Below are positions 1-64,000 of a stretch of 64,000 nt of DNA, one piece after another. The stretch comes from Methylocystis sp. Lineage in GTDB: Bacteria; Pseudomonadota; Alphaproteobacteria; Rhizobiales; Beijerinckiaceae. The first letter of the stretch is position 1. Every line of letters begins with the position of its first letter. The stretch lies in the NCBI GenBank assembly GCA_002929055.1, contig PERY01000001.1, positions 152,855 through 216,854 of the forward strand, written 5' to 3'. The notes below the pieces were generated by a model, which was given only the letters and a program-made list of their open reading frames with translations, searched no databases and was not told the origin of the DNA. The position numbers were made by a program, and so were the translations under genes.

Positions 1-40
1 CGAAAAGCGTGTTGGCGTCGAGAAGGTAGCGGGGAGTCAT
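1..40 (-). CDS. VapC-type PIN-domain toxin, N-terminal fragment
   Basis: Only the first 13 codons lie inside the window; they read MTPRYLLDANTLF. The hydrophobic strand followed by LLDAN is the usual opening of a PIN-domain ribonuclease, with the Asp being the first metal-binding acidic residue. The ATG overlaps the stop codon of the upstream antitoxin gene (ATGA), the normal arrangement of a vapBC operon. In this family the toxin cleaves RNA and is held inactive by its partner. The assignment rests on 13 residues plus context, so another PIN-domain protein is possible. Confidence 0.7.
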   Translation of the reverse strand, partial: MTPRYLLDANTLF

Positions 41-276
41 TCGCCGGCCGTCCAGTTCCGTCTGGGCGGTTTCAATTCGGCGCGCTCCAGGGCGGGCGGC
101 GACGGCGGGAGCCCGAGGCCGGCGACGAGGCCCGCCATGTCGAGGCGCGCGGGGGCGACGATCAGGCTCTCGCCGTCGCGCGTCACGATCACTTCGGTTC
201 CTTCCGCGAAGGCGATGTCGCGCGGCAGGCGGACGGCCAGACTATTCCCGGATCTGAAAACCTTTGTCGTCGCCAT
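37..276 (-). CDS. AbrB/VapB-type antitoxin
   Basis: A 79-residue protein starting MATTKVFRSGNSLAVRLP, the typical SpoVT-AbrB swapped-hairpin DNA-binding domain of VapB antitoxins. The C-terminal half (GLVAGLGLPPSPPALERAELKP) is Pro-rich and probably unstructured, as expected for the segment that wraps around the toxin. It overlaps the following PIN-domain gene by four bases. By family knowledge it binds its own promoter, alone or with the toxin, and neutralises the toxin. The length fits the family. The exact subfamily (VapB or MazE-like) cannot be fixed because the toxin is cut off at the window edge. Confidence 0.85.
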   Translation of the reverse strand: MATTKVFRSGNSLAVRLPRDIAFAEGTEVIVTRDGESLIVAPARLDMAGLVAGLGLPPSPPALERAELKPPRRNWTAGE

Positions 277-320
277 TCCGCGAGCCTCCCATCCGCCGGC
301 CCGCTTGTCAACACCTGTAC

Positions 321-1796
321 TTACTGGACGATCCCGCCCAGCGCCGAGGCCGCTTTCAGAAAGCGGGAGGGATCGACGGCCTCGCCGTCGATGCGCACTT
401 CATAATGGAGATGCGGGCCGGTCGATCGTCCGGTGGAGCCCACCCGCCCCACTACGGCGCCCGGGCCAACCTGTTGGCCCGGCGCGACATTGATCGCAGA
501 AAGATGGCCGTAGCGGGTCGACATGCCGCCGCCGTGGTCGATCTCCACGAGATTGCCATAGCCGCCCTGCGGGCCGGCGACGCTGACGACGCCGGCCGCG
601 GTCGCCCGCACCGGCGCGCCGTAGTCCTCACGCAGATCGACGCCGCTGTGGAGGGCCGGCCGCCCGAAGAAGGGGTCGGTGCGATAGCCGAAGGTCGAGG
701 TCATCTGCAGATCGCCCGAGAGCGGCTTGCGCAACGGCGTCTGGGGCAGCGCCCGGCGCAGGCCATCGAGCGTCGCGACCGCCGTCTGCGCGACGGCGAG
801 GTCGCGCTCGAAGAGCCCGTCCGTCCCTTTCGTGGGCGCGGCGAGGAAGGGACCGCCGACGGCGGCGGCGACCTCCTTGCGTTTGACGGTTCTAGCCAGG
901 TAACGGTCCACGGAGAGCCCGGCGATGTCGAAGGCGCGCCGCAGCCGTGTCGCCGCCTCCATGGCCGGCTGCACGATGCCGGAGAGGCGCCGGGCCTGAT
1001 CGCGCTCGATGCGGTCGAGAGAGAGCGCGAGGGTTTCGAGCCGCGTCGGCATCGGCGCGTCGGGATCGGCGGCGTGGGCGAGCGAGGCGGCTGGAGCGGC
1101 GCCCGGCATGAAGGATGTGTCGATCGGCACGAGCTCGCCGCGCTTGGGCGCAACATTCGGCGGCGCGAGCGGAAGCGGCTTCGACTCGCCGCCGAGCCGC
1201 AAATCCAGCCCCTCGGGCTGCGGCTTTCCGCCAGCGGCGAGCGGCGCCGGCTCAAGCGCGCCCTTGGCGGCGTTCTGCACGGCGCCTGCTCCGGCGCTTG
1301 GCGCCTTGGCCAGCGGCAGGCCGGCTCTCGCCGCGCTCATTGCGGGGGAGTCCTGCCGCGACGCCGGCGAAACCATTGTGACGCCCGCGTCCCGGGAAAT
1401 GGTGCGCTCGACGAGCTGCGCGACGACCGCCGCGCGCGTTTCGAGCTGCGCCTGGCGCAATACGAGAGTCTGGACCTTCCCCTCGACGCCGTCCTGATCG
1501 ATGAACTGGCGGCTCGCGAGCTGATCGAGGCGCAGCCGAAGGGCCGCGATCCGGTCCTCATAGGCGTATTGCATCTGCGTCTCGCGATCGAGAAGGCCGG
1601 CGAGCAGTTCGTCGCGGAACATCAGATAGCCGGCCGCGCCGATCGTCGCCGCCGCGACAAGGCCGAGCAGCGAAGCGCCGGCGACGAGACCGCCGGGCGA
1701 AATATTGAATTTGCGGCTTTTGTGGCCGCGCGACACCTGGACGACATAATCGCCGGACGCGTCGACATAACGGAAGGACTGGTCACGATTGCGCAT
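321..1796 (-). CDS. M23 family peptidoglycan metallopeptidase
   Basis: A 491-residue envelope protein. After about 35 cytoplasmic residues there is one membrane segment (LVAGASLLGLVAAATIGAAGYLM), then a long region rich in Arg, Gln and Glu that looks like a coiled coil, an Ala/Pro-rich linker, and a C-terminal LytM/M23 domain. The zinc and catalytic motifs are visible: HSGVDL (first His and Asp ligands) and HLHYE (HxH ligand pair) after GSTGRSTGP. Such proteins cleave peptidoglycan cross-bridges or, when degenerate, activate amidases; with all motifs intact an active endopeptidase is likely. The gene stands alone, divergent from the small membrane-protein gene next to it. Confidence 0.9.
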   Translation of the reverse strand: MRNRDQSFRYVDASGDYVVQVSRGHKSRKFNISPGGLVAGASLLGLVAAATIGAAGYLMFRDELLAGLLDRETQMQYAYEDRIAALRLRLDQLASRQFIDQDGVEGKVQTLVLRQAQLETRAAVVAQLVERTISRDAGVTMVSPASRQDSPAMSAARAGLPLAKAPSAGAGAVQNAAKGALEPAPLAAGGKPQPEGLDLRLGGESKPLPLAPPNVAPKRGELVPIDTSFMPGAAPAASLAHAADPDAPMPTRLETLALSLDRIERDQARRLSGIVQPAMEAATRLRRAFDIAGLSVDRYLARTVKRKEVAAAVGGPFLAAPTKGTDGLFERDLAVAQTAVATLDGLRRALPQTPLRKPLSGDLQMTSTFGYRTDPFFGRPALHSGVDLREDYGAPVRATAAGVVSVAGPQGGYGNLVEIDHGGGMSTRYGHLSAINVAPGQQVGPGAVVGRVGSTGRSTGPHLHYEVRIDGEAVDPSRFLKAASALGGIVQ

Positions 1797-1976
1797 TTGA
1801 GATCCCGGCGGGACGGTCCGTCCCGGTGAACCCGGCCGGAAACCCTTTCTTGCGAGGGAGGCTTCCCGGCCCTGGAGAGCAATCAGAACCCATTAAGGTT
1901 AATGCTTCCCCAAAGGCGCCTCTCCGGTGGGCGAACCGTGGACAGAGGCGGCGCGGGCGCCCTATGCTTCAACCGA

Positions 1977-2294
1977 ATGCTTCGCCTTCTCACCCGCTTC
2001 CTGGGACTGATTCTGCTCGCGGGAGGGTTTATCGCCCTCATCGTGGACGGCACGCGTTCGATCGCCGGGGGGCGGCTTCTGGTCACGACGATGCGAAAGG
2101 GGCTTTCCGATGCGCTGCCAGTGCTTTACGGATCGCTTCAGTCTGCGGTCGAGGCGCGCTCGGCGCTTCTTTGGGATCCTGTGCTGCTCACGCTGATGAT
2201 CGTCCCCGTCAGCGTCGCCTTCGGCGGGCTCGGCGCGCTGCTCATTATCTTCAGCCACAAACAGGAAGCGGCGAATCGCTATTGGCGCCGCTGA
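1977..2294 (+). CDS. Small two-TM inner-membrane protein, conserved type, function unknown
   Basis: The ORF opens at 1902, but the internal ATG at 1977 gives a sensible 105-residue protein starting directly with a membrane segment (MLRLLTRFLGLILLAGGFIALIVDGTRSIAG). A second segment follows near the end (LLTLMIVPVSVAFGGLGALLIIF), then a short basic tail (SHKQEAANRYWRR). The middle is an amphipathic soluble stretch. I recall similar small proteins in Rhizobiales, sometimes labelled PetM-like by automated pipelines, but I see no evidence for a cytochrome complex role. It sits 21 bases upstream of msrA and may be co-transcribed with it. Confidence 0.6.
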   Translation: MLRLLTRFLGLILLAGGFIALIVDGTRSIAGGRLLVTTMRKGLSDALPVLYGSLQSAVEARSALLWDPVLLTLMIVPVSVAFGGLGALLIIFSHKQEAANRYWRR

Positions 2295-2315
2295 GCGACG
2301 CCTTATCTTTGTCCC

Positions 2316-2960
2316 ATGTCCATCTTCGATCAAATCGCGGGCCGTCTCGGCCCCATCCCGGATCGCGAGACGCCCGTTCCCCACGGCGCGCGCCATTTCG
2401 TCAACGGCCATCCCCTCGATCCGCCCTTTCCGCTGGGGACCGAACAGGCGCTGTTCGGCATGGGGTGCTTCTGGGGCGCGGAGCGCAAATTCTGGCAGGC
2501 GGGCGAGGGCGTCTACACGACGGCGGTCGGCTATGCCGGCGGGACGACCAGAAACGCGACCTATGAGGATGTGTGCAGTGGCCGCACCAGCCACGCCGAG
2601 GTCGTCCTGGTTGTCTATCATCCGGCCGTGACGTCCTTCGAAACGCTGCTCAAGCTCTTTTGGGAGAGTCACGACCCGACGCAGGGCATGCGGCAGGGCA
2701 ATGATGTCGGGACGCAATATCGCTCGGCGATCTATGTCCCCACGCCGGAGCAACTTGCGGCCGCCGAGGCGTCGCGCGCAGCGTACCAACGCGTATTGAC
2801 TGAGGCGCGCCTCGGGGCGATCACGACAGAAATCAAACTGGCCCCTCCCTTCTTTTATGCGGAAGCGTATCACCAGCAATATCTGGCCAAAAATCCGGGC
2901 GGCTATTGCGGCCTCTCTGGCACGGGCGTCTCCTGCCCGGTGGGGACGGGCGCGGCGTGA
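2316..2960 (+). CDS. msrA: Peptide-methionine (S)-S-oxide reductase MsrA
   Basis: A 214-residue protein with the MsrA signature [13 protein letters not shown]; the catalytic Cys is residue 51. [10 protein letters not shown] and GRTSHAEVV follow, as in the family. The C-terminus holds two more Cys ([16 protein letters not shown]) suited to act as resolving cysteines recycled by thioredoxin. It repairs oxidised methionine in proteins. The N-terminal extension of about 45 residues before the catalytic domain is common in alphaproteobacterial MsrA. No signal peptide is seen, so it is cytoplasmic. Confidence 0.96.
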
Positions 2961-3059
2961 TCGCAGGGCGATACGCGACAAGATCTCGAGGAAAGATTCG
3001 CGCTGGCTAATTCGACGTGAAGGGTGTGCGCGCCAGTGCTTTTTCCACTATGCAAAGTC

Positions 3060-3374
3060 ATGGACGATCCGAATAAGCAGCCGAGCCGCATCTTTTCAGC
3101 ATTGCTGGCGGTGATCGCTTTCATCTTCGCGGCGCGCGGACTCGCGACGTTCATCACGGGAGCCTATGAAGGCTCGCTGAGGCTGGGCGGGCCCTACCGG
3201 CTCGAGGGGATGGCGGCCCACATCAAGGGGCTCTCGGACTTGTTCTCGGCAGGCGTCTTTGGCGCAATATTGGCGGCCTACCTCGAAAAGGCGTCGAATC
3301 GCCTTTGTATCGGCGTTGGCGTGGCGAGTTTGGTCGGCGCGGGCGTTTGCTCTCTGGCGGGCTTCTTTTTCTGA
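3060..3374 (+). CDS. Small membrane protein, unknown function
   Basis: The tracked ORF starts at 3024, but MDDPNKQPSRIF at 3060 is the more natural start, giving 104 residues. Hydrophobic segments are ALLAVIAFIFAARGLATFIT near the N-terminus, LFSAGVFGAILAAYL in the middle and LCIGVGVASLVGAGVCSLAGFFF at the end, so three membrane spans are likely. No catalytic motif is visible and I do not recognise a family. It lies between msrA (same strand) and the convergent mepA gene. The coding call rests on the coherent membrane-protein composition and lack of a competing ORF. Confidence 0.55.
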   Translation: MDDPNKQPSRIFSALLAVIAFIFAARGLATFITGAYEGSLRLGGPYRLEGMAAHIKGLSDLFSAGVFGAILAAYLEKASNRLCIGVGVASLVGAGVCSLAGFFF

Positions 3375-3445
3375 ATTCGCGCTTCCCGACTTCGCTCGGG
3401 AAATCGACAGGGGACGCCTGCCGCAAAACAGCCCGCCTTCGAAAC

Positions 3446-4369
3446 TCATTTCGCCCGCAGCACTTCCTTGCAGGCCCCGGGCAGCGCCGCCATCGACATG
3501 GGCGGCCAGACCTTGTTCGACTTCCTGGGGTGGAGCGCCTCGTCGGTGAACCACCAGGCGAGAGACTGGTCGCAGCCGTCGCCCGCGGGCGTCGGATCCT
3601 GATCCTTGCAGCTCGAGCCGTCCGGGCAGAAGAGCCGAATGTGGAAGTGGTAATTGTGCCCCCACATCGGACGCACCTTGCGCATCCAGGGCTGGCCCTC
3701 GGCGGCCCTGCACATGGCCCGCTTGATCGCGGCGTTGACGAAGATGCGCTGCACCTTGGGATCCTGCGCCGCCGTGCGGATGACCGCGAGATGCCCCTCG
3801 CTCCAGACGTCCGCCTTAACGTCGAGAAGGTCTTCGCGCACGACGTCCGTCGCCGACATCTCCTCGCGCTCGGCGCGGGTCAGTTCACGACCCGGCATGG
3901 GCGTTAACCAGATATCCGCGTCGAGTCCGATCTGGTGCGAGGCGTGGCCGGTCAGCATGGGGCCGCCGCGCGGCTGCGACATGTCGCCGACGAGAAGCCC
4001 CGGCCATCCCGCTGCGGAGGCGGCCCTGCCAGAGAAGCTCTCCAGAAACCTCACCAGCGCCGGATGGCCCCAGTTGCGGTTGCGCGAGAGCCGCATGACC
4101 TGCCAGTGCGGCCCGTTGACCGGAAGCTGCTCGCCGCCGGCGAGACAGCCGCGCGAATAGAAGCCGATCGGATCGGGGTCGAGCGGCGCGCCCTCGCGCG
4201 CGCGGCCGAAAAGCTCCTTGGCCGGCGTTCCGGGATCGGACGGATTGGCCAGCGGCGGCAAAGGCTTGGGGTCGAGCGTGCCCTTGTCCTGGGCGCCCGA
4301 TTCGCCCGCGACGGCGAGTGCGAACAGGGCTGCGGCGAGCAGGGCTGCGGCTAGTCTCGATGCGCGCAT
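3446..4369 (-). CDS. mepA: Penicillin-insensitive murein endopeptidase MepA
   Basis: The long ORF extends to 5083, but translation from MRASRLAAALLAAALFALAVAGESGAQD at 4369 gives a 307-residue protein with a clean signal peptide. The upstream part is antisense to the transpeptidase gene. Zinc-binding motifs of MepA are present: GHASHQIGLDADIW (His and Asp ligands) and GHNYHFHIRL. Several Cys pairs fit periplasmic disulfides. The enzyme cuts D-alanyl-meso-diaminopimelyl cross-links in peptidoglycan. It is divergent from an L,D-transpeptidase gene, so the two cell-wall genes share a 147-base promoter region. Confidence 0.94.
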   Translation of the reverse strand: MRASRLAAALLAAALFALAVAGESGAQDKGTLDPKPLPPLANPSDPGTPAKELFGRAREGAPLDPDPIGFYSRGCLAGGEQLPVNGPHWQVMRLSRNRNWGHPALVRFLESFSGRAASAAGWPGLLVGDMSQPRGGPMLTGHASHQIGLDADIWLTPMPGRELTRAEREEMSATDVVREDLLDVKADVWSEGHLAVIRTAAQDPKVQRIFVNAAIKRAMCRAAEGQPWMRKVRPMWGHNYHFHIRLFCPDGSSCKDQDPTPAGDGCDQSLAWWFTDEALHPRKSNKVWPPMSMAALPGACKEVLRAK

Positions 4370-4516
4370 TCTCGGGTCACCATCGTGTTCGTTGCGGGCG
4401 AGGGCCCCGGTCCTTTCATAATCCTTGCCGGTCAACCTTACCGAATCATTTACGTTGCCGCGCAGATGCAGTTGCGCCACTATCTTCGCAGTAAGCGTCC
4501 TGTCGGAGTTCGGATC

Positions 4517-5101
4517 ATGCTGCGTTTCAAACTTGTCTTTTTGGTGCTGGCGTCCCTCTTCGCTTCCTTCGGGCTCGCTAACGCCACCGCAAATATTCAT
4601 ATCGATCTGTCGACCCAGACCATGCATGTCGATTCCAATTCGGGCAGCTACAGCTGGCCGGTGTCGACCGCCCGCGCCGGCTATTCGACGCCGCGCGGCT
4701 CCTACGCCCCGACCGGCATGGAGCGCATGCATTATTCGCGCAAATACCACATGTCGCCGATGCCCTACTCCATCTTCTTCCGCGGCGGCTATGCGATCCA
4801 CGGCACCTACGCCACCGGCGCGCTGGGCAGCCCGGCCTCGCATGGCTGCGTGCGCCTCGCGCCGGGCAACGCCAAGCGCCTCTACGACATCGTGCAGGCC
4901 GAAGGCGGCAGCATCTCGATCACCGGCGCGTCCCCTGCCCGCGGCGCCCGCTACGCGAAGGCGCATCACCGCAACCCGGCCCATTACGCCAGCCTGCGTC
5001 ACAGCCACCGCTCCAGCGCAATGGCCTACGCCCCTGTCCGTCATTCGCATCGCGTCGGAACGGTCCGCAGCTGGCAGTATCACCCCTTCGCCGATTTCTG
5101 A
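4517..5101 (+). CDS. YkuD-family L,D-transpeptidase with His/Arg-rich tail
   Basis: Start chosen at ATG 4517, which places a signal peptide (MLRFKLVFLVLASLFASFGLANA) at the N-terminus of a 194-residue protein; the tracked upstream start would bury it. The catalytic motif is AIHGTY...SPASHGCVRLAP with the nucleophile Cys111. The domain is short (residues 26-140) and lacks a separate peptidoglycan-binding module. The last 55 residues are unusually rich in His, Arg, Tyr and Ser, with RHSHR occurring twice. The family forms 3-3 peptidoglycan cross-links or attaches proteins to the wall. Divergent from mepA. Confidence 0.9.
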   Translation: MLRFKLVFLVLASLFASFGLANATANIHIDLSTQTMHVDSNSGSYSWPVSTARAGYSTPRGSYAPTGMERMHYSRKYHMSPMPYSIFFRGGYAIHGTYATGALGSPASHGCVRLAPGNAKRLYDIVQAEGGSISITGASPARGARYAKAHHRNPAHYASLRHSHRSSAMAYAPVRHSHRVGTVRSWQYHPFADF

Positions 5102-5310
5102 TCGCGCGAAGGCCCTGCGAAAGACGCGTCATGCATTTAAAACAAGAGCTTGACGCGCCCCCGGGGGCCTAGGGACAGTGACCTCGCCCGGCGATTAACG
5201 TAAGCGGCTGTTAACGGCTCTCCGCCACAATGCTTACCAAGCGGAGCCATTGTGGGGCCGCTCACGTCAGGGGCCCGCCGTCAGTCGCGCGGGACCGTCT
5301 CAGGGCCGGC

Positions 5311-6816
5311 ATGGGCGACATCATCGAAACGGTTATCATCGGCGCGGGTCCGGCGGGCCTCACGGCGGGCTACACCCTCGCCAAGCACGAACGCGAGGTT
5401 CTGGTGCTCGAGCAGGATCCCGCCTATGTCGGCGGCATCTCGCGCACGGCCAACTACAAGGGCTTCCTCTTCGACATCGGCGGTCACCGCTTCTTCTCGA
5501 AGTCCAAGGAGATCGTCGATCTGTGGAACGAGATCCTGCCGGACGACTTTCTGGAGCGGCCGCGCCTGTCGCGCATCTATTACCGCGGCAAGTTCTACGC
5601 TTATCCGCTGAAAGCCTTCGAGGCGCTGAAAAACCTCGGCGTGTTCGAGAGCGCCCTGTGCATGGCCTCTTTCGCCTACGCCAAGGCTTTCCCGGTCAAG
5701 GATGCGCGCACCTTCCATGAATGGGTGCGCAACCAGTTCGGCGAACGGCTCTTCGGCATCTTCTTCAAGACCTACACTGAAAAAGTGTGGGGCATGGGCT
5801 GCGACGAAATCTCGGCCGACTGGGCCGCGCAGCGCATCAAGGGCCTGTCTCTGGGCGCGGCCATCATCGACGGTCTGCGCCGCTCGCTCGGCCTGCGCAA
5901 GGGCGACGCCGGCGCCAATGGCGCCAAGACGCTGATCGAATCCTTCCGCTATCCGCGCCGCGGTCCCGGCATGATGTGGGAAGCCTGCGCGCGCAAGATG
6001 CAGGAGATGGGCGGCCGTCTCCTTATGGGCCGCAGCGTCGACGGCCTGCATTACGACGACACGACGAAGCTCTGGACCGTGCGCGCGACGAATGCGCAGG
6101 GCGAAAGCGAGACGTTCCGCGCGCGCAACGTCATGTCCTCAGCGCCGATGCGCGACCTTGTCGACGCCATCGAGCCGCGGCCGCTCAGCCTCTTCAACGC
6201 CCGCGACCTCAAATATCGCGACTTCCTCACCGTGGTGCTCATCGGCCGTCCGCAGGACGAGCTTCCCGACAATTGGGTCTACATCCACGATCCATCGGTG
6301 AAGGTCGGCCGCGTGCAGAACTTCAAGAGCTGGTCGCCGGAGATGATCGCCGACGGCGTCTCCACCTGCCTCGGCCTCGAATATTTCTGCTTCGAGGGCG
6401 ACGGCCTGTGGTCGGCGCCGGACGGGGAACTGATCGAACTCGCCAAGCGCGAGATCGGGCAGATCGGATTGATGAACCCGGATGACGTCTTCGACGCCAC
6501 GGTCGTGCGCCAGGCCAAGGCCTATCCGGTCTATGACGAGGCCTATGCGCAGAATGTCGAGACCATCCGCCGCGAGATCGCGGCGCGTTTCCCGACGCTC
6601 CACTGCATCGGCCGCAACGGCATGCACAAATACAACAACCAGGACCATGCGATGATGACGGGCATGCTCAGCGCGCTCAACATCATTCGCGGCGAAGAAG
6701 TCTTCGACGTCTGGCAGGTGAATGAGGACGCCGAATATTCGGAGGCCGGAGTCGAGGGCGCCGTCGAGGCGCTGACCAGCGAGCGGCTCGTCCCGCGCAA
6801 GGTCGCCGCGGCATGA
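5311..6816 (+). CDS. UDP-galactopyranose-mutase-like FAD-dependent oxidoreductase
   Basis: A 501-residue protein from ATG 5311; the ORF opens earlier, but the dinucleotide fold starts right after this Met (VIIGAGPAGLTAGYTLAK, GxGxxG). GGHRFFSKSKEIVDLWNEIL and the later YPVYDEAY and GRNGMHKYNNQDHAM stretches resemble the FAD-binding NAD(P)-like subfamily that includes UDP-galactopyranose mutase (GLF) and protoporphyrinogen-oxidase-like enzymes. These genes commonly sit in glycan operons. It is first in a five-gene operon with four-base overlaps to a GtrA gene and onward, so a role in making or modifying a sugar donor is likely. True mutase activity is not shown: the length exceeds classical Glf (about 370-390 residues). 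Confidence 0.85.
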   Translation: MGDIIETVIIGAGPAGLTAGYTLAKHEREVLVLEQDPAYVGGISRTANYKGFLFDIGGHRFFSKSKEIVDLWNEILPDDFLERPRLSRIYYRGKFYAYPLKAFEALKNLGVFESALCMASFAYAKAFPVKDARTFHEWVRNQFGERLFGIFFKTYTEKVWGMGCDEISADWAAQRIKGLSLGAAIIDGLRRSLGLRKGDAGANGAKTLIESFRYPRRGPGMMWEACARKMQEMGGRLLMGRSVDGLHYDDTTKLWTVRATNAQGESETFRARNVMSSAPMRDLVDAIEPRPLSLFNARDLKYRDFLTVVLIGRPQDELPDNWVYIHDPSVKVGRVQNFKSWSPEMIADGVSTCLGLEYFCFEGDGLWSAPDGELIELAKREIGQIGLMNPDDVFDATVVRQAKAYPVYDEAYAQNVETIRREIAARFPTLHCIGRNGMHKYNNQDHAMMTGMLSALNIIRGEEVFDVWQVNEDAEYSEAGVEGAVEALTSERLVPRKVAAA

Positions 6817-7262
6817 GCGTCGTCGAGGCGTTTCTCGCACGCGCGCCGCAGCCCGCCGCCAAAGCGCGGCGTCTCCTCGCCGATCTGATGAAATACGGTT
6901 TCGCCAGCGCCGCCGCGCTGGCGCTCGACTTCTCGGTGCTGATGCTCCTCTACAAGGGCCTCGGCTTCAATCATCTCGCCGCCGCCGCCATCGGCTTTCT
7001 TTCCGGCCTCGCGCTCGTCTACGCATTGAGCGTGCGCTTCGTCTTTCGCAACAGGCGCCGGCTCGGCGCGCGCGCCGAGATCGTGGGCTTCCTGCTCACG
7101 GGCGTGGCGGGTCTCGCGATCACCGAGGGGCTGATGCATCTTTTCGTCGATTACGCCGGGATCGACGTGGGCTATGCGAAGATTCCGACCGCGGGCCTCG
7201 TGTTCCTCTTCAATTTCACGGCGCGCCGCGCGCTGCTCTTTTCGGAGAAGAACGGCGGATGA
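6813..7262 (+). CDS. GtrA family membrane protein (first copy)
   Basis: A 149-residue polytopic protein with four predicted membrane spans, for example YGFASAAALALDFSVLMLLY, AAAIGFLSGLALVYALSVRFVF and AGLVFLFNFTARRALLF. The terminal motif (FLFNFTARRALLF) is the hallmark of GtrA, the small protein that, in gtr systems, helps flip polyprenyl-phosphate-linked sugars across the inner membrane. ATGA overlaps join it to the flavoprotein upstream and the large membrane protein downstream. No GtrB-type glycosyltransferase gene is adjacent in this operon, unlike the second GtrA copy near 24 kb. Confidence 0.9.
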   Translation: MSVVEAFLARAPQPAAKARRLLADLMKYGFASAAALALDFSVLMLLYKGLGFNHLAAAAIGFLSGLALVYALSVRFVFRNRRRLGARAEIVGFLLTGVAGLAITEGLMHLFVDYAGIDVGYAKIPTAGLVFLFNFTARRALLFSEKNGG

Positions 7263-9061
7263 GCGACCTCGCCGCGCCGGGCGCCATGATGCGCACGAGG
7301 CCCTTGAGCGCGCGCGGCGCGCTTTTCCTCACGCTCGCCTTCTCGCTCCTGGTCGCGGTTGTTTTATCATTCCCGCGCGCGCTGATCGTGTGGCGCACCG
7401 CGGCCTTTTTCGATTCCGACGACGCGATGCGGGCCGTGCAGTTGCGCGATCTCCTCGCGGGACAGAGCTGGTTCGACCTCACCGCCCATCGCCTCGATCC
7501 GCCGGACGGCACGCCCATGCACTGGTCGCGGGTGGTGGACGCTCCCCTTGCGGTCCTCGACATCTTCTTCTCGAAATTCCTTTCGCCGGAATATGCCGAG
7601 CGCGCGACGCGGCTCGTCTTCCCTTTCGCCTTGCTCGCCGCGCTGCTGGCGATCACGGGCTGGCTGGCGCGCATCATGTCCGGCGCGGGCGCGCGTCTCG
7701 CCGCCATCTGGCTCACCGCGCTCTCAGGCGCCGTCTTCATCCAGTTCGCGCCCGGCCGAATCGATCATCACGCGCCGCAGATCGTCGCGCTCGCGCTCGC
7801 GCTCGGCTTCTTCCTGCAGGGGCTCGATCCGCGCCGCGCCTCGCGCCTTGCTTTCGCCGCCGCGCTGATGGCGCTCTCATTCTCGATCAGCCTCGAGAAC
7901 CTGCCCTTCTTCGCCGTCATGGCGGGCGCGCTGCCGCTTGTCTTCATCCTCGACGGCGCGGCCGCGCGCGCGCAACTGCGCTGGTTTGCGACGGGTGCGC
8001 TGGCGTCCTTCCCGCTTCTCTACGCCGCGACGGTGCCGCAAGCGCTCTCCTTCGGCTCCGCCTGCGACGCCTTTTCCTTCGTGCATCTCGCCGCCATGTG
8101 CGCGGGGGCGCTGTCGCTCATGGCGCTCGCGCTCGCCGCACCGCGCCTCGCGACGATCCGCGCGCGCGCTGTCGGCGTTGCGGGCGCAGGCGCCGCGACG
8201 CTCGCGAGCGTTCTTGTCCTCGCGCCAAAATGCATCGGCGATCCGCTTGGCGGGCTTGACCCCGTGGTGCGCGATCTGTGGCTCTCTCAGGTCGTGGAGG
8301 CGAAGCCGCTGCTCGCGCTCTGGCCCACGGCGCCGAGCATGGTCGTCGCCACCGCCGCGCCGGTGCTCATCGGCCTTCTCGCCGCGATTGGCTTCGCCTG
8401 GCGCAGCGCGGGCGTCGCCCGCCGCCGCTGGCTTCTCATGTCCGCCTCCATCGCCATCGGCTTCGTCGCCGGCATGTGGCAGATCCGCGTGTTCACCTCG
8501 GTCACGCCGCTCGCCATGGTTCCGCTCGCCGCGGGCGTCGTCGCCCTCGTCGCGCGCCTCGAGGTGAGCGACCTCGTCCGCGTCGCCCTCGCGGCGATGA
8601 TTGCGGCGGTCGTTTCGCCGGTCGGCCTCGCCCTCGCGCTGCCCGCCAGGGACGATCCCGACGCCGGCGCCGAGCGCGCATGCCTCGCGCCCGACGTGCT
8701 CGCGCCGCTGGCCGAATTGCCGCCGGCCCGCGTCGCGGCCTCCTTCGATCTCGGCAGCCATATCCTCGCGCATACCCCGCATAGCGTGTTCGGGGCGCCC
8801 TATCATCGCGACAACCACGGCAACCGCGTCGTCGCCGACGCCTTCCGCGCCACGCCCGAACAGGCCGAGGCGATCCTGCGCCGCGCCGGGGCGGGGATCG
8901 TGGTCTGGTGCCCGCGCGGCAAGCCCGTCTCGCCGCTGGTGAAGGGCGCGCCGAACGGGCTCGCGGCCATGCTGGCGCGGGGCGAAGCTCCCGCGTGGCT
9001 GGAGCGCAAGACCCTCCCCGGAACGCCTCTCCTTGTTTTCGCCTTGAGACCCGTGGAATAG
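7259..9061 (+). CDS. Large polytopic membrane protein, probable GT-C-fold glycosyltransferase
   Basis: A 600-residue protein with about 12 hydrophobic spans and a soluble C-terminal domain of some 130 residues. The first periplasmic loop reads FFDSDDAMRAVQLRDLLAG, followed by DPPDGTPMHWSRVVDAP, and a second loop has FAPGRIDHHAPQ. Acidic residues in the first loop and an Asp-His-His element in the second recall GT-C enzymes such as STT3/ArnT, which use polyprenyl-phosphate sugars as donors. It overlaps the GtrA gene by four bases, which supports a role as the periplasmic sugar transferase of a gtr-like system. Function is inferred from topology and context only. Confidence 0.7.
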   Translation: MSDLAAPGAMMRTRPLSARGALFLTLAFSLLVAVVLSFPRALIVWRTAAFFDSDDAMRAVQLRDLLAGQSWFDLTAHRLDPPDGTPMHWSRVVDAPLAVLDIFFSKFLSPEYAERATRLVFPFALLAALLAITGWLARIMSGAGARLAAIWLTALSGAVFIQFAPGRIDHHAPQIVALALALGFFLQGLDPRRASRLAFAAALMALSFSISLENLPFFAVMAGALPLVFILDGAAARAQLRWFATGALASFPLLYAATVPQALSFGSACDAFSFVHLAAMCAGALSLMALALAAPRLATIRARAVGVAGAGAATLASVLVLAPKCIGDPLGGLDPVVRDLWLSQVVEAKPLLALWPTAPSMVVATAAPVLIGLLAAIGFAWRSAGVARRRWLLMSASIAIGFVAGMWQIRVFTSVTPLAMVPLAAGVVALVARLEVSDLVRVALAAMIAAVVSPVGLALALPARDDPDAGAERACLAPDVLAPLAELPPARVAASFDLGSHILAHTPHSVFGAPYHRDNHGNRVVADAFRATPEQAEAILRRAGAGIVVWCPRGKPVSPLVKGAPNGLAAMLARGEAPAWLERKTLPGTPLLVFALRPVE

Positions 9062-9118
9062 AAGCGGCCGACTAGCCGCCGCTGCGGAACCCAAGGGAAA
9101 GAAACCGAATTGCCGACA

Positions 9119-10084
9119 ATGTTCGATCGCCGCCGACTTCTGATCGGGGCCGGGACGCTGGCCGCCGCGCCGGTCTTCGCGCAGCCGAGCCCGCAGGAGC
9201 TCGCCGACGAACTGCAGGTGCGCGTCGAGAACAAGTCCGTTCCCGAGCTCTGCGCCGAGAAAGACAATATCGAGCTCGACTTCACCTCGCCGCGCCTGCG
9301 CGGCCTGCAGATTCAGGCTGTGCATCCTTCCTATATCAACACCATCGTCTCCGACCGCTGGGCGCCCGACTGGTCGAGCTGCGATCTCTCGCACGATCCC
9401 AAATTCGTGGCGCAGGCGCGCCGGCGCACCTTCTGGGAGACGCCGGAATTCTGGATGACCGGCTACACATTTCCCTCCTTCTGGCGGCCGGGGGACGTGC
9501 CGATTCGCGTCGGCGAGACGGTCGAGAACGGCTTCCATCTCATCCAGGTGTGGATGTGGTATCGCGAGCGCGCCGAGGAGATCATGGTGATCTATCCGCC
9601 GGACGGCTATTGGCGCGCGCGCCCGCTGCCATTCGAGGACATGCGCTGGACCGCCTATGGCTCCTCCTTCCTCGTCGGCCCGGTGGAAACGCAGGAACGC
9701 CCCATCGTCGATCTTCAGGAAATCGTCTTCGAGCCGGACAGCCGCACCTTCGTGCTCAAGTTCAAGCGCGGCGGCGAGGCGCGGGTCGTGGTCAAGAGCG
9801 TGGATCAGGAGCGCATCACGCTCGACGTCGATTACAGCGACGCCATGCCGGGCGGGCGGCCCTTCGCGGCGCTGCGCTCCATGTACGCAATGGAGACGAT
9901 GAGCGACGCGGCGATGGTGGCTTGGCGCTCCAAGCGCGGCAAGGGCTGGGACGAGGCCCGCGTCATCGACTTCCCCGGCGCCAGCGCGACGGAAGTCTGG
10001 GTCGGCCGGCATCTGCCCTCGAGGCACAATCTCTCCGCGCCCGATATGGTCTTCAGCAAGTTCCAGGGCGTGACGGCGAAATGA
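9119..10084 (+). CDS. Exported protein of unknown function, likely Tat substrate
   Basis: ATG 9119 (or TTG 9110) begins [25 protein letters not shown], a short signal peptide with an RRRLLIG stretch resembling a twin-arginine motif and an AQ-type cleavage site. The mature part of about 300 residues is rich in Trp, Tyr, Phe and acidic residues (for instance IQVWMWYRERAEEIMVIY and PFEDMRWTAYGSSFL). It reads like a soluble beta-rich domain. I recognise no catalytic motif. It sits 57 bases after the GT-C gene and overlaps the next gene by four bases, so it probably acts with the glycan operon in the periplasm. Confidence 0.75.
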   Translation: MFDRRRLLIGAGTLAAAPVFAQPSPQELADELQVRVENKSVPELCAEKDNIELDFTSPRLRGLQIQAVHPSYINTIVSDRWAPDWSSCDLSHDPKFVAQARRRTFWETPEFWMTGYTFPSFWRPGDVPIRVGETVENGFHLIQVWMWYRERAEEIMVIYPPDGYWRARPLPFEDMRWTAYGSSFLVGPVETQERPIVDLQEIVFEPDSRTFVLKFKRGGEARVVVKSVDQERITLDVDYSDAMPGGRPFAALRSMYAMETMSDAAMVAWRSKRGKGWDEARVIDFPGASATEVWVGRHLPSRHNLSAPDMVFSKFQGVTAK

Positions 10085-11007
10085 GCGGGCGCCGCATCCG
10101 GGCGCTCGATGTCGCGCGCGGCCTCGCGGTCGTGGCGATGGTCGTCTTTCATCTGATCTGGGATCTGGGGCACTTCGGCTATATTGCCGCGTCCATACCG
10201 TGGTCCGCGCCGGTGAAGGCGTTCGGCCACGCCATCGCCTTTTCTTTCCTTTTCATCGCTGGCGTGTCGCTTGTGCTCGCGCATCGCGAGGGGATCGACT
10301 GGCGCGCCTTCTGGCGGCGATTCGCCATCGTCGCGGGCGCGGCGGCTCTCGTGAGCGCCGGCACCTATATCGTCTTTCCGACCGCCTTCGTCTTCTTCGG
10401 CATCCTGCATTGCATCGCGGCCGCGAGCCTGCTGTCGGTTCCGTTTCTCTTGCTGCCGTGGCCGGCCGCGCTCGCCGCCGGCGTCGTCTTCCTGGCCGCG
10501 CCGCATGTTTTCACTGCGCCCGTCTTCAATTCGGATTGGCTGCAATGGGTCGGGCTTTCGACGCATGAGCCGCTGACGCAGGACTGGCGCCCGCTCTTTC
10601 CCTGGGCCGGGGCGATGCTGCTGGGCGTCGCGGCGGCGCGCGCCTTGCCTCTCGCAAAGGTCGAGGGCGCACGCTCCGCGGCTCCCTCAAAGTTGGGCGG
10701 CGCGCTCCCCTTCCTCGGCCGCCACAGCCTGCTGATCTATCTCGCGCATCAACCCGCGCTGTTCGCGCTCTTTACGGGGCTCGTGATAATCGCGCCGCCG
10801 CCCGAGGATGCGACCGCCTTCATTCTCGACTGCACGGCGAGCTGCCGCGCCGACGGAGGCGAGAAAGCCTATTGCCACGACGCCTGCGTCTGCACCGCCC
10901 AAGAGGCGATCCGCAGCAAGGCGCTCGTTGGCGTGACGGATGAGGCGGAGCGGGGGAAAAGGCTGCGGGAGATCGCCGGGCGCTGCGTGGGGAAAGGGCG
11001 GGAGTAA
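10081..11007 (+). CDS. DUF1624 / heparan-alpha-glucosaminide N-acetyltransferase-like membrane protein
   Basis: Start chosen at ATG 10081, overlapping the previous stop (ATGA); the tracked ORF start lies inside the upstream gene. The 308-residue product opens with RALDVARGLAVVAMVVFHLIWDL, the DUF1624/HGSNAT signature where an early His in the first membrane helix is conserved. About seven membrane segments follow. Family members are thought to move acyl groups across the membrane onto glycans. The last 60 residues are odd: they carry six cysteines (DCTASC, YCHDACVC, RC) outside the membrane domain. As the last gene of the operon it may acylate the sugar handled by the upstream genes. Confidence 0.85.
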   Translation: MSGRRIRALDVARGLAVVAMVVFHLIWDLGHFGYIAASIPWSAPVKAFGHAIAFSFLFIAGVSLVLAHREGIDWRAFWRRFAIVAGAAALVSAGTYIVFPTAFVFFGILHCIAAASLLSVPFLLLPWPAALAAGVVFLAAPHVFTAPVFNSDWLQWVGLSTHEPLTQDWRPLFPWAGAMLLGVAAARALPLAKVEGARSAAPSKLGGALPFLGRHSLLIYLAHQPALFALFTGLVIIAPPPEDATAFILDCTASCRADGGEKAYCHDACVCTAQEAIRSKALVGVTDEAERGKRLREIAGRCVGKGRE

Positions 11008-11010
11008 GCC

Positions 11011-11091
11011 GTCATCGCGAGCGCAGCGAAGCGATCCAGAGTCACACGCGGCGCTCTGTATTGCTTCGTCGCTCACGCTCCTCGCAATGAC
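11011..11091. repeat. Palindromic intergenic repeat, family A copy 1
   Basis: An imperfect inverted repeat lies between the convergent DUF1624 and trpB genes. The left arm reads GTCATCGCGAGCGCAGCGAA and the right arm ends in CTCCTCGCAATGAC. This GTCATTGCGAG-type element is a familiar REP-like repeat in alphaproteobacteria. A second, partly decayed copy is at 59559-59627. It can fold into a hairpin on either strand and may act as a bidirectional transcription stop. Confidence 0.8.
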
Positions 11092-11103
11092 GTCGGAGGG
11101 AAC

Positions 11104-12357
11104 TCACATCCCGCCGAGATGCTCCGCGACCGTGAAGATGTCCTTGTCGCCGCGGCCGCACATGTTCATCACCATCAGATGATCCTGCGGCTTTTCCGCC
11201 GCGAGTTCGAAGACCTTGGCCAGCGCGTGCGACGGCTCCAGCGCCGGGATGATGCCCTCGAGCTTGGAGCAGAGCTGGAAGGCGGCGAGGGCCTCCTTGT
11301 CGGTCGCGCTGATATATTTCACGCGGCCCGACTCGTGCAGCCACGAGTGCTCCGGGCCGATGCCGGGATAGTCGAGGCCCGCCGAAATCGAATGACCTTC
11401 GAGAATCTGGCCGTCGTCGTCCATCAGGAGATAGGTGCGGTTGCCGTGCAGGACGCCGGGCTTGCCGCCATTGAGCGAGGCGGCGTGGCCGTTCGGCACA
11501 TCGACGCCGTGACCCGCCGCCTCGACGCCGTAAATCTCCACCGTCGAATCATCGAGGAAGGGGTGGAACAGGCCGATGGCGTTGGAGCCGCCGCCGATGC
11601 AGGCGACGAGCGAATCGGGCAGGCGCCCTTCCATCTCCTGCATCTGCGCTTTCGTCTCATTGCCGATGATCGACTGGAAGTCGCGCACCATAGCAGGGTA
11701 GGGATGCGGTCCGGCGGCGGTGCCGATGCAGTAGAACGTGTCGGCGACGTTCGTCACCCAGTCGCGCAGCGCCTCGTTCATCGCGTCCTTCAGCGTGCGC
11801 GCGCCGCTCTGCACCGGGATCACCTCCGCGCCCAGCATCTTCATGCGGAAGACGTTGGGCTTCTGCCGCTCGACGTCGACCGCGCCCATATAGACGATGC
11901 ATTGCAGGCCGAAGCGCGCGCAGGCGGTGGCGGTCGCGACGCCGTGCTGGCCCGCGCCCGTCTCGGCGATGATGCGCTTCTTGCCCATGCGCCGCGCGAG
12001 CAGAATTTGCCCCAGCACATTGTTGATCTTGTGCGCGCCGGTGTGATTGAGCTCGTCGCGCTTGAAATAGACCTTGGCGCCCAGCCTTTCGCCATTCGCG
12101 CCCTCGCCCGCCGTCGCGCGCACATGCTCGGTGATGCGCTCGGCGAAATAGAGCGGCGAGGGCCGACCTACATAATGCTTGTGGAGGCTCTTGAGCTCCT
12201 CGTGAAAGGCGGGGTTGTTCCTGGCGTCCGAATAGGCCTGCTCTAGATCGAGCACGAGCGGCATCAGCGTCTCGGCGACGAAGCGTCCGCCGAAAATGCC
12301 GAAGCGGCCGTTTTCGTCCGGCCCGGCGCGGAAGGAATTGGGAAGCGGCTTGGTCAC
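11104..12357 (-). CDS. trpB: Tryptophan synthase beta chain
   Basis: A 417-residue protein matching TrpB throughout. The PLP lysine lies in [11 protein letters not shown], the phosphate-binding loop is [10 protein letters not shown], and [12 protein letters not shown] and [12 protein letters not shown] are family landmarks. It condenses indole with serine to give tryptophan and normally works as an alpha2-beta2 complex with TrpA. It is downstream of trpF in the same direction (76-base gap). The usual trpA gene is not found next to it; the convergent DUF1624 gene and a palindromic repeat occupy that position. Confidence 0.98.
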
Positions 12358-12433
12358 GGGGCGTTCCTCATGTCGCGGGGCGCCGGCTGCTGCGGCGCGA
12401 GGTCTGGCTTTCGTCTTAAACTGTCGCGCGCCG

Positions 12434-13075
12434 CTATGAAAGCGAGTGCGCGGCCGAGATGAAGGCCCTGATCCTCGCCGCGTCCTTCACGCCCCGCTCA
12501 CGCTCGACGCCCGACGACACGTCCACCGCCGGCGCGCCGGTGCGGCGCAGCGCCTCGGCGACATTTTCGGGGTCGAGGCCGCCCGAAAGCATCCAGTTCG
12601 CGGCGCTTATGTTGCGCAGCAAATCCCAGTCGAAGACGACGCCCGCGCCGCCGGGAACCGCCGCGCCCGGGGCGGGCTTGGCGTCGAAGAGCAGAATGTC
12701 GGCGACGCCCTCATAGGCCCTGGCGGCTTCCACGTCCGCGGCGGTCGCCACGCCGATGGCCTTGATGACGGGCAGGCCGAAGCGCGCCTTGACCGCGCCG
12801 ACGCGCGCGGGGCTTTCCTTGCCGTGAAGCTGCATGAGGTCGGGAACGAGGTCGGCGGCGATGGCGTCCAGCGCGGCGTCGTCGGCGTCGACGGTCAGCG
12901 CCACCTTGTGGATGCGTCCCTTCGCCATCGTCCCGAGCGTGCGGGCCGTTTCGAGGTCGATATGGCGGGGGCTCTTTTCAAAGAACACGAAGCCCGCCAT
13001 GTCGGCGCTGGCTGCGATGGCCGCGAGAAGCGTCTCGGGGGTGGAGAGGCCGCAGATTTTGACGAGGGTGGGCAA
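12434..13075 (-). CDS. trpF: Phosphoribosylanthranilate isomerase
   Basis: The ORF runs up to 13222, but those first residues are translation of a palindromic repeat. TTG at 13075 gives [19 protein letters not shown], where VKICGL is the canonical TrpF beginning, and a normal length of 213 residues. Later motifs include [29 protein letters not shown] and [15 protein letters not shown], then VDVSSGVE near the end, all typical of the TIM-barrel isomerase. It performs the third step from chorismate to tryptophan. The TTG start is inferred from family alignment in memory; no strong Shine-Dalgarno is seen. Confidence 0.95.
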
Positions 13076-13101
13076 GGTCGATTCCAAAGGGCCGGCAATT
13101 T

Positions 13102-13210
13102 CCCTCTCCCGCCTGCGGGAGAGGGTGGCCCCTGCGTCAGCAGGGGTCGGGTGAGGGCCCTCATTTGTCACCGCTTCGCGGCGACACCTTCTCCCGCAAG
13201 CGGGAGAAGG
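13102..13210. repeat. Composite palindromic repeat (four hairpins), family B
   Basis: A dense run of hairpins lies between the mannose-1-phosphate guanylyltransferase gene and trpF. They are CCCTCTCCC/GGGAGAGGG (13102-13125), CCCCTGC/GCAGGGG (13129-13146), TGTCACCGC/GCGGCGACA (around 13166-13186) and CCTTCTCCCGC/GCGGGAGAAGG (13187-13210). This is the mosaic palindrome common in Rhizobiales intergenic DNA. It is not coding although an ORF reads through it. It could act as an mRNA-stabilising or attenuating element for trpF-trpB. Confidence 0.85.
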
Positions 13211-13218
13211 TGAAAGCG

Positions 13219-14631
13219 TCACCCCCTATTATACACATCCTCGAAGCGGACGATGTCGTCTTCGCCGAGGTATGAGCCGGTCTGCACCTCGATCAGCTCC
13301 AGGTCGATCTTGCCGGGGTTGGTGAGGCGGTGCTTGCTGCCGATGGGCAGATAGATCGACTCGTTCTCGTGGACAAGATGAATTTCCTCGTCGCGGCCGA
13401 CCTCCGCCGTGCCGCGCACCACGATCCAGTGTTCGGCGCGGTGAAAATGCTTTTGCAGCGACAGGCGCTCGCCCGGCTTCACGACGATGCGCTTCACCTG
13501 ATAGCGCTGGCCCTCGTCGATCGACTGGTAATAGCCCCAGGGACGGAAGATGCGTTTGTGGGCGCCCGCCTCGCGGCGGTTCTGCGTCTTGAGTTCGTCG
13601 ACGAGCTGTTTGACCTTGTCGCCATGCTCGTGGTTGAGCACCAGAACAGCGTCCTGCGTCGTCACGACGATGACGTCGTCGACGCCCACCACCGTGGTCA
13701 GCATGTCCTCGGAGCGCACATGGACGTTCTTTGAGTCCATCACGACGCCCTGGCCGCGCACGGAATTGCCCTGCCCGTCGCGCTCCGACAGCTCCCAAAC
13801 GGCGCGCCAGGTGCCGACGTCCGACCAGCCGATATCGGCGGGGATCAAAGCCGCCTTGTCGGTCTTTTCCATCACGGCGTAGTCGATCGACTTCTTGGGC
13901 GCGCGGGCGAAGGCTTCCGCATTCAGGACGAGGAAGCCGAGATCGGTGGTCGCGCCCTCGATCGCGGCCTCCGCCGCTTCGAAGATGAAGGGCTCGAACT
14001 GCCCGATTTCGGCCTGCATCACATCGGCTCGGAAAATGAAGTTGCCGCTGTTCCAGAAATAGCCGGCGTCGAGATAGGTTTGCGCCGTCTCGCGGTCGGG
14101 CTTCTCGACGAAGGCGTCGAGCTTCAGCACTTCGCCGCCGTCGTGTAGCGGCGCACCGGGACGCAGATAGCCATAGCCGGTGGCCGGGCTGTCGGGCTTG
14201 ACGCCGAGCGTGACGATGTAGCCCTCCGCAGCGGCGGCGCTGGCCTTCTTGCACAGCTCCACAAGGCCGGCGCGGTTGCGCACCACATGGTCGGCCGCGA
14301 GCACCACGACGACCGTATCGGGCGCGCGGCGCGCGGCGAGGCCGGCGGCGACGGCGACTGCGGGGCCGGAGTCACGGCGCGAGGGCTCAAGAACGATGTC
14401 GGCCTGCGCGCCGATTTCGCGCAACTGGTCGGCGATGAGGAAGCGATAGTCGATGTTGGAGATGACGAGCGGCTTCTCGAAGGCGGGGTCCGCCAGCATG
14501 GCCATTGTCGTCTGGAACGTCGAGCGCTCGCCGACGAGCGGAATGAACTGCTTGGGCAGGGTTTCCCGCGACTCCGGCCAAACCCGCGTGCCCGAGCCGC
14601 CGCACATGATGACGGGCAGGATCTTCTTCAT
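13219..14631 (-). CDS. Mannose-1-phosphate guanylyltransferase / mannose-6-phosphate isomerase (bifunctional)
   Basis: Start at ATG 14631 (MKKILPVIMCGGSGTRVWPE), preceded by AGGGGA; the tracked ORF adds eight unlikely residues. The 470-residue protein has an N-terminal nucleotidyltransferase domain with the pyrophosphorylase signature GGSGTRVWPESRETLPKQF, VFVEKPD-like FVEKPD, and a C-terminal cupin isomerase domain (QKHFHRAEHWIVV, YLPIGSKHRLTNPG). The family (ManC/AlgA/XanB) makes GDP-mannose from fructose-6-phosphate or mannose-1-phosphate for exopolysaccharide, LPS and deoxysugars. The gene lies between the helicase and trpF, about 4 kb from the glycan cluster it could feed. Confidence 0.95.
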   Translation of the reverse strand: MKKILPVIMCGGSGTRVWPESRETLPKQFIPLVGERSTFQTTMAMLADPAFEKPLVISNIDYRFLIADQLREIGAQADIVLEPSRRDSGPAVAVAAGLAARRAPDTVVVVLAADHVVRNRAGLVELCKKASAAAAEGYIVTLGVKPDSPATGYGYLRPGAPLHDGGEVLKLDAFVEKPDRETAQTYLDAGYFWNSGNFIFRADVMQAEIGQFEPFIFEAAEAAIEGATTDLGFLVLNAEAFARAPKKSIDYAVMEKTDKAALIPADIGWSDVGTWRAVWELSERDGQGNSVRGQGVVMDSKNVHVRSEDMLTTVVGVDDVIVVTTQDAVLVLNHEHGDKVKQLVDELKTQNRREAGAHKRIFRPWGYYQSIDEGQRYQVKRIVVKPGERLSLQKHFHRAEHWIVVRGTAEVGRDEEIHLVHENESIYLPIGSKHRLTNPGKIDLELIEVQTGSYLGEDDIVRFEDVYNRG

Positions 14632-14835
14632 TGGTCCCCTCCAGCCCCGACGCATCTACCGTTTGCGAACCGGGCGAGCGAAAAGAAATCACGCCAGATC
14701 AGGCTTTTTTCGGCGCGTTCAAGGAACTCTTACAAGAGTCGTTCGTCAATTTGGCGTCACGCGCGCACGGCTGTCATTCGGCCCGCTTCTTGGCGAGAAT
14801 GGGGCAAAGCGCAGCCGCAGCCAAGTTAAACGCCC

Positions 14836-17800
14836 TCAGCCCTTGCCCTTTTTCTCCAGCTCGGCCTTGAGCGCCGCGAGCTTCGCGAAGGGCGAGTCGG
14901 GATCGGGCTGGCGCTCGCGCTTCTCCGGCGCGGCGAAGCCCGGGCCGCCTAGCCGGCGGTTGCGCCGGTCGTCGTCGCGCGGCGCGGTCCGCTCGAAGCG
15001 GGATTTGTCGAAGCGCGGCTTCTCGAAACGCGGCTTGTCGGAGCGCGGCTTGTCGGAGCGAGCCTCGCCCGCCGCGTGAGCGCCGCCCTCCGCGGCGGCG
15101 GCGCCTTCGGCGGGACGCTGGCGGTCGCGCCGGGGCGGGCGGCGGTCGCCTTCTGAGCCTTCGCGGGGTCCACGCGCCGGGCCCCCCTGATGGCGGCGCG
15201 GGCCGCCCGCGTGGGAATGGCGCTGCGGGGCCCAGACGTCGATCAGCGCAGGGGCTGCTTCGGCGGCCGCTTCTTCTTCTGACGCTGTATCTTCCCCGGC
15301 CGCGTCCTGAGTTGGGGCCGCATCGGCGGCGATGGCTTCGGCGACCGCCGCCACCGCTTCAGCGGCGGCTTCCGTGACAGCCGTGGGCTCCACGGCCGCG
15401 GCCTCCGCGACGTTCTCTGCCGGCGCTTCGGGCGCGCTCTCGCCAGCGGGCTTGGGCGTGATCGGTTCGGTCGAGGCCGCGGGAATCAGTGCAACGGTGA
15501 TCGCCGGACCCGGGCGCTGCGTGGCGGCGTAGCCGAGCGACTTCAGGATCGAGGAGAAAGCCTCTCCCGAGCAGCCGGTCAGCGAGGTCATCGCCACGGT
15601 GACGACGAAACTCTCGCCGTCGGCGGCGCCCGCGGGCGGGTCGCCGGCCGTGACGCCGGGTTTGTAGGCGATGGCCGGACGGATGAGGTCCGCGAGACGC
15701 TCCAGAATGTCGACGCGCACCACGCGCTCGCCGCAGACGCGGAAGCCGGCGGCGCGATAGAATCCCTTGTGGATCGACGGATCGGCGGCGAAAGAGGTCC
15801 GGCCCGAGGCGGCCAGATGCGGGACTTCCTCGAGCCCCTTCACATTGTCGAGCCCGCCGTGATGCAGCGCCCAGAGCAGCGACGCCAGCGTGCGCGGCGC
15901 GGGCTTCAGCAGCAGCGGCAGATAGATGTGATAGGCGCCAAAGCGCACGCCGAGCTTGCGCAGCGCGCCGCGGTCTTCCTGCGAGAAGGCCTTCACGTCC
16001 TTGGCGACGCGGGCGCGGTCGAGAACGCCCAGTTCCTCAGAGAGCTGGAAGGCGACGCCGCGCGTCACCCCCTCGAGTCCCTCGCCCTTTTCAAGTTGCT
16101 CCAGCGGCCCCAGCAGTTTCTTCACATGCTGGGCGAGCCAGAGGTTGAGGCGGTTCTGAACCTTTTCCAGAGCGGCGCCGGTCAATTGCTCGTCGGCGAG
16201 CACCCGGGTCGTTGGCGTCAATATGCCGGCGCCGGCCGCGATCTTGGCGACAGGTTCGCCCAGCCAGCGGATCACGCCGTCATTGCCGAGGACGAAGGCG
16301 TCGTCGACCGCGTCGAAGACACGCGTCGCCCGCGCCTCGAATTCCCCGGCGAGCGCCTTCTGGGCGGCTGCGTTCAGGGCCCTGGCGGCTTCGCCTGCGG
16401 CGCCCGGATCAGGCGTGAAGCGAAAGCCCTGAAGGCTCCCGACATGCTGACCTTCGACCAGGACGTCGCCGGCGGCGTTGATTTCGGCTTCGAGCATCGC
16501 GTTCTCTCTTAGTCGGCGCATCAGCAGGCTGGTGCGGCGATCGACGAAACGTTGCGTCAAACGGCAGTGCAACGCGTCGGACAGGCTGTCCTCTACCCGA
16601 CGCGCGACGCTCTGCCAATGCTCGGCGTCGTCCAGCCATCCGGAACGATTCGCAATAAAGCTCACCGTGCGGACCTGGGCGAGGCGGTTCGAAAGGGTGT
16701 CTATGTCCCCGTCGACCCTGTCAAACGCCGAGATCTGCTTGGCCATCCAGTCGCCCGGGATCTTTCCGCGCCGGGCGATGAAGCCGAAAACCGAGAGCGC
16801 CAGATCGGCGTGGGCCGCCGGAGACGTCTTGCGGTAATCGGGAATCTGGCAGGCTTCCCAGAGCCGGGCGACGTCCGCCGGGGTCTTGGCGTTCCTTTGC
16901 GCCGTTTCGTCGCGGCTCGCCGCCTCGAAAGCGAGCTGGTCCACGGCGATGGGCGCGCGCGTGAAACGTCGATGGTCCGGTGTTTTGTCGAGCGAATGGG
17001 CCAGGGCCTTGATCGACGAGAAATCGAGGTCGCTGTTGCGCCACTGGAGAAGCGAAACGGGCTCGAAGCGGTGATCCTCCAGCGCTTCGATCAGCTCTTC
17101 CTCGAAAGGCGGGCAGCGGCCCGTCGCGCCAAAGGCGCCGTCGCTCATATGACGGCCCGCCCGCCCGGCGATCTGGCCGAACTCGGCCGGCGTCAGCCGC
17201 CGGTACCGCCAGCCGTCGAATTTCCGGTCCGAGGCGAAGGCGACGTAATCCACGTCCAGATTCAGCCCCATGCCGATCGCGTCGGTCGCGACGATGTAGT
17301 CGACGTCGCCCGACTGGAAGAGCTCGACCTGCGCGTTGCGGGTGCGCGGCGAGAGCGCGCCGAGCACCACAGCCGCGCCGCCGCGCTGCCGCTTGATCCA
17401 TTCGGCGATGGCGTAGACCTCTTCGGCCGAGAAGGCGACGATAGCGCTCCGGGGCGGCAGGCGCGAGATTTTCTTGTCGCCGGCGAAGGTCAGCCGGGAC
17501 AGGCGCGGCCGGGAGAATATCTGCGCGCGGGGAAACAGCTCGGAGACGAGCGGCTCCATGGTTCCGGCGCCGATCAGGAGGGTCTCCTGCCGCCCGCGCC
17601 AGCGCAGCAGGCGGTCCGTGAAGATATGGCCGCGGTCGAGATCGGCGGCGAGCTGAATCTCGTCGATTGCGACGAAATCGACCGCAATGTCGCGGGGCAT
17701 GGCTTCGACGGTCGAAATCCAATAGGCCGGCGCGCGCGGCTTGATCTTTTCTTCGCCCGTGATCAGCGCGACGGCCTCGGTCCCGACCTTGGCGACGACC

Positions 17801-18039
17801 CGGTTGTAAACCTCCCGCGCCAGAAGCCTCAGCGGCAGGCCGATGAGGCCGGTCGGGAAAGAAAGCATCCGCTCGATGGCGTGATGCGTCTTGCCGGTGT
17901 TGGTGGGGCCGAGCACGGCGGCCACTCCGTCGGTGCGGAAGGCGGCGCGATTCCCGGTCGGGGGCGTCATGGCGATTTTTGTCGGCCTTGTTCTCTTGGC
18001 TTCTTTTGGCGCCCGGGCGGCGGCGCGCCGCCGTGTCAT
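14836..18039 (-). CDS. SUV3-like superfamily 2 RNA/DNA helicase with long low-complexity tail
   Basis: A 1067-residue protein; start 18039 has GAAAG seven bases upstream, while ATG 17970 (MTPPTGNRAAF) is an alternative. Helicase motifs are clear: Walker A GPTNTGKTHH, a DEIQ box (VAIDEIQLA), GAGTMEP, and motif VI QIAGRAGR. The order matches the SUV3/mitochondrial RNA helicase group that is common in Alphaproteobacteria. The C-terminal 220 residues are low complexity: an Ala/Glu-rich stretch, then a strongly basic end with a tandem repeat of the type DKPRF. Such tails probably bind RNA or partner proteins. Likely role: RNA unwinding in RNA turnover. Confidence 0.9.
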   Translation of the reverse strand: MTRRRAAARAPKEAKRTRPTKIAMTPPTGNRAAFRTDGVAAVLGPTNTGKTHHAIERMLSFPTGLIGLPLRLLAREVYNRVVAKVGTEAVALITGEEKIKPRAPAYWISTVEAMPRDIAVDFVAIDEIQLAADLDRGHIFTDRLLRWRGRQETLLIGAGTMEPLVSELFPRAQIFSRPRLSRLTFAGDKKISRLPPRSAIVAFSAEEVYAIAEWIKRQRGGAAVVLGALSPRTRNAQVELFQSGDVDYIVATDAIGMGLNLDVDYVAFASDRKFDGWRYRRLTPAEFGQIAGRAGRHMSDGAFGATGRCPPFEEELIEALEDHRFEPVSLLQWRNSDLDFSSIKALAHSLDKTPDHRRFTRAPIAVDQLAFEAASRDETAQRNAKTPADVARLWEACQIPDYRKTSPAAHADLALSVFGFIARRGKIPGDWMAKQISAFDRVDGDIDTLSNRLAQVRTVSFIANRSGWLDDAEHWQSVARRVEDSLSDALHCRLTQRFVDRRTSLLMRRLRENAMLEAEINAAGDVLVEGQHVGSLQGFRFTPDPGAAGEAARALNAAAQKALAGEFEARATRVFDAVDDAFVLGNDGVIRWLGEPVAKIAAGAGILTPTTRVLADEQLTGAALEKVQNRLNLWLAQHVKKLLGPLEQLEKGEGLEGVTRGVAFQLSEELGVLDRARVAKDVKAFSQEDRGALRKLGVRFGAYHIYLPLLLKPAPRTLASLLWALHHGGLDNVKGLEEVPHLAASGRTSFAADPSIHKGFYRAAGFRVCGERVVRVDILERLADLIRPAIAYKPGVTAGDPPAGAADGESFVVTVAMTSLTGCSGEAFSSILKSLGYAATQRPGPAITVALIPAASTEPITPKPAGESAPEAPAENVAEAAAVEPTAVTEAAAEAVAAVAEAIAADAAPTQDAAGEDTASEEEAAAEAAPALIDVWAPQRHSHAGGPRRHQGGPARGPREGSEGDRRPPRRDRQRPAEGAAAAEGGAHAAGEARSDKPRSDKPRFEKPRFDKSRFERTAPRDDDRRNRRLGGPGFAAPEKRERQPDPDSPFAKLAALKAELEKKGKG
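14993..15060 (-). repeat. 15-bp tandem repeat inside the helicase gene
   Basis: About four and a half copies of a 15-base unit (plus-strand consensus TCGAAGCGCGGCTTG) lie near the 3' end of the helicase gene. They encode the basic pentads DKPRS, DKPRF, EKPRF, DKSRF and a partial ERT. Because the unit is a multiple of three, copy-number change would lengthen or shorten the tail without a frameshift. Confidence 0.85.
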
Positions 18040-18772
18040 ATCGGAACTTTCGAGCGGGCGCGACTTTACGCTTCGAACAGCCTGCGAACGAATCGCGGCC
18101 GAATCGCTGACTCGCCCTGAATCACGCTCTGTTCCGACAGCATATAGGGCTCGTGAAGTCTCTCGCCCCTAACTCTTGCGATTCTGTTCCTGCCGGTGAG
18201 ACCATCGCGCCAGCGGCGGACGGACTCGCCGAAGCTCTCTTGTCAACGCCTCACATCGGTCGCCGCGCGCCAAGTGCGTTAACCAAAGGGATCAAGCGGG
18301 AACGGAGCCCGCACGAATCGCTTTCCCGTCCAGGTTTGCCGACTGTTCGCATAGATATTGCGCACGCCTGCGCGGCCGCTACCCGATCTGGGTCTGCGCG
18401 CCGCCCCGAGTTGGCGAGCCGAGCGCGCCCCTGTTCGCCAGCCTGCTGAATTGATGAAGGCGCGTGCGAAATTGGGACGGGCGACGTCGCAACCATGCGC
18501 CCGGCCCCAAGCCCTGCGAGCCTCGCGCTTTGCGGATGGGGGGAGGTCTGCGCCGGTCAATTCTTAACGCGGCGACGGGCCAGGCCGACTTGAACCGCCG
18601 ACAACGTCCGCCAATCGCATTGCGCCGGCCGGATTCCTCGTCCCGATAAGTCAAGCGTTAACCATTTGGAAGGCATAGTCGCAACGAACGCGGCGCGCGT
18701 CGTTCGGTCCAAGCGATGCGCCGCTCACAAGCCTCCGGGATCACACCGGCCAAGAGCGATCGACGGCGAGAC
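18040..18772. other. Intergenic region without convincing genes between helicase and glycan operon
   Basis: This 733-base stretch separates two divergent transcription units. The short ORFs in it lie in all frames, overlap each other and look like random GC-rich translations. I see no tRNA, no strong terminator and no repeat. It must hold the promoters of the helicase gene and of the dideoxyhexose operon. GTTAACC-type AT-rich motifs near 18280 and 18656 are the only compositional breaks. Confidence 0.5.
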
Positions 18773-19543
18773 ATGAAAGTAGTGGTGCTGACCGGCGGCC
18801 TTGGCACGCGTCTCGCGGAAGAGACGTCCGTGCGCCCCAAGCCCATGGTCGAGATCGGCGGCCGGCCGATCCTGTGGCACATCATGAAGATCTATTCCGC
18901 GCACGGTTTCAACGAATTCGTGCTGTGCCTTGGATACAAGGGCTACTTCATCAAGGAATTCTTCTCCAACTACTTCCTGCACATGTCGGACGTCACCTTC
19001 GACATGCGCACGCAGCAGATGGAGGTGCATCGCCGCAACGCGGAGCCCTGGCGCGTCACGCTCGTCGACACGGGCGACACGACGATGACCGGTGGCCGCG
19101 TGAAGCGCGTCATCGACTATGTGAAGGACGACGACGTCTTCGCATTGACCTATGGCGACGGCGTCGCCGACATCGATCTCACCGCCGAACTCGCCTTTCA
19201 TCGCGCGCATGGCAAGATGGCGACAGTCGCCGCCGTGCGGCCCGAGATGCGCTTCGGCGCCATGACGCTCGATGGCGACCGCGTCACGACATTTGCGGAA
19301 AAGCCCGTGGCGGAAAGCGCCTTCGTCAATGGCGGCTTCTTCTTTCTCTCTCCCAAGGTCGGCGATCTCATCGAGGGCGATTCGAGCGTCTGGGAGCACG
19401 CGCCGGTGAACTGGCTCGCCGAACATGACGAGCTGCGCGCCTTCCAGCACGACGGCTTCTGGCGTCCGATGGATACGCTGCGCGACAAGCTCTACCTCGA
19501 AGAACAGTGGAACTCCGGCCAGGCGAAGTGGAAAATCTGGTGA
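18773..19543 (+). CDS. rfbF: Glucose-1-phosphate cytidylyltransferase
   Basis: A 256-residue protein from ATG 18773 (MKVVVLTGGLGTRLAEETSVRPKPMVEIG), the start giving the standard RfbF N-terminus; the tracked start adds 19 unlikely residues. The GGLGTRLxEET...RPKPM signature is specific for CDP-glucose pyrophosphorylases. It makes CDP-glucose from CTP and glucose-1-phosphate, the first committed step to CDP-3,6-dideoxyhexoses such as abequose, paratose, tyvelose and ascarylose. It opens the surface-glycan operon and is joined by overlaps to rfbG. Confidence 0.97.
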   Translation: MKVVVLTGGLGTRLAEETSVRPKPMVEIGGRPILWHIMKIYSAHGFNEFVLCLGYKGYFIKEFFSNYFLHMSDVTFDMRTQQMEVHRRNAEPWRVTLVDTGDTTMTGGRVKRVIDYVKDDDVFALTYGDGVADIDLTAELAFHRAHGKMATVAAVRPEMRFGAMTLDGDRVTTFAEKPVAESAFVNGGFFFLSPKVGDLIEGDSSVWEHAPVNWLAEHDELRAFQHDGFWRPMDTLRDKLYLEEQWNSGQAKWKIW

Positions 19544-20685
19544 TTTCATCGGCATTCTGGCTCGGCAAGCGCGTTTTCGTCACCGGCCACACCGGCTTCA
19601 AGGGCTCGTGGCTCGCGCTCATGCTCTCGCGCCTCAACGCGCGCGCCACGGGCTATGCGCTCGAGCCGCCGACGCGTCCCAATCTCTTCACACTCGCCAA
19701 TGTCGGCGAGTTCATCGACGACATGCGCGGCGACGTGCGCGATCTCGGCACGCTCGCGACCGCCATGGAGGCGGTCTCGCCCGAGATCGTCATTCATATG
19801 GCGGCGCAGCCGCTCGTGCGCGAATCCTACGCCGATCCGGTCGGCACCTACGCCACCAACGTCATGGGCACGGTGAATGTGCTCGAGGCCGCGCGGCGCG
19901 TCGGCAGCGTGCGTCTCGTGCTCATCGTCACCACGGACAAATGCTACGAGAATCGCGACTGGGTGTGGGGCTATCGCGAGACCGACGCCCTCGGCGGCCA
20001 TGATCCCTATTCCAACAGCAAGGCCTGCGCCGAACTCGCCACCAGCGCCTATCGCGACAGCTTCTTTCGCGCCAAGGAGAATGTGCGCATCGTCTCCGCC
20101 CGCGCCGGCAATGTCATCGGCGGCGGCGATTTCGCGACGGACCGCATTTTGCCCGACGCGCTGCGCGCCTTCGTCGCCAGGCGCCCGCTGAAAGTGCGCA
20201 GCCCCAGGGCCGTGCGCCCCTGGCAGCATGTGCTGGAGCCGCTCGCCGGCTATCTGCTGCTCATCGAAAAGGCGATGAGCGCCGCGCCCGCGCGCGCTGC
20301 GGAGTTCGACGGCGGCTTCAACTTCGGCCCCGGCCCTTCCTCCGAGCAGAGCGTCGAGCAGCTTCTCGCGCATTTCATCTCCGCCTGGGGACTGGACGCC
20401 CGGTGGGAGAAGGACGGCGACGATCATCCGCATGAAGCGCGCCTCCTGCGCCTCGACACCGCCAAGGCGCGCGAGACGCTGCAATGGTCGCCGCTTCTCG
20501 ACTTCGAACAGACGACGCAATGGACGGCGCATTGGTATCGCGCTTTCGTCGACAAGGCCGACATGCTGGAGACGACCATGAAACAGGTCGACCGCTATCT
20601 CGGCCAGCGCGTGCGTCTCACCTCGCCCTTTACCGACTCCACGAAGGACAACGAACATGACGAAAGACGCAACGTCGCAGGCTGA
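19540..20685 (+). CDS. rfbG: CDP-glucose 4,6-dehydratase
   Basis: GTG at 19540 overlaps the rfbF stop (GTGA) and yields [22 protein letters not shown]-type N-terminus, which fits RfbG exactly; the ORF track starts 11 codons earlier. The 381-residue extended short-chain dehydrogenase has the NAD motif TGHTGFKG and catalytic YSNSKACAE (YxxxK). It converts CDP-glucose to CDP-4-keto-6-deoxyglucose. The 3' end overlaps rfbH by 29 bases, so translation is probably coupled. Confidence 0.96.
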
Positions 20686-22003
20686 CGAATTGCGCGCGCA
20701 GATCCTCGAACTCGTGGGTCAATATCATCGCGTCGCCAATCCGCCGAAAAGCTTCACGCCAGGCGAATCGCCCGTGCCTGTCTCGGGCCGCGTGTATGAC
20801 GCGCGCGACATGCAGGCGCTCGTCGACTCCGCGCTGGATTTCTGGCTGACGACCGGCCGCTTCAACGCGCAGTTCGAGGAGCGCCTCGCCGCCTATATCG
20901 GCGTCAAGAAAGCGCTGACCGTCAACTCCGGCTCCTCGGCCAATCTCGTCGCCTTCTCGGCGCTGACCTCGCACACGCTGCGCCACCGCGCGCTTCAGCC
21001 GGGCGACGAAGTCATCACCTGCGCGACCGGCTTTCCGACGACGGTCAACCCAATTCTGCTGTGGGGCATGGTCCCCGTCTTCGTCGATGTCGACATCCCT
21101 ACCTACAATATAGACATCGCGGCGGTAGAGGCCGCCATCACGCCGAAGACGAAAGCGATCATGGTCGCGCATACGCTCGGCAATCCCTTTGACGTGCGCG
21201 CCATCCGCGAGCTGTGCGACCGTCACAGTCTCTGGCTCATCGAGGACTGCTGCGACGCGCTCGGCGCTACGGTCGACGGCAAGCATGTCGGCACATTTGG
21301 CGACATCGGCACGCTCTCGTTCTATCCCGCGCACCACATCACGATGGGCGAAGGCGGCGCGGTCTTCACCAACAACCATCACATCGCGAAAGCGATGGAG
21401 TCCTTCCGCGACTGGGGCCGCGACTGCTATTGCGAGCCCGGCAAGGACAACAGCTGCAACAAGCGTTTCGGCTGGCGCCTGGGCGATCTGCCCAAGGGTT
21501 ATGATCACAAATATGTCTATTCGCATCTCGGCTTCAATCTGAAGATCACCGACATGCAGGCGGCCGTGGGCCTCGCGCAGCTCGATCACCTCGGCGATTT
21601 CGTGGGCGCGCGCAACCGCAACTTCGATACGCTGAAGGCAGGCCTCGAGCGGCTCGGGCATCTCTTCATCCTGCCCGAGGCGACGGCGGGAACACAGCCC
21701 TCCTGGTTCGGCTTTCCCGTCACGCTGCGTCACGACGCGCCCTTCACCCGCGACGAGCTGGTCATTCATCTCAACGCCAGGAAGATCGGCACGCGCCTCC
21801 TCTTCGGCGGCAATCTCGTGCGCCAGCCTTACATGAAGGGCCGCAATTTCCGCGTTTCGGGCGCGCTCAAAAACGCCGACATCGTCGTCGACCGCACCTT
21901 CTGGATCGGCGTCTATCCCGATCTTTCGCAGGATCACATCGACTACATGCTCGACGTAATCGACGACTTCTGCCGCCCGACGGCGATGAAAGCGGCGGTG
22001 TGA
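20657..22003 (+). CDS. rfbH: CDP-4-keto-6-deoxyglucose-3-dehydrase (E1)
   Basis: A 448-residue member of the DegT/aminotransferase fold that performs a dehydration instead of transamination. The usual PLP lysine is replaced by His in [13 protein letters not shown] (residue 226), the diagnostic change of E1. The [2Fe-2S] ligands fit the known C-X57-C-X1-C-X7-C pattern exactly: Cys199, Cys257, Cys259 and Cys267. It removes the C3 hydroxyl of CDP-4-keto-6-deoxyglucose using PMP, in partnership with an iron-sulfur flavin reductase (E3, DdhD/AscD). No E3 gene is present in this cluster. AAGGA precedes the ATG. Confidence 0.97.
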
Positions 22004-23115
22004 CGATGGTCGAGGCGATCCCCGACGGCGCGGCGCTTTCGCGCCATCCGCTCTGGCGCGAGGACATCGCGCAAGTCTTGTCCGCCGATCTCCCCTGGGG
22101 CGATCTCGACGGACAGACCATTCTCGTCGCGGGCGCCAACGGCTTTCTTCCAGCCGCGATGGTGGAGACGCTGCTTGCGCTCGCATTGCGCAGCGCGCCG
22201 TGTCTCAAGGTGATCGCTCTCGTTCGTTCGCGCGAGAATGCGCTGCGCCGCTTCGCCGCCCATCTCGGCCATCCCGCGCTGTCCATCAAGCTCGCCGACG
22301 TCTCGCAGCCCTTCGACGTTGACGGCCCGGTCGACATGATCGTCCACGCCGCCAGTCAGGCGAGCCCGCGCTTCTATGGCGTCGATCCTGTCGGCACGGC
22401 GCTGCCCAATATCGTGGGCACGCATAATCTTCTCGAGCTCGCGCGCCGCAAGGGCGCCTCGCGCTTTCTCTATCTTTCGAGTTCCGAGGTCTACGGCGCC
22501 TTCAACAGCCGCCGCGAGCCCATCGGCGAATCCGATTTCGGTGCGCTGGACCCGGCGACGCTGCGGGCCTGCTACGCCGAGTCGAAGCGCATGGGCGAGA
22601 CGCTCTGCATCGGCTATGGCGCGCAGCACGACATCGACTGCGTTATCGCGCGTCCGTTTCATACATATGGTCCCGGCATGCGGCTCGACGACGGCCGCGT
22701 CTTCGCAGACTTCGTGCGCGACATTGTCGAAGGTCGCGACATCGTTCTGAGCAGCGACGGCTCCGCCGAGCGCGCCTTCTGCTACCTGCCCGACGCGACG
22801 CGCGCCTTCTTCACCCTGTTGCTGAAGGGCGAGAAGAGCCGCGCATACAATGTCGGAAATTCTCGCGCGGTCGTCTCCATCCGCGATCTCGCGACGATGC
22901 TCGCTGGCCTCTATCCCGAGAAAGGCCTCTCGGCCCGCTTCGCCCCGCCGCAGAAGGGCTATATCGCAAGCGCCGTCGCGCGTTCCGCGCCGGACACCGC
23001 GCGACTCGAAAAGCTAGGCTGGCGTCCGCAGACGGGCGTCGAAGAGGGCTTCCGCCGCACCATCGAAATCTATTCCGACGTCTTTGAGACGCGCAGCCTT
23101 GGAGCAAGCGCATGA
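22000..23115 (+). CDS. NAD-dependent epimerase/dehydratase, candidate final 4-ketoreductase of the dideoxyhexose pathway
   Basis: A 371-residue extended SDR protein. GTG 22000 overlaps the rfbH stop (GTGA) with GAAAG suitably spaced; ATG 22006 is the alternative. An N-terminal 40-residue extension precedes the NAD-binding motif [13 protein letters not shown] (a variant GxxGxxP pattern). SSSEVYGAF and YAESKRMGE supply the catalytic Ser, Tyr and Lys. In Salmonella and Yersinia clusters the fourth gene is the reductase/epimerase that fixes the final sugar (abequose, paratose, tyvelose or ascarylose). Position and family suggest that job, but the product sugar cannot be told. A UDP-glucuronate-decarboxylase-like role is the alternative. 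Confidence 0.85.
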
Positions 23116-24080
23116 CCATTTTCGCCACGGCGCGTCCCGCCGCGCCCAATACGCCGCTCGAATGCCGCGACGCTTTCGAGCGCGGCGAACTCGATCGCCT
23201 CGAACTCTGGAGGCGCTTCGCCGAGCGCCATCGCGTCATCGCCGAACATGCGCCGGCGCTCGCCGACACGCAGATCGCAGCGCTTGTCATCGAGCCTTCG
23301 GGACTTTCTGCGACGCTTCAAAATGGATTGTCCTTTGCGCTTGATCCCGACGCCCTGCGCGAGGCGCCCAACGTCATCCTGTCGCAAGGCGGCTACGAGA
23401 CTTTCGAACTTGCGCTCATTTCTCGCCTCGCGCGTGGAGCGGAGATCGTTTTCGACATCGGCGCCAACATCGGCTGGTACAGCCTGCACATTGCGCAGCA
23501 GGAGCCGCAGGCGCGCGTCTACGCCTTCGAGCCCGTGCCGGCGACGCATGAGCGCCTGCTCGTGAATATTTCGCGCAATGTCTCGGGCAATCGCGTCACG
23601 CCCGTGCGCGACGGCCTCACCGACGCCCCCGGCGCCTTCGACATGTTCGTGCCGGCGACATCGGGTTCGCCCGCCGCTTCGCTCAACGAGCTGCATCCCG
23701 GCGAAGGCAGCCGCCGAGTCTCCTGCCAGTTCACCACGCTCGACCAGTTCGTCGACGACAACGCCGTCGATCGCCTCGACTTCCTCAAATGCGACGTTGA
23801 GGGCGCGGAGCTGCGCGTGCTGAAGGGCGGCCTGAAATCCATCGACCGCTTCCGTCCCGCGGTGGTCATCGAACTGCTGCGCAAATGGTCGGCGGCCTTC
23901 GGCTATCATCCCAATGACGTGCTCGATCTCTTTGCGGCGATGGGTTACCTCTGTTACGGCGTCAGCGACGGCGCGCTCACGAAGATCGAGCGCGTGACCG
24001 ATGACACGCGCGAGACGAATTACGTCTTCCTCGATCCTGCACGCCATCCCCCCGTCAACGCGATCCTCGCCGACTGCTGA
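23112..24080 (+). CDS. FkbM family SAM-dependent methyltransferase
   Basis: A 322-residue protein that overlaps the preceding gene by four bases (ATGA). The SAM-binding motif VFDIGANIGWYSLHIA lies in the middle, followed by VYAFEPVPATHERL and DFLKCDVEGAELRVLKGG, all typical of FkbM enzymes. These O-methylate sugars and antibiotics. In this setting it most likely methylates a residue of the surface glycan. The N-terminal 100 residues are less conserved and may recognise the acceptor. Confidence 0.92.
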   Translation: MTIFATARPAAPNTPLECRDAFERGELDRLELWRRFAERHRVIAEHAPALADTQIAALVIEPSGLSATLQNGLSFALDPDALREAPNVILSQGGYETFELALISRLARGAEIVFDIGANIGWYSLHIAQQEPQARVYAFEPVPATHERLLVNISRNVSGNRVTPVRDGLTDAPGAFDMFVPATSGSPAASLNELHPGEGSRRVSCQFTTLDQFVDDNAVDRLDFLKCDVEGAELRVLKGGLKSIDRFRPAVVIELLRKWSAAFGYHPNDVLDLFAAMGYLCYGVSDGALTKIERVTDDTRETNYVFLDPARHPPVNAILADC

Positions 24081-24082
24081 CG

Positions 24083-24499
24083 ATGGGCGCGATCCTCGCA
24101 CGGCTGCACACGCTCCGCATGCGCCTTTGGCGCCTGCGCTTTGCGCGCTTCCTCGTCGTCGGGGTCGGCAACACGCTCTTTGGTTACGGCGTCTTCTATC
24201 TGCTGCTTGGCGCAGGGCTGGCGCCGACGCCGGCGCTCGCCCTGGCGACGCTCATCGGCGTCGTCTTCAATTTCTTCACGACGGGCCGGGTCGTCTTTGC
24301 CAGCGCAGACTCCACTCTTCTATGGCGTTTCGCCTGCGTCTACGTCGTGGTCTTCGTCGTCAACGCCGCGCTGCTCGAATGGGTCGTCGCGCTTGGCGTC
24401 GCGCCGGCGGCTGCGCAGGCGCTGCTGCTCGCGCCCTGCGTCGCGCTCTCCTATCTCCTCAATCGCACGCTCGTCTTCAATGTCGCGCGGGAAGCCTGA
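24083..24499 (+). CDS. GtrA family membrane protein (second copy)
   Basis: A 138-residue protein with four membrane spans (for example FLVVGVGNTLFGYGVFYLLL, FACVYVVVFVVNAALLEWVV) and the GtrA-type ending YLLNRTLVF. It starts two bases after the FkbM stop. Together with the GT2 gene next door it forms the GtrA-GtrB pair known from phage serotype conversion and arabinogalactan/teichoic acid glycosylation, where GtrA helps move polyprenyl-phosphate-sugar to the periplasm. It is distinct in sequence from the first GtrA copy at 6.8 kb. Confidence 0.92.
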   Translation: MGAILARLHTLRMRLWRLRFARFLVVGVGNTLFGYGVFYLLLGAGLAPTPALALATLIGVVFNFFTTGRVVFASADSTLLWRFACVYVVVFVVNAALLEWVVALGVAPAAAQALLLAPCVALSYLLNRTLVFNVAREA

Positions 24500-24504
24500 C
24501 AGAA

Positions 24505-25461
24505 ATGAAAACCATCTCGATCGTCACGCCCTGCTACAATGAGGAGCTGAACGTCCGCGAGTGTCATGCGGCGATCAAGACGCTGTTCGAAAGCGAGCTG
24601 AAGGATTACCGGCGCGAGCATGTCTTCTGCGACAACGCATCGAAGGATCGCACGGTCGAGATCCTCCGCGAGATCGCGGCGGAAGACAAAGACGTCAAAG
24701 TCATCCTCAACGCACGCAACTTCGGCGCCATGCGCTCCAACTATAACGGCGTGATGGCGGCGACGGGCGACGCGGTGCTGCTCTTCTTTCCGGCCGACAT
24801 GCAGGATCCGCCGGACCTCATCCCGCAATTCGTCGCGCTCTGGGCGCAGGGCAATGAGGTCGTCTACGGCATCCGCAAGATTCGCGAAGAAAACACGACG
24901 ATGCGGACGCTGCGCCAGCTTTACTACCGGGTGCTGACGTCGCTGTCCGAACTCTCGCTGCCGCGCGGGGTCGGCGATTTCCAGCTTGTCGACCGCAAGG
25001 TCGTCGAGGCCATGCGCCAGATCGAGGATTCCTATCCGTTCATGCGCATGATGACATTCGAATGCGGATTCAGATCGGTGGGCGTGCCCTATAAATGGGT
25101 GGAGCGGCGCCGCGGCGTCACGACCAACAACATGCACAGCCTCATCGACCAGGGGATGAACGGGCTCGTGACCAATACCGGCGCGCCGCTTCGGCTCGTG
25201 CTCTTTGGCGGCTTCGTCATCGCGGCGCTGGCGCTCGTTTACGCCTTCATCAATCTCGTGCTGGGCATCATCTTCTATCAGACGTTTGCGCAGCCGGGCA
25301 TCATGACGCTCATCACGGCCGTCTTCTTCTTTGGCGGCGTGCAGCTCTTCAGCATCGGCGTGCTCGCCGAATATGTGCTCGCAATCTACGCGCAGGTGCG
25401 ACGCAAGCCGGTGGTGTTCGAGCGCGAACGGATCAATTTCCAGCAGGAAGCGCCAAAATGA
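24505..25461 (+). CDS. GtrB-like family 2 glycosyltransferase, polyprenyl-phosphate type
   Basis: ATG 24505 (MKTISIVTPCYNEELNVREC) gives the standard GT2 start in a 318-residue protein; the long tracked ORF runs in from the upstream gene. CDNASKDRTVEIL and FFPADMQDPPDL are the nucleotide-sugar and metal-binding regions; most GtrB/DPM-like enzymes have DADLQDPP, so the first Asp is replaced by Pro here. Two C-terminal membrane segments (LVLFGGFVIAALALVYAFI and ITAVFFFGGVQLFSIGVLAEYVLAI) match GtrB. It should charge polyprenyl phosphate with a sugar from an NDP donor. Confidence 0.93.
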   Translation: MKTISIVTPCYNEELNVRECHAAIKTLFESELKDYRREHVFCDNASKDRTVEILREIAAEDKDVKVILNARNFGAMRSNYNGVMAATGDAVLLFFPADMQDPPDLIPQFVALWAQGNEVVYGIRKIREENTTMRTLRQLYYRVLTSLSELSLPRGVGDFQLVDRKVVEAMRQIEDSYPFMRMMTFECGFRSVGVPYKWVERRRGVTTNNMHSLIDQGMNGLVTNTGAPLRLVLFGGFVIAALALVYAFINLVLGIIFYQTFAQPGIMTLITAVFFFGGVQLFSIGVLAEYVLAIYAQVRRKPVVFERERINFQQEAPK

Positions 25462-27059
25462 TGAAGTCGCAGATCGCGGACGCCGGCTCTCTGGAGGCCT
25501 CGGCGCCCCTGACCAAAGAGAGCCCCGCTACGTTCGCGGCAACGCGCGCGCTCTCCAACTTCCACCTCTTTTTTCTCGCCGCGCTCGTCTTCATCCTGCC
25601 CAACGCCATTTTCGCGGCGGCGCTGCGCCCGGCTGTGGCCGCGGTGATTCTTGCAGGCTGCGCCGGCGCGGCCGCCATACTGTGGCGTCCGCGGCAGCGG
25701 AGCGCGTTGCTGTCGGCGCCGATCGACTTCGCGCTGCTCGCGATCTCCCTCTCGCTTGGCGTCGCTCTCTGCATGCTGGGCGGCGAGGGACATATCTTCT
25801 ATGCGACGACCGACTGGCTCATCCGCGACGCGGTGCTCTCGGACCTCGTCCGCAACGGACTTACAGTCCTCTATCGCTACGAGGGGCAGGACTATCTGCT
25901 GCGCGCGCCGCTCGGCATGTATATGATTCCCGCTGTCGTCGGCCGCCTCTGGGGTCTTTATGCCGCGCATATGGCGCTGCTGGCGCAGAACGCGCTCATC
26001 CTGGGAACCATCGCCTATTTCACCGCGCAAGTGGCGAATGTGCGCAAGACGCCCTTTCTGCTGCTTCTCATCGCCTTCAGCGGACTCGACATTGTCCCCA
26101 TCCTTTTTGCCGAAGCGGTGGAAATGTCGAATGGCCGCCCCTTCATGCCCTTCACCCATATCGAGTGGTGGGGCGAATACTATTCGACGATCCGGCTCCA
26201 GTATTCGGCCCATATCACGCAGTTGTTCTGGGTGCCGAACCATATGGCGCCCGGCTGGTGGTTCGGGCTTCTCTCGCTGCTCTATGTCCGCAGGGAAGTC
26301 GACCTTTCCACCGTGATGGTCTCCTTCGCCGCGCTGCTCATGTGGTCGCCGCTGGCCATGATGGGCGCAGCGCCCTTCGTTGCGCTTTTCGCGCTGGAGA
26401 TGCTGCCCAAGCGCATTTTCGCGCCCGGCATTTTCGCGGCGGCGGCGATCGGACTCTGCTTCCTGCCCATCGCGCTCTATCTGACGACGGACGCGGGCGC
26501 CGTGCCGAACGAGCTTCTACTCCTGCGAGAGGGCTATTGGCTGCGCTTCGTCCTCTTCCTCGCGGTCGAGATACCGCAGGCTGCGATCGTTCTCTACGCC
26601 TGGAACAAGGTTCAGCCCGAAGACCGACGCATTCTCGCGCTCTCTCTGGCTCTCCTTCTCGTCATCCCTTTCTACAGCGTCGGCGTCTCCAACGACTTCG
26701 TCATGCGCGTTTCGATCCCGCCGCTCTTCCTGCTCGCCTACGCCTTTGCGCGGATCGCGGTGTTGACGCCGCGCGACGACAGCGCTTTTCCCACCGCAAT
26801 ATCCGTCATCGTGATTCTGTCCGTGGCGACGCCGCTCCTCGAAATCAAGCAGGCGTTGCGTCAGACCTTCGCCATCAGCGACTGCAACATGCTGACGGGC
26901 TGGCACAAGGGCGATCCTTCCGTGTTGCCGACGAATTACTGGGCGCGGGTGGAGAAGATTCCCGGCTGGCTGATGTCGACTCAGGGCGCGAATGCGCTCA
27001 CGCTCGAGGATCGAAAATGCTGGCCGGACCATCCCTTCCTGCAAGACCACATGAAATGA
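25458..27059 (+). CDS. Polytopic membrane protein, probable glycan transferase partner of GtrA/GtrB
   Basis: ATG 25458 overlaps the GT2 stop; 533 residues. After a 35-residue N-terminal tail there are around ten hydrophobic segments, such as FHLFFLAALVFILPNAIFAAAL and ILALSLALLLVIPFYSVGV. A large extracytoplasmic loop has MPFTHIEWWGEYYSTIRLQY. In gtr operons the third gene encodes the sugar transferase that acts outside the inner membrane, and these proteins are poorly conserved. That fits here, although I recognise no family motif. A strong terminator follows, closing the operon. Confidence 0.75.
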   Translation: MMKSQIADAGSLEASAPLTKESPATFAATRALSNFHLFFLAALVFILPNAIFAAALRPAVAAVILAGCAGAAAILWRPRQRSALLSAPIDFALLAISLSLGVALCMLGGEGHIFYATTDWLIRDAVLSDLVRNGLTVLYRYEGQDYLLRAPLGMYMIPAVVGRLWGLYAAHMALLAQNALILGTIAYFTAQVANVRKTPFLLLLIAFSGLDIVPILFAEAVEMSNGRPFMPFTHIEWWGEYYSTIRLQYSAHITQLFWVPNHMAPGWWFGLLSLLYVRREVDLSTVMVSFAALLMWSPLAMMGAAPFVALFALEMLPKRIFAPGIFAAAAIGLCFLPIALYLTTDAGAVPNELLLLREGYWLRFVLFLAVEIPQAAIVLYAWNKVQPEDRRILALSLALLLVIPFYSVGVSNDFVMRVSIPPLFLLAYAFARIAVLTPRDDSAFPTAISVIVILSVATPLLEIKQALRQTFAISDCNMLTGWHKGDPSVLPTNYWARVEKIPGWLMSTQGANALTLEDRKCWPDHPFLQDHMK

Positions 27060-27119
27060 TCTGTGCGTGACGGGCGCGGCGGCGCGACCGGTCTTTGACT
27101 TACGCGCCCGGCCCTGGCT

Positions 27120-27154
27120 AAAAGCCTCGCTCCCTTGTCGGAACGAGGCTTTTT
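27120..27154 (+). terminator. Rho-independent terminator ending the glycan operon, overlapping the tex leader
   Basis: A 10-bp stem (AAAAGCCTCG / CGAGGCTTTT) with a 14-base loop runs straight into a T tract. It ends two bases before the tex ATG at 27157. The AGG that would serve as the tex Shine-Dalgarno sits in the 3' arm of the stem. Confidence 0.85.
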
Positions 27155-27156
27155 GA

Positions 27157-29487
27157 ATGACATCCATCGTCGAGCGGCTGAGCGGCGAACTTGCGGCGAA
27201 ACCCTGGCAGGTGGAGGCCGCGATCGGCCTTCTCGACGGCGGTTCGACCGTTCCCTTCATCGCCCGCTATCGCAAGGAAGCGACGGGCGAACTGGACGAC
27301 ATCCAGCTTCGCAAGCTCGACGAGCGGCTGCGCTATCTGCGCGAGCTGGAAGAGCGCCGCAAGGCGATTCTCGAATCGATCGAGAGCCAGGGCAAGCTGG
27401 ACGACGCGTTGAAGCGCGTCATCATGGAGGCCGACAACAAGGCCCGCCTCGAAGACATCTATCTCCCCTTCAAGCCCAGGCGCCGCACCAAGGCGCAGAT
27501 CGCCATAGAGGCCGGCCTCGCGCCGCTCGCCGACGCGCTCCTGTCTTCGCCGCAGAACGACCCGAAGACGCAGGCCGGGGGCTTCGTCGACGCTGACAGA
27601 AACATTGCGACCGTGGAAGCCGCGCTCGACGGCGCGCGCGCCATTCTCGTGGAGCGCTTTGCGGAAGACGCCGACCTCATCGGCGCGCTGCGCGAGGCGC
27701 ATTGGTCGCAGGCGATTCTGAAATCGAAGCCGCGCGAGGGCAAGGAAGCCGCGGCGGCGAAATATTCGGATTACTTCGAATTCTTCCAGCCGCTTTCGAA
27801 ACTCCCCTCGCATCGCATTCTCGCGCTCTTTCGCGGCGAGAAGGAGGAGATGCTGGAGCTCGAAATGGCGCCGGAGGCCGAGCCCGGCGCCGGCGGCTAT
27901 GAGAGCCGAATCGCGCGGCGCTATCAGATCGAGGATCGCGGACGTCCGGGAGACAAATGGCTGCTGGAGACGGCGCGCTGGGCCTGGCGCACCAAGATTG
28001 AACTTCACCTTGCCGTCGACGCCCGTTCGCGCCTCTGGAAATTCGCCGAAGAGGAAGCGATTCGCGTCTTCGCCGAAAATCTGCGCGACCTTCTGCTTGC
28101 GGCGCCCGCCGGCGCGCGCGCGACGCTGGGCCTCGATCCGGGTTTTCGCACGGGTGTGAAGGTCGCGGTGATCGACGCCACCGGCAAGATCGTCGCGACG
28201 CAGGCGATCTATCCGCACGAGCCGCAGCGGCGCTGGGACGAGTCCATCGCCACGCTGGCGAGCCTTGCGCGCCAGCACAGGATCGAGCTCGTCGCCATCG
28301 GCAATGGCACGGCCTCGCGCGAGACCGACAAGCTCGCCGGCGAACTCATGTCGCGCCATCCCGAGCTGAAGCTGACCAAGATCGTCGTTTCGGAAGCGGG
28401 CGCCTCGGTCTATTCGGCGTCCGAATACGCCTCGAAGGAACTGCCGGATCTCGATGTGTCGCTGCGCGGGGCGGCCTCCATCGCGCGCCGGCTGCAGGAT
28501 CCCCTCGCCGAACTTGTGAAGATCGAACCCAAAGCCATCGGCGTCGGGCAGTATCAGCACGACCTCTCGGAGATGAAGCTGTCGCGGGCCCTCGACGCCG
28601 TGGTCGAGGATTGCGTCAACAAGGTCGGCGTCGATGTGAACACGGCGTCAGCGCCGCTGCTGGCGCGCGTCTCGGGCCTGGGCGAAACGCTCGCGGGCAA
28701 TATCGTCGCGCATCGAGACGCCAATGGTCCCTTCCGAACGCGTGCGAAGCTGAAGGAGGTGCCGCGCCTCGGCCCCAAGGCCTTCGAGCAGAGCGCGGGC
28801 TTCCTGCGCATCATCGACGGCGACGATCCACTCGACCGCTCCGGCGTCCACCCGGAAGCCTATCCGCTCGTGCGACGCATTCTGGAAGCGGCCAGGACCG
28901 ACATCCGGTCGCTGATCGGCAATGTGACGGAGCTGCGCAAGCTGAAGCCGGCCCAATTCGCCGATTCGACCTTCGGCGTTCCGACCGTCACGGACGTGCT
29001 CGCCGAACTCGAGAAGCCCGGCCGTGACCCGCGCCCGGCCTTCAAGACGGCGACATTCCAGGATGGCGTGGAAAAGCTGACCGATCTGCAGCCCGGCATG
29101 ACGCTGGAGGGCGTCGTGACCAATGTGGCGGCCTTCGGCGCCTTCGTCGACATTGGCGTGCATCAGGACGGGCTGGTGCATATCTCCGCCCTGTCCAGGG
29201 ATTTCGTCAAAGACCCCCGCAGCGTCGTCAAGCCCGGCGACATCGTGCGCGTGAAGGTCATGGAGGTCGACGCGCCCCGCAAGCGCATCTCGCTCACCAT
29301 GCGCCTCGACGACGTCCCCGGCCAGCAGGCCAGAGGTGCTCAAGCGGGCGGGCAGGGCCGCGACCAGAACCGCCCGCGCCCTCCGCAATCCTCGCCCGCG
29401 CCGCGCGGCGGCAAGCCGGGGGGCAATGGGCCGGGCGGGCTCGGCGAGGCGCTGCTCGCCGCCATGAAGGAGAAGGGCGGGCGCTAG
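27157..29487 (+). CDS. tex: Tex family RNA-binding transcription accessory protein
   Basis: A 776-residue protein with the Tex domain order. The helical N-terminal region includes [17 protein letters not shown] and [19 protein letters not shown] YqgF/RNase-H-like domain follows around residue 325 ([18 protein letters not shown]), then helix-hairpin-helix motifs ([17 protein letters not shown]), and a C-terminal S1 domain ([30 protein letters not shown]). The end is Gly/Gln/Arg-rich. Tex proteins bind nucleic acid and influence transcription and virulence-gene expression. The ATG is two bases after a terminator hairpin, so tex is probably transcribed from a promoter within or upstream of that structure. 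Confidence 0.96.
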
Positions 29488-29764
29488 AGCCCGCCCCCTC
29501 CGCGGCGCGGCGGCAAGTCTTTCAATCCCTGAAAGTAATGGTTCCGCTCGGTCCCGTCATAGCGGCCGCTCTTGAGGCAGCAGCGCCTGAAAGCTTTTTC
29601 CCGAGCCGCAGGGGCAAGGATCGGCGCGGCCGAGTTTCTCCACGAGCTCCTTGTCGCCGTGGACGATTCTGGGGCCGCGCTTCACATGTGTTTCGGAATT
29701 GAAGCCTTTTCGGCGTTTAGAGGTGCGCTCGAAAGCAGGCGAGGGCGTCGAAATCGGTCTTCAT
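29484..29764 (-). pseudogene. SEC-C zinc-binding protein gene, broken by two single-base frameshifts
   Basis: No open frame covers it, so the ORF track misses it. From ATG 29764 the reading is [11 protein letters not shown] and stops soon after. One base too many near 29731-29733 shifts it; the next frame reads [20 protein letters not shown], then [21 protein letters not shown] second extra base in a five-A run (29595-29599) shifts again to [20 protein letters not shown]. Joined, this gives [16 protein letters not shown], the SEC-C motif (CxCxnCC-type zinc site). Either this is a decaying gene or the assembly has indels. A GTG start at 29685 could still make a 42-residue fragment. It converges on tex; the two stop codons share the palindrome CTAG. 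Confidence 0.75.
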
Positions 29765-29790
29765 GATCGCCTCCGTGAAACTTCAGGGAA

Positions 29791-29864
29791 TGGAGCGGGT
29801 GAAGGGAATCGAACCCTCGTATTCAGCTTGGAAGGCTGCTGCTCTACCATTGAGCTACACCCGC
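29791..29864 (-). tRNA. tRNA-Gly (anticodon TCC)
   Basis: The minus strand folds into a full cloverleaf: acceptor GCGGGTG pairing with CACCCGC, D arm GCTCAATGGTAGAGC, anticodon stem CAGC/GCTG around loop CTTCCAA (anticodon TCC), T arm AGGGTTCGATTCCCT, and an encoded CCA end. 74 nt including CCA. Confidence 0.97.
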
Positions 29865-30037
29865 GGCCCTTTTTCTATGCCAATCCGCGCGTCGGTTTGC
29901 AATGGCCGAAACGGCCGGTTTGGCCGCCCGCAACTATCCATTTGACAGCGGCGGCGGAGCCAACTAACCCGGGCGCCCGACGGTCATCACTCAGGCGGGC
30001 GTTCCCACGCTGCTTCTTTCGCAAGGATCAATCAACC

Positions 30038-30400
30038 GTGGCCAAACCCGAATTCGGCTCCAAACGCCAGTGCCAGTCCTGCGCGACGAAATTCTACGAC
30101 TTTAACAAGAGCCCGATCACCTGCCCGAAATGCGGCGCGATCTTCCAGGTCGCGGCGCTGTCGCGCGCCCCCGCCCGCGTCGAGGAAGAGGATACCGAAG
30201 TCGAGAAGGAAAGCGTCGACACAGTGTCGCTCGACGAGGTTGAGGAGAGCGAGAACGCCGCGGAGACGATCGACGTCGACGAAGACGTCGAGATCGACGA
30301 TGCGGCCGACGACGACACGTTCCTCGAAGAGGAGGAGGGCGATGACGACGACGTCTCCGGCCTCATCGACGGCGACATTGAGAGCGACGACGAAGTATAA
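30038..30400 (+). CDS. TIGR02300 family (FYDLN-acid) zinc-ribbon acidic protein
   Basis: Start at GTG 30038 preceded by AAGGA; product 120 residues. The N-terminal 45 residues hold a zinc ribbon with two Cys pairs (QCQSC and CPKC) around TKFYDFNKSP, the hallmark of the TIGR02300 family. The rest is extremely acidic (runs of Asp and Glu, including FLEEEEGDDDD), so it is probably disordered. The family is confined to Alphaproteobacteria and has no known function. It sits alone after tRNA-Gly and ends at a strong terminator. Confidence 0.93.
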   Translation: MAKPEFGSKRQCQSCATKFYDFNKSPITCPKCGAIFQVAALSRAPARVEEEDTEVEKESVDTVSLDEVEESENAAETIDVDEDVEIDDAADDDTFLEEEEGDDDDVSGLIDGDIESDDEV

Positions 30401-30442
30401 TTTACCGGGCCGCGCGTTACCGGCGCGGTCCTCGCGCCCAAC

Positions 30443-30475
30443 AAAAAACCCGCGGAGCGAACCGCGGGTTTTTTT
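30443..30475. terminator. Bidirectional Rho-independent terminator
   Basis: A stem AAAACCCGCGG / CCGCGGGTTTT with a six-base loop is flanked by an A run on the left and a T run on the right. It lies between the convergent TIGR02300 and mucR genes and can stop transcription from both sides. Confidence 0.92.
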
Positions 30476-30507
30476 GTGCCTGCGCCGGGCGCCGTTGACT
30501 TCGCGCG

Positions 30508-30915
30508 TTACTTCACGCGGCGGCGGCGCTGCTGGCCAAGGCCCATCTGCTTGGCGAGGTTGGAGCGTGCCTTGGCGTAATTGGGGGCGACCATCGGATA
30601 GTCGGCCGGCAGGCCCCACTTCTCGCGATATTCCTCGGGAGAAAGGCCGTATTGCGTGCGCAGATGGCGCTTCAGCGATTTGAATTTCTTGCCGTCTTCG
30701 AGGCAGATGATGAAATCGTTGGTGACCGAGCGCTTCACGGCGATGGCCGGCTTGGGCGGCTCCGCGGGAGCCGGAGCAACGTTGGATCCAACACGCAGCA
30801 GGGCATTGTAAACTTCGCTGATCAGCGCCGGCAGCTCTGCCGCGGGAACTGAATTGTTACTGACATATGCGGAGACGATGTCAGCGGCGAGCTCGATGTT
30901 GTTCGTTGCGTTCAT
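30508..30915 (-). CDS. mucR: MucR/Ros family transcriptional regulator with altered zinc finger
   Basis: A 135-residue protein ending in [35 protein letters not shown], the strongly conserved MucR C-terminus. The finger reads [21 protein letters not shown]. Compared with Ros ([20 protein letters not shown]), the second Cys is Asp and both trailing His positions are Gln and Tyr, so only one Cys and one His of the classic zinc set remain. Several MucR/Ml proteins lack the second Cys, and some work without zinc. MucR binds AT-rich promoter DNA and controls exopolysaccharide, motility and host-interaction genes; it often represses itself. It could regulate the glycan operons here. Confidence 0.95.
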
Positions 30916-31210
30916 GGGGCGCCTATTGCCTTATGTGGGACCCGGAAAAACTTTGTGGTTTGCGGAGCGTCGCCGCTCCGAAATAGCTCGCACAAAAACC
31001 TTTGTTCGAGTTGTTTCGTGAAACAGGCGATGATTTCCAATAGATTACCCTAGGCGGGTGAATACAGCAAGAATTTATCTTGCCTGTTTTGCTTTGCGCA
31101 GGATTTGACACAAATGATCCTTTGTTCAAACCGCTTTTCCCGGAAGCTCCCCGGCTGTATCCTTTCTCCGCCTGCCTCGCACGGCCAAATTCAGCAAAAC
31201 CGGAGCGACC
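30916..31210. promoter_or_regulatory. AT-rich divergent control region between mucR and the MDR oxidoreductase
   Basis: This 295-base region is much richer in A and T than its surroundings, as expected for a MucR target. It contains a hairpin CGGAGCG/CGCTCCG (30963-30980), a direct repeat CCTTTGTTC at 30999 and 31119, and a TTGACA hexamer at 31105. No well-placed -10 box is obvious. It should hold the promoters of both flanking genes and perhaps the mucR autoregulatory sites. Confidence 0.55.
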
Positions 31211-32197
31211 GTGACTTCATTCCGCGCTATCCGAATCGAGAAGAGTTCCGAAAACTATTCCACTGATTACGTCGACATGACTGACGGCGATTTGATGGCG
31301 GGCGACGTCGAGGTCGACGTCCTGTTTTCGGCGATCAACTACAAGGACGGCCTCGCTATTACTGGCAAGGGGCCGGTCGTGCGCCGCTTCCCGATGATTC
31401 CAGGCGTCGATCTCGCCGGGCGGGTGACCCGGTCGGAGCGGGCGGAGTTCGCCCCGGGGGACATCGTCGTCGCCACCGGTTGCGGGGTCGGCGAAGCCCA
31501 TTACGGGGGCTTTGCGCAGCGGGCGCGGCTTTCCGGCGACTGGCTGGTGAAACTGCCGGACGCGCTCAGCCCGGCGCGTGCGATGACGGTGGGCACAGCG
31601 GGATTGACCGCCATCTTCTGCGTGCTCGCCCTCGAGGCGCATGGGCTTTCGCCGGCGGCGGGCCTCGCGGTTGTGAGCGGCGCGTCGGGCGGCGTCGGCT
31701 CCTTCGCGGTCGCCCTTCTCGCCAAGGCCGGCTGGCGCGTCGCCGCGATCACGGGAAGCGCCCGGGAGGCGGACTATCTGCGCGCGATCGGCGCGGCCGA
31801 AATCCTCGCGCGGGAGGATTTTTCAGCGCCGGGCAAGGCCCTGCAGACGCAACGCTTCGCCGCCGGGATCGACACGGTGGGCGGCGTGACGCTCGCCAAC
31901 ATCCTCTCACAAACGCAGTTCGACGGCGCCGTCGCCGCTTGCGGCAATGTCGGCGGCATGGACCTGCCCGCGAGCGTCGCGCCCTTCATCCTGCGCGGCG
32001 TGGCGCTGCTCGGCGTGGAGAGCGTGCGGCCGCGGCTCGCCCTGCGCCGCGACGCCTGGGCGCGCATCGCAACGGACCTTGACCCGGAGATGATCGACGC
32101 CATGTGCGAGGTCATACCCTTCGATCAGGCGCTCGAGCGCTCGCGCGCCATCGTCACGGGCAAGATACGCGGGCGCGTCGTCATCGAAATGCCCTGA
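31211..32197 (+). CDS. MDR-family oxidoreductase, AcuI/YhdH (acrylyl-CoA reductase) type
   Basis: GTG start at 31211 following GGAGCGACC. The 328-residue protein carries AINYKDGLAITGKG and IPGVDLAGRV, both typical of the AcuI/YhdH branch of zinc-independent medium-chain reductases. The NADPH motif is VVSGASGGVGSFAVALLAK. AcuI reduces acryloyl-CoA to propionyl-CoA with NADPH, which detoxifies acrylate and serves 3-hydroxypropionate or DMSP metabolism. No acrylate or DMSP genes are nearby, so the physiological role is open. Divergent from mucR. Confidence 0.9.
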   Translation: MTSFRAIRIEKSSENYSTDYVDMTDGDLMAGDVEVDVLFSAINYKDGLAITGKGPVVRRFPMIPGVDLAGRVTRSERAEFAPGDIVVATGCGVGEAHYGGFAQRARLSGDWLVKLPDALSPARAMTVGTAGLTAIFCVLALEAHGLSPAAGLAVVSGASGGVGSFAVALLAKAGWRVAAITGSAREADYLRAIGAAEILAREDFSAPGKALQTQRFAAGIDTVGGVTLANILSQTQFDGAVAACGNVGGMDLPASVAPFILRGVALLGVESVRPRLALRRDAWARIATDLDPEMIDAMCEVIPFDQALERSRAIVTGKIRGRVVIEMP

Positions 32198-32342
32198 CGG
32201 CGGCGTGGCTGCGCGCGAGCGAATTGTCGCATCCCCGCGTGCGCGCTCGACATCGAGACGATGCGCGGCTCTAATGACTATGTTCGGCCCCTCAAGGGCC
32301 GTTTGCTTTTTCACCCGAGAAGCGGCGTTAGAGGTAGGACTC

Positions 32343-32810
32343 ATGAGTTCGGCTTTCACCAAGGAACAGGACGACGACAATCCGCGCGAGGATCTGCCGG
32401 ACCGCCCCGTCAGCCCGCACCGCAATCTCGTCACGACTGAGGGTCTCCAGCAAATCGACGATGCGCTGACGCGTCTTCATGGCGAAATCGAAAAGGCGAC
32501 GGCCGCCGGCGACAATCACGCGCTCGCCCTCGCGCAGCGCGATCTTCGCTACTGGACCGCGCGCCGCGCCAGCGCGGAAGTGATCCGTCCCATCGCGGAC
32601 CATTCGCATGTCCGCTTCGGCCACCGCGTCGTCGTGGAGCTGGAAGGCGGCGAGCGCCGCACGTTCCGCCTCGTCGGCGAAGACGAGGGCGACCCGGCGA
32701 AGGGGCTCATCCCCTATGTCGCGCCGCTGGGCGTGGCGCTCATGGGCAAGTCCGTCGGCGACAAGGCCGAGGTCGTCCATCACAGCGCGAAGATCATCGA
32801 GATATCCTGA
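32343..32810 (+). CDS. GreA/GreB-like RNA polymerase secondary-channel factor, altered tip
   Basis: ATG 32343 gives 155 residues. PVSPHRNLVTTEGLQQIDDAL begins an N-terminal coiled coil, and VRFGHRVVVELEGGERRTFRLVGEDEGD starts the FKBP-like C-terminal domain, which ends PLGVALMGKSVGDKAEV. In GreA the coiled-coil tip reads GDLKENAEY with catalytic Asp and Glu; here it is GDNHALALA, so the Glu is gone. Transcript-cleavage activity may be weak, or the protein may act as a different channel binder such as an Rnk-type factor. It lies one base upstream of the LRR gene and is likely co-transcribed. Confidence 0.85.
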   Translation: MSSAFTKEQDDDNPREDLPDRPVSPHRNLVTTEGLQQIDDALTRLHGEIEKATAAGDNHALALAQRDLRYWTARRASAEVIRPIADHSHVRFGHRVVVELEGGERRTFRLVGEDEGDPAKGLIPYVAPLGVALMGKSVGDKAEVVHHSAKIIEIS

Positions 32811-32811
32811 C

Positions 32812-33681
32812 GTGGTTCGCATTCCGCCCTGGGCTCGCCCCGAAAGCGTCTCGGAGGAAGAGGGCTGGCATCTTGCGCGCGACCGTATCGCCTGGCGGTC
32901 GCAGGGCTATCCCGATCCGTCGAGCTTCGAGGGCTGGAGCGGTGACGGGCAAGTCGACTACCTCCTTTCGCGTCCGACGCCCGATACTCTCGATTTGAGC
33001 GGATTGGGGCTGCGGCGGCTGCCGCAGGAGCTGTCGGAGGCGATCGGGCTTTCTTTTCTCTTCCTCGATTCGAATCGTCTCGAAAGCGTCCCGGTCGAAC
33101 TTCTGGAGAACCTTTCGCTCGAATCCCTGTCGCTGTTCGCAAATCCGCTGCGCGAAGCGCAGGCCGCTCTTTTCGCTCTCCCCGGCCTGAAAGATCTCTA
33201 TCTCGGCCGAACGCCGATGACGCGTCTCGGCGTGCCGCCGAAGCCAGTTGAAACTCTCCAGATGCTGACGCTCGACATGACCGAATGGCTGGACGTGCCA
33301 GAGGGCTTTCTGGCGGCCTTGCCCAATTTGACGGCCTTGTCGATGGACAATGCCTTTCGCAAGGAAATTCCGCCCGAGGCCTTCGGGCTCAAAAATCTGC
33401 GGCAATTGTCTTTCGCGGGAAATGCACTTTCGGCTCTGCCGCCCGAAATCGGCCGGCTGTCGAATCTGAGGAGCCTGAATCTTGAAGGTTGCAAGCTTCA
33501 GTCTCTGCCGCGCGCGCTGGCTGGATTGCAAGGACTGGCGGACGCCGCGAAAAGCGAGATCATGGGGCTGCGCATCGCGGGTAATCCCTTCCGCGACAAG
33601 GAGCTCAAACGCATCGCCAAACTGAAGAATCCGGAGCGGACCCTGGCCGCGCTCGACTGGGCGGACCGCTTTGGCGACTGA
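32812..33681 (+). CDS. Leucine-rich-repeat protein
   Basis: GTG at 32812 follows the Gre stop by one base; 289 residues. After 65 residues of a polar N-terminal region, about seven leucine-rich repeats follow (for example LDLSGLGLRRLPQELSEA, FLFLDSNRLESVPVELL, LSFAGNALSALPPEIGRL, LNLEGCKLQSLPRALAGL) of the SDS22/Ran-GAP-like type. No signal peptide, membrane span or enzymatic domain is seen, so it is probably a cytoplasmic protein-binding scaffold. The link to the Gre-like factor is positional only. The operon ends at 33681, convergent with parA. Confidence 0.85.
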   Translation: MVRIPPWARPESVSEEEGWHLARDRIAWRSQGYPDPSSFEGWSGDGQVDYLLSRPTPDTLDLSGLGLRRLPQELSEAIGLSFLFLDSNRLESVPVELLENLSLESLSLFANPLREAQAALFALPGLKDLYLGRTPMTRLGVPPKPVETLQMLTLDMTEWLDVPEGFLAALPNLTALSMDNAFRKEIPPEAFGLKNLRQLSFAGNALSALPPEIGRLSNLRSLNLEGCKLQSLPRALAGLQGLADAAKSEIMGLRIAGNPFRDKELKRIAKLKNPERTLAALDWADRFGD

Positions 33682-33685
33682 GCAG

Positions 33686-33711
33686 AAAAATGGAGCGCAT
33701 GAGCGCTCCAT
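33686..33711 (-). terminator. Terminator of the parA gene (minus strand)
   Basis: On the minus strand ATGGAGCG / CGCTCCAT forms an eight-base stem with a six-base loop, followed by TTTTT. It lies just downstream of the parA stop; on the plus strand there is no T run, so it serves parA. Confidence 0.8.
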
Positions 33712-33736
33712 CGGCGCGGTCCTGTGACGGCTATGC

Positions 33737-34426
33737 TCAGGCGGCTTTCTTTTTCGCTGCGGGTTTCGCAGGCGCTTTGGCCGCTGGCTTGGAGTCCTGC
33801 GCGGCCTTCTTCAGGCGGCGCTTGATGGAGCCCCACAGCTCGCGCATCTCCTGCGCCGCGACGCCGTCGGGATTATACTCGCTGACCCCGAGGCCAAGCC
33901 GGGCAGCCTCCTGATAATCGACGCGCGCCGAAACGAGCGGCGCGAGCAATCCGCCCATCGCCTGCAGCGACTTCGCGCCAAACTCGACGCGCGCATTCTG
34001 CTGCGAGGGCGGGCATTGGTTGAGCAGGAAGGCGTAGTCGCAGCCGACCTCCTTGACCTGCGCGCGCGTCGTTTCGCTCGCCCAGAGGTCGAAGGCGTTG
34101 GGGCGTGCGGGAATGACGCACAGATCGGAGACGCGCATCGCCGCCGCCGCATGTTCGCCGCCCTGGCCGGGCGCGTCGATCACGACGAGCGTGACGCCCT
34201 TTTTCTCGAGCGCGGCGAGCGCCTTGGAGAGTTTCGCCGGCGGCACGTGCTCGACGCCGATGTCGGCGGCTTCCCGTGCGCCCGCCCATTTGACGAGCGT
34301 CTGCAACGGATCGAGATCGATGATGAAGACGCGCTCCCCCGAAGCGCGCGCCGCTACCGCGACGCTGCTCGCAAGCGTGCTCTTGCCGGCGCCGCCCTTT
34401 TGCGTGACGAAAGCTATGGTCCGCAT
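33737..34426 (-). CDS. Orphan ParA/MinD-type partition ATPase
   Basis: Start at ATG 34426 (MRTIAFVTQKGGAGKSTLASSVAVAA); the tracked upstream start adds 22 residues with no ParA character. The deviant Walker A KGGAGKST and the FIIDLDPLQTLVKWA and VVIDAPGQGG strands mark a ParA-superfamily ATPase of 229 residues. A Lys/Ala/Pro-rich tail (AAKAPAKPAAKKKAA) may bind DNA nonspecifically. There is no ParB gene alongside, so it is not a chromosome or plasmid parAB pair; orphan ParAs of this size position cell-envelope or protein complexes. It is divergent from rarA. Confidence 0.88.
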   Translation of the reverse strand: MRTIAFVTQKGGAGKSTLASSVAVAARASGERVFIIDLDPLQTLVKWAGAREAADIGVEHVPPAKLSKALAALEKKGVTLVVIDAPGQGGEHAAAAMRVSDLCVIPARPNAFDLWASETTRAQVKEVGCDYAFLLNQCPPSQQNARVEFGAKSLQAMGGLLAPLVSARVDYQEAARLGLGVSEYNPDGVAAQEMRELWGSIKRRLKKAAQDSKPAAKAPAKPAAKKKAA

Positions 34427-34617
34427 TTTTTGTGTTCCGTTTCTATGGTTGAGCTGAACGCCGGGAACATAACGCTGAAGCGGCGCAGTCACGGCGAAGC
34501 TGCAATATAGAGCGCCGAATCATCAACGCCTGGCAGGTTAATCGTTGGTCGCGGTTGCGTCGAGGTGGTAAACAACTCTAATTGCGACAGTCTCGTCGTG
34601 TCTCTCGAACGAAGCCG

Positions 34618-35928
34618 ATGTCTGACCTCTTCGAAGCCGCTCATCTCGACGACAGCGCGCCGCGGCCGCTGGCGGATCGCTTGCGTCCGAAGCGTCTCGA
34701 CGAGGTTGCGGGACAGGATCATCTCCTTGGTCCCGACGGCGCGCTGACGCGCCTCATTCGCGCAGGTTCGCTCGGTTCGCTGATCTTCTGGGGGCCTCCC
34801 GGCACAGGCAAGACCACGGTCGCGCGATTGCTCGCGCATGAAACGAAGCTCGCCTTCGTGCAGATCTCCGCGATCTTCTCGGGCGTCGCCGATCTCAAGA
34901 GGACGTTCGAGGCGGCGCGCGCGCGCCGCGCGGCGGGGCAGGGCACGCTGCTTTTCGTCGACGAGATACATCGCTTCAACCGCGCGCAGCAGGATAGTTT
35001 CCTGCCGGTGATGGAGGACGGCACTGTCACGCTGATCGGCGCGACGACGGAGAATCCGTCTTTCGAACTCAACGCCGCGCTTCTCTCCCGCGCGCGCGTC
35101 ATGACCTTCAAGTCGCTCGATGCGGCGGCGATCGAGAAGCTTCTCGCGCGCGCCGAGGAGACGGAAGGCAAGACGCTGCCGCTCGATCAGGATGCGCGCG
35201 AGGCGCTCGTCGCCATGGCGGACGGCGACGGCCGCGCCGCGCTGACGCTCGCCGAAGAAATCTGGCGCGCGGCGCGCGAGGACGAAACTTTCGACAGGGC
35301 GGGTCTTGCCGAGATCGTGCAGCGGCGCGCGCCGATCTACGACAAGGCGCAGGAGGGCCACTACAATCTCATCAGCGCATTGCACAAATGCGTGCGCGGC
35401 TCAGATCCCGACGCCGCGCTCTATTACTTCGCGCGCATGCTGGACGCCGGAGAAGACCCGCTCTTTCTCGCGCGGCGCATCGTGCGCATGGCGGTGGAGG
35501 ACATCGGCCTCGCCGATCCGCAGGCGCTCGTCGTCGCCAACGCCGCCAAAGACGCGTACGACTTTCTGGGAAGCCCCGAAGGCGAGCTCGCCATCGCGCA
35601 GGCGCTGGTCTATGTCGCCACCGCGCCCAAATCCAACGCCAGTTACGTCGCCTACAAGAAGGCGCGCCGGCTCGCACAGGAGAAGGGCTCGCTCATGCCG
35701 CCCAGGATCATCCTCAATGCGCCGACCAAGATGATGCGCGAGGAAGGCTACGGCGAGGGCTACGAATATGACCATGATTCGCTAGACGCCTTCTCCGGGC
35801 AGAACTATTGGCCCGAGCAACTCGGCCGCCAGACGCTCTACCGGCCCGTCGAGCGCGGATTCGAGCGCGAACTGGCCAGGCGGCTCGATTATTGGGCGCG
35901 GCTGCGGCGGGATCGGGGTGAAAAATAG
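34618..35928 (+). CDS. rarA: Replication-associated recombination protein A (RarA/MgsA)
   Basis: ATG 34618 (MSDLFEAAHLDD) gives 436 residues. AAA+ motifs are textbook: RPKRLDEVAGQDHLLG, Walker A WGPPGTGKTTVA, Walker B LLFVDEIHRFN, sensor GATTENPSFELN, then the RarA C-terminal segments ISALHKCVRGSDPDAALYYFARML and LPPRI-like MPPRIILNAPTKMM. RarA acts at stalled replication forks with SSB and replisome components. Promoters lie in the 190-base gap to the divergent parA. Confidence 0.96.
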   Translation: MSDLFEAAHLDDSAPRPLADRLRPKRLDEVAGQDHLLGPDGALTRLIRAGSLGSLIFWGPPGTGKTTVARLLAHETKLAFVQISAIFSGVADLKRTFEAARARRAAGQGTLLFVDEIHRFNRAQQDSFLPVMEDGTVTLIGATTENPSFELNAALLSRARVMTFKSLDAAAIEKLLARAEETEGKTLPLDQDAREALVAMADGDGRAALTLAEEIWRAAREDETFDRAGLAEIVQRRAPIYDKAQEGHYNLISALHKCVRGSDPDAALYYFARMLDAGEDPLFLARRIVRMAVEDIGLADPQALVVANAAKDAYDFLGSPEGELAIAQALVYVATAPKSNASYVAYKKARRLAQEKGSLMPPRIILNAPTKMMREEGYGEGYEYDHDSLDAFSGQNYWPEQLGRQTLYRPVERGFERELARRLDYWARLRRDRGEK

Positions 35929-36115
35929 GCCCATCCCCCGGATTTCTGTTGCTGAATTGTCACGCGCCCGACCAAACGCACCGCACAACGCTTAATCAGA
36001 ACGCCTTTTCGTTGACCGTGTTCGAGGTTGCGCCGTAAGTCTGTTCGGGACGGCGGGGGTGTCGCTCTCGCGATGGCGCCGCAAGTGATCGAAGACTTAA
36101 GAGGGGGTCTTATAG

Positions 36116-36997
36116 ATGACCAAGTTTCCTGTCGCCGCCGGCATTGCGCTGGCTCTCGTCGCCGGTTCGGCGCTCGCCGCCGACCTTCCGACGCGCAAGG
36201 CCCCGCCGGCCTATATCCCGCCGCCGCCCGTGTTCAGCTGGACCGGCCTCTATGGCGGTGTGAACGTCGGCTACGGCTTCGGCGACGGCACCATCTCGAA
36301 CGGCGGCTGGGCTTACATCTCACCGGCCGTCGGCGGCGGTCTTCCTGCGGGCGGCCTCTGGAACGTCCCCAACAATCTCAACGGCGTGACCGGCGGCGGC
36401 CAGATCGGCTACAACTATCAGTTCTCGCCCTGGTTCGTCATCGGCCTCGAGGCTGACGTTCAGGCCGCCGACATCCGTTCGGGCGGCACGGGCGCTGTCG
36501 GCGCCGCCCTTTCGGCCGTTCCTTTCGGCCCCCACTTCGCGTCGGTCAACGCCTCGCATCGCGTCGATTGGTGGGGCACGGTTCGCGGCCGTGTCGGCGT
36601 GACCATGCCGTCCTGGCCCAATCTCATGGTCTACGGCACGGGCGGCTTCGCCTATGGCGCCGTGAACCGCACGGTCAGCATGGTTGACGTCTTCACGGCG
36701 GGCGGCGCCGTCTCCGGCGGCGGCATCTTCGACAATACGCAGACGGGCTGGACCGCTGGCGGCGGCGTCGAATACACCCCGATGGCCTTCCCGTCCTGGT
36801 CGCTCAAGGTCGAGTATCTTTACACCGACCTCGGCTCGTCGCGCGTTCCGTTCCTGGGCGTCTTCACCGCTCCCGTCAACGGCCCGAACTTCGCAGCGGA
36901 GGACGTGGTCAGCACCCGCTTCCACACCGTCCGCGCTGGCGTGAACTGGCATTTCAACCCGTTCGCCCCGTCGGCGCCGGTGCTCGCGAAATACTAA
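36116..36997 (+). CDS. Outer-membrane beta-barrel protein, Omp25/Omp31-like
   Basis: A 293-residue protein with a signal peptide ending AGSALAADLP, a Pro-rich spacer (APPAYIPPPPVFSWTG) and LYGGVNVGYGFGDGT, the usual opening of rhizobial and Brucella Omp25/31-type eight-stranded barrels. Alternating aromatic strands such as VDWWGTVRGRVGV, LMVYGTGGFAYG and WSLKVEYLYTDLG follow, with a terminal NWHFNP strand. The last residues APVLAKY extend past the final barrel strand. GGGGG lies before the ATG and a strong terminator follows, consistent with an abundant single-gene transcript. Confidence 0.9.
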   Translation: MTKFPVAAGIALALVAGSALAADLPTRKAPPAYIPPPPVFSWTGLYGGVNVGYGFGDGTISNGGWAYISPAVGGGLPAGGLWNVPNNLNGVTGGGQIGYNYQFSPWFVIGLEADVQAADIRSGGTGAVGAALSAVPFGPHFASVNASHRVDWWGTVRGRVGVTMPSWPNLMVYGTGGFAYGAVNRTVSMVDVFTAGGAVSGGGIFDNTQTGWTAGGGVEYTPMAFPSWSLKVEYLYTDLGSSRVPFLGVFTAPVNGPNFAAEDVVSTRFHTVRAGVNWHFNPFAPSAPVLAKY

Positions 36998-37026
36998 GCG
37001 TTTCGCTTCATTGCGGAATTGGAGAG

Positions 37027-37055
37027 CCCGGCCCTTGTGGCCGGGTTTTCTTTTT
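37027..37055 (+). terminator. Rho-independent terminator of the OMP gene
   Basis: A CCCGGCC / GGCCGGG stem with a CTTGT loop is followed by TTTTCTTTTT. It is 30 bases downstream of the barrel-protein stop codon. Confidence 0.9.
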
Positions 37056-37268
37056 GATTCGAGGGGCCTTTTGCCGCATCCCGCGCGCTGGAATGACATG
37101 GACGCGCTTGCCGCCCCGCTTTACAAGGGCCCAATCCCTTTCAGCGCATGGGGATAAGCGCCGCCGCGGCGCGGCTGCGCATGGCGCCGGACCTGACCGG
37201 ATGTTAACCGTGCAAGGGACATCGCTAGGGACATTGGCCCGAAGCGCCGGGGAGAGCGACCGCACGAA

Positions 37269-38459
37269 ATGTCTGGCAGAGCGTCCCTCCTCCTCGCGAT
37301 CGTCGTGAGCCTCGCCGTCGGCGCCGCGCTGCCCGGTCTCTTCGGGAAGCTGCGCGGACCTGCGGCGCCCGCCGACGCCGGCGGAGAGTCCAGCGTCCCC
37401 GCCGAAGTGGACGGCCTCGTCAAACTCTCGCCCGAGCAGATCGAGGCCTCGAAGATCGGGACACTCGTCGCCGGCGGCGGCGTTCTCAAGCGCCAGATCA
37501 CCGTGCCGGCGTCAGTCAAGCCCGACCCCGACCATCTCGCCCGCGTCGCCTCCAAAGTCTCCGGCGTCGTCGCGGAAATGCGCAAGAAGCTCGGCGACGA
37601 GGTCGCGAAGAACGAGACGGTTGCGGTCATCGATTCGCGGGAGGTCGCCGACGCCAAGAGCGAATATCTCGCTGCGCTCGCCAATTTCGATCTGCAATCC
37701 AAGCTCTTCACGCGCGAGAAGGGACTCTTCGAAAAGAAGATCACCGCAGAGCAACTGTTTCTGAAGGCCAAGGCGACTTTCACCGAGGCCAGGCTGCGTC
37801 TCGATCTTTCGCGTGGCAAGCTTGCCGCGCTCGATCTCTCCGAAAGCGAGATCGCCGCGCTGGCGAATCAGCCGATTTCGCGCCTGCGCGAAAAGGAGCT
37901 GCGCGCGCCGATCAAGGGACGGATCATCGAGCGTCTGGTTAATCTCGGGCAGCCGGTGACGGCTGAGAGCCAGATCTATGTGCTCGCCGATCTTTCCGAG
38001 GTCGAAGTCGAGCTCGCCGTGCCGATCGCCAGCCTCGCCAGCGTGCGCCGCGGACAGCCGGTTTTCCTCAAGACGCCGCAGGGCCGCACTCTCGAGGGCG
38101 TCGTGCGCATGATCAACGCGGTCCTCACGCCCGAGACTCGCACCGGCCATGTCGTCGCCATGTTTGCGAACCCTGATCAGCTTCTGCATCCCGGCGGCGT
38201 GCTCAATGCGGAAATCACGCTCGAGCAAAGTCCCGTGAAGGTTCTGGTCCCGCGCGGGGCCGTTCAACTCATCCACAACGAGCCAACTGTGTTCGTGCGT
38301 GTGAAGGACGGCTTCAGGAAGCGCGCTGTCGAATTGGGAGACGGCGACGAGGGTTTTGTGGAGATCGTAAAGGGCCTCGCGCCCGGCGAAACGATAGCGG
38401 TGGAAAACAGCTTCGTGCTGAAGGCCGAGGCGGGAAAAAGCGAAATCCCCGAGGAGTGA
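37269..38459 (+). CDS. Heavy-metal RND efflux periplasmic adaptor (CzcB/CusB type)
   Basis: A 396-residue protein with an N-terminal membrane anchor or signal (SLLLAIVVSLAVGAALPGLF). Domains in order: barrel-sandwich half (VASKVSGVVAEMRKKLGDEV), an alpha-helical hairpin (residues 130-200, rich in Lys, Leu and Glu), the second lipoyl half (ELRAPIKGRIIERLVNLGQPV), a beta barrel (VEVELAVPIASLASVRRGQ) and a membrane-proximal C-terminus. It bridges the inner-membrane pump and the TolC channel. It starts a three-gene operon, 13 bases before the pump gene. No metal-binding His-rich N-terminus is present. Confidence 0.93.
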   Translation: MSGRASLLLAIVVSLAVGAALPGLFGKLRGPAAPADAGGESSVPAEVDGLVKLSPEQIEASKIGTLVAGGGVLKRQITVPASVKPDPDHLARVASKVSGVVAEMRKKLGDEVAKNETVAVIDSREVADAKSEYLAALANFDLQSKLFTREKGLFEKKITAEQLFLKAKATFTEARLRLDLSRGKLAALDLSESEIAALANQPISRLREKELRAPIKGRIIERLVNLGQPVTAESQIYVLADLSEVEVELAVPIASLASVRRGQPVFLKTPQGRTLEGVVRMINAVLTPETRTGHVVAMFANPDQLLHPGGVLNAEITLEQSPVKVLVPRGAVQLIHNEPTVFVRVKDGFRKRAVELGDGDEGFVEIVKGLAPGETIAVENSFVLKAEAGKSEIPEE

Positions 38460-38472
38460 CGGCTCAAAGATC

Positions 38473-41400
38473 ATGATGCAGCGGATCATCGCCTTTTCGG
38501 TCCATAGCCGCTGGCTGGTCGTGCTGCTGGTCGCGCTCGTCGGCGCGTTCGGCGTATGGGCGCTCGCGCATCTGCCGATCGACGCCGTTCCGGACATCAC
38601 CAACAATCAGGTGCAGATCAACGCCCGCGCGCCCGCCCTTTCCGCCTTCGAGATGGAGAAGCAGGTCACCTATCCTATCGAGAACGCCCTCGCCGGCATT
38701 CCCGGCCTCGACTATACGCGCTCGCTCTCCCGCAATGGCTTCGCACAGGTGACCGCGGTTTTCGCCGACGGCGTCGACATATATTTCGCTCGCCAGCAGG
38801 TGAACGAGCGGATCGGGCAGGCGCGCGAGGATTTTCCGCCCTCGATCGAATTGCGCGTCGGCCCCATCGCGACGGGCCTGTCCGAGATCTACATGTGGAC
38901 GGTGCGCTACAGGGAGCCCCACGCGCTCGCGAAAGCCGGCGAGCCCGGCTGGCAGAAGGGCGGCGCCTATCTCACGCCGGAAGGCGCAGAACTGCGTACG
39001 GCGGTGGAGAAGGACTCCTATCTGCGCACAGTGCAGGACTGGATCATCCGCCCGCAGCTGCGCACCGTTCCGGGCGTGGCGGGCGTCGATTCGCTGGGCG
39101 GCTTCGTGCGCCAGTATCATGTGCAGCCCGACCCGGCGAAGCTGATGTCGCTGGGTCTTTCGTTCGGGGATCTCGCGCAGACGATCCAGAAAAACAACGT
39201 CAGCCGCGGCGCCGGCTATGTGGAGCGCAACGGCGAGGGCCTCGTCGTGCGCAGCGGCGGCCGCCTCGAGACCGTGGACGACATTGGCGCCGTCGTCGCC
39301 ACGACGCGAAACGGCGTGCCCGTGCGCGTGCGCGAGATCGCCAGCGTCGCGATCGGCAAGGAGCTGCGCACCGGCAGCGCCAGCATGAATGGCGAGGAGG
39401 TCGTCATCGGCACCGCCCTGATGCTCATCGGCGCCAACAGTCGCACCGTCTCCGCCGCCGTCGACGAGCGCATGAAGACCATCGTCAAATCGCTGCCGCC
39501 GGGCGTCGAGGTGAAGACGATCCTCAACCGCACGCTGCTTGTCGAGGCGACGATCAAGACCGTCGCGAAAAACCTTGCGGAAGGCGCCGCGCTCGTCATC
39601 CTCGTGCTCTTCGTCATGCTCGGCAATTTTCGCGCGGCGCTGGTGACGGCGACGGTCATCCCCGTGACGATGCTGTTTCTGGCCATCGGCATGTATGTCG
39701 GCAAGATCAGCGCCAATCTCATGAGCCTCGGCGCTCTCGACTTCGGACTCATCGCCGACGGCGCCATCATCGTCGCGGAGAACAGCCTGCGCCGCCTTTC
39801 CGAGAGGCGGCAGATCGCCGGCCGTCCGCTCACCGCCGCCGAGCGGCATCAGACGGTCATCGACGCCGCTGTCGAGATGCGGCGGCCGACTGTCTACGGC
39901 CAGGCCATCATCATCCTCGTCTATCTGCCGATCCTGAGCTTTTCGGGCGTCGAGGGAAAGATGTTCCATCCGATGGCGATGACCGTGATCATCGCGCTGC
40001 TGTCGGAGTTTGTCCTCTCGCTCACCTTCTTCCCGGCGATGATCGCGCTCTTCGTTTCCGGGGGCGAGGAGGAGCATGAAAACAGGATCGTGAGCTGGCT
40101 GAAACGCGTCTACGAACCCCTCCTGCGTTTCGCCATGAACGCGCCCGTGCGGGTGATGATGATCGGGGCGGGCTCCTTCGTCTTCGCCGTGCTTCTCTAC
40201 ATGAGCCTCGGGCAGGAGTTCATCCCCAAGCTCGACGAGAAGAATCTCGCCATGCAGGCGAACCGCATCCCGAGCACGTCGCTGACGCAGTCCACGGCAA
40301 TGCAGCTCGACATCGAGAATGCGATACGCGCCTTGCCGCAGGTGGATTACGTCTTCTCCAAGACCGGCACGGCGGAGGTCGCGACGGACCCGATGCCGCC
40401 CAATCTCACCGACACATTCATCATGCTGAAGCCGGAAGAGAAGTGGCCAGATCCACATCTTCCCAAGGACAGGCTGATCGAAGACATCGACGCGAAGATC
40501 GAGCAGCTCCCCGGCAACGCCTATGAATTCTCGCAGCCGATCCAGCTGCGCTTCAACGAACTGCTTGCCGGCGTGCGCGGCGACATCGCCGTGAAGGTCT
40601 TCGGCGAAGATTTCGACGCCATGCTGAAGGCCGCCAATCACATCGCCGCGATCCTGCGCGCGACGCCCGGCGCGGCCGATGTCAAGGTCGAGCAGGTTAC
40701 GGGGCTGCCCGTGCTGGACATCAAGGTCGACAAGAACGCCATCGCCCGCTACGGCATCAGCCTCGGCGCCGTGCAGGATACGATTGGCGCGGCGATCGGC
40801 GGCGAGCCTGCTGGCATGATTTTCGAAGGCGACCGTCGCTTCCCGATTTTCGTGCGGCTGCGCGACAATCTGCGCGAAGACGCCGGCGCGCTGGAGACCA
40901 TACCCGTCTCTTTGCCGCCGGACGCGCAGGGCCACGCCCCCACGGTGCAGCTGAAACAGGTTGCGAGCTTTTCGACAGTCGACGGCCAGAACCAGATCTC
41001 GCGCGAGAACGGCAAGCGTCGTGTTGTCGTCAGCGCCAATGTGCGGGGGCGCGACATTGCTTCCGTCGTGACCGAAGCGCGCGCCAAAGTCGACGCCAAG
41101 GTGCAGATTCCGCCCGGCTACTGGATCGAATGGGGCGGGCAGTTCGAAAATCTCGCGGCGGCGCGCGCGCGGCTGATGATTGTCGTGCCGGTTTGCTTTT
41201 TCGTGATCTTTCTTCTGCTCTATTCGGCCCTCGGCTCGGCGCGCGACGCGCTGCTCGTCTTCACCGCCGTGCCGCTCGCTCTCTCGGGCGGCGTGCTGGC
41301 GCTGTGGCTGCGCGGCATGCCGATGTCGGTCTCGGCGGCTGTCGGCTTCATCGCGCTGTCCGGCGTCGCCGTGCTCAACGGCCTCGTCATGCGCACCTAT

Positions 41401-41691
41401 ATCCATCAGCTCATGGTGAGCGGCATGGCGGAGCGCGAGGCGATCTTCAAAGGCGCCATGACGCGTCTGCGCCCCGTCATCATGACGGCGCTTGTCGCCT
41501 CTCTGGGTTTCGTGCCGATGGCGCTTGCGACATCCACGGGCGCGGAAGTGCAGCGGCCCATCGCGACCGTCGTCATCGGCGGCCTCATCAGCGCCACGCT
41601 TTTGACGCTCGTCGTGCTGCCCGCGCTCTACGCCTTTTTCGGAGAGGATCAGGCGTCTCTCGCCGCTGCGCGTGCAAGGGAGGCGGCGTGA
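38473..41691 (+). CDS. CzcA/CusA family heavy-metal RND efflux pump
   Basis: A 1072-residue inner-membrane transporter with 12 membrane helices and two large periplasmic loops. AVPDITNNQVQINARAPALS and YTRSLSRNGFAQVTAVFADG near the N-terminus are HME-RND landmarks. Helix 4 reads LGALDFGLIADGAIIVAENS, preserving the DFG-x3-DGA-x4-EN pattern whose acidic residues carry protons in CzcA. The pump exports divalent (Co, Zn, Cd) or monovalent (Cu, Ag) cations; which one cannot be told, though the two-Asp-one-Glu set matches the divalent group. Its GTGA stop overlap couples it to tolC. Confidence 0.96.
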   Translation: MMQRIIAFSVHSRWLVVLLVALVGAFGVWALAHLPIDAVPDITNNQVQINARAPALSAFEMEKQVTYPIENALAGIPGLDYTRSLSRNGFAQVTAVFADGVDIYFARQQVNERIGQAREDFPPSIELRVGPIATGLSEIYMWTVRYREPHALAKAGEPGWQKGGAYLTPEGAELRTAVEKDSYLRTVQDWIIRPQLRTVPGVAGVDSLGGFVRQYHVQPDPAKLMSLGLSFGDLAQTIQKNNVSRGAGYVERNGEGLVVRSGGRLETVDDIGAVVATTRNGVPVRVREIASVAIGKELRTGSASMNGEEVVIGTALMLIGANSRTVSAAVDERMKTIVKSLPPGVEVKTILNRTLLVEATIKTVAKNLAEGAALVILVLFVMLGNFRAALVTATVIPVTMLFLAIGMYVGKISANLMSLGALDFGLIADGAIIVAENSLRRLSERRQIAGRPLTAAERHQTVIDAAVEMRRPTVYGQAIIILVYLPILSFSGVEGKMFHPMAMTVIIALLSEFVLSLTFFPAMIALFVSGGEEEHENRIVSWLKRVYEPLLRFAMNAPVRVMMIGAGSFVFAVLLYMSLGQEFIPKLDEKNLAMQANRIPSTSLTQSTAMQLDIENAIRALPQVDYVFSKTGTAEVATDPMPPNLTDTFIMLKPEEKWPDPHLPKDRLIEDIDAKIEQLPGNAYEFSQPIQLRFNELLAGVRGDIAVKVFGEDFDAMLKAANHIAAILRATPGAADVKVEQVTGLPVLDIKVDKNAIARYGISLGAVQDTIGAAIGGEPAGMIFEGDRRFPIFVRLRDNLREDAGALETIPVSLPPDAQGHAPTVQLKQVASFSTVDGQNQISRENGKRRVVVSANVRGRDIASVVTEARAKVDAKVQIPPGYWIEWGGQFENLAAARARLMIVVPVCFFVIFLLLYSALGSARDALLVFTAVPLALSGGVLALWLRGMPMSVSAAVGFIALSGVAVLNGLVMRTYIHQLMVSGMAEREAIFKGAMTRLRPVIMTALVASLGFVPMALATSTGAEVQRPIATVVIGGLISATLLTLVVLPALYAFFGEDQASLAAARAREAA

Positions 41692-43097
41692 GGAAAGAGC
41701 GCAGCGCCCTGCTCCTCGCGCTTTGCGCTCTCTCGTCGCCCGCGCATGCGGAGACGCTGAATGGCGCATTGCTGCGCGCCTATGGCGCCAGCCCGGTGCT
41801 CAACTCTTCCCGCGCGGGCCTGCGGGCGCTCGACGAAAAAGTCCCGCAGGCGCTCTCTACCATGCGGCCGCGCGCAAGCGCCGGCGCCTTCCTCGGCGCG
41901 CAGCAGAACCGCAACGTCCAGCGGCAGCTCGACATCGACCTCAACGATCCCACGGCGACCGCCAACACCAAGAGCATACAGTCTGGCGGCAGCGTCCCGC
42001 GGTCCGCCAGTTTCGCGATCGAACAGCCGGTCTTCGACGGCTTCAAATCGCAGAACGCCACACGCGCCGCGGAATCGGGCGTCTTTGCGGGCCGCGAACG
42101 GTTGCGCCTCACGGAGCAGCGCGTCCTGTTCGCCGCCGTTTCCGCCTATATGAACGTCCTGCGCGACACCGCCGCGCTGAAATTGCAGGAGAACAACGTC
42201 GCCGTTCTCGCCGAGCAACTGCGCCAGACCAAAGAACGCTACAACTATGGCCAGATCACCCTGACCGACGTTGCGCAGGCGGAGGCCCGCCTCGCCGCCG
42301 GCCAGTCGCTCATCGGGCAGGCGCGCGCAAACCTCGAAGCCAGCATCGGCGCCTATCGCCAGACCATCGGCGTGGACCCGAAAAAGCTTTCGCCCGGCAA
42401 TCCTGTCGATCGCCTGTTGCCGAAGACGCGCGAGGAGGCCGAGCGCGTCGCGCAGGCCGAGCATCCCGTCATTCTCGCCGCGCTGCATGACGCCGACGCC
42501 GCCGACATCGACATCAAGGTCATCGAGTCGGATTTCATGCCGAAGCTCTCGATCGTCGGCAACGTCTTCACGCAGACCGACATCTCCGGCATCTACAATC
42601 GCAACATCGGCGCGTCGATCGGCGGGCGACTCAACGTGCCGCTTTACGATGGCGGGATCACCTCCTCGCAAACGCGGGAGGCAAAAGAGCTCGCCGGCCA
42701 GCGGCGCCTCGACGTCGATGTCGCCCGCGCCGATCTTCTCGCCCTGGTGCGCGCCAATTGGGGCGCGCTGCAAGCCGCCAAAATCCAGATCGCCGCGGCG
42801 CAGACCCAGATCGCCGCCGCCGAACGCGCGCTCTACGGCGTGCGCGAAGAGGCCAAGGCCGGCCAGCGCACGACGCTCGACATCCTGAATGCGCAGCAGG
42901 AATTGCTGAACGCCCGCATCGGCCTGATCTTCGCCCAGCGCGAACGCGTCGTCGCATCCTACGCCGTGCTCGCCGCAATGGGGCGGCTCTCGACGCAGGC
43001 GCTGCATCTTGGGGAAGCGCGCTATGACCCCGCGGTCCATTTCGAGCAGGTGAAGGACAGTTGGGGCGGGATCGAAACCCCCGATGCGGGGCGTTGA
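41688..43097 (+). CDS. TolC-family outer-membrane channel protein
   Basis: GTG 41688 overlaps the pump stop codon; 469 residues with a signal peptide ending SSPAHAETLNGAL. It carries two TolC/OEP repeats: FAIEQPVFDGFKSQNATRAAESGV and, in the second half, GGRLNVPLYDGGITSSQTREAKEL. The LKQTKERYNYGQ-like stretch (RQTKERYNYGQITLTDVAQAEARL) and KAGQRTTLDILNAQQELLNARI are characteristic of the classical TolC subfamily used with type I secretion and RND pumps, rather than the CzcC subfamily usual for metal pumps. As the third gene of the operon it completes the tripartite efflux system. Confidence 0.94.
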   Translation: MRKERSALLLALCALSSPAHAETLNGALLRAYGASPVLNSSRAGLRALDEKVPQALSTMRPRASAGAFLGAQQNRNVQRQLDIDLNDPTATANTKSIQSGGSVPRSASFAIEQPVFDGFKSQNATRAAESGVFAGRERLRLTEQRVLFAAVSAYMNVLRDTAALKLQENNVAVLAEQLRQTKERYNYGQITLTDVAQAEARLAAGQSLIGQARANLEASIGAYRQTIGVDPKKLSPGNPVDRLLPKTREEAERVAQAEHPVILAALHDADAADIDIKVIESDFMPKLSIVGNVFTQTDISGIYNRNIGASIGGRLNVPLYDGGITSSQTREAKELAGQRRLDVDVARADLLALVRANWGALQAAKIQIAAAQTQIAAAERALYGVREEAKAGQRTTLDILNAQQELLNARIGLIFAQRERVVASYAVLAAMGRLSTQALHLGEARYDPAVHFEQVKDSWGGIETPDAGR

Positions 43098-43170
43098 CGA
43101 CTTTTCGCACAAAGCGATTTACACTGCGCGCCAATCGCCGCTCACGTGGCGCAACAATAGAGGAATCGTC

Positions 43171-43653
43171 ATGCGAGGCGCTTATCTGAAACTTTTCGCC
43201 CTTGCGCTCGTCGCCGCGCCCCTGACCGCGGGACCGGCGCAGGCCATTTGCTGGCTCGGCTGTCCGGACCCGACAGAGGAGCAGGCCAAGAAAATTCTGG
43301 AGAATCTTCTCAAGCAGCGCTTCGACAAGCCGGCCAGGATTCTCGAATTCAAGCAGACGATGGCCGAGAAGCTCGAGATGCACGCCACGGGCGAGAAGGG
43401 CTATGAAATCTTTTTCAGCGCCAAGGTCGCCTTCCCGGAAGGCGCCAATCTCGAGTGCAAGCCCGACGACGCCGGAACGTTCAAGGAAGGCTGCTCGCCG
43501 AGCAAGCATTACGTCACGGCGCCGAGGAGCGCCGATCCGAAAGGCAAGCAATATGTCGCGCCGGGGGAAACGGTGACCTTCGAAGAGGAATATCGCTTCT
43601 ACGAAGACCCCAAGGGCTGGAAAGGTCCGGACGGCGCCGTCTATTCGCAGTAA
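43171..43653 (+). CDS. Exported protein of unknown function
   Basis: Start at ATG 43171 (after GAGGAAT) gives 160 residues with a signal peptide, MRGAYLKLFALALVAAPLTAGPAQAICW. The mature protein begins CWLGCPDPTEEQAKKIL and has further Cys in NLECKPDDAGTFKEGCSPS, so two disulfides are likely. The rest is charged and beta-rich. No motif recognised. It may be transcribed after the efflux operon (73-base gap) or alone; a metal-related role would be a guess based on position only. Confidence 0.75.
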   Translation: MRGAYLKLFALALVAAPLTAGPAQAICWLGCPDPTEEQAKKILENLLKQRFDKPARILEFKQTMAEKLEMHATGEKGYEIFFSAKVAFPEGANLECKPDDAGTFKEGCSPSKHYVTAPRSADPKGKQYVAPGETVTFEEEYRFYEDPKGWKGPDGAVYSQ

Positions 43654-43654
43654 G

Positions 43655-43688
43655 CCAAAAATTATGGGCGCGCATGGACTGCGCGCCC
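43655..43688 (-). terminator. Terminator of small Cys-protein gene 1 (minus strand)
   Basis: On the minus strand GGGCGCGCA / TGCGCGCCC with a five-base loop is followed by ATAATTTTT. Its stem is identical to the stem of the terminator after the paralogous gene at 44346. Confidence 0.88.
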
Positions 43689-43735
43689 GTGAATTTGCAA
43701 ATCCTCTCCTTTTCGAGGAAGAGAGGCCGCCGCGA

Positions 43736-43990
43736 TTACTTCATCGGATGGCGCTTGTCGAGTTCCGAGCAGCCAGCCTTGGCGTTGCAGGCATAGAATT
43801 CCTCGTAGACCGTCGACCTCGTGTCCTGCACGCCGTTGTCGTTCTGGCGGCGGAGGAAGGCGTCTTCGCACTTTTCGGCGGCCGCCGCCTGCTTGTCCTC
43901 GTCGGCATTGCGGGTGTCGCAACCGGCGAAAGCAGGGGTCATCATGCCGGCAATCATGGCAGCCGCCGCAACGAAGGCGAATTTATTCAT
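43736..43990 (-). CDS. Small secreted Cys-containing protein, paralogue 1
   Basis: An 84-residue protein with a clear signal peptide (MNKFAFVAAAAMIAGMMTPAFAG). The mature part starts CDTRNADEDK and contains four cysteines in the order CDTR, KCED, ACNAK and GC. It is highly charged with no membrane span. The gene 44346-44579 encodes a similar protein on the same strand and has a matching terminator, so the pair arose by tandem duplication. I recognise no family; candidate roles such as metal buffering or periplasmic stress are speculation. Good RBS (GAGGAAACG) upstream. Confidence 0.8.
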   Translation of the reverse strand: MNKFAFVAAAAMIAGMMTPAFAGCDTRNADEDKQAAAAEKCEDAFLRRQNDNGVQDTRSTVYEEFYACNAKAGCSELDKRHPMK

Positions 43991-44271
43991 CTCTGCGTTT
44001 CCTCTTCTTCGATTTTGGGGTTTCTTGCTTGCGCAGGCGTAGTAGCCTCCCGCCCATTCAGTAACGGCCCCTCATAACGCGCAAAGCGGCGGGACGATGC
44101 GTGAAGAATTACGCTCTGTCAATTCGCGCGCTCGAAATATGCCGCTTTCCCCGCCCGAAAGGAGGCGGCGGGCGTATACCTGCGGCGATATGCGCAACGT
44201 GAATTCAGGGGTGTTTTCGCGCGGCGCCTTTTTCTTCGCATGGCGCCGCTCAAAGGATCAACCCTGGCGCC

Positions 44272-44301
44272 AAAAGAAAAGGGCGCGCAAACTGCGCGCC
44301 C
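44272..44301 (-). terminator. Terminator of small Cys-protein gene 2, within the 355-base gap between the paralogues
   Basis: On the minus strand GGGCGCGCA / TGCGCGCCC folds into a stem followed by TTTTCTTTT. The 355-base gap (43991-44345) otherwise holds the promoter of paralogue 1 and no gene that I can support. Confidence 0.88.
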
Positions 44302-44345
44302 TGTCCTGTCCTGTCCTGCGGCTCGCGCCGAGAGCGAAGGCGCCC

Positions 44346-44579
44346 TTAGAGATCCTTCGAATTCTCCGGGCAGCCGCACTTGGCGTCGCAGGCCTTCTTG
44401 TCGGCCTTAAGCTGGGCGTGGTCGGCCATCATGTCCTGCTTGTGGCGAACATAATTGTCTTCGCAGCCGAGCGCGCAAACGGCCTGATCGTCTTCCTTGC
44501 GCGTGTCGCAGCTCGCGAAGGCCGGCACGGTCATCGCCGCGAAGAGAGCAATGGCAGTGGCTATGGAGAACGTCTTCAT
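44346..44579 (-). CDS. Small secreted Cys-rich protein, paralogue 2
   Basis: A 77-residue protein with signal peptide MKTFSIATAIALFAAMTVPAFAS and a mature part of some 54 residues starting CDTRKEDDQAVCALGCEDNY. It has six cysteines against four in paralogue 1; the shared framework is CDTR, CED, AC-x-AK and GC. The two extra Cys (QAVC and AKC) could form a third disulfide or a metal site. RBS GAGGAAA precedes the ATG. Upstream is the acnA 3' end in the same direction. Function unknown. Confidence 0.82.
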   Translation of the reverse strand: MKTFSIATAIALFAAMTVPAFASCDTRKEDDQAVCALGCEDNYVRHKQDMMADHAQLKADKKACDAKCGCPENSKDL

Positions 44580-44740
44580 CCTGAGGTTTCCTCTATCGTC
44601 GTTTTGTTTATTGCTTGTTGCGCCGCGCCTCTACTCACTCCGCCAACCACGGCCGAATGGGAGCTCCCACGCTCGAGCGTCACGAAGATGTCGCAGGAAT
44701 TTTTGCTCGTCAACAGGCTCAACGGGGGTGCTGCGCTGTT

Positions 44741-47452
44741 TTACGAGGCAAGTTGCCGCAGGACATAGGCCAAAATGCCGCCGTTCTTGAAGTATTCCAG
44801 CTCGTCGAGCGTGTCGATGCGAAGCAGCAACGGCGTGGAAATCGTCTTTCCTCCCGCGAAGGCGATATCCGCGACAAGCGTCTGGCGCGGCGCAAGCCCT
44901 GCCTCAAGCCCTCGAATGGCTACGGTTTCTTCGCCTGTCAGGCCCAGCGTCGCCCAGCTCGTTCCGGCCTCGAAAGTCAGAGGCAGTACGCCCATGCCGA
45001 CGAGATTGGAGCGATGAATCCGCTCGAAGCTCTGCGCGATGACGGCGCGCACGCCAAGAAGCGCCGTGCCTTTGGCCGCCCAGTCGCGCGACGAGCCATT
45101 GCCATATTCCGCCCCCGCGAAGACGACGAGCGGCGCGCCGTCCTTCTGGTAGCGCATGGCGGCGTCATAAATCGAGAGCGTCTCGCCACCGGGGTAGTAT
45201 TTGGTCAGTCCGCCCTCGGGCACGACGCCGTCGGCGTCCTTCATCATGTGGTTCTTGATGCGGATATTGGCGAAGGTGCCGCGCATCATCACTTCGTGAT
45301 TGCCGCGGCGCGTGCCGTATTGGTTGAAGTCCGCCGGGGCGACGCCATTGTCCATCAGCCATTTGCCCGCGGGCGAGGCGGCCTTGATGGAGCCAGCCGG
45401 TGAGATGTGGTCGGTGGTGATCTTGTCGCCAAAGAGCGCGAGCACGCGCGCGCCGACGATGTCCCTGACCGGCTTGGGCTCCTTCGTCAGACCAACGAAA
45501 TAGGGCGGGTTGCGCACATAGGTCGAGTGATCGTCCCAGACGTAGGTCTCGCTCTCGGGCGCCGCGACCGCCCGCCAGTGCTGGTCTCCGGCGAAAACGT
45601 TCGCATAGGTCTCGCGGTAAAGCTGGCGCGTGACATTGTCGCGGATGAAGGCGTCGATCTCGGCGTTCCTGGGCCAGATGTCGCGCAGGAACACGGGCTT
45701 GCCGTCGGAGCCCTGGCCGAGCGGCTCCTTGGCGAGGTCGATCGCGACCGTGCCCGCGAGCGCGAAGGCGACGACGAGGGGGGGCGAAGCCAGATAATTC
45801 GCCTGAACGTCAGGGTTGACGCGCCCTTCAAAATTGCGGTTGCCCGAGAGCACCGAGGCCGCGACGATGTCGTGCTGGTTGATCGTCTTCGAGACCGGCG
45901 CCGGCAGCGGGCCGGAATTGCCGATGCAGGTCGTGCAGCCGAAGCCCACGAGATTGAAGCCCAGTTCGTCGAGCGATTTCTGAAGGCCGGAGTTGGCGAG
46001 ATATTGCCCGACCACCTGGCTTCCGGGCGCAAGCGAGGTCTTCACCCAGGGCTTCACCTTCAGCCCCTTGGCGATGGCGTTGCGCGCGAGGAGGCCGGCG
46101 CCGATCAGCACGCTCGGGTTCGACGTGTTGGTGCAGGAGGTGATCGCCGCGATGACGACGTCGCCGTGGCCGAGGTCGTAATTCGTCCCCTCGACCTTGT
46201 AGCGCGGGCCAAGGCCCCCTTCCTTCTTGTATTCGCCAGCGAGCGCGGTCTCGAAGGCCTTGCCCACGTCCTCGAGCGGCACGCGACCCTCGGGGCGCTT
46301 CGGCCCCGCGAGCGAGGGCGCGACGTCGGCGAGGTCGAGCGACAGCGTGTCGGTGAATTCCGGGTCTGGCGAGGCGGCGGTGCGCAACATGCCCTGCGCC
46401 TGCGTATAGGCTTCGATCAGCGCGATGCGCTCGGCGGCGCGGCCGGAGGTGTTGAGATAGGCCAGAGTCTCTGTGTCGACGGGGAAGAAGCCGCAGGTCG
46501 CGCCATATTCGGGCGCCATGTTCGCGATGGTCGCGCGGTCGGCGAGGGTGAGGTGGTTGAGGCCGTCGCCGAAGAATTCGACAAATTTGCCGACCACGCC
46601 CTTTTTGCGCAGCATTTGCGTCACGGTCAGCACCACGTCGGTCGCGGTGACGCCTTCCTTCGGCGCGCCGGTGAGCTTGAAGCCGATGACCTCGGGCGCA
46701 AGCATGGAAAGCGGCTGGCCGAGCATGGCGGCCTCCGCCTCGATGCCGCCGACGCCCCAGCCCAGCACGGCGAGGCCGTTGACCATAGTGGTGTGCGAGT
46801 CGGTGCCGACGAGCGAATCCGGATAGGCGACCTCGACCGTCGATCCGTTCGCGCCCTCGCTGCGCGTCCAGACGGTCTGCGCCAGATATTCGAGGTTCAC
46901 CTGATGGCAGATGCCGGTGCCGGGCGGCACGACGCGAAAATTGTCGAAGGCCGACTGGCCCCATTTCAGGAAGCGGTAGCGCTCGCCATTGCGCTGATAT
47001 TCGAGTTCGACATTCTGCTCGAAGGCCCTGGGCGTGCCGAACTCGTCGACGATGACCGAATGGTCGATCACAAGGTCGACCGGCACCAGCGGATTGATCT
47101 TCTGGGGGTTGCCGCCGAGCGCCACCATGGCGTCGCGCATCGCCGCGAGATCGACGACGGCCGGAACGCCGGTGAAGTCCTGCATCAGCACCCGGGCCGG
47201 GGAAAAGGCGATCTCGCGCTCGCCCTTGCCCTTCTCGGTCAGCCATTGGGCGAAGGAGAGGATCGTGTCCTTCGTCACCCAGCGGCCGTCCTCGTTGCGC
47301 AGCAGGTTTTCCAGCACGACCTTCAGCGAGTACGGGAGCTTCGAGACTCCCGCGAGCCCGTTCGCCTCCGCCGCCTTCAGCGAGAAATAGTCATAGCTCT
47401 TGTCGCCCACGACGAGCTTTTGGCGGGACTGGAAACTGTCGACAGATGTCAT
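44741..47452 (-). CDS. acnA: Aconitate hydratase A
   Basis: Start at ATG 47452 ([25 protein letters not shown]) gives 903 residues, normal for AcnA/IRP1-type aconitase; the tracked ORF adds 109 residues of noncoding reading. Iron-sulfur ligands appear in [14 protein letters not shown] (two Cys) and [18 protein letters not shown] (one Cys). [22 protein letters not shown] and [17 protein letters not shown] are active-site stretches. It interconverts citrate and isocitrate in the TCA and glyoxylate cycles. Confidence 0.98.
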
Positions 47453-47597
47453 GGGGGTGTCCTTGGGGGCGTCCTTGCAGACTTGGGCGGCAGATTGGGT
47501 GTGCGACGGGCTCGAGCGAGCCTCGCCATTCTTAGAAAATTCCATGCCACGCGCACAAGGCGGGGCGGCAACAAAAAAGATAGGGCGCAAAGGCGCA

Positions 47598-49034
47598 TCA
47601 GCGCCGCTTTTCGCCCCGCAGGGGCCGTTCCTCCATCCGCGCCATGAAGACGAAAGATAGCGCCATGCAGACCGCAAGCGCCGCGAAGACCAGGCGGAAG
47701 CTCGCGACGAGCCGTGCGAGGTCATCGGGTGAGAGCTTCGACTCGGTGATGTATTCGGCCCGTCCGCCGCCGAGCGCAAGTGCGGCGAAAAGCGCGACGA
47801 TCACGGAGGCGCCAAGCTGCCGGAAGAACTGCGTCGTCGCCGTCGCCGTGCCCAGATCCCTGGCCAGCACGGCGTTCTGAACGCAGACCGTCGCTATTGG
47901 CAGCATGGTCCCGACGCCGAGCGTCACGACCGTCAGCAGCAGGTTGAGGGTGAAGAAGGAGACGCTGCCCGCCTTCCAGGCGGCGGCGGCCGCGGCCAGC
48001 GTTCCGGCGCCGAGACCCAGCAGGGGGATCAGCTTGTAATGATGGACGACCGCCATCATCCGCCCAGAGAATGTCGCGCCGGCGACGGTCGCGACCATGA
48101 GCGGGATGAGCGCGAGCCCCGAGTCGTGAGCGGAGAGCCCCGCCCCTACCTCGAAATAGATGGGCATGACCACAGAGAGCCCGACAAAGGCGCCAAGCCC
48201 GAAGGAGCTGGAGGCGACGGCGTCGCGCACGATCCCGAGGCTGAGAATCCGCATTGGGATCAAGGGCTCGTCGGCGGTGCGCGTGCGCCGCGCGAAGAGC
48301 AGCCAGAACAGGCTGGAGAGACCCAGCAAGCCAAGGATCGGGGCCGAGGTCCAGGGGTAGCGGGTTCCGCCCCAGCCGAGCGCCAGCACCATCGCGCCCG
48401 AGGCCATGACCAGAAAACCGGCGCCCAGATAGTCGACGCTGTGCGGATGGCGCCGCTCCGGCAGGCGCTTGAGGCGGCTGTTGACGATGACGAGCGCGGC
48501 GAGGCCGAGAGGCAGATTGATCCAGAAGATGAGCGACCAATGCGCATATTGCGCAAAAAATCCCCCGAGCGCCGGCCCGGCGATGCTGGAGGTGACAAAA
48601 ACGGCGGCGAAATAGGTCTGATAGCGGCCGCGCTCGCGGGGGCTGACGAGATCGGCGACGACGGTCTGGGAGAGGGCGATGAGGCCGCCGCCTCCCAGTC
48701 CCTGAAGAAATCGCGCCGCGGCGAGCGCGGCGATGCTCGGCGCCAGCGCGCAGGCCAGAGACCCGGCGATGAAGGTCGCCACCCCCACGAGCAGCACGAT
48801 GCGCCGCCCGTAGACATCGGCGAATTTGCCGTAGAGCGGCGTCACCACCGTCGCGGCGATGAGATAGGCCGTGACGATCCAGGGCAGGTTCTCCGGCTCG
48901 CCGAGGTCCGCGCCGATGGTCGGCATGGCGGTGACGACGATGGTCTGGTCCAGCGCCGACAGCAGCATGGCGAGGCCGAGCCCAACCATGACCTGCCGCA
49001 TTTCCGCAGGGGGGCTCGGGGGCGCGGCGGTCAT
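47598..49034 (-). CDS. DHA2-type MFS multidrug exporter
   Basis: A 478-residue transporter with 13-14 hydrophobic segments. Motifs of the EmrB/QacA (DHA2) family are [22 protein letters not shown] (motif D1), [14 protein letters not shown] (motif A) and [22 protein letters not shown] (motif B/C region). Such proteins export drugs or small organic compounds using the proton gradient. There is no membrane-fusion (EmrA) or regulator gene next to it. It lies 63 bases downstream of recQ and could be read from the same transcript. Confidence 0.93.
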
Positions 49035-49097
49035 GGGGCGTGCAACCTTGGTCGGAGGGCTGTGGGCTTCTACCGCATCGCAGCGCCGCGGGGAACG

Positions 49098-50678
49098 TCA
49101 TGGATCTCCAGGGATCGTCCTGATGACGCGCAGGAAACCCGCCGCCTCGTCGATTTCGTCGAAGGCCGGATCGTCGAGGCGATCCGGGCGCGCCCGGGCG
49201 AGCGTCGTCAGCGCTTCGTCGCTTGCGATCCGCCGCGGGGCGAGGCCCCTGCGCTTCGCAATCGCAAGGCGCTCCGCCTGAAGCGCGCGCAGCAGCCGGG
49301 CCTGCGCGACCGTGAGGGCGGGCGGCGCCGGCGGCGCCTCCGTCAGGATCGGCTCTTGCGCAGGCGAGGGCTCCGTCGCCTCCGTCTCGGGCGCGCCGGC
49401 CGAGAGATGCGCCAGCCGGCTTGTCGCGGCGACGCGCCAGCCCTGCGTCAGCGCGCCCAGGCGCCGCGGCCAGGCGAGCGGCCCGCCACGGCAATGGTCG
49501 CAGCGCCCGCAGGGCGTGCTTTCCTCGCCGAACTCCGAAAGGAGGGTCTGGAAGCGGCAGCCCGGCGTCACGCAAAGCCGCGCCATGGCCCTGCGCCGCG
49601 CGTAGGCGCCCAAAGCCGCCTCGTCCTCCTCGGCGATGACGGGCGCGCCCCAGCGCAAGGCGAGTTCGCGCGGATCAAAGAGCGCCAGCGTTCGCGCCGG
49701 CGCCCCGTCGCGCCCGGCGCGGCCGATTTCCTGGTAATAGCCCTCGATCGAGTTCGGTATGTCGGCATGGACGATGAAGCGGACATCCGGCTTGTCGACG
49801 CCCATGCCGAAGGCGATGGTCGCCACCATGACGACGCCCTTTCGCGCAAAAAACGCGTCCTGATGGGCGCCGCGCGTATAGGCGTCGAGGCCGGCGTGGT
49901 AGGGCAGGGCGTCGAGCCCCATGCGGGCGAGGCTCGCGGCCAGCGCGTCCGCCATGCGGCGGGAGTTGCAATAGACGATCCCGCTTTCGCCGCCGCGCCC
50001 GACGAAGTCCAGGATCTGCCGCAGGCCGGGACGCTTGCGCTGGAACGAGATCGCGAGGTTGGGCCGCGCAAAAGAACGAACGAAGACAATGGGTTCCCGC
50101 GCAAAAAGATTGCCGATGACATCGGCGCGCGTGCGCGGTCCCGCGGTGGCGGTGACGGCCAGCACGGGAGCCCCGAGTTTTCGGGCGATCGCCCCGAGCC
50201 CGCGATAGTCCGGGCGGAACTCGTGGCCCCAATGCGAGACGCAATGGGCTTCGTCGACCGCAAAAAGCCGGATGCGGTTTTTGCGCAGCAAATTCTGCGT
50301 CCCCTCCTGCGCCAGCCGCTCCGGCGCGACATAGAGCAGGCGCGCCCGGCCGCTGGAGACCGCGTCGAAGGCGGCCATCGCCTCCTCGTCGTCCTGCGCG
50401 GAATTGAGCGCGACGGCGGGCAAGCCCTTGTCGGCCAGCGCCCGCAACTGGTCGCGCATCAGCGCGATGAGCGGCGAGGCGACGACGACGAGCCCCGGCC
50501 CGGCGGCGGCCGGGAGCTGATAGAGCAGCGACTTTCCCGAGCCCGTGGGCATGACGGCGAGGGCGTCGCGCCCAGCGAGCACCGCCTCGACCACTTCCCG
50601 CTGTCCCGGCAGGAAGTCTGAAAATCCAAAATTGCTGCGCAGCAATTCCGCAGCTTCGGGCAGGTGCGGGCCGCTCAC
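49098..50678 (-). CDS. recQ: ATP-dependent DNA helicase RecQ
   Basis: A 526-residue helicase. FRPGQ-type motif 0 is FLPGQREVVEAVLAG, Walker A is MPTGSGKSLLYQLPA, motif II is AVDEAHCVSHWGHEFRPDYRGL, and motif VI is QEIGRAGRDG. The zinc-binding Cys set CVTPGCRF...CGRCDHC follows, and the C-terminal 70 residues (LTVAQARLLRALQAERLAIAKRRG) form an HRDC-like domain. A recognisable winged-helix RQC segment is short, which fits the moderate length (classical RecQ is about 600). It acts in recombination and fork repair. Its start overlaps the upstream small gene by four bases. Confidence 0.95.
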   Translation of the reverse strand: MSGPHLPEAAELLRSNFGFSDFLPGQREVVEAVLAGRDALAVMPTGSGKSLLYQLPAAAGPGLVVVASPLIALMRDQLRALADKGLPAVALNSAQDDEEAMAAFDAVSSGRARLLYVAPERLAQEGTQNLLRKNRIRLFAVDEAHCVSHWGHEFRPDYRGLGAIARKLGAPVLAVTATAGPRTRADVIGNLFAREPIVFVRSFARPNLAISFQRKRPGLRQILDFVGRGGESGIVYCNSRRMADALAASLARMGLDALPYHAGLDAYTRGAHQDAFFARKGVVMVATIAFGMGVDKPDVRFIVHADIPNSIEGYYQEIGRAGRDGAPARTLALFDPRELALRWGAPVIAEEDEAALGAYARRRAMARLCVTPGCRFQTLLSEFGEESTPCGRCDHCRGGPLAWPRRLGALTQGWRVAATSRLAHLSAGAPETEATEPSPAQEPILTEAPPAPPALTVAQARLLRALQAERLAIAKRRGLAPRRIASDEALTTLARARPDRLDDPAFDEIDEAAGFLRVIRTIPGDP

Positions 50679-50965
50679 GTCAGCCCTTTTTCAATCAGGA
50701 AGGCGGCGATCTCGCGCCATTCCTGCGCCAAAATCCCCTCATGCGGCGGTCGCCCGGCCCGGGCGTACCAATAGCGCGCGTTCCAGCGGTCGCCTTCCTT
50801 GCGGTGCAGATAGGCATGGACCCACATGCCGTCCGGGTCGCTCGCGTCGTCGACGCATTTATGGGCGCCGTCCCAGTCGCCCCTCGCGTCGAGCCAGAGG
50901 GCGCGCAGCGCGGGATCGCCCGGGGGCGACGTCGAGGCGAGAAAAGAGTCGAGCGGCTGGGTCAT
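50675..50965 (-). CDS. Small conserved protein upstream of recQ, function unknown
   Basis: ATG 50965 (MTQPLDSFLASTSPPGDPALRALWLDARGDWDGAHKCVDD) is preferred over the tracked start because it gives a compact 96-residue protein. The sequence is rich in Trp, Ala, Asp and His with DARGDWDGAH and VHAYLHRKEGDRWNARYWYARAG, which look like two helix-turn-helix TPR-like units. I recall similar short proteins in Rhizobiales and Methylobacterium but no function. The ATGA overlap with recQ implies coupled translation. Confidence 0.75.
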   Translation of the reverse strand: MTQPLDSFLASTSPPGDPALRALWLDARGDWDGAHKCVDDASDPDGMWVHAYLHRKEGDRWNARYWYARAGRPPHEGILAQEWREIAAFLIEKGLT

Positions 50966-51045
50966 GGCGGCCTCCCATGAAGGAGCCATTATGGCGCCGC
51001 GCCGCGCGCATTGACAGGAGCCGCCCGGCTCGGCCAATTGCGCGC

Positions 51046-51240
51046 ATGATCCAAAGTCCCTGCAACAAAATCTGCACGCTGAACGAGAACCGCATCTGCG
51101 TCGGCTGCGGCCGCTCGCGCGAAGAGATCGGCAGCTGGACCGGGCTGTCCGATGGCGACAAAAAGCGCGTCATTGAGCGGGCCAAGGCGCGCCTTGCGGC
51201 GTTGGGCGGCGTCAAGGCGGCCGCCAAAATCAGGGGCTGA
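51046..51240 (+). CDS. DUF1289 domain protein (YdhL-like)
   Basis: ATG 51046 lies inside a longer open frame; the 64-residue product begins MIQSPCNKICTLNENRICVGCGRSREEIGSW, the compact DUF1289 motif with four Cys likely to bind zinc or iron-sulfur. The C-terminal half is a basic helix. The function of the family is unknown; members are often fused to or next to oxidoreductases. It is convergent with the peroxiredoxin gene. Confidence 0.88.
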   Translation: MIQSPCNKICTLNENRICVGCGRSREEIGSWTGLSDGDKKRVIERAKARLAALGGVKAAAKIRG

Positions 51241-51261
51241 AAAAGGGCCGGCGCATCGGCC
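51241..51261 (-). terminator. Terminator of the peroxiredoxin gene (minus strand)
   Basis: On the minus strand GGCCG / CGGCC with a six-base loop is followed by CCTTTTT. It directly abuts the stop codon of the convergent DUF1289 gene. The stem is short, so strength is uncertain. Confidence 0.6.
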
Positions 51262-51275
51262 GACCCCTTGATCCT

Positions 51276-51761
51276 TCAGAGCTTTTCGAGCGTCGATTCC
51301 GCGCTGGAGACGGTCGCGAGGCTCGAGTTTTCCTCGATGTTGATCCATTCGACGACGCCGTCCCTGACGATCGCGGAATAACGCTTGCCGCGCACGCCGA
51401 GGCCGAAATCATTGAGGTCGAGATCGACGCCCATGGCCTTGGCGAGAACCGCCGAGCCGTCGGCGAGACCGTGGATCTTGCCGGCGGCGCCGCGCTCCTT
51501 CAGCCAGGCGTCGAGGGTGAAGACGTCGTTGACGGCCGTCACCGCAATGGCCTCGACGCCCTTGGATTTGATCGCGTCATAGTGCTCCAGAAAGCCCGGC
51601 AGATGCTTCGCGTGGCAGGTCGGCGTGAAGGCGCCCGGAACCGAAAAGAGCGCGACCTTGCGGCCCTTGAAATAGTCGGACGTCTTGACCGGCTCGGGGC
51701 CGTTCTTGCCCATGATCGTGACGGTCACGTCGGGAATCTTGTCGCCTGCTTTGATGGTCAT
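51276..51761 (-). CDS. Prx5-type peroxiredoxin
   Basis: A 161-residue thioredoxin-fold peroxidase with FSVPGAFTPTCHAKHLPGFLEH; the peroxidatic Cys49 is the only cysteine, so this is a 1-Cys Prx5 that would need glutathione/glutaredoxin or another external thiol. IAVTAVNDVFTLDAWLKERGA and LDLNDFGLGVRGKRYSAIVRDGVVEWINIEE match the family along the whole length. It reduces hydrogen peroxide and alkyl hydroperoxides in the cytoplasm. Confidence 0.95.
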   Translation of the reverse strand: MTIKAGDKIPDVTVTIMGKNGPEPVKTSDYFKGRKVALFSVPGAFTPTCHAKHLPGFLEHYDAIKSKGVEAIAVTAVNDVFTLDAWLKERGAAGKIHGLADGSAVLAKAMGVDLDLNDFGLGVRGKRYSAIVRDGVVEWINIEENSSLATVSSAESTLEKL

Positions 51762-51979
51762 GCCTGTCTCGCTTTGGCTTGCTCGCTGTGGATTGGCGGG
51801 TGAAGCTTTTTCTAATTAGCGCGTTTTTCCGACAAGTCGCCAGCGCAGGCGCAGCTTTTCCCCGATTCCCTCGCTTCGGCCCAAGCCCAGCGCCCCATTC
51901 GAGACGCTTGTGACCCGCCTCAAGGCGTTGCAACATGATGATCGCGCGTTGCAACCGCGCCGCGGGGAGGGTTTGGACA

Positions 51980-52435
51980 ATGTCGAACACGCAAGAAGTT
52001 GACGGGCAGCCGCCCGCCGCCTGGGTTTGGAGTCAGTATCGCGCCGAATCGCCCGCCGAGCCCGTGTCCGTCGGAATAGCGGAGGAAACCCCGCAGGCTC
52101 CCCCCGCCGAGGCTGCCCCCGACGCCCCCGCTCCAGCTCCCGCGTCCGGCGCCGCCAGGGATTCGAGCGCGATCGGCCTTGGCCTCGCCGCGGCGGTGCT
52201 GGTCATCGCGGGCCTCACCTGGCTCTTCACCTCGAAGCCGGCCTCGGCGCCTGCCGAATCGACCCTGCCCGCCGCCACCGAGGCGCCGGCGCAGCAAAAG
52301 AGCGAGGCCGCGCCGCCTGCCGTCGAGCCTGTCGCCGCTCCGGCGCCCGCCGCCCCGGCTGCGGAGCCGGCGAAACCGGCCCCGCCCGCCGCCCCTGCGC
52401 ATGGCAAAGGACATGGCAAGCAGCGGCATCGGTGA
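51980..52435 (+). CDS. Single-span membrane protein with Ala/Pro-rich tail
   Basis: ATG 51980 (MSNTQEVDGQPPAAWVWSQYRAESPAEP) gives 151 residues; the tracked start adds 15 residues. One membrane span (AIGLGLAAAVLVIAGLTWLF) separates an Ala/Pro-rich cytoplasmic part from an Ala/Pro/Glu-rich outer part that ends in a basic GKGHGKQRHR. Low complexity throughout, so the coding call depends on the span and lack of stops. It could be an envelope spacer or TonB/TolA-like linker fragment; no function can be assigned. Confidence 0.5.
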   Translation: MSNTQEVDGQPPAAWVWSQYRAESPAEPVSVGIAEETPQAPPAEAAPDAPAPAPASGAARDSSAIGLGLAAAVLVIAGLTWLFTSKPASAPAESTLPAATEAPAQQKSEAAPPAVEPVAAPAPAAPAAEPAKPAPPAAPAHGKGHGKQRHR

Positions 52436-52438
52436 GGG

Positions 52439-52873
52439 CTAGGTGCGCCAGGGATGTTCCGGCAGGTCGCAGACGCCGAGCGTCGCGACGCCCGCCTGCG
52501 CCACGGCGTGGTCGTTCTCCACCGAGGAGCCGCTCACGCCAATGGCGCCGATCATGACGCCGTCCTTGTCGACGATGGGCAGGCCGCCGGGGAAGGTGAT
52601 GAGCCCGTCATTCGAATGCTCGATGCCGTAGAGCGGCCCGCCCGGTTGCGAGAGCTTGCCGATCTCGCCGGTCGGCATGCCGAAGAAAACCGCGGTTTTC
52701 GCCTTCTTCATGGAAATGTCGATGCTGCCGACCCAGGCGTCGTCCATTCGATAAAACGCCTTGAGCACGCCGCCCGAATCGACCACCGCGATGCACATCT
52801 GCGTCTTGATCTCCGCCGCCTTTCTGCGCGCGGCGGCGATCGCCTGTTCGGCCTGTTCGATAGTGACATGCAT
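52439..52873 (-). CDS. GlcG/HbpS family protein
   Basis: A 144-residue protein matching the GlcG/HbpS fold: [36 protein letters not shown] near the N-terminus and [33 protein letters not shown] at the end. Members bind haem or corrinoids or accompany glycolate oxidase and diol metabolism genes. None of those genes is here. The stop is three bases from the stop of the convergent low-complexity gene. Confidence 0.9.
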
Positions 52874-52958
52874 GCTAACGACCCTCCCTCGCCGGCCGGG
52901 CGGCCAAGGCGACGATGAGAGAGATAGGCGCCGCAGCGCGGATGTTAAGGGCGCATGC

Positions 52959-53597
52959 TCAGCGGCCCGCCGCCTCGAGAGCCTTGGTCACCAGCGCCTT
53001 GGCGTCGGCCGAATGCCAGTTCGCCGGGCCGTTCATCAGGCCGATCTGACAGCCCTCGGAATCGACCAGCATCGTCACGGGCAGGCCCAGCGCCTTGCCG
53101 GCCTGCTTCAGTTCGTAAAAGACATTGGCCTTGGGGTCCGTGTAGAGGGTCAGCGCCTTCACGCCCGTGTCTTCAAAGAGCTTCTTCGGCCGCTCGGGCC
53201 GCGAGGTGTCTATGTTGACGACCACCACCTGAAACCTGTCGGAGCCAAGCTCGGCCTGCAACTTGTCGAGTTCCGGCATTTCGGCGCGGCAGGGCACGCA
53301 CCAGGTCGCCCAGACGTTGAAAAGCAGGGTCTTGCCCTTGAAGGCGGACAGCGAAACGGGCTTTCCGTCGGGGCCGTTGAAGGCGAAATCGGGAAGCTTC
53401 TCCGGCTTCTTCGAAATGTTCATCGCGGCGACCTCGCCCCTGGCGATGTCCTTCACCGATTCCGCAATCCTGGAGGCGCCGGCGCAGTCCTCGGCGCGCG
53501 CTTCCTTTACGCCTGGCCCGCCCGCGTATAGAAACCCGGCGCCGGCCGCTGCAAGGACGAGAGACGTCGGGCGACGCGGGAAAGCGGGCATTTTCAT
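52959..53597 (-). CDS. tlpA: TlpA-like thiol-disulfide oxidoreductase
   Basis: Start at ATG 53597 ([27 protein letters not shown]) gives 212 residues with a membrane anchor or signal. The active site is [16 protein letters not shown] (WCxPC) in a thioredoxin fold. An additional pair, [10 protein letters not shown] near the N-terminus and EGCQIG near the C-terminus, fits the structural disulfide of TlpA. TlpA reduces periplasmic copper chaperones and cysteines for cytochrome oxidase and cytochrome c assembly. It is divergent from argH with only 23 bases between the start codons, a pairing common in Rhizobiales. Confidence 0.92.
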
Positions 53598-53620
53598 CAG
53601 GCGCAGGCTCCGGGGAAAAA

Positions 53621-55009
53621 ATGACGAGCAAGATATGGGGCGGGCGCTTTCAGAGCGCAACCGACGCGGTTCTGGAGGCCATTAACGTCTCCATCGATTT
53701 TGACAAGCGTCTCGGACCCCAGGACATCCGCGGCTCTCTCGCCCATATCGCCATGCTCGGCAAGCAGGGCATCGTCGCGCCGGAAGACGCGGCGAAAATC
53801 ACCGAAGGCCTGACGCAGATCGCCGGAGAGATCGAGCGCGGCGCGTTCAACTTCTCGCGCGCGCTCGAAGATATTCACATGAACGCCGAGTCGCGGCTCG
53901 CCGAACTTATCGGCACGACGGCGGGGCGACTGCACACGGCGCGCTCGCGCAACGATCAGGTCGCCACCGACTTCCGCCTGTATATACGCGACGAGATCGA
54001 CGCGCTCGACGCGCAGCTTGCCGACTTGCAACTGGCTATGGTGGAGCGCGCGATGGAGGAGGCCGCCAGCGTCATGCCGGGCTTCACCCATCTGCAGAGC
54101 GCCCAGCCCGTCACGTTCGGCCATCATCTTCTCGCTTACGTGGAGATGATCGGCCGCGACCGGGGACGTTTCCGCGACGCGCGCTCGCGCCTCAATGAAT
54201 GCCCGCTCGGGGCGGCGGCGCTCGCCGGCACGTCCTTTCCCATCGACCGCCACATGACGGCGAAGGCGCTGGACTTCGACCGTCCCACGGCCAATTCGCT
54301 CGACAGCGTTTCCGACCGCGACTTCGTGCTGGAGACGCTCGGCGCCGCCGCCATCTGCGCCACGCATCTGTCGCGCTTTGCGGAAGAGATTGTGCTGTGG
54401 TCGACGCCGCAGTTCAATTTCATTTCGCTATCGGACAAATTCACCACCGGCTCCTCCATCATGCCGCAAAAGCGCAATCCGGACGCCGCCGAGTTGGTGC
54501 GCGGCAAGTCCGGCCGGATCATCGGCGCGCTGCAGGCGCTGCTGATCGTTATGAAGGGCCTGCCGCTCGCCTATTCCAAGGACATGCAGGAGGACAAGGA
54601 AGGCGCTTTCGACTCGCTCGATTCCATGTCCCTCTGCATCGCCGCCATGTCCGGCATGGTGCGCGACATGAAGGTGAACCGCGAGCGGCTCAAAGCCGCC
54701 GCGGGCGCGGGCTTCTCCACCGCGACCGATCTCGCCGACTGGCTGGTGCGCAAGCTGGGGATGCCCTTCCGCGAGGCGCATCATGTGACGGGCCGCGTCG
54801 TGGCGCTGGCGGAGGGGCGCGGGGTGGGCCTCGAAGACCTCACGCTCGCCGATCTGCAGAGCGTGGAGACGCGTATATCCGAGGATGTCTTCGCCGTGCT
54901 CGGCGTGGAAAAATCAGTCGAAAGCCGGACGAGTCATGGCGGCACGGCGCCGGAGAATGTGCGCAAGCAGGCGCAGAGCTGGCTTGAATGTCTGAAGGGA
55001 CAGAAATGA
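53621..55009 (+). CDS. argH: Argininosuccinate lyase
   Basis: A 462-residue enzyme with the fumarase-superfamily signature [12 protein letters not shown]. The N-terminus [10 protein letters not shown] and [16 protein letters not shown] (substrate loop) are specific for ArgH. It cleaves argininosuccinate to arginine and fumarate, the last step of arginine synthesis. GGGGAAAAA is the ribosome-binding site. It heads an overlapping four-gene run (argH, ThiE-like, Sel1-repeat, esterase). Confidence 0.97.
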
Positions 55010-55629
55010 CGCAGGATCCGCCCAAAGACCCGCCGCAGCTCTATCTCGCCACCCCGCCGCTCGCCGAGGCGCGCGACTTCCTGCCGGCCCTCGTCGACGC
55101 GCTCTCGGCGGGCGATGTGGCGTCCCTCCTCATCCGCTTCGCCGTAGACGACACGCGCAAGCAGGAGGACATCGTCCGCGCCCTCGCGCCCGCCGCGCAG
55201 GAGAAGGGCGTCGCCGTTCTCGTCGCGGGCGAACCCAATGTCGCGCTGCGCGCCGGCGCCGACGGGGCGCATATTCCGGGCTGCGGCGAGGAGCTGGCCG
55301 AAGCCGTGAAGAAGCTTTCGCCCAAATATATCGTCGGCGCGGGCGATCTCGCGACGCGCGACGACGCCATGGTCGCGGGCGAACTCGGCTCAGATTATCT
55401 GCTGTTCGCGGATGAAGATCGCGAGGCGCTGATCGAGCGCGTCGCCTGGTGCGCGGAGCTGTTCTCAACGCCGGTCGTCGCCCGCGCCGCCACGCTCGCG
55501 GACGTCGCGCCGCTTGCGCAGGCGGGCGCCGATTTCGTGCTGCTGGACGACGCCGTCTGGGCCGACCCGCGCGGCCCGGCTGCAGCAGTCGCGGAGGCTT
55601 TTGCAGGCCTGAAGGGAGTGCAGGCATGA
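55006..55629 (+). CDS. Thiamine phosphate synthase-like TIM-barrel protein, degenerate
   Basis: ATG 55006 overlaps the argH stop; 207 residues. The pattern of alternating strands and helices, with [24 protein letters not shown] and [16 protein letters not shown], resembles ThiE. Key ThiE sequences are missing, however: ADGVHLGQxD is [11 protein letters not shown], and the SxH and GPxxxTxTK loops are absent. It may be one of the divergent ThiE-like proteins found next to argH in Rhizobiales, with a different substrate. I therefore give no symbol. Confidence 0.75.
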
Positions 55630-56597
55630 TCCGCCGTCTCGCCGCGCCACTGCTGGCTTTGGCCCTGGCCGCGCCCGTCTTCGCCGCGCCGCAGGCGACG
55701 CCCGCCGCTGGGTCCGATCTCGCTTTCGGCGCCTATCAGCGCGGCGATTACAGGGCCGCCCTCGCAGAGGCGAAAAAGCGCGTCGAGGCCAATCCCCGGG
55801 ACGCCGCCGCGCTCACCCTCATCGGGCGGCTCTACCTCGAAGGCTCGGGCGTCAAGCGCGACACCAAGGTCGCGATGGACTGGTTCCGCCGCGGCGCCGA
55901 CGCGGGCGACTCCGAGGCCGCCTATCTCTATGGCGTCGCGACGCTGGAGGGGATCGACATCCCGAGGGACCGCGCCCGCGCCCGCGCCTATCTCGAAAAG
56001 GCCGGCGCGCAGGAACATGCGGCGGCGCTGCACCTCCTGGGCGAGATAGCGCTGGAGAACGAGGGCAAGGAGCCCGACTTCGAAAAGGCGATGGCCTATT
56101 TCAAGCGGGCCTCCGCTGCGGGAAACCCGGACGCCGATTATGCCATCGGCGTTCTCTTCAAGACCGGAAAGGGCGTTCCCAGGGACGAGAAGCAGGCGGC
56201 CGGCTGGTTCAAGCGCGCCGCCGACGTCGGTCTCGCCGCGGCGATGGTGGAATACGCCATCATGCAGTTCAACGGCGCGGGAGTGGAGCGCGACAAGGCG
56301 AGCGCGGTCGAACTGCTGCGCAAGGCGGCGGCGAAGGGCAACGCCGTGGCGCAGAACCGGCTCGCGCATCTCTACGCCGAAGGGATCGGAGTCGAGGTCG
56401 ATCTCACGGCGGCGCGGGAATGGCGCGACAAGGCGAAGGAAGCGGGGCTCAACGACCCCTCGCTCGACTTCCTGTCCAATGTCTCCACGCCCGCCAGGCC
56501 GGTCGCCCCAAAGCCGGCAGCGCCGACGCCAGACGCGCCTGCACCGGCGATCGCCAAGCCGTCGGCCCCTACACCGGCGGCCGCGCCTCCAAGATGA
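55626..56597 (+). CDS. Exported Sel1-repeat protein
   Basis: ATG 55626 overlaps the previous stop (ATGA); 323 residues. A signal peptide ([23 protein letters not shown]) is followed by a TPR-like unit and about six Sel1 repeats, such as LIGRLYLEGSGVKRDTKVAMDWFRRGADAGDSEAAYLYG and RLAHLYAEGIGVEVDLTAAREW. The last 45 residues are Pro/Ala-rich. Sel1 proteins act as periplasmic scaffolds in signalling and exopolysaccharide control (ExoR-like). The repeat organisation suggests a similar role, but a partner is not evident here. Confidence 0.9.
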   Translation: MIRRLAAPLLALALAAPVFAAPQATPAAGSDLAFGAYQRGDYRAALAEAKKRVEANPRDAAALTLIGRLYLEGSGVKRDTKVAMDWFRRGADAGDSEAAYLYGVATLEGIDIPRDRARARAYLEKAGAQEHAAALHLLGEIALENEGKEPDFEKAMAYFKRASAAGNPDADYAIGVLFKTGKGVPRDEKQAAGWFKRAADVGLAAAMVEYAIMQFNGAGVERDKASAVELLRKAAAKGNAVAQNRLAHLYAEGIGVEVDLTAAREWRDKAKEAGLNDPSLDFLSNVSTPARPVAPKPAAPTPDAPAPAIAKPSAPTPAAAPPR

Positions 56598-57478
56598 CAG
56601 GGAGTGGGAGCCCAGCGGCGCGGCGCGCCTCGGCCTTTCTGCGCCGTTTCGCCAAGCCGCGGCTCATCGAGACGATCCCGAAGCTGCGGCGGCTTCAGGC
56701 TCTGGTGGAGCGTTTTTCGTCGCCCTTGCCGGCGCCTTTCGCGCCCGACATTCCGGCCGACTGGATTCCGGCGGCGGGCGCGCTGTCGGGCGTGACGCTT
56801 GTCTATCTCTACGGGGGCGCCTTTCTTCTGGGGTCGCCGCCCTTCTACCGTTTCGTCTCCCGCCAGTTCGCCCGCGCGGGTTTCGACGTCTTCACGCCCG
56901 CCTACCGGCTCGCGCCGGAACATGTCTTTCCGGCCGCCCTCGACGACGTCTTCGCCGCCTGGCGCGCGCTCGTCGCGGCGCGGCCGGGGCCGGTCGTGCT
57001 GGCGGGAGATTCCGCCGGCGGCGGGCTCGCCGTCTCGCTCATGCTGCGCGCGCGCGACGAGGGCGTGCGGCTCCCGAACGCCGCCGCGCTGTTCTCCCCC
57101 TGGACGGATCTTTCCGTTTCCGGTCCGTCCCTGCGGCAGAATGAAGAGAAGGACGCGCTCTTCACGCGCCGCACGATCCTGTCTGGCGCCCGGGCGGCGC
57201 TGGGGCGGGCGAGCGCGAAAAACCCGATGGCCTCGCCTGTCTACGCCGACCTCGCGGGGATGCCGCCGCTCATCGTACATACGGGGATAGACGAGGCGCT
57301 TCGCGACGATTCGGTCAGGCTGGTCGCGCGCGCGCGGGCGGCCGGGGTCGCGGCGGAATTGGAGCTCTGGCCCGACGTGCCCCACGCCTGGCAATTGATG
57401 CCCTTCATTCCCGAAGCGCGGGAGTCGCGGGAGAAGGCGATCGCTTTCCTCAGAACGTCTCTCAATAGCGAAAGTTAA
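56594..57478 (+). CDS. Hormone-sensitive-lipase-family alpha/beta hydrolase
   Basis: ATG 56594 overlaps the Sel1 gene stop; 294 residues. The nucleophile motif is VVLAGDSAGGGLAVSL, the acid is in HTGIDEALRDDSVRL and the His in PDVPHAWQLMPF, forming a complete triad. The oxyanion motif, normally HGGG, here reads LYGGAFLLGSP, with Tyr in place of His. Such enzymes hydrolyse short-chain esters. It is the last gene of the argH run. Confidence 0.9.
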   Translation: MTGSGSPAARRASAFLRRFAKPRLIETIPKLRRLQALVERFSSPLPAPFAPDIPADWIPAAGALSGVTLVYLYGGAFLLGSPPFYRFVSRQFARAGFDVFTPAYRLAPEHVFPAALDDVFAAWRALVAARPGPVVLAGDSAGGGLAVSLMLRARDEGVRLPNAAALFSPWTDLSVSGPSLRQNEEKDALFTRRTILSGARAALGRASAKNPMASPVYADLAGMPPLIVHTGIDEALRDDSVRLVARARAAGVAAELELWPDVPHAWQLMPFIPEARESREKAIAFLRTSLNSES

Positions 57479-57642
57479 TCTCGTCAAGGCGCGCCGGCCA
57501 GTTGTCGCTGAGATATGCCGTTGATCTAGCGAACGGTGCCGAAAAGTGCTGGCGGAAAATGTTTGCTTCGACCCGAGGTCGCGCGCGCGCCGATTTAATG
57601 CTAAGGTTGAGATAGTTCTTTCGGGCTAGCTTGAGGAACGAC

Positions 57643-58326
57643 ATGTCAGACGAAACCCCTCATTGGGTAACAACTATACCTCGCTGGATATTCCTTTTTA
57701 CGGCGGTTGCATTCTCAGTGACGGCTGTAAGTTTTTTTGTAGCGATGCTCAGTTCATGGGCTGCCGGAGAGCCATTTACTCTAATGGGAAATCAATTCGG
57801 TTGGTCTCGAACACGTCCAGACGAAGTTGTGGTGAGTAAACCTGTTAGCCTGTTACAATGGCAGCAGCGAAGGTACGTAGCAGACTTAGCCCAAAGTTTT
57901 TCAAAGGACACGAAAGATTATACAGATGTTATTTATAAGTGTTTTCCAACCTTCGAAAGGAACGGAAGCTTCGTTTCAACAAACGTGATCAGTGAAGGCG
58001 ATGCAATATCAATTATCCAAAAAAACGATGAATTGCATAAATCAATTAGGAGATTGCTGAACTACTTTGAGGCGATCTCTATTGCATATCAAAACGGAGT
58101 TGCGGACGGCCCTATGTTTGAAAGCTCGTTCTTGCCCGTGCTAAAAATGTGGTATGCAAGGCTACATTTGTACATTAAGGTTGCTGATGAGCAGTGTAAG
58201 TGTAATTGGCAACCTTTCGAAGACGTTGCGATAAAATCTTGGGCTTCAAAAGAGCTTCCCCGGCCGAGTTCCAGTGTGGCTGTCTGTTACGGGGTAAACT
58301 CGCAGCTAAGAAAAAGAAAAGGCTAA
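57643..58326 (+). CDS. AT-rich membrane-anchored protein, DUF4760-like (tentative)
   Basis: ATG 57643 preceded by GAGGAACGAC gives 227 residues. One N-terminal membrane segment (IFLFTAVAFSVTAVSFFVAML) is followed by a helical cytoplasmic or periplasmic domain with SIRRLLNYFEAISIAYQNGVADG, which resembles DUF4760-type proteins. Base composition and codon choice differ sharply from all neighbours: many A/T-ending codons such as AAA, TTT and ATA, against the GC-ending codons elsewhere. This points to recent transfer. No integrase or repeats flank it. Function unknown. Confidence 0.8.
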   Translation: MSDETPHWVTTIPRWIFLFTAVAFSVTAVSFFVAMLSSWAAGEPFTLMGNQFGWSRTRPDEVVVSKPVSLLQWQQRRYVADLAQSFSKDTKDYTDVIYKCFPTFERNGSFVSTNVISEGDAISIIQKNDELHKSIRRLLNYFEAISIAYQNGVADGPMFESSFLPVLKMWYARLHLYIKVADEQCKCNWQPFEDVAIKSWASKELPRPSSSVAVCYGVNSQLRKRKG

Positions 58327-58365
58327 AAAATCGGATCGGCGGAGAACTCGCTAGCAGCGCGTATC

Positions 58366-59508
58366 TCAGCCCCACGGCCCTTTCTGCGGCGGGTCGAGCG
58401 GATGGCGTCCGTCCTGCGGCAGGAAGGAGGCTTCGCTCTCTTGCTGCGCCTGCGCCCATTCGGGCGCCTGCTCATCGATCGCCTGCCCGTCGACGCGCTG
58501 GGGCTCTTCATAAGCGATGGCCGCGTCCTGCCCGCCGGCGTATGCGATCAGCGTGGCGATGCGCTCGTCGACGGACGGATGCGTCGAGAACCAGCCGGAT
58601 TCCTGAATCCGCGCCGGGCTTTCGATGAAGAAGGCGTGCATGCGCGAGGGCATGGTCGGGATCACCGAATGCGCCTCGATCTTGCGCAGCGCCGAGATCA
58701 TGGCGTCGGGGTTCTTGGTCAGCTCCACCGCGCCCGCGTCGGCCAGATATTCGCGCGAGCGCGACAGGGCGAACCGGATCAGCACGGAGGCGCCCCAGCT
58801 CAGCGCGATGATGGCGAGCGCAATGATGATGGCGAGCCCCGCGCCGCCTTCCCGGCGATTGTCCTCGCGGCTCGACGGCCGATGCGGCGAGAAGCCGAAG
58901 GGGAAGTTCCAGCTGCGGAAAATCAGATCCGAGACGAAGGCGAAAATGCCGGCGAAGATCACCGCGATGACCATCAACTGGACGTCGCGGTTGCGGATGT
59001 GGGTCAGCTCATGGGCGAGCACGGCCTCTAGCTCCGGATCGGTCAGCTCGGTCAGCAGGCCGCGCGTGACCGCGACCTTGTATTGCCCTTCTTTCAGGCC
59101 CGAGGCGTAGGCGTTGAGCGCGTCGCTGTCGATGATCTGCAGCGCCGGGATCGGCACGCCGCGCGAGATGCAGAGATTTTCGAGGAGATTGTAGAGACGC
59201 GGCGCCTCGGTGCGGTCGATGCTGTGCGCGCCGGTGGCGAAATCGATCATCCTTTGGTGGAAGAGATAAGCGATGACGAACCACACGCCCGCCCCGGCGA
59301 CGCCGATCGGCCAGCCCTCCTTCAGGTCGCTGATCGCTCGGGCCGCGATCCAGTCGAAGGGCGCGCCCCGCGGCGCTCCCATCGCCTCGAACAGCAAGGC
59401 GAAGGAAAACATCAGCGCCAGCAGCAGGACCACGAAGCCGGCGAGCAGAAAGCCCGAGCGGAGCCGGTTGGCGCGGATGTGGGAATAGAGGCCGTAGGCT
59501 TTGAACAT
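58366..59508 (-). CDS. M48 family membrane metallopeptidase (HtpX-like)
   Basis: A 380-residue protein. Two N-terminal spans (RSGFLLAGFVVLLLALMFSFALLF and IGVAGAGVWFVIAYLFH), then the zinc site EAVLAHELTHIRNRD (His166, His170) and two further spans. The third ligand region is SRSREYLADAGAVELT. The tail after STHPSVDERIATL is acidic and low complexity. HtpX-type enzymes degrade misfolded membrane proteins. Paired with lemA upstream in the same direction, a common LemA-M48 arrangement, with a repeat between them. Confidence 0.93.
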   Translation of the reverse strand: MFKAYGLYSHIRANRLRSGFLLAGFVVLLLALMFSFALLFEAMGAPRGAPFDWIAARAISDLKEGWPIGVAGAGVWFVIAYLFHQRMIDFATGAHSIDRTEAPRLYNLLENLCISRGVPIPALQIIDSDALNAYASGLKEGQYKVAVTRGLLTELTDPELEAVLAHELTHIRNRDVQLMVIAVIFAGIFAFVSDLIFRSWNFPFGFSPHRPSSREDNRREGGAGLAIIIALAIIALSWGASVLIRFALSRSREYLADAGAVELTKNPDAMISALRKIEAHSVIPTMPSRMHAFFIESPARIQESGWFSTHPSVDERIATLIAYAGGQDAAIAYEEPQRVDGQAIDEQAPEWAQAQQESEASFLPQDGRHPLDPPQKGPWG

Positions 59509-59558
59509 GGGCGTTCCTGCAAAAGGGCTCGCCGGACCGCCGCCGCCAGTGCGGGCTC

Positions 59559-59627
59559 CGCGGAGCGATCCAGCGCCGTCGACGCCGCCCCTTCAATTGC
59601 TTCGTCGCTTACGCTCCTCGCAATGAC
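59559..59627. repeat. Palindromic intergenic repeat, family A copy 2 (partly decayed)
   Basis: The right arm ATTGCTTCGTCGCTTACGCT followed by CCTCGCAATGACG is nearly identical to the copy at 11011-11091. The left arm survives only as GCGGAGCGATCCAG. It lies between lemA and the M48 peptidase gene. Confidence 0.75.
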
Positions 59628-59643
59628 GGGGGCGTTCGGATTT

Positions 59644-60204
59644 CTAGAACTGCACCTTCGGCGGCGCCTCGACGGCCTTCTGCTCCGCTTCGTCCAGCTC
59701 GAAATAATCCTCCGGCTTGAAGTCGAAGCGCTGGGCGATGAGGAATCCCGGGAAGCCCTCGCGGGTCGCGTTATATTCGGCGACGGTGTTGTTCAGGAAA
59801 CGCCGTGACGCCGCGATCTTGTTCTCGACGTCCGAAAGTTCGCCCTGAAGCTGCTGGAAGTTCTGGTTGGCTTTCAGATCCGGATAGGCCTCGGAGAGGG
59901 CGAGAAGGCGGGAGAGCGCGCCGGTCAGCGCGCCTTCCGCGGCGCCCTTGTCGGCGGGGGCGGTGGCGGAGACGGCGGCGTTGCGCGCCTTGATCACGTC
60001 TTCGAGCGTCGTCTTCTCGTGGGTGGCGTAGCCCTTCACCGTCTCGACGAGATTGGGGATGAGGTCGTGCCGCTGCTTCAACTGGACGCTGATGTCCGAA
60101 AACGCCTGCTTGCAGCGCTGCCGCAGGCTGACAAGCCCGTTGTAGACGCCCACCAGCCAGAAGCCGACGGCGGCGACCAAACCCAGAAATATCAGGAACG
60201 CCAT
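59644..60204 (-). CDS. lemA: LemA family protein
   Basis: ATG 60204 (MAFLIFLGLVAAVGFWLVGVYNGLVSLRQ) gives 186 residues; the longer tracked start adds 23 residues with no match. A single N-terminal membrane span is followed by a long helical domain: RCKQAFSDISVQLKQRHDLIPNLVETVKGYATHEKTTLEDVIKARN and RFLNNTVAEYNATREGFPGFLIA, the diagnostic LemA segments. The family is of unclear function and is often adjacent to M48 peptidases, as here. Confidence 0.95.
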   Translation of the reverse strand: MAFLIFLGLVAAVGFWLVGVYNGLVSLRQRCKQAFSDISVQLKQRHDLIPNLVETVKGYATHEKTTLEDVIKARNAAVSATAPADKGAAEGALTGALSRLLALSEAYPDLKANQNFQQLQGELSDVENKIAASRRFLNNTVAEYNATREGFPGFLIAQRFDFKPEDYFELDEAEQKAVEAPPKVQF

Positions 60205-60376
60205 GGATAACCCCCCTTCAAGCGCCGAACGCTTGTGTTCCGGCGCGCGCATGTTAGCCGCCTTGGCTCCCAAGGCAAAGGCGCGGCTCCAATTGACGGA
60301 AGCGCCTCTCGCGCCTATCTCTTTGCGTCAAGGCTCATGGCTCGCGAAACGCGACGGAACCAGAGAAGAAACAGCG

Positions 60377-60937
60377 ATGGCTCTGCTGCCCATCATCACG
60401 CTCCCCGATCCCCGGCTGCGACAGGTCTCCAAGCCGGTGGAGAAGGTCGACGCCGAAATCCAGACGCTGCTCGATGACATGCTGCAGACCATGTACGAGG
60501 CGCCCGGCATCGGGCTCGCCGCGATTCAGGTCGGTGAGCCCAAACGCATCGTCGTCGTGGACATCGGCAAGACGGAGGAGGAGCGCAACCCCCTCTTCCT
60601 CATCAATCCCGAGATTGTCTGGGCCTCGGAGGAGCTCTCTTCCTACAATGAGGGTTGCCTCTCTGTGCCGGATTATTTCGACGACGTGAAGCGCCCGGCG
60701 ATGGTCAGGGTGCGCCATCTCGACCGCAAGGGCGAGACGGTGGAGTTCGAAGCGGTCGGGCTCCTCGCGACTGTCGTGCAGCACGAGATGGAGCATCTCG
60801 ACGGCGGGCTCTTCATCGACAATCTCTCGCGCCTCAAGCGCGAGCGGGTGGTGAAGAAATTCGCCAAGGCCGCGCGCATGGACGAGATCGTCGCGCAGCG
60901 CCGCGCCGAGCGCCAGTCGGAAGAAGCCGGGGCCTGA
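60377..60937 (+). CDS. def: Peptide deformylase
   Basis: ATG 60377 (MALLPIITLPDPRLRQVSKPVEKVD) gives 186 residues. The three Def motifs are intact: GIGLAAIQVG, EGCLSVP (metal-binding Cys) and QHEMEHLDG (two His ligands and catalytic Glu). It removes the formyl group from nascent proteins. It begins the def-fmt-truA group, three bases upstream of fmt. Confidence 0.98.
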   Translation: MALLPIITLPDPRLRQVSKPVEKVDAEIQTLLDDMLQTMYEAPGIGLAAIQVGEPKRIVVVDIGKTEEERNPLFLINPEIVWASEELSSYNEGCLSVPDYFDDVKRPAMVRVRHLDRKGETVEFEAVGLLATVVQHEMEHLDGGLFIDNLSRLKRERVVKKFAKAARMDEIVAQRRAERQSEEAGA

Positions 60938-60940
60938 CGA

Positions 60941-61867
60941 TTGCGCCTCGTTTTCATGGGCACGCCGGACTTTGCGACGGCGCTGCTCCAGGAGCTTTGC
61001 GACCGCGGCCATGAGGTCGCGGCCGTCTATTCCCAGCCCCCGCGTCCGGCGGGGCGCGGGATGTCCGAGAAAAAATCCAGCGTCCACCAATTCGCCGAGA
61101 GCCGGGGGCTGCCCGTCCGCACCCCGAAGAGCCTTAAAAGCGCCGGGGAGCAGGAGGCGTTCCGCGCGCTTTGCGCCGACGTCGCCGTGGTCGCCGCTTA
61201 CGGCCTGCTTCTGCCGCAGCCGATCCTCGACGCCCCGAAACATGGCTGCCTCAATCTCCACGGCTCGCTGCTGCCGCGCTGGCGCGGCGCGGCGCCGATC
61301 CAGCGCGCCATCATGGCGGGCGACAAAGAGAGCGGCGTCGAGGTTATGAAGATGGACGCGGGCCTCGACACCGGCCCCGTCGCGCTGACGGCGAAGACGC
61401 CTATCGGTCCGGACATGACGGCGGGGGAATTGCACGACCGCCTCGCCGAACTCGGCGCGCCGCTGATGGCGGACGCGCTCGATCTGCTGGTGAAGGGGGA
61501 ACTGCGCTTCACGCCGCAGAGCGAGGAGGGCGCCTGCTACGCCGCCAAGATTGACAAGGCCGAGGCGCGGATCGACTGGCGCCGCAGCGCGCAGGAGCTG
61601 CACGACCATGTTCGCGGGTTGACGCCCTTTCCCGGGGCCTTTTTCGAGGGCGATATCGGTCATGGCCTCGAGCGGGTGAAAGTGCTGCGCACGCAGGTCG
61701 AAACGGGGAAGGGCGCGCCGGGAACGATCCTCGACGACGCCGGGCTCGTCGCCTGCGGCGCAGGCGCGCTGCGCCTCCTGCGCGTCCAGCGCGCCGGCAA
61801 GGGCGAGATGGGGATCGAGGACTTTCTGCGCGGGCGCAAGATGGCCAAAGGCGCCGTGCTGGGATGA
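60941..61867 (+). CDS. fmt: Methionyl-tRNA formyltransferase
   Basis: TTG start at 60941 gives LRLVFMGTPDFATALLQEL, the correct family N-terminus; 308 residues. The formyl-donor binding region LNLHGSLLPRWRGAAPIQRAIMAGD (catalytic Asn and His) and a C-terminal OB-like domain (DDAGLVACGAGALRLLRVQRAGKG) are present. It formylates initiator Met-tRNA, the reaction reversed on proteins by Def. The non-ATG start may temper expression relative to def. Confidence 0.97.
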   Translation: MRLVFMGTPDFATALLQELCDRGHEVAAVYSQPPRPAGRGMSEKKSSVHQFAESRGLPVRTPKSLKSAGEQEAFRALCADVAVVAAYGLLLPQPILDAPKHGCLNLHGSLLPRWRGAAPIQRAIMAGDKESGVEVMKMDAGLDTGPVALTAKTPIGPDMTAGELHDRLAELGAPLMADALDLLVKGELRFTPQSEEGACYAAKIDKAEARIDWRRSAQELHDHVRGLTPFPGAFFEGDIGHGLERVKVLRTQVETGKGAPGTILDDAGLVACGAGALRLLRVQRAGKGEMGIEDFLRGRKMAKGAVLG

Positions 61868-61902
61868 TGAGGGCGCGTCGATCGGCGCCGCCAATATTGA
61901 GG

Positions 61903-61964
61903 CGCCCCCCATCCCTAACCCCTCCCCCCACGGAGTGGCGGGGAGGGGTTAGGGATGGGGGGCG
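61903..61964. repeat. Long perfect inverted repeat between fmt and truA
   Basis: A 25-base arm (CGCCCCCCATCCCTAACCCC plus TCCCC) pairs exactly with 61940-61964. Inside, CCAC/GTGG extends the stem with one unpaired base, leaving a tiny loop GGA. There is no T run, so it is not a classical terminator; it looks like a REP/MITE-type insertion. Confidence 0.88.
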
Positions 61965-62004
61965 GCGTCTATTCCCCGGCCGCGCCCAGCTTGGCGCGCC
62001 CTGA

Positions 62005-62742
62005 ATGCCCCGCTACGCGCTCACCATCGAATATGACGGCTCTCCCTTCGTCGGCTGGCAGCGGCAGGCCAATGGCATGTCGGTGCAGCAGCGGCTGGAG
62101 GAGGCGGTCCTCGCCATCAATGGCGAACGCGCCGTCATCCACGGCGCCGGGCGCACCGACGCCGGCGTCCATGCTCTGGGCCAGGTCGCCCATGTCGATC
62201 TTGTGCGCGAATGGCGTCCTGACCGGCTGCGCGACGCGCTCAACGCGCATCTCAAGCCCGACCCTGTCGCGGTGGTCGACGTGCGCGCCGTCGGCGATGA
62301 CTTCGAGGCGCGCTTCTCGGCGATCCGCCGCCATTATCGCTATGTCATCGAGAACCGCCGCGCGCCGCTCACCGTCACGCTCGGCCGCGCCTGGCACGTC
62401 AAGCGTCCGCTCGATGCGCAGGCCATGCACGAAGCGGCGCAGCGGCTTGTCGGGCGCTATGATTTCACCACTTTCCGCGCCTCCGAATGCCAGGCCAATT
62501 CTCCGGTCCGCACGCTCGAGAAGCTGGACGTGCGCCGCGCGGGCGAGCGCATCGAGATCGTAACCTGCGCGCGCTCCTTCCTGCACAATCAGGTGCGGTC
62601 GATGGCCGGCTCGCTCGAACATGTCGGCTCCGGCAAATGGAGCGCCGACGATCTGGCGCAGGCGCTCGCGTCACGAGACCGTGCGCGATGCGGACAGGTC
62701 GCGCCGCCGCACGGTCTCTATCTCATCGCCGTCGACTACTGA
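62005..62742 (+). CDS. truA: tRNA pseudouridine(38-40) synthase TruA
   Basis: A 245-residue enzyme starting [21 protein letters not shown]. The catalytic motif is [14 protein letters not shown] (nucleophile Asp52); [11 protein letters not shown] and [18 protein letters not shown] are further TruA landmarks. It converts uridines 38-40 of the tRNA anticodon arm into pseudouridine. The preceding 41 bases after the palindrome hold its start region. Confidence 0.97.
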
Positions 62743-62957
62743 GGAATCGCCGACGGCGCGCCGGCTCCCGAGCCTTCGGGCTTCGCAGACTCTTCCTTCG
62801 GCGCGTCCTGCTTGTCGATTTTCTTCGCCGCCTTGCTGGCGACCGCCTTATGCGCTGCGGGCGTCTTCTCCTTCGCGAGCGCGCCATGGATGGGAAGGAT
62901 GCTCGCGGACAGAACCGCGGCCAGAATGCCGTTAACGCAGGGTCGATGTTGAATCAT
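62736..62957 (-). CDS. Small exported Lys/Ala-rich protein
   Basis: ATG 62957 ([30 protein letters not shown]) gives 73 residues with a probable signal peptide; the tracked start adds MIRGDY. The mature part is rich in Lys, Ala and Glu ([30 protein letters not shown]) and would be disordered. The gene ends seven bases inside truA on the opposite strand. It may be genuine, since the signal peptide is clear, but function is unknown. Confidence 0.55.
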
Positions 62958-63119
62958 GTAATCCCCTCGGATCATGACGCCCCCCGCGCCGACTGTTCCG
63001 TCGAACCGCCCGAGGTCATGAAGCCAAGGAAGATGGGTGATGTTGAGTCCCGCGCCTGGCGAGGCTGCGATGATTTTGCGGCGGCGTCGTCATTATCGCG
63101 GAATGGTTGCTATATTCAC

Positions 63120-63869
63120 TTACGACCCGCTGAACCAGTTGTAGCCCTTGTCCTCCCAATAGCCGCCGGGATTGTCGTTGGTGACGAAAATCTCCGTGAC
63201 ATGCTTGGGATTTTTGAAGCCGAGCTTCGTTGGAATTCGGATCTTCACCGGGAAACCATATTTGGTTTCGCCCGCATGTCCGGGGAAATCCAAGGCGAGC
63301 AGCGTTTGCGGATGCAGCGCGCTCGGCATGTCGATGCTCGTCGAATAATTATCGGCGCAGCGAAAGCCCACGTAGCGCGCCGTCATGTCCGCGCCGACGC
63401 GCTCGAGAAAAGTGCGGAAGGGAACGCCGCCCCATTTGCCGATGGCGCTCCAGCCTTCGACGCAGACATGGCGGGTGATCTGCGTCGCCTGCGGCAGCGC
63501 GCGCAACTCCCGCAAGGTCCAGGGCGCATTGTTGTCGATGAGGCCGGAAAGCCGCAGACGGTAATTTTCCGCATCGATGACGGGCGCGAGCTTTTCTTCA
63601 TAAAAGGCGTTGAAGGGGAACGGCGTCGTCACCTCCGCCTCCTCGTAGACCGGCGCCAGCTTGTTCGGGTCGAAGAGCGCCGCCTGCGCGCGATCGTTGA
63701 AGCGGGACATGGCGAAGAGGAGCCGGTCGACGGCGTCGTCATCCTTCAGCGTGCAGCCGGACAGCATCGTCAGCGCGCCCAGAGACAGGCCCCGCTTGAG
63801 AAAGAGCCGACGCTCGACGCGTTCGATCTGCGGGCGGAAGTCGGAGAGCGATATCTTCGGGCGTTTCAT
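63120..63869 (-). CDS. Molybdopterin-dependent oxidoreductase, MsrP/YedY-like
   Basis: A 249-residue protein with an N-terminal twin-arginine sequence RRLFLKRGLSLGALTMLSGC, which also looks like a lipobox (LSGC). The sulfite-oxidase-fold domain has the Mo-ligand Cys136 in ITRHVCVEGWSAIGKWGGVPF, and FRCADNYSTSIDMPSALHP and GFPVKIRIPTKLGFKNPKHV are family stretches. MsrP reduces periplasmic methionine sulfoxide; other members reduce different substrates. Its start overlaps the stop of the cytochrome b partner gene at the window edge. Confidence 0.93.
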   Translation of the reverse strand: MKRPKISLSDFRPQIERVERRLFLKRGLSLGALTMLSGCTLKDDDAVDRLLFAMSRFNDRAQAALFDPNKLAPVYEEAEVTTPFPFNAFYEEKLAPVIDAENYRLRLSGLIDNNAPWTLRELRALPQATQITRHVCVEGWSAIGKWGGVPFRTFLERVGADMTARYVGFRCADNYSTSIDMPSALHPQTLLALDFPGHAGETKYGFPVKIRIPTKLGFKNPKHVTEIFVTNDNPGGYWEDKGYNWFSGS

Positions 63870-64000
63870 TCTGCGCGCTCCGGGCGACCGGTGATCATGG
63901 GCTTCAGCACGCCCTTCACGCCCACCGCGAAGCCGACATGCAGGACGATGAAGAAGACGAGCGCGCCCATTGCGAAGAAATGCACCCGCCGCGCGGCTTC
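63866..64000 (-). CDS. Cytochrome b561-like partner of the molybdoenzyme, C-terminal fragment
   Basis: Not in the ORF track. The minus strand reads EAARRVHFFAMGALVFFIVLH, then VGFAVGVKGVLKPMITGRPERAE and a stop at 63866-63868. The segment RVHFFAMGALVFFIVLHVGF is the last membrane helix of a haem-b protein with two His, as in the b561/MsrQ-type membrane subunits. GAATGA couples its stop with the molybdoenzyme start. The rest lies outside the window. Confidence 0.8.
   Translation of the reverse strand, partial: EAARRVHFFAMGALVFFIVLHVGFAVGVKGVLKPMITGRPERAE

Follow-up and report, generated by a model that had tools for sequence, protein, structure and literature searches.

Plant alpha-hairpinins are helix-loop-helix peptides with the cysteine motif C1X3C2XnC3X3C4, where n is about 4-20, and occur in four- and six-cysteine forms (PMC11591084). 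Csp copper storage proteins carry CXXXC motifs on helices and bind Cu(I) through them (PMC5171941). Two CX3C motifs on two helices are also found in the small TIM proteins Tim9 and Tim10.

We analysed a 64,000-nt stretch of a Methylocystis sp. genome (contig PERY01000001.1; hereafter the window) that holds two tandem minus-strand genes for small exported cysteine proteins (Table 1). A sequence-only reading of the window had singled out positions 43655-44579, a range that takes in both genes and the hairpin following each of them. As it proposed, the adjacent genes encode signal-peptide proteins sharing a CDTR, CED, AC-x-AK and GC framework, and the mature parts of the products of gene 1 (P0002) and gene 2 (P0001) have six and four cysteines, respectively. 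The two proteins are 41% identical (E=1.6e-11), and by this comparison they are homologous and paralogues of each other. Their Sec-type signal peptides are typical and end in A-F-A, and both are acidic (pI 5.1 and 5.0; ~6-7 kDa). Across the family the signal peptide is conserved. The first cysteine, C1, does not sit in a lipobox, since S, D, T or E usually precedes it. By eye, each gene has in front of it a conserved promoter-like region of its own and a Shine-Dalgarno sequence (AGAGGAAA/GAGGAAAC); a promoter motif common to both genes was considered and rejected.

Table 1. The gene pair and neighbouring features, in positions of the window.
Feature	Position	Strand	Description	Basis
Heavy-metal RND efflux operon	37269-43097	+	Adaptor 37269-38459; CusA/CzcA 38473-41691; TolC-like to 43097	
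c3	43171-43653	+	Exported protein of 160 aa with a CWLGC start, convergent with the pair; follows the RND operon as the last gene	
Hairpin between gene 2 and c3	43666-43688		Stem GGGCGCGCA/TGCGCGCCC	
Gene 2 (P0001)	43736-43990	-	84 aa; four-Cys paralogue lacking C2 and C5	
Gene 2 signal peptide	~43925-43990	-		
Hairpin after gene 1	44280-44302	-	Stem AGGGCGCGCA/TGCGCGCCCT, loop GTT, then TTTCTTTT	
Gene 1 (P0002)	44346-44579	-	77 aa; six-Cys twin-CX3C secreted protein	Translation, family alignment A3, AlphaFold
Gene 1 signal peptide	~44514-44579	-	Mature P0002 ~55 aa	

The family is undescribed. Neither P0002 nor P0001 has an above-cut-off match in Pfam or NCBIfam, none of 38 relatives has one in Pfam, PDB searches gave no significant match, and a literature search found no publications on the family. 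This agrees with the earlier suggestion that no described family has the pattern, and the framework, sought in other genomes, is present in many. We find the family in 37 of 39 Methylocystis genomes, including all 30 of good quality, and in named Methylosinus genomes. Among genomes of the genus the usual arrangement is this tandem pair, two copies about 550-620 bp apart, with one, three or four copies in some. Across 149 genomes sampled from the wider taxonomic family, full-length matches are confined to Methylocystis and Methylosinus. A profile search of 398 genomes of the order and 385 of the class (overlapping samples) yielded nothing further beyond chance matches and matches to signal peptides; the weak ones (L047-L049, L090) were rejected because they share only the signal peptide or lie where there is no plausible gene. 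In the same 149 genomes, pMMO (PF02461) occurs in three genera, two of them Methylocystis and Methylosinus. Because the third genus lacks the present family, the family's distribution follows lineage rather than methane oxidation as such. Between orthologues dN (0.01-0.46) is well below dS (mostly 0.4 to saturated), a sign of purifying selection. An undescribed family thus forms part of the core gene set in one of the major genera of methane consumers, and is so far confined to that genus and its sister. As a separate observation, the window's own genome and one other Methylocystis genome (G057) have no pmoA (PF02461) match, where other members have two or three; possibly the repeated pmo operons fell into an assembly gap.

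In a 38-member alignment (A3) the framework reads C1-(10-12)-C2xxxC3-(about 24-29)-C4xxxC5-x-C6, with a spacing of 24 between C3 and C4 in P0002. All rows have C1, C3, C4 and C6; C2 and C5 vary as a unit, each row having both or neither. In a tree built from this short alignment, with many forks unresolved, the four-cysteine proteins form one clade (100/100) nested within the gene-2 group. Because that group is otherwise six-cysteine, the six-cysteine state is most likely ancestral on this sequence evidence, with C2 and C5 lost together once, as a single evolutionary event. Loss of exactly these two residues is what would be expected if C2 and C5 form one disulfide. One paralogue having shed a complete putative disulfide staple, the pair amounts to a natural experiment.

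Within its clade, the window's gene 2 has diverged furthest (branch 1.28). Within its protein (43739-43924) the middle is far more divergent than in any orthologue and carries an in-frame insertion; a frameshift was considered as the cause and rejected, with the insertion found instead and no double frameshift evident. Some relatives have a short form that ends at C-G-C and carries an N-terminal extension behind the signal peptide (L076-L078, L082, L028-L030). Several matches appear to have a TGA inside them, at K-C-G-C-TGA. Selenocysteine was rejected here, as sequence past the TGA is not conserved among close relatives; the alignment simply overruns one column into the stop, so K-C-G-C-TGA marks the C-terminus. 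The short form is near-identical on two replicons of Methylocystis rosea (L077, L078), beside a PHA synthase-like gene. A contig labelled Gammaproteobacteria (L080) encodes a mature part identical to these copies and has the same neighbours, and it is probably mis-binned.

AlphaFold predicts the mature six-cysteine protein to be an alpha-hairpin with helices at 9-25 and 32-46 (mean pLDDT 85.9, pTM 0.66). Arithmetic on the model's helices gives an antiparallel register (C13+C46 = C17+C42 = 59), in which C2/C5 and C3/C4 are predicted to be aligned for two cross-helix disulfides. The four-cysteine form is also modelled as a hairpin, more weakly and with moderate confidence (pLDDT 69). A fold search of the PDB returned no significant structural neighbour.

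Our preferred reading, to which we give about an even chance, is that the pair encodes Sec-exported, acidic, disulfide-stapled hairpins that serve in the periplasm as a binding or chaperone-like module, with terminators inherited with the genes. Both proteins would be exported through Sec and lose the signal peptide at A-F-A. The six-cysteine form would fold as an antiparallel two-helix hairpin in which the twin CX3C forms two cross-helix disulfides, C2-C5 and C3-C4, and C1-C6 clamps the ends. The four-cysteine paralogue would be a derived copy from which the whole C2-C5 staple has gone, and the two paralogues may have diverged in stability or partner. Such a hairpin would be constitutive and non-enzymatic, binding or acting as a chaperone for an envelope or secreted partner, and each gene would end in a strong intrinsic terminator.

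The earlier reading also pointed to the neighbouring metal efflux operon; a role in metal handling is not supported by this neighbourhood. In Methylocystis the gene order is MFS - acnA - gene 1 - gene 2, followed by the convergent c3 - TolC - CusA/CzcA - adaptor - porin, and the RND operon adjoins the pair throughout the genus. The operon runs convergently to the pair and belongs to a different transcription unit. Methylosinus relatives lie between what we take, by sequence recognition, to be thiC and mogA/dapB, and a short form ending in CGC adjoins genes recognized in the same way as cysS/hom. Other divergent copies are near genes that are presumably PHA synthase, purB, SCO1/multicopper oxidase or CopCD-PCuAC. 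Copper genes recur near divergent copies without a consistent pattern, and the metal link is weak.

A periplasmic binder of copper or another metal, holding Cu(I) by helix-borne CX3C thiols and working with the RND pump or copper-uptake genes, strikes us as rather unlikely. It would have a precedent in the Csps of the same bacteria, which hold Cu(I) by helix CXXXC motifs (PMC5171941). The constant neighbourhood of the CusA/CzcA operon in Methylocystis fits it too, as does the position of divergent members near SCO1/multicopper oxidase (L076), a CopC-CopD-PCuAC cluster (L082) and a multicopper oxidase-like gene (L070). However, the pair lies outside the pump's operon, and Methylosinus relatives and short forms sit beside thiC, cysS/hom or PHA synthase. 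The joint disappearance of C2 and C5, more in keeping with a disulfide than with a four-thiolate site, and the absence of any conserved His or Met from the family further disfavour a metal store; moreover, neither the window proteins nor the 38 members match the Csp model (DUF326) at E<=1. Periplasmic thiols are, in addition, normally oxidised.

The small secreted twin-CX3C hairpin also brings to mind an alpha-hairpinin-like antimicrobial or a protease- or lysozyme-inhibitor peptide released outside the cell, a role we consider quite improbable. Four- and six-cysteine forms are likewise known among the plant peptides (PMC11591084), and there is a very weak match to the phage Spackle periplasmic family (E=0.07). 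Against this, the proteins are acidic, at a pI of about 5, and not cationic, the gene belongs to the genus core, is held by purifying selection and has no evident immunity gene linked to it, and the C3-C4 spacing exceeds the 4-20 residues of alpha-hairpinins. An antimicrobial peptide is disfavoured because of its acidity, its core-gene status and the missing immunity partner. Searches of phage and viral collections gave no match, which counts further against such a peptide and led us to reject phage or viral origin. We infer that a periplasmic binding or chaperone-like role is the most likely of the remaining functions.

Both genes end, as described beforehand, in a hairpin with an identical stem of 9 bp, GC-rich and followed by a T-rich tail, which for the hairpin at 43666-43688 is a minus-strand T-run on the gene 2 side. 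The two hairpins fold with z = -3.9 and -4.2 relative to dinucleotide shuffles. The exact stem occurs only at these two sites in the 3,012,063-bp assembly, and the 8-bp stem core with a loop of 3-8 at three (one besides the pair), so the sharing exceeds chance. The stem core GGGCGCGC is present 3' of most gene 1 and nearly all gene 2 copies in Methylocystis, mostly with T-runs after the stem and with loops that vary freely. It also lies 3' of a Methylosinus relative at a different genomic place, there without a T-run, and is otherwise rare in these genomes. Most neighbouring genes, examined as a control, have no conserved hairpin. One that does is the porin gene that precedes the RND operon (36116-36997), whose own terminator stem AAGCCCGGCC is kept across species.

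These data bear on the further suggestion that the genes were duplicated with their terminators. Recurrence of the core behind both paralogues across Methylocystis, and behind the relative in Methylosinus, supports it in part. However, the duplication is old and the porin stem is likewise kept, so much of the stem conservation is ordinary terminator conservation. We regard the shared stem mostly as a strong, ordinary intrinsic terminator that has descended along with the genes, and allow some room for a further role. We see a very slight chance that it is more than a terminator, namely a dedicated regulatory element of the 3' end to which, for instance, an RNA-binding protein would bind. The persistence of GGGCGCGC after both paralogues in most species, its rarity elsewhere and its retention without a T-run in Methylosinus would suit such an element. 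The T-runs of most Methylocystis copies argue against it, as do a compensatory change in one genome (G017; GGGGCGTGCA/TGCACGCCCC) that keeps pairing but not sequence, the conserved porin stem nearby, and the absence of the stem from several divergent family members.

The convergent gene c3 belongs to a separate, second undescribed family of secreted proteins with CxxxC or CxxxxC at the mature start, and it has no match in Pfam, NCBIfam or PHROG. Its family (loci L109-L138), with two to four copies per genome, and the hairpin family are found in an identical set of genomes, 11 of the 149, and these matching distributions suggest a lineage-specific envelope trait in a genus that can be cultured. 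Elsewhere, copies of c3 have as neighbours a lytic transglycosylase-like (mltB-like) gene, leuB or secG/pyrG; c3 was rejected as a copper gene, its paralogues being mostly in these places. A more specific version of the chaperone idea would make the hairpin a small-TIM-like chaperone or assembly factor of independent origin, serving envelope or intracytoplasmic-membrane proteins in the periplasm of type II methanotrophs with c3 as its partner. We consider this very unlikely.

Several described families resemble parts of this design. DUF2116, a probable treble clef, scores 10.4 bits with a window protein against a gathering threshold of 26.8, and its best E among the 38 members is 0.012. Csp1 and Csp3 of Methylosinus come from the same bacteria and carry CXXXC on helices. 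They are, however, DUF326-type four-helix bundles with a cysteine-lined core and many more cysteines, Csp1 being Tat-exported, whereas the present family has two main helices and at most six cysteines. Tim9 and Tim10 were the top PDB profile matches, at non-significant values (E=0.17 and 0.67), and no small-TIM Pfam match was found among the 38 members. The family shares the two CX3C motifs on two helices with small TIMs, but the halves are swapped in the match, the spacing is longer and the proteins are Sec-exported in a bacterium; PDB profile and Pfam searches yielded no evidence of common descent with small TIMs or of hexamers. Like alpha-hairpinins, these are small secreted proteins with a twin CX3C on two antiparallel helices, as predicted here, in four- and six-cysteine forms. 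They differ in being bacterial and acidic, with a C3-C4 spacing of 24, additional cysteines at both ends and no sequence match found. P0002 has CX3C twice but with n = 24, and in the four-cysteine paralogue neither CX3C is intact. Plant alpha-hairpinins and small TIMs are the nearest designs, and by cysteine spacing and sequence the family falls outside both. Should the hairpin and its disulfides be confirmed, it would show in a bacterium an architecture otherwise familiar from the defence peptides of plants and the chaperones of mitochondria.

What the first reader, a model, noticed from the sequence alone, without database searches (positions are those of the whole stretch)
57480..58365. AT-rich islet with one membrane-protein gene
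The composition drops abruptly from high GC to near balanced for about 700 bases, and codon use is foreign. There is no mobility gene, and both neighbours are ordinary. Such single-gene islets often carry phage-defence or stress genes.
Basis: partly seen in the sequence, partly recalled or inferred. Interest (0 to 1): 0.5.

Follow-up and report, generated by a model that had tools for sequence, protein, structure and literature searches.

The report
Foreign single-gene islet, DUF4760 membrane protein
A lone AT-rich gene for a membrane-anchored helical protein of an uncharacterised family (DUF4760) has been inserted between two ordinary genes of a methane-oxidising bacterium; relatives of the gene are typical cargo of temperate phages and anti-phage gene hotspots, so a phage-interference role is plausible but untested.

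Summary
57479-58365 is the most AT-rich stretch of the window and holds one gene, 57643-58326 (+): 227 aa, 43.6% GC (window 65.6%), GC3 42% (neighbours 83-88%), one N-terminal transmembrane helix, DUF4760 (PF15956, 42.7 bits, cut-off 25). It is absent from 36 congeners. In the sister species (htpX tree) the two flanking genes are only 17 nt apart, and the same slot holds other genes in other congeners, so this is a gain at a site of high gene turnover. The protein is an orphan with relatives only at family level. DUF4760 is sparse in the phylum (18 of 399 genomes), its genes are usually AT-richer than their surroundings (24 of 27), and some other members are single-gene islets too. In phages DUF4760 genes are cargo: in P2-like (pro)phages they sit between the portal and replication-endonuclease genes, a published anti-phage hotspot; in others beside the integrase. 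Some bacterial copies adjoin TIR or MmeI-type restriction genes. Best reading: a horizontally acquired membrane-anchored accessory gene that probably interferes with phage infection. Acquisition is shown; function is inferred, and no defence library matches it. New member of a known, uncharacterised family.

The parts
57479..58365 (.). AT-rich islet between two convergent core genes
   Evidence: composition; filled in the window, 17-nt gap in G010 and 34-nt gap in G004
57643..58326 (+). DUF4760 membrane protein gene, 227 aa
   Evidence: PF15956 42.7 bits, cut-off 25; profile match to other DUF4760 proteins E 4e-7; TM helix about residues 14-40
57633..57637 (+). GAGGA, likely ribosome-binding site
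   Evidence: read directly in the sequence, 5 nt before the ATG
57507..57532 (+). left arm of an imperfect inverted repeat at the islet borders (suggestive only)
   Evidence: the 12-mer GCTGAGATAYGC occurs only at the two borders in the 3.0-Mb genome, but the repeat score is reached by 2.4% of other window segments
58348..58370 (-). right arm of the same imperfect inverted repeat; overlaps the htpX stop codon
56594..57478 (+). upstream flank: alpha/beta-hydrolase (esterase) gene, conserved in congeners
58366..59508 (-). downstream flank: htpX, convergent, conserved in congeners

Best explanation
The islet is a gain of one accessory gene at a site of high gene turnover between a convergent esterase gene and htpX. 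The gene encodes a divergent DUF4760 protein: one N-terminal transmembrane helix followed by an all-helical domain that should lie in the cytoplasm. The family travels as cargo of temperate phages and of defence-like loci. The most likely role is interference with infecting phages from the inner face of the membrane, as a superinfection-exclusion or abortive-infection type effector. Shown: foreign composition, absence from congeners, empty site in the sister species, family membership, phage and hotspot contexts of the family. Inferred: topology, phage interference, mechanism.
For: Foreign composition. Absent from 36 congeners; 17-nt empty site in G010, the sister in an htpX tree (support 0.77), and different genes in the slot in other congeners. 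Pfam DUF4760. Family members in P2-like (pro)phages lie between portal and replication endonuclease, the anti-phage hotspot described in PMC9122126 and PMC9519451; beside the integrase in other phages; reversed among head genes in a Mu-like prophage. Bacterial members lie next to TIR, CAP12-type TIR or MmeI genes in 3 of 27 loci. 24 of 27 family genes are AT-richer than their flanks.
Against: No PADLOC model matches this protein and matches to other family members are weak. It does not match the phage family phrog_2284 and lacks several residues that the phage clade keeps. Most DUF4760 loci have no obvious defence neighbour, and neighbour counts had no matched control. No defence neighbour in this window. 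No experiment on any member was found.
Confidence: 0.5

Rival explanations
1. Acquired DUF4760 gene with no phage role: a membrane-bound regulator or other host-fitness cargo that merely rides on phages and islands.
For: Several family members stand alone among metabolic genes without defence neighbours (G063, G121, G494). No PADLOC match. Two family members with GC near their flanks sit in what look like resident loci (L089, L091).
Against: Position in the P2 anti-phage hotspot and next to TIR or restriction genes.
Confidence: 0.3
2. Inert passenger: a foreign gene recently inserted and now decaying, without function in this host.
For: Orphan protein that has lost part of the polar residues kept in the phage clade; the G121 copy has an in-frame stop, so such islets do decay.
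Against: The 227-codon frame is intact, has a plausible ribosome-binding site and still scores well above the Pfam cut-off.
Confidence: 0.15
3. Ancestral gene lost by the congeners, or an assembly artefact.
For: The genome is a 63-contig assembly, 89% complete; only one genome per species is held, so presence across strains is untested.
Against: It lies inside a 262-kb contig and both flanks are orthologous to a pair that is adjacent in congeners; many independent losses would be needed; composition is foreign.
Confidence: 0.05

Closest known systems
Pfam PF15956 (DUF4760)
   Same: Over the curated cut-off (42.7 against 25 bits); same layout of TM helix plus helical domain; LN..E and the late W kept.
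   Different: Match covers profile positions 49-140 of 141 only; N-terminal part is about 35 residues longer; several residues conserved in the phage clade are replaced.
phrog_2284 (DUF4760 proteins of temperate phages, e.g. P2-like phages at the gpA-gpQ hotspot)
   Same: Same Pfam family in annotation, same architecture and order of helices in the models.
   Different: This protein does not match phrog_2284 and is chromosomal, outside any prophage.
Small membrane-bound superinfection-exclusion and anti-phage cargo of temperate phages (P2 old/tin locus as the positional reference)
   Same: Family members occupy the same phage locus; accessory, single gene.
   Different: No sequence relation to any of these proteins was shown; phage exclusion is untested.

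Membership tests
DUF4760 (PF15956) | Score over the curated Pfam cut-off | tested here: met
   42.7 bits against 25
DUF4760 (PF15956) | N-terminal TM helix followed by helical domain with conserved LN..E | tested here: met
phrog_2284 (phage clade of DUF4760) | Profile match | tested here: not met
   no match at E up to 10, while all eight phage-borne and bacterial comparison members other than this protein match
Known anti-phage defence protein | Match to a PADLOC-DB model | tested here: not met
   best match E 0.027, chance level
Known anti-phage defence protein | Protection against phage when expressed | not testable with these tools
   needs plaque assays
Prophage, integrative element or transposon | Integrase, transposase or other phage genes in the islet or beside it | tested here: not met
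   single gene, ordinary flanks
Transposase-less element with terminal inverted repeats | Significant terminal inverted repeats and further copies | tested here: inconclusive
   12-mer found only at the two borders, but the repeat score is reached by 2.4% of other window segments and no further copy was found
Horizontally acquired single-gene islet | Foreign composition, sporadic presence and an empty site in close relatives | tested here: met

The most novel reading that the evidence does not exclude
DUF4760 is an unrecognised family of membrane-anchored anti-phage effectors, carried by temperate phages in the P2 gpA-gpQ hotspot and scattered as single-gene islets over bacterial chromosomes; this gene is a divergent chromosomal member.
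Probability: 0.4. Interest if true: 0.6.

Novelty: new member of a known kind. Interest (0 to 1): 0.33.

Why it matters
The gene alone is a routine genomic islet. The useful part is the family pattern it led to: a nearly unstudied membrane protein family that recurs as phage cargo in a proven anti-phage hotspot, in places next to TIR and restriction genes, and as lone foreign genes in chromosomes. That makes DUF4760 a concrete candidate for plaque assays in laboratory E. coli.

Tried and rejected
Close relatives of this protein: none in the plasmid and phage collections, IMG/VR or GTDB contigs, and only twilight matches in 398 genomes of the order (best 27% identity over 83 residues, E 6e-4). 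Sequence search of solved structures: only chance matches to interferon alpha. Fold searches of both models: nothing at E 0.001 or better in PDB; weak matches to plant EDS1 (E about 1) not used; best viral match is an unnamed protein at E 0.003. RNA element: only a chance Rfam match. Sigma-70 promoter and terminator scans: none found. Terminal inverted repeats: kept as suggestive only. PADLOC scan of 113 neighbour genes of 27 family loci gave restriction and methyltransferase matches, but the library holds broad families and there was no matched control; the PHROG scan of the same set was uninformative. L195 was left out of the alignments because its match is not in one frame. A first esterase query was in the wrong frame and was redone.

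Full report
Observation. The dip in GC at 57.5-58.4 kb is real and is the strongest in the window. The islet runs from the stop codon of an alpha/beta-hydrolase gene (57478) to the stop codon of a convergent htpX (58366). It holds one gene, 57643-58326, preceded by GAGGA. Its codon-position GC (46/42/42%) is unlike both neighbours (third position 84-88%). There is no tRNA, known RNA, integrase or transposase in it.

Host. The genome is an unnamed 3.0-Mb assembly in 63 contigs. Nine of 13 genomes searched in the genus carry the AmoA/PmoA family (PF02461), so the genus is methanotrophic; that it is Methylocystis or a close relative is my inference. The family was not found in this assembly itself, which is incomplete.

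Presence and absence. A protein search of 36 congeners and 24 further genomes of the order finds the gene only here. The flanking pair is recognisable in most congeners searched. In G010 the two genes are 17 nt apart and in G004 34 nt. In an htpX tree G010 is the sister of the window's genome (support 0.77). In ten other congeners the same slot holds two genes that I read by eye as a flavodoxin and a small flavodoxin-associated protein, in two a DsbA-like protein, in one a hydrolase, in one an AT-rich (38% GC) membrane-protein gene plus a TspO-like gene; in a few the two flanks are not linked or one was not found. The slot between the convergent genes is therefore a site of high gene turnover, and the simplest history for the islet is a gain in this lineage.

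Identity. The protein scores 42.7 bits against Pfam DUF4760 (cut-off 25) and aligns by profile to an independent set of DUF4760 proteins (E 4e-7). It has no closer relative in any collection searched. It has one TM helix (about residues 14-40) and a helical domain; its model is of medium confidence (pLDDT 67.5), and the model of a phage member is good (83.4) with the same order of helices. In the phage clade basic residues follow the TM helix, which by the positive-inside rule puts the domain in the cytoplasm.

The family. DUF4760 is sparse: over the cut-off in 10 of 289 genomes of the class and 18 of 399 of the phylum, and in none of 14 control genomes. In 24 of 27 other cases the gene is AT-richer than its flanks (median 6.8 points, Wilcoxon p 1e-5). 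Some are single foreign genes in ordinary neighbourhoods: between pyruvate dehydrogenase genes (G121, 28.8% GC against 52%, with one in-frame stop), between etf and dehydrogenase genes (G063), between uvrC-like and pgsA-like genes (G494) (neighbours read by eye). Others lie next to mobile or defence genes: a TIR-domain protein directly downstream (G707), a CAP12/Pycsar-type TIR protein two genes on (G709), an MmeI-type restriction enzyme directly upstream and DUF4365 downstream (G340), conjugation and methyltransferase genes (G624).

Phages. DUF4760 genes occur in sequenced temperate phages and in IMG/VR. In P2-like phages and prophages (Entero_P88, Shae_phiSM, a copy on an IncC plasmid, E. 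coli chromosomes) the gene lies between the portal and the replication-endonuclease genes. Two papers show that this locus is a hotspot of anti-phage systems: PMC9122126 places it between gpA and gpQ, where P2 carries old and tin, and PMC9519451 found four new defence systems there. Near-identical copies are in 288 of 5,426 E. coli genomes. In Acinetobacter and Alteromonas phages the gene is beside the integrase; in a Kingella Mu-like prophage it stands reversed among head genes. These are typical cargo positions. A full-text search finds the name DUF4760 in one paper only, in a table of a genomic island; supplementary tables could not be read, so the hotspot papers may list it there.

Mechanism. 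I commit to phage interference by a membrane-anchored cytoplasmic helical domain, at about 0.5. Shown: acquisition, family, architecture, and contexts of the family. Inferred: topology, target and phenotype. Against it stand the absence of any PADLOC match, the loss in this protein of several residues that the phage clade keeps, no match to phrog_2284, and the many DUF4760 genes without defence neighbours.

Borders. An imperfect inverted repeat, GCTGAGATAYGC..CTAGCGA, lies at 57507-57532 and 58348-58370. The 12-mer occurs nowhere else in the genome. The repeat scores better than 99.5% of shuffles but is equalled by 2.4% of other window segments, and the right arm overlaps the htpX stop codon, where other congeners also have small palindromes. 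I treat it as unproven.

Verdict. A real foreign single-gene islet: an ordinary kind of thing, with a family behind it that deserves a defence assay.

Noticed in passing
L113:5980-7359 and L198:4501-5879: In P2-like (pro)phages of E. coli the DUF4760 gene is followed, in one strain with a 4-nt overlap, by a 280-aa gene that matches the Csx27 model of PADLOC weakly (E 1.1e-5); a possible two-gene system in the gpA-gpQ anti-phage hotspot.
   Followed up: partly
L134:6429-7932, L136:6389-7831, L070:4623-9445: DUF4760 genes directly beside a TIR_2 protein, near a CAP12/Pycsar-type TIR protein, and at the end of an MmeI-type restriction gene followed by DUF4365.
   Followed up: partly
L032-L049, between the esterase gene and htpX: The esterase-htpX interval is a turnover site in the genus: empty in two species, flavodoxin pair in ten, DsbA-like in two, hydrolase in one, AT-rich gene plus TspO-like gene in one (contents read by eye).
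   Followed up: partly
L068:6722-7222: A very AT-rich (28.8% GC) DUF4760 gene with an in-frame stop sits between pyruvate dehydrogenase complex genes of another alphaproteobacterium.
   Followed up: no
window 30676-31360: Second-lowest GC stretch of the window (53.7%), about 0.8 kb from a tRNA-Gly gene at 29791-29864.
   Followed up: no
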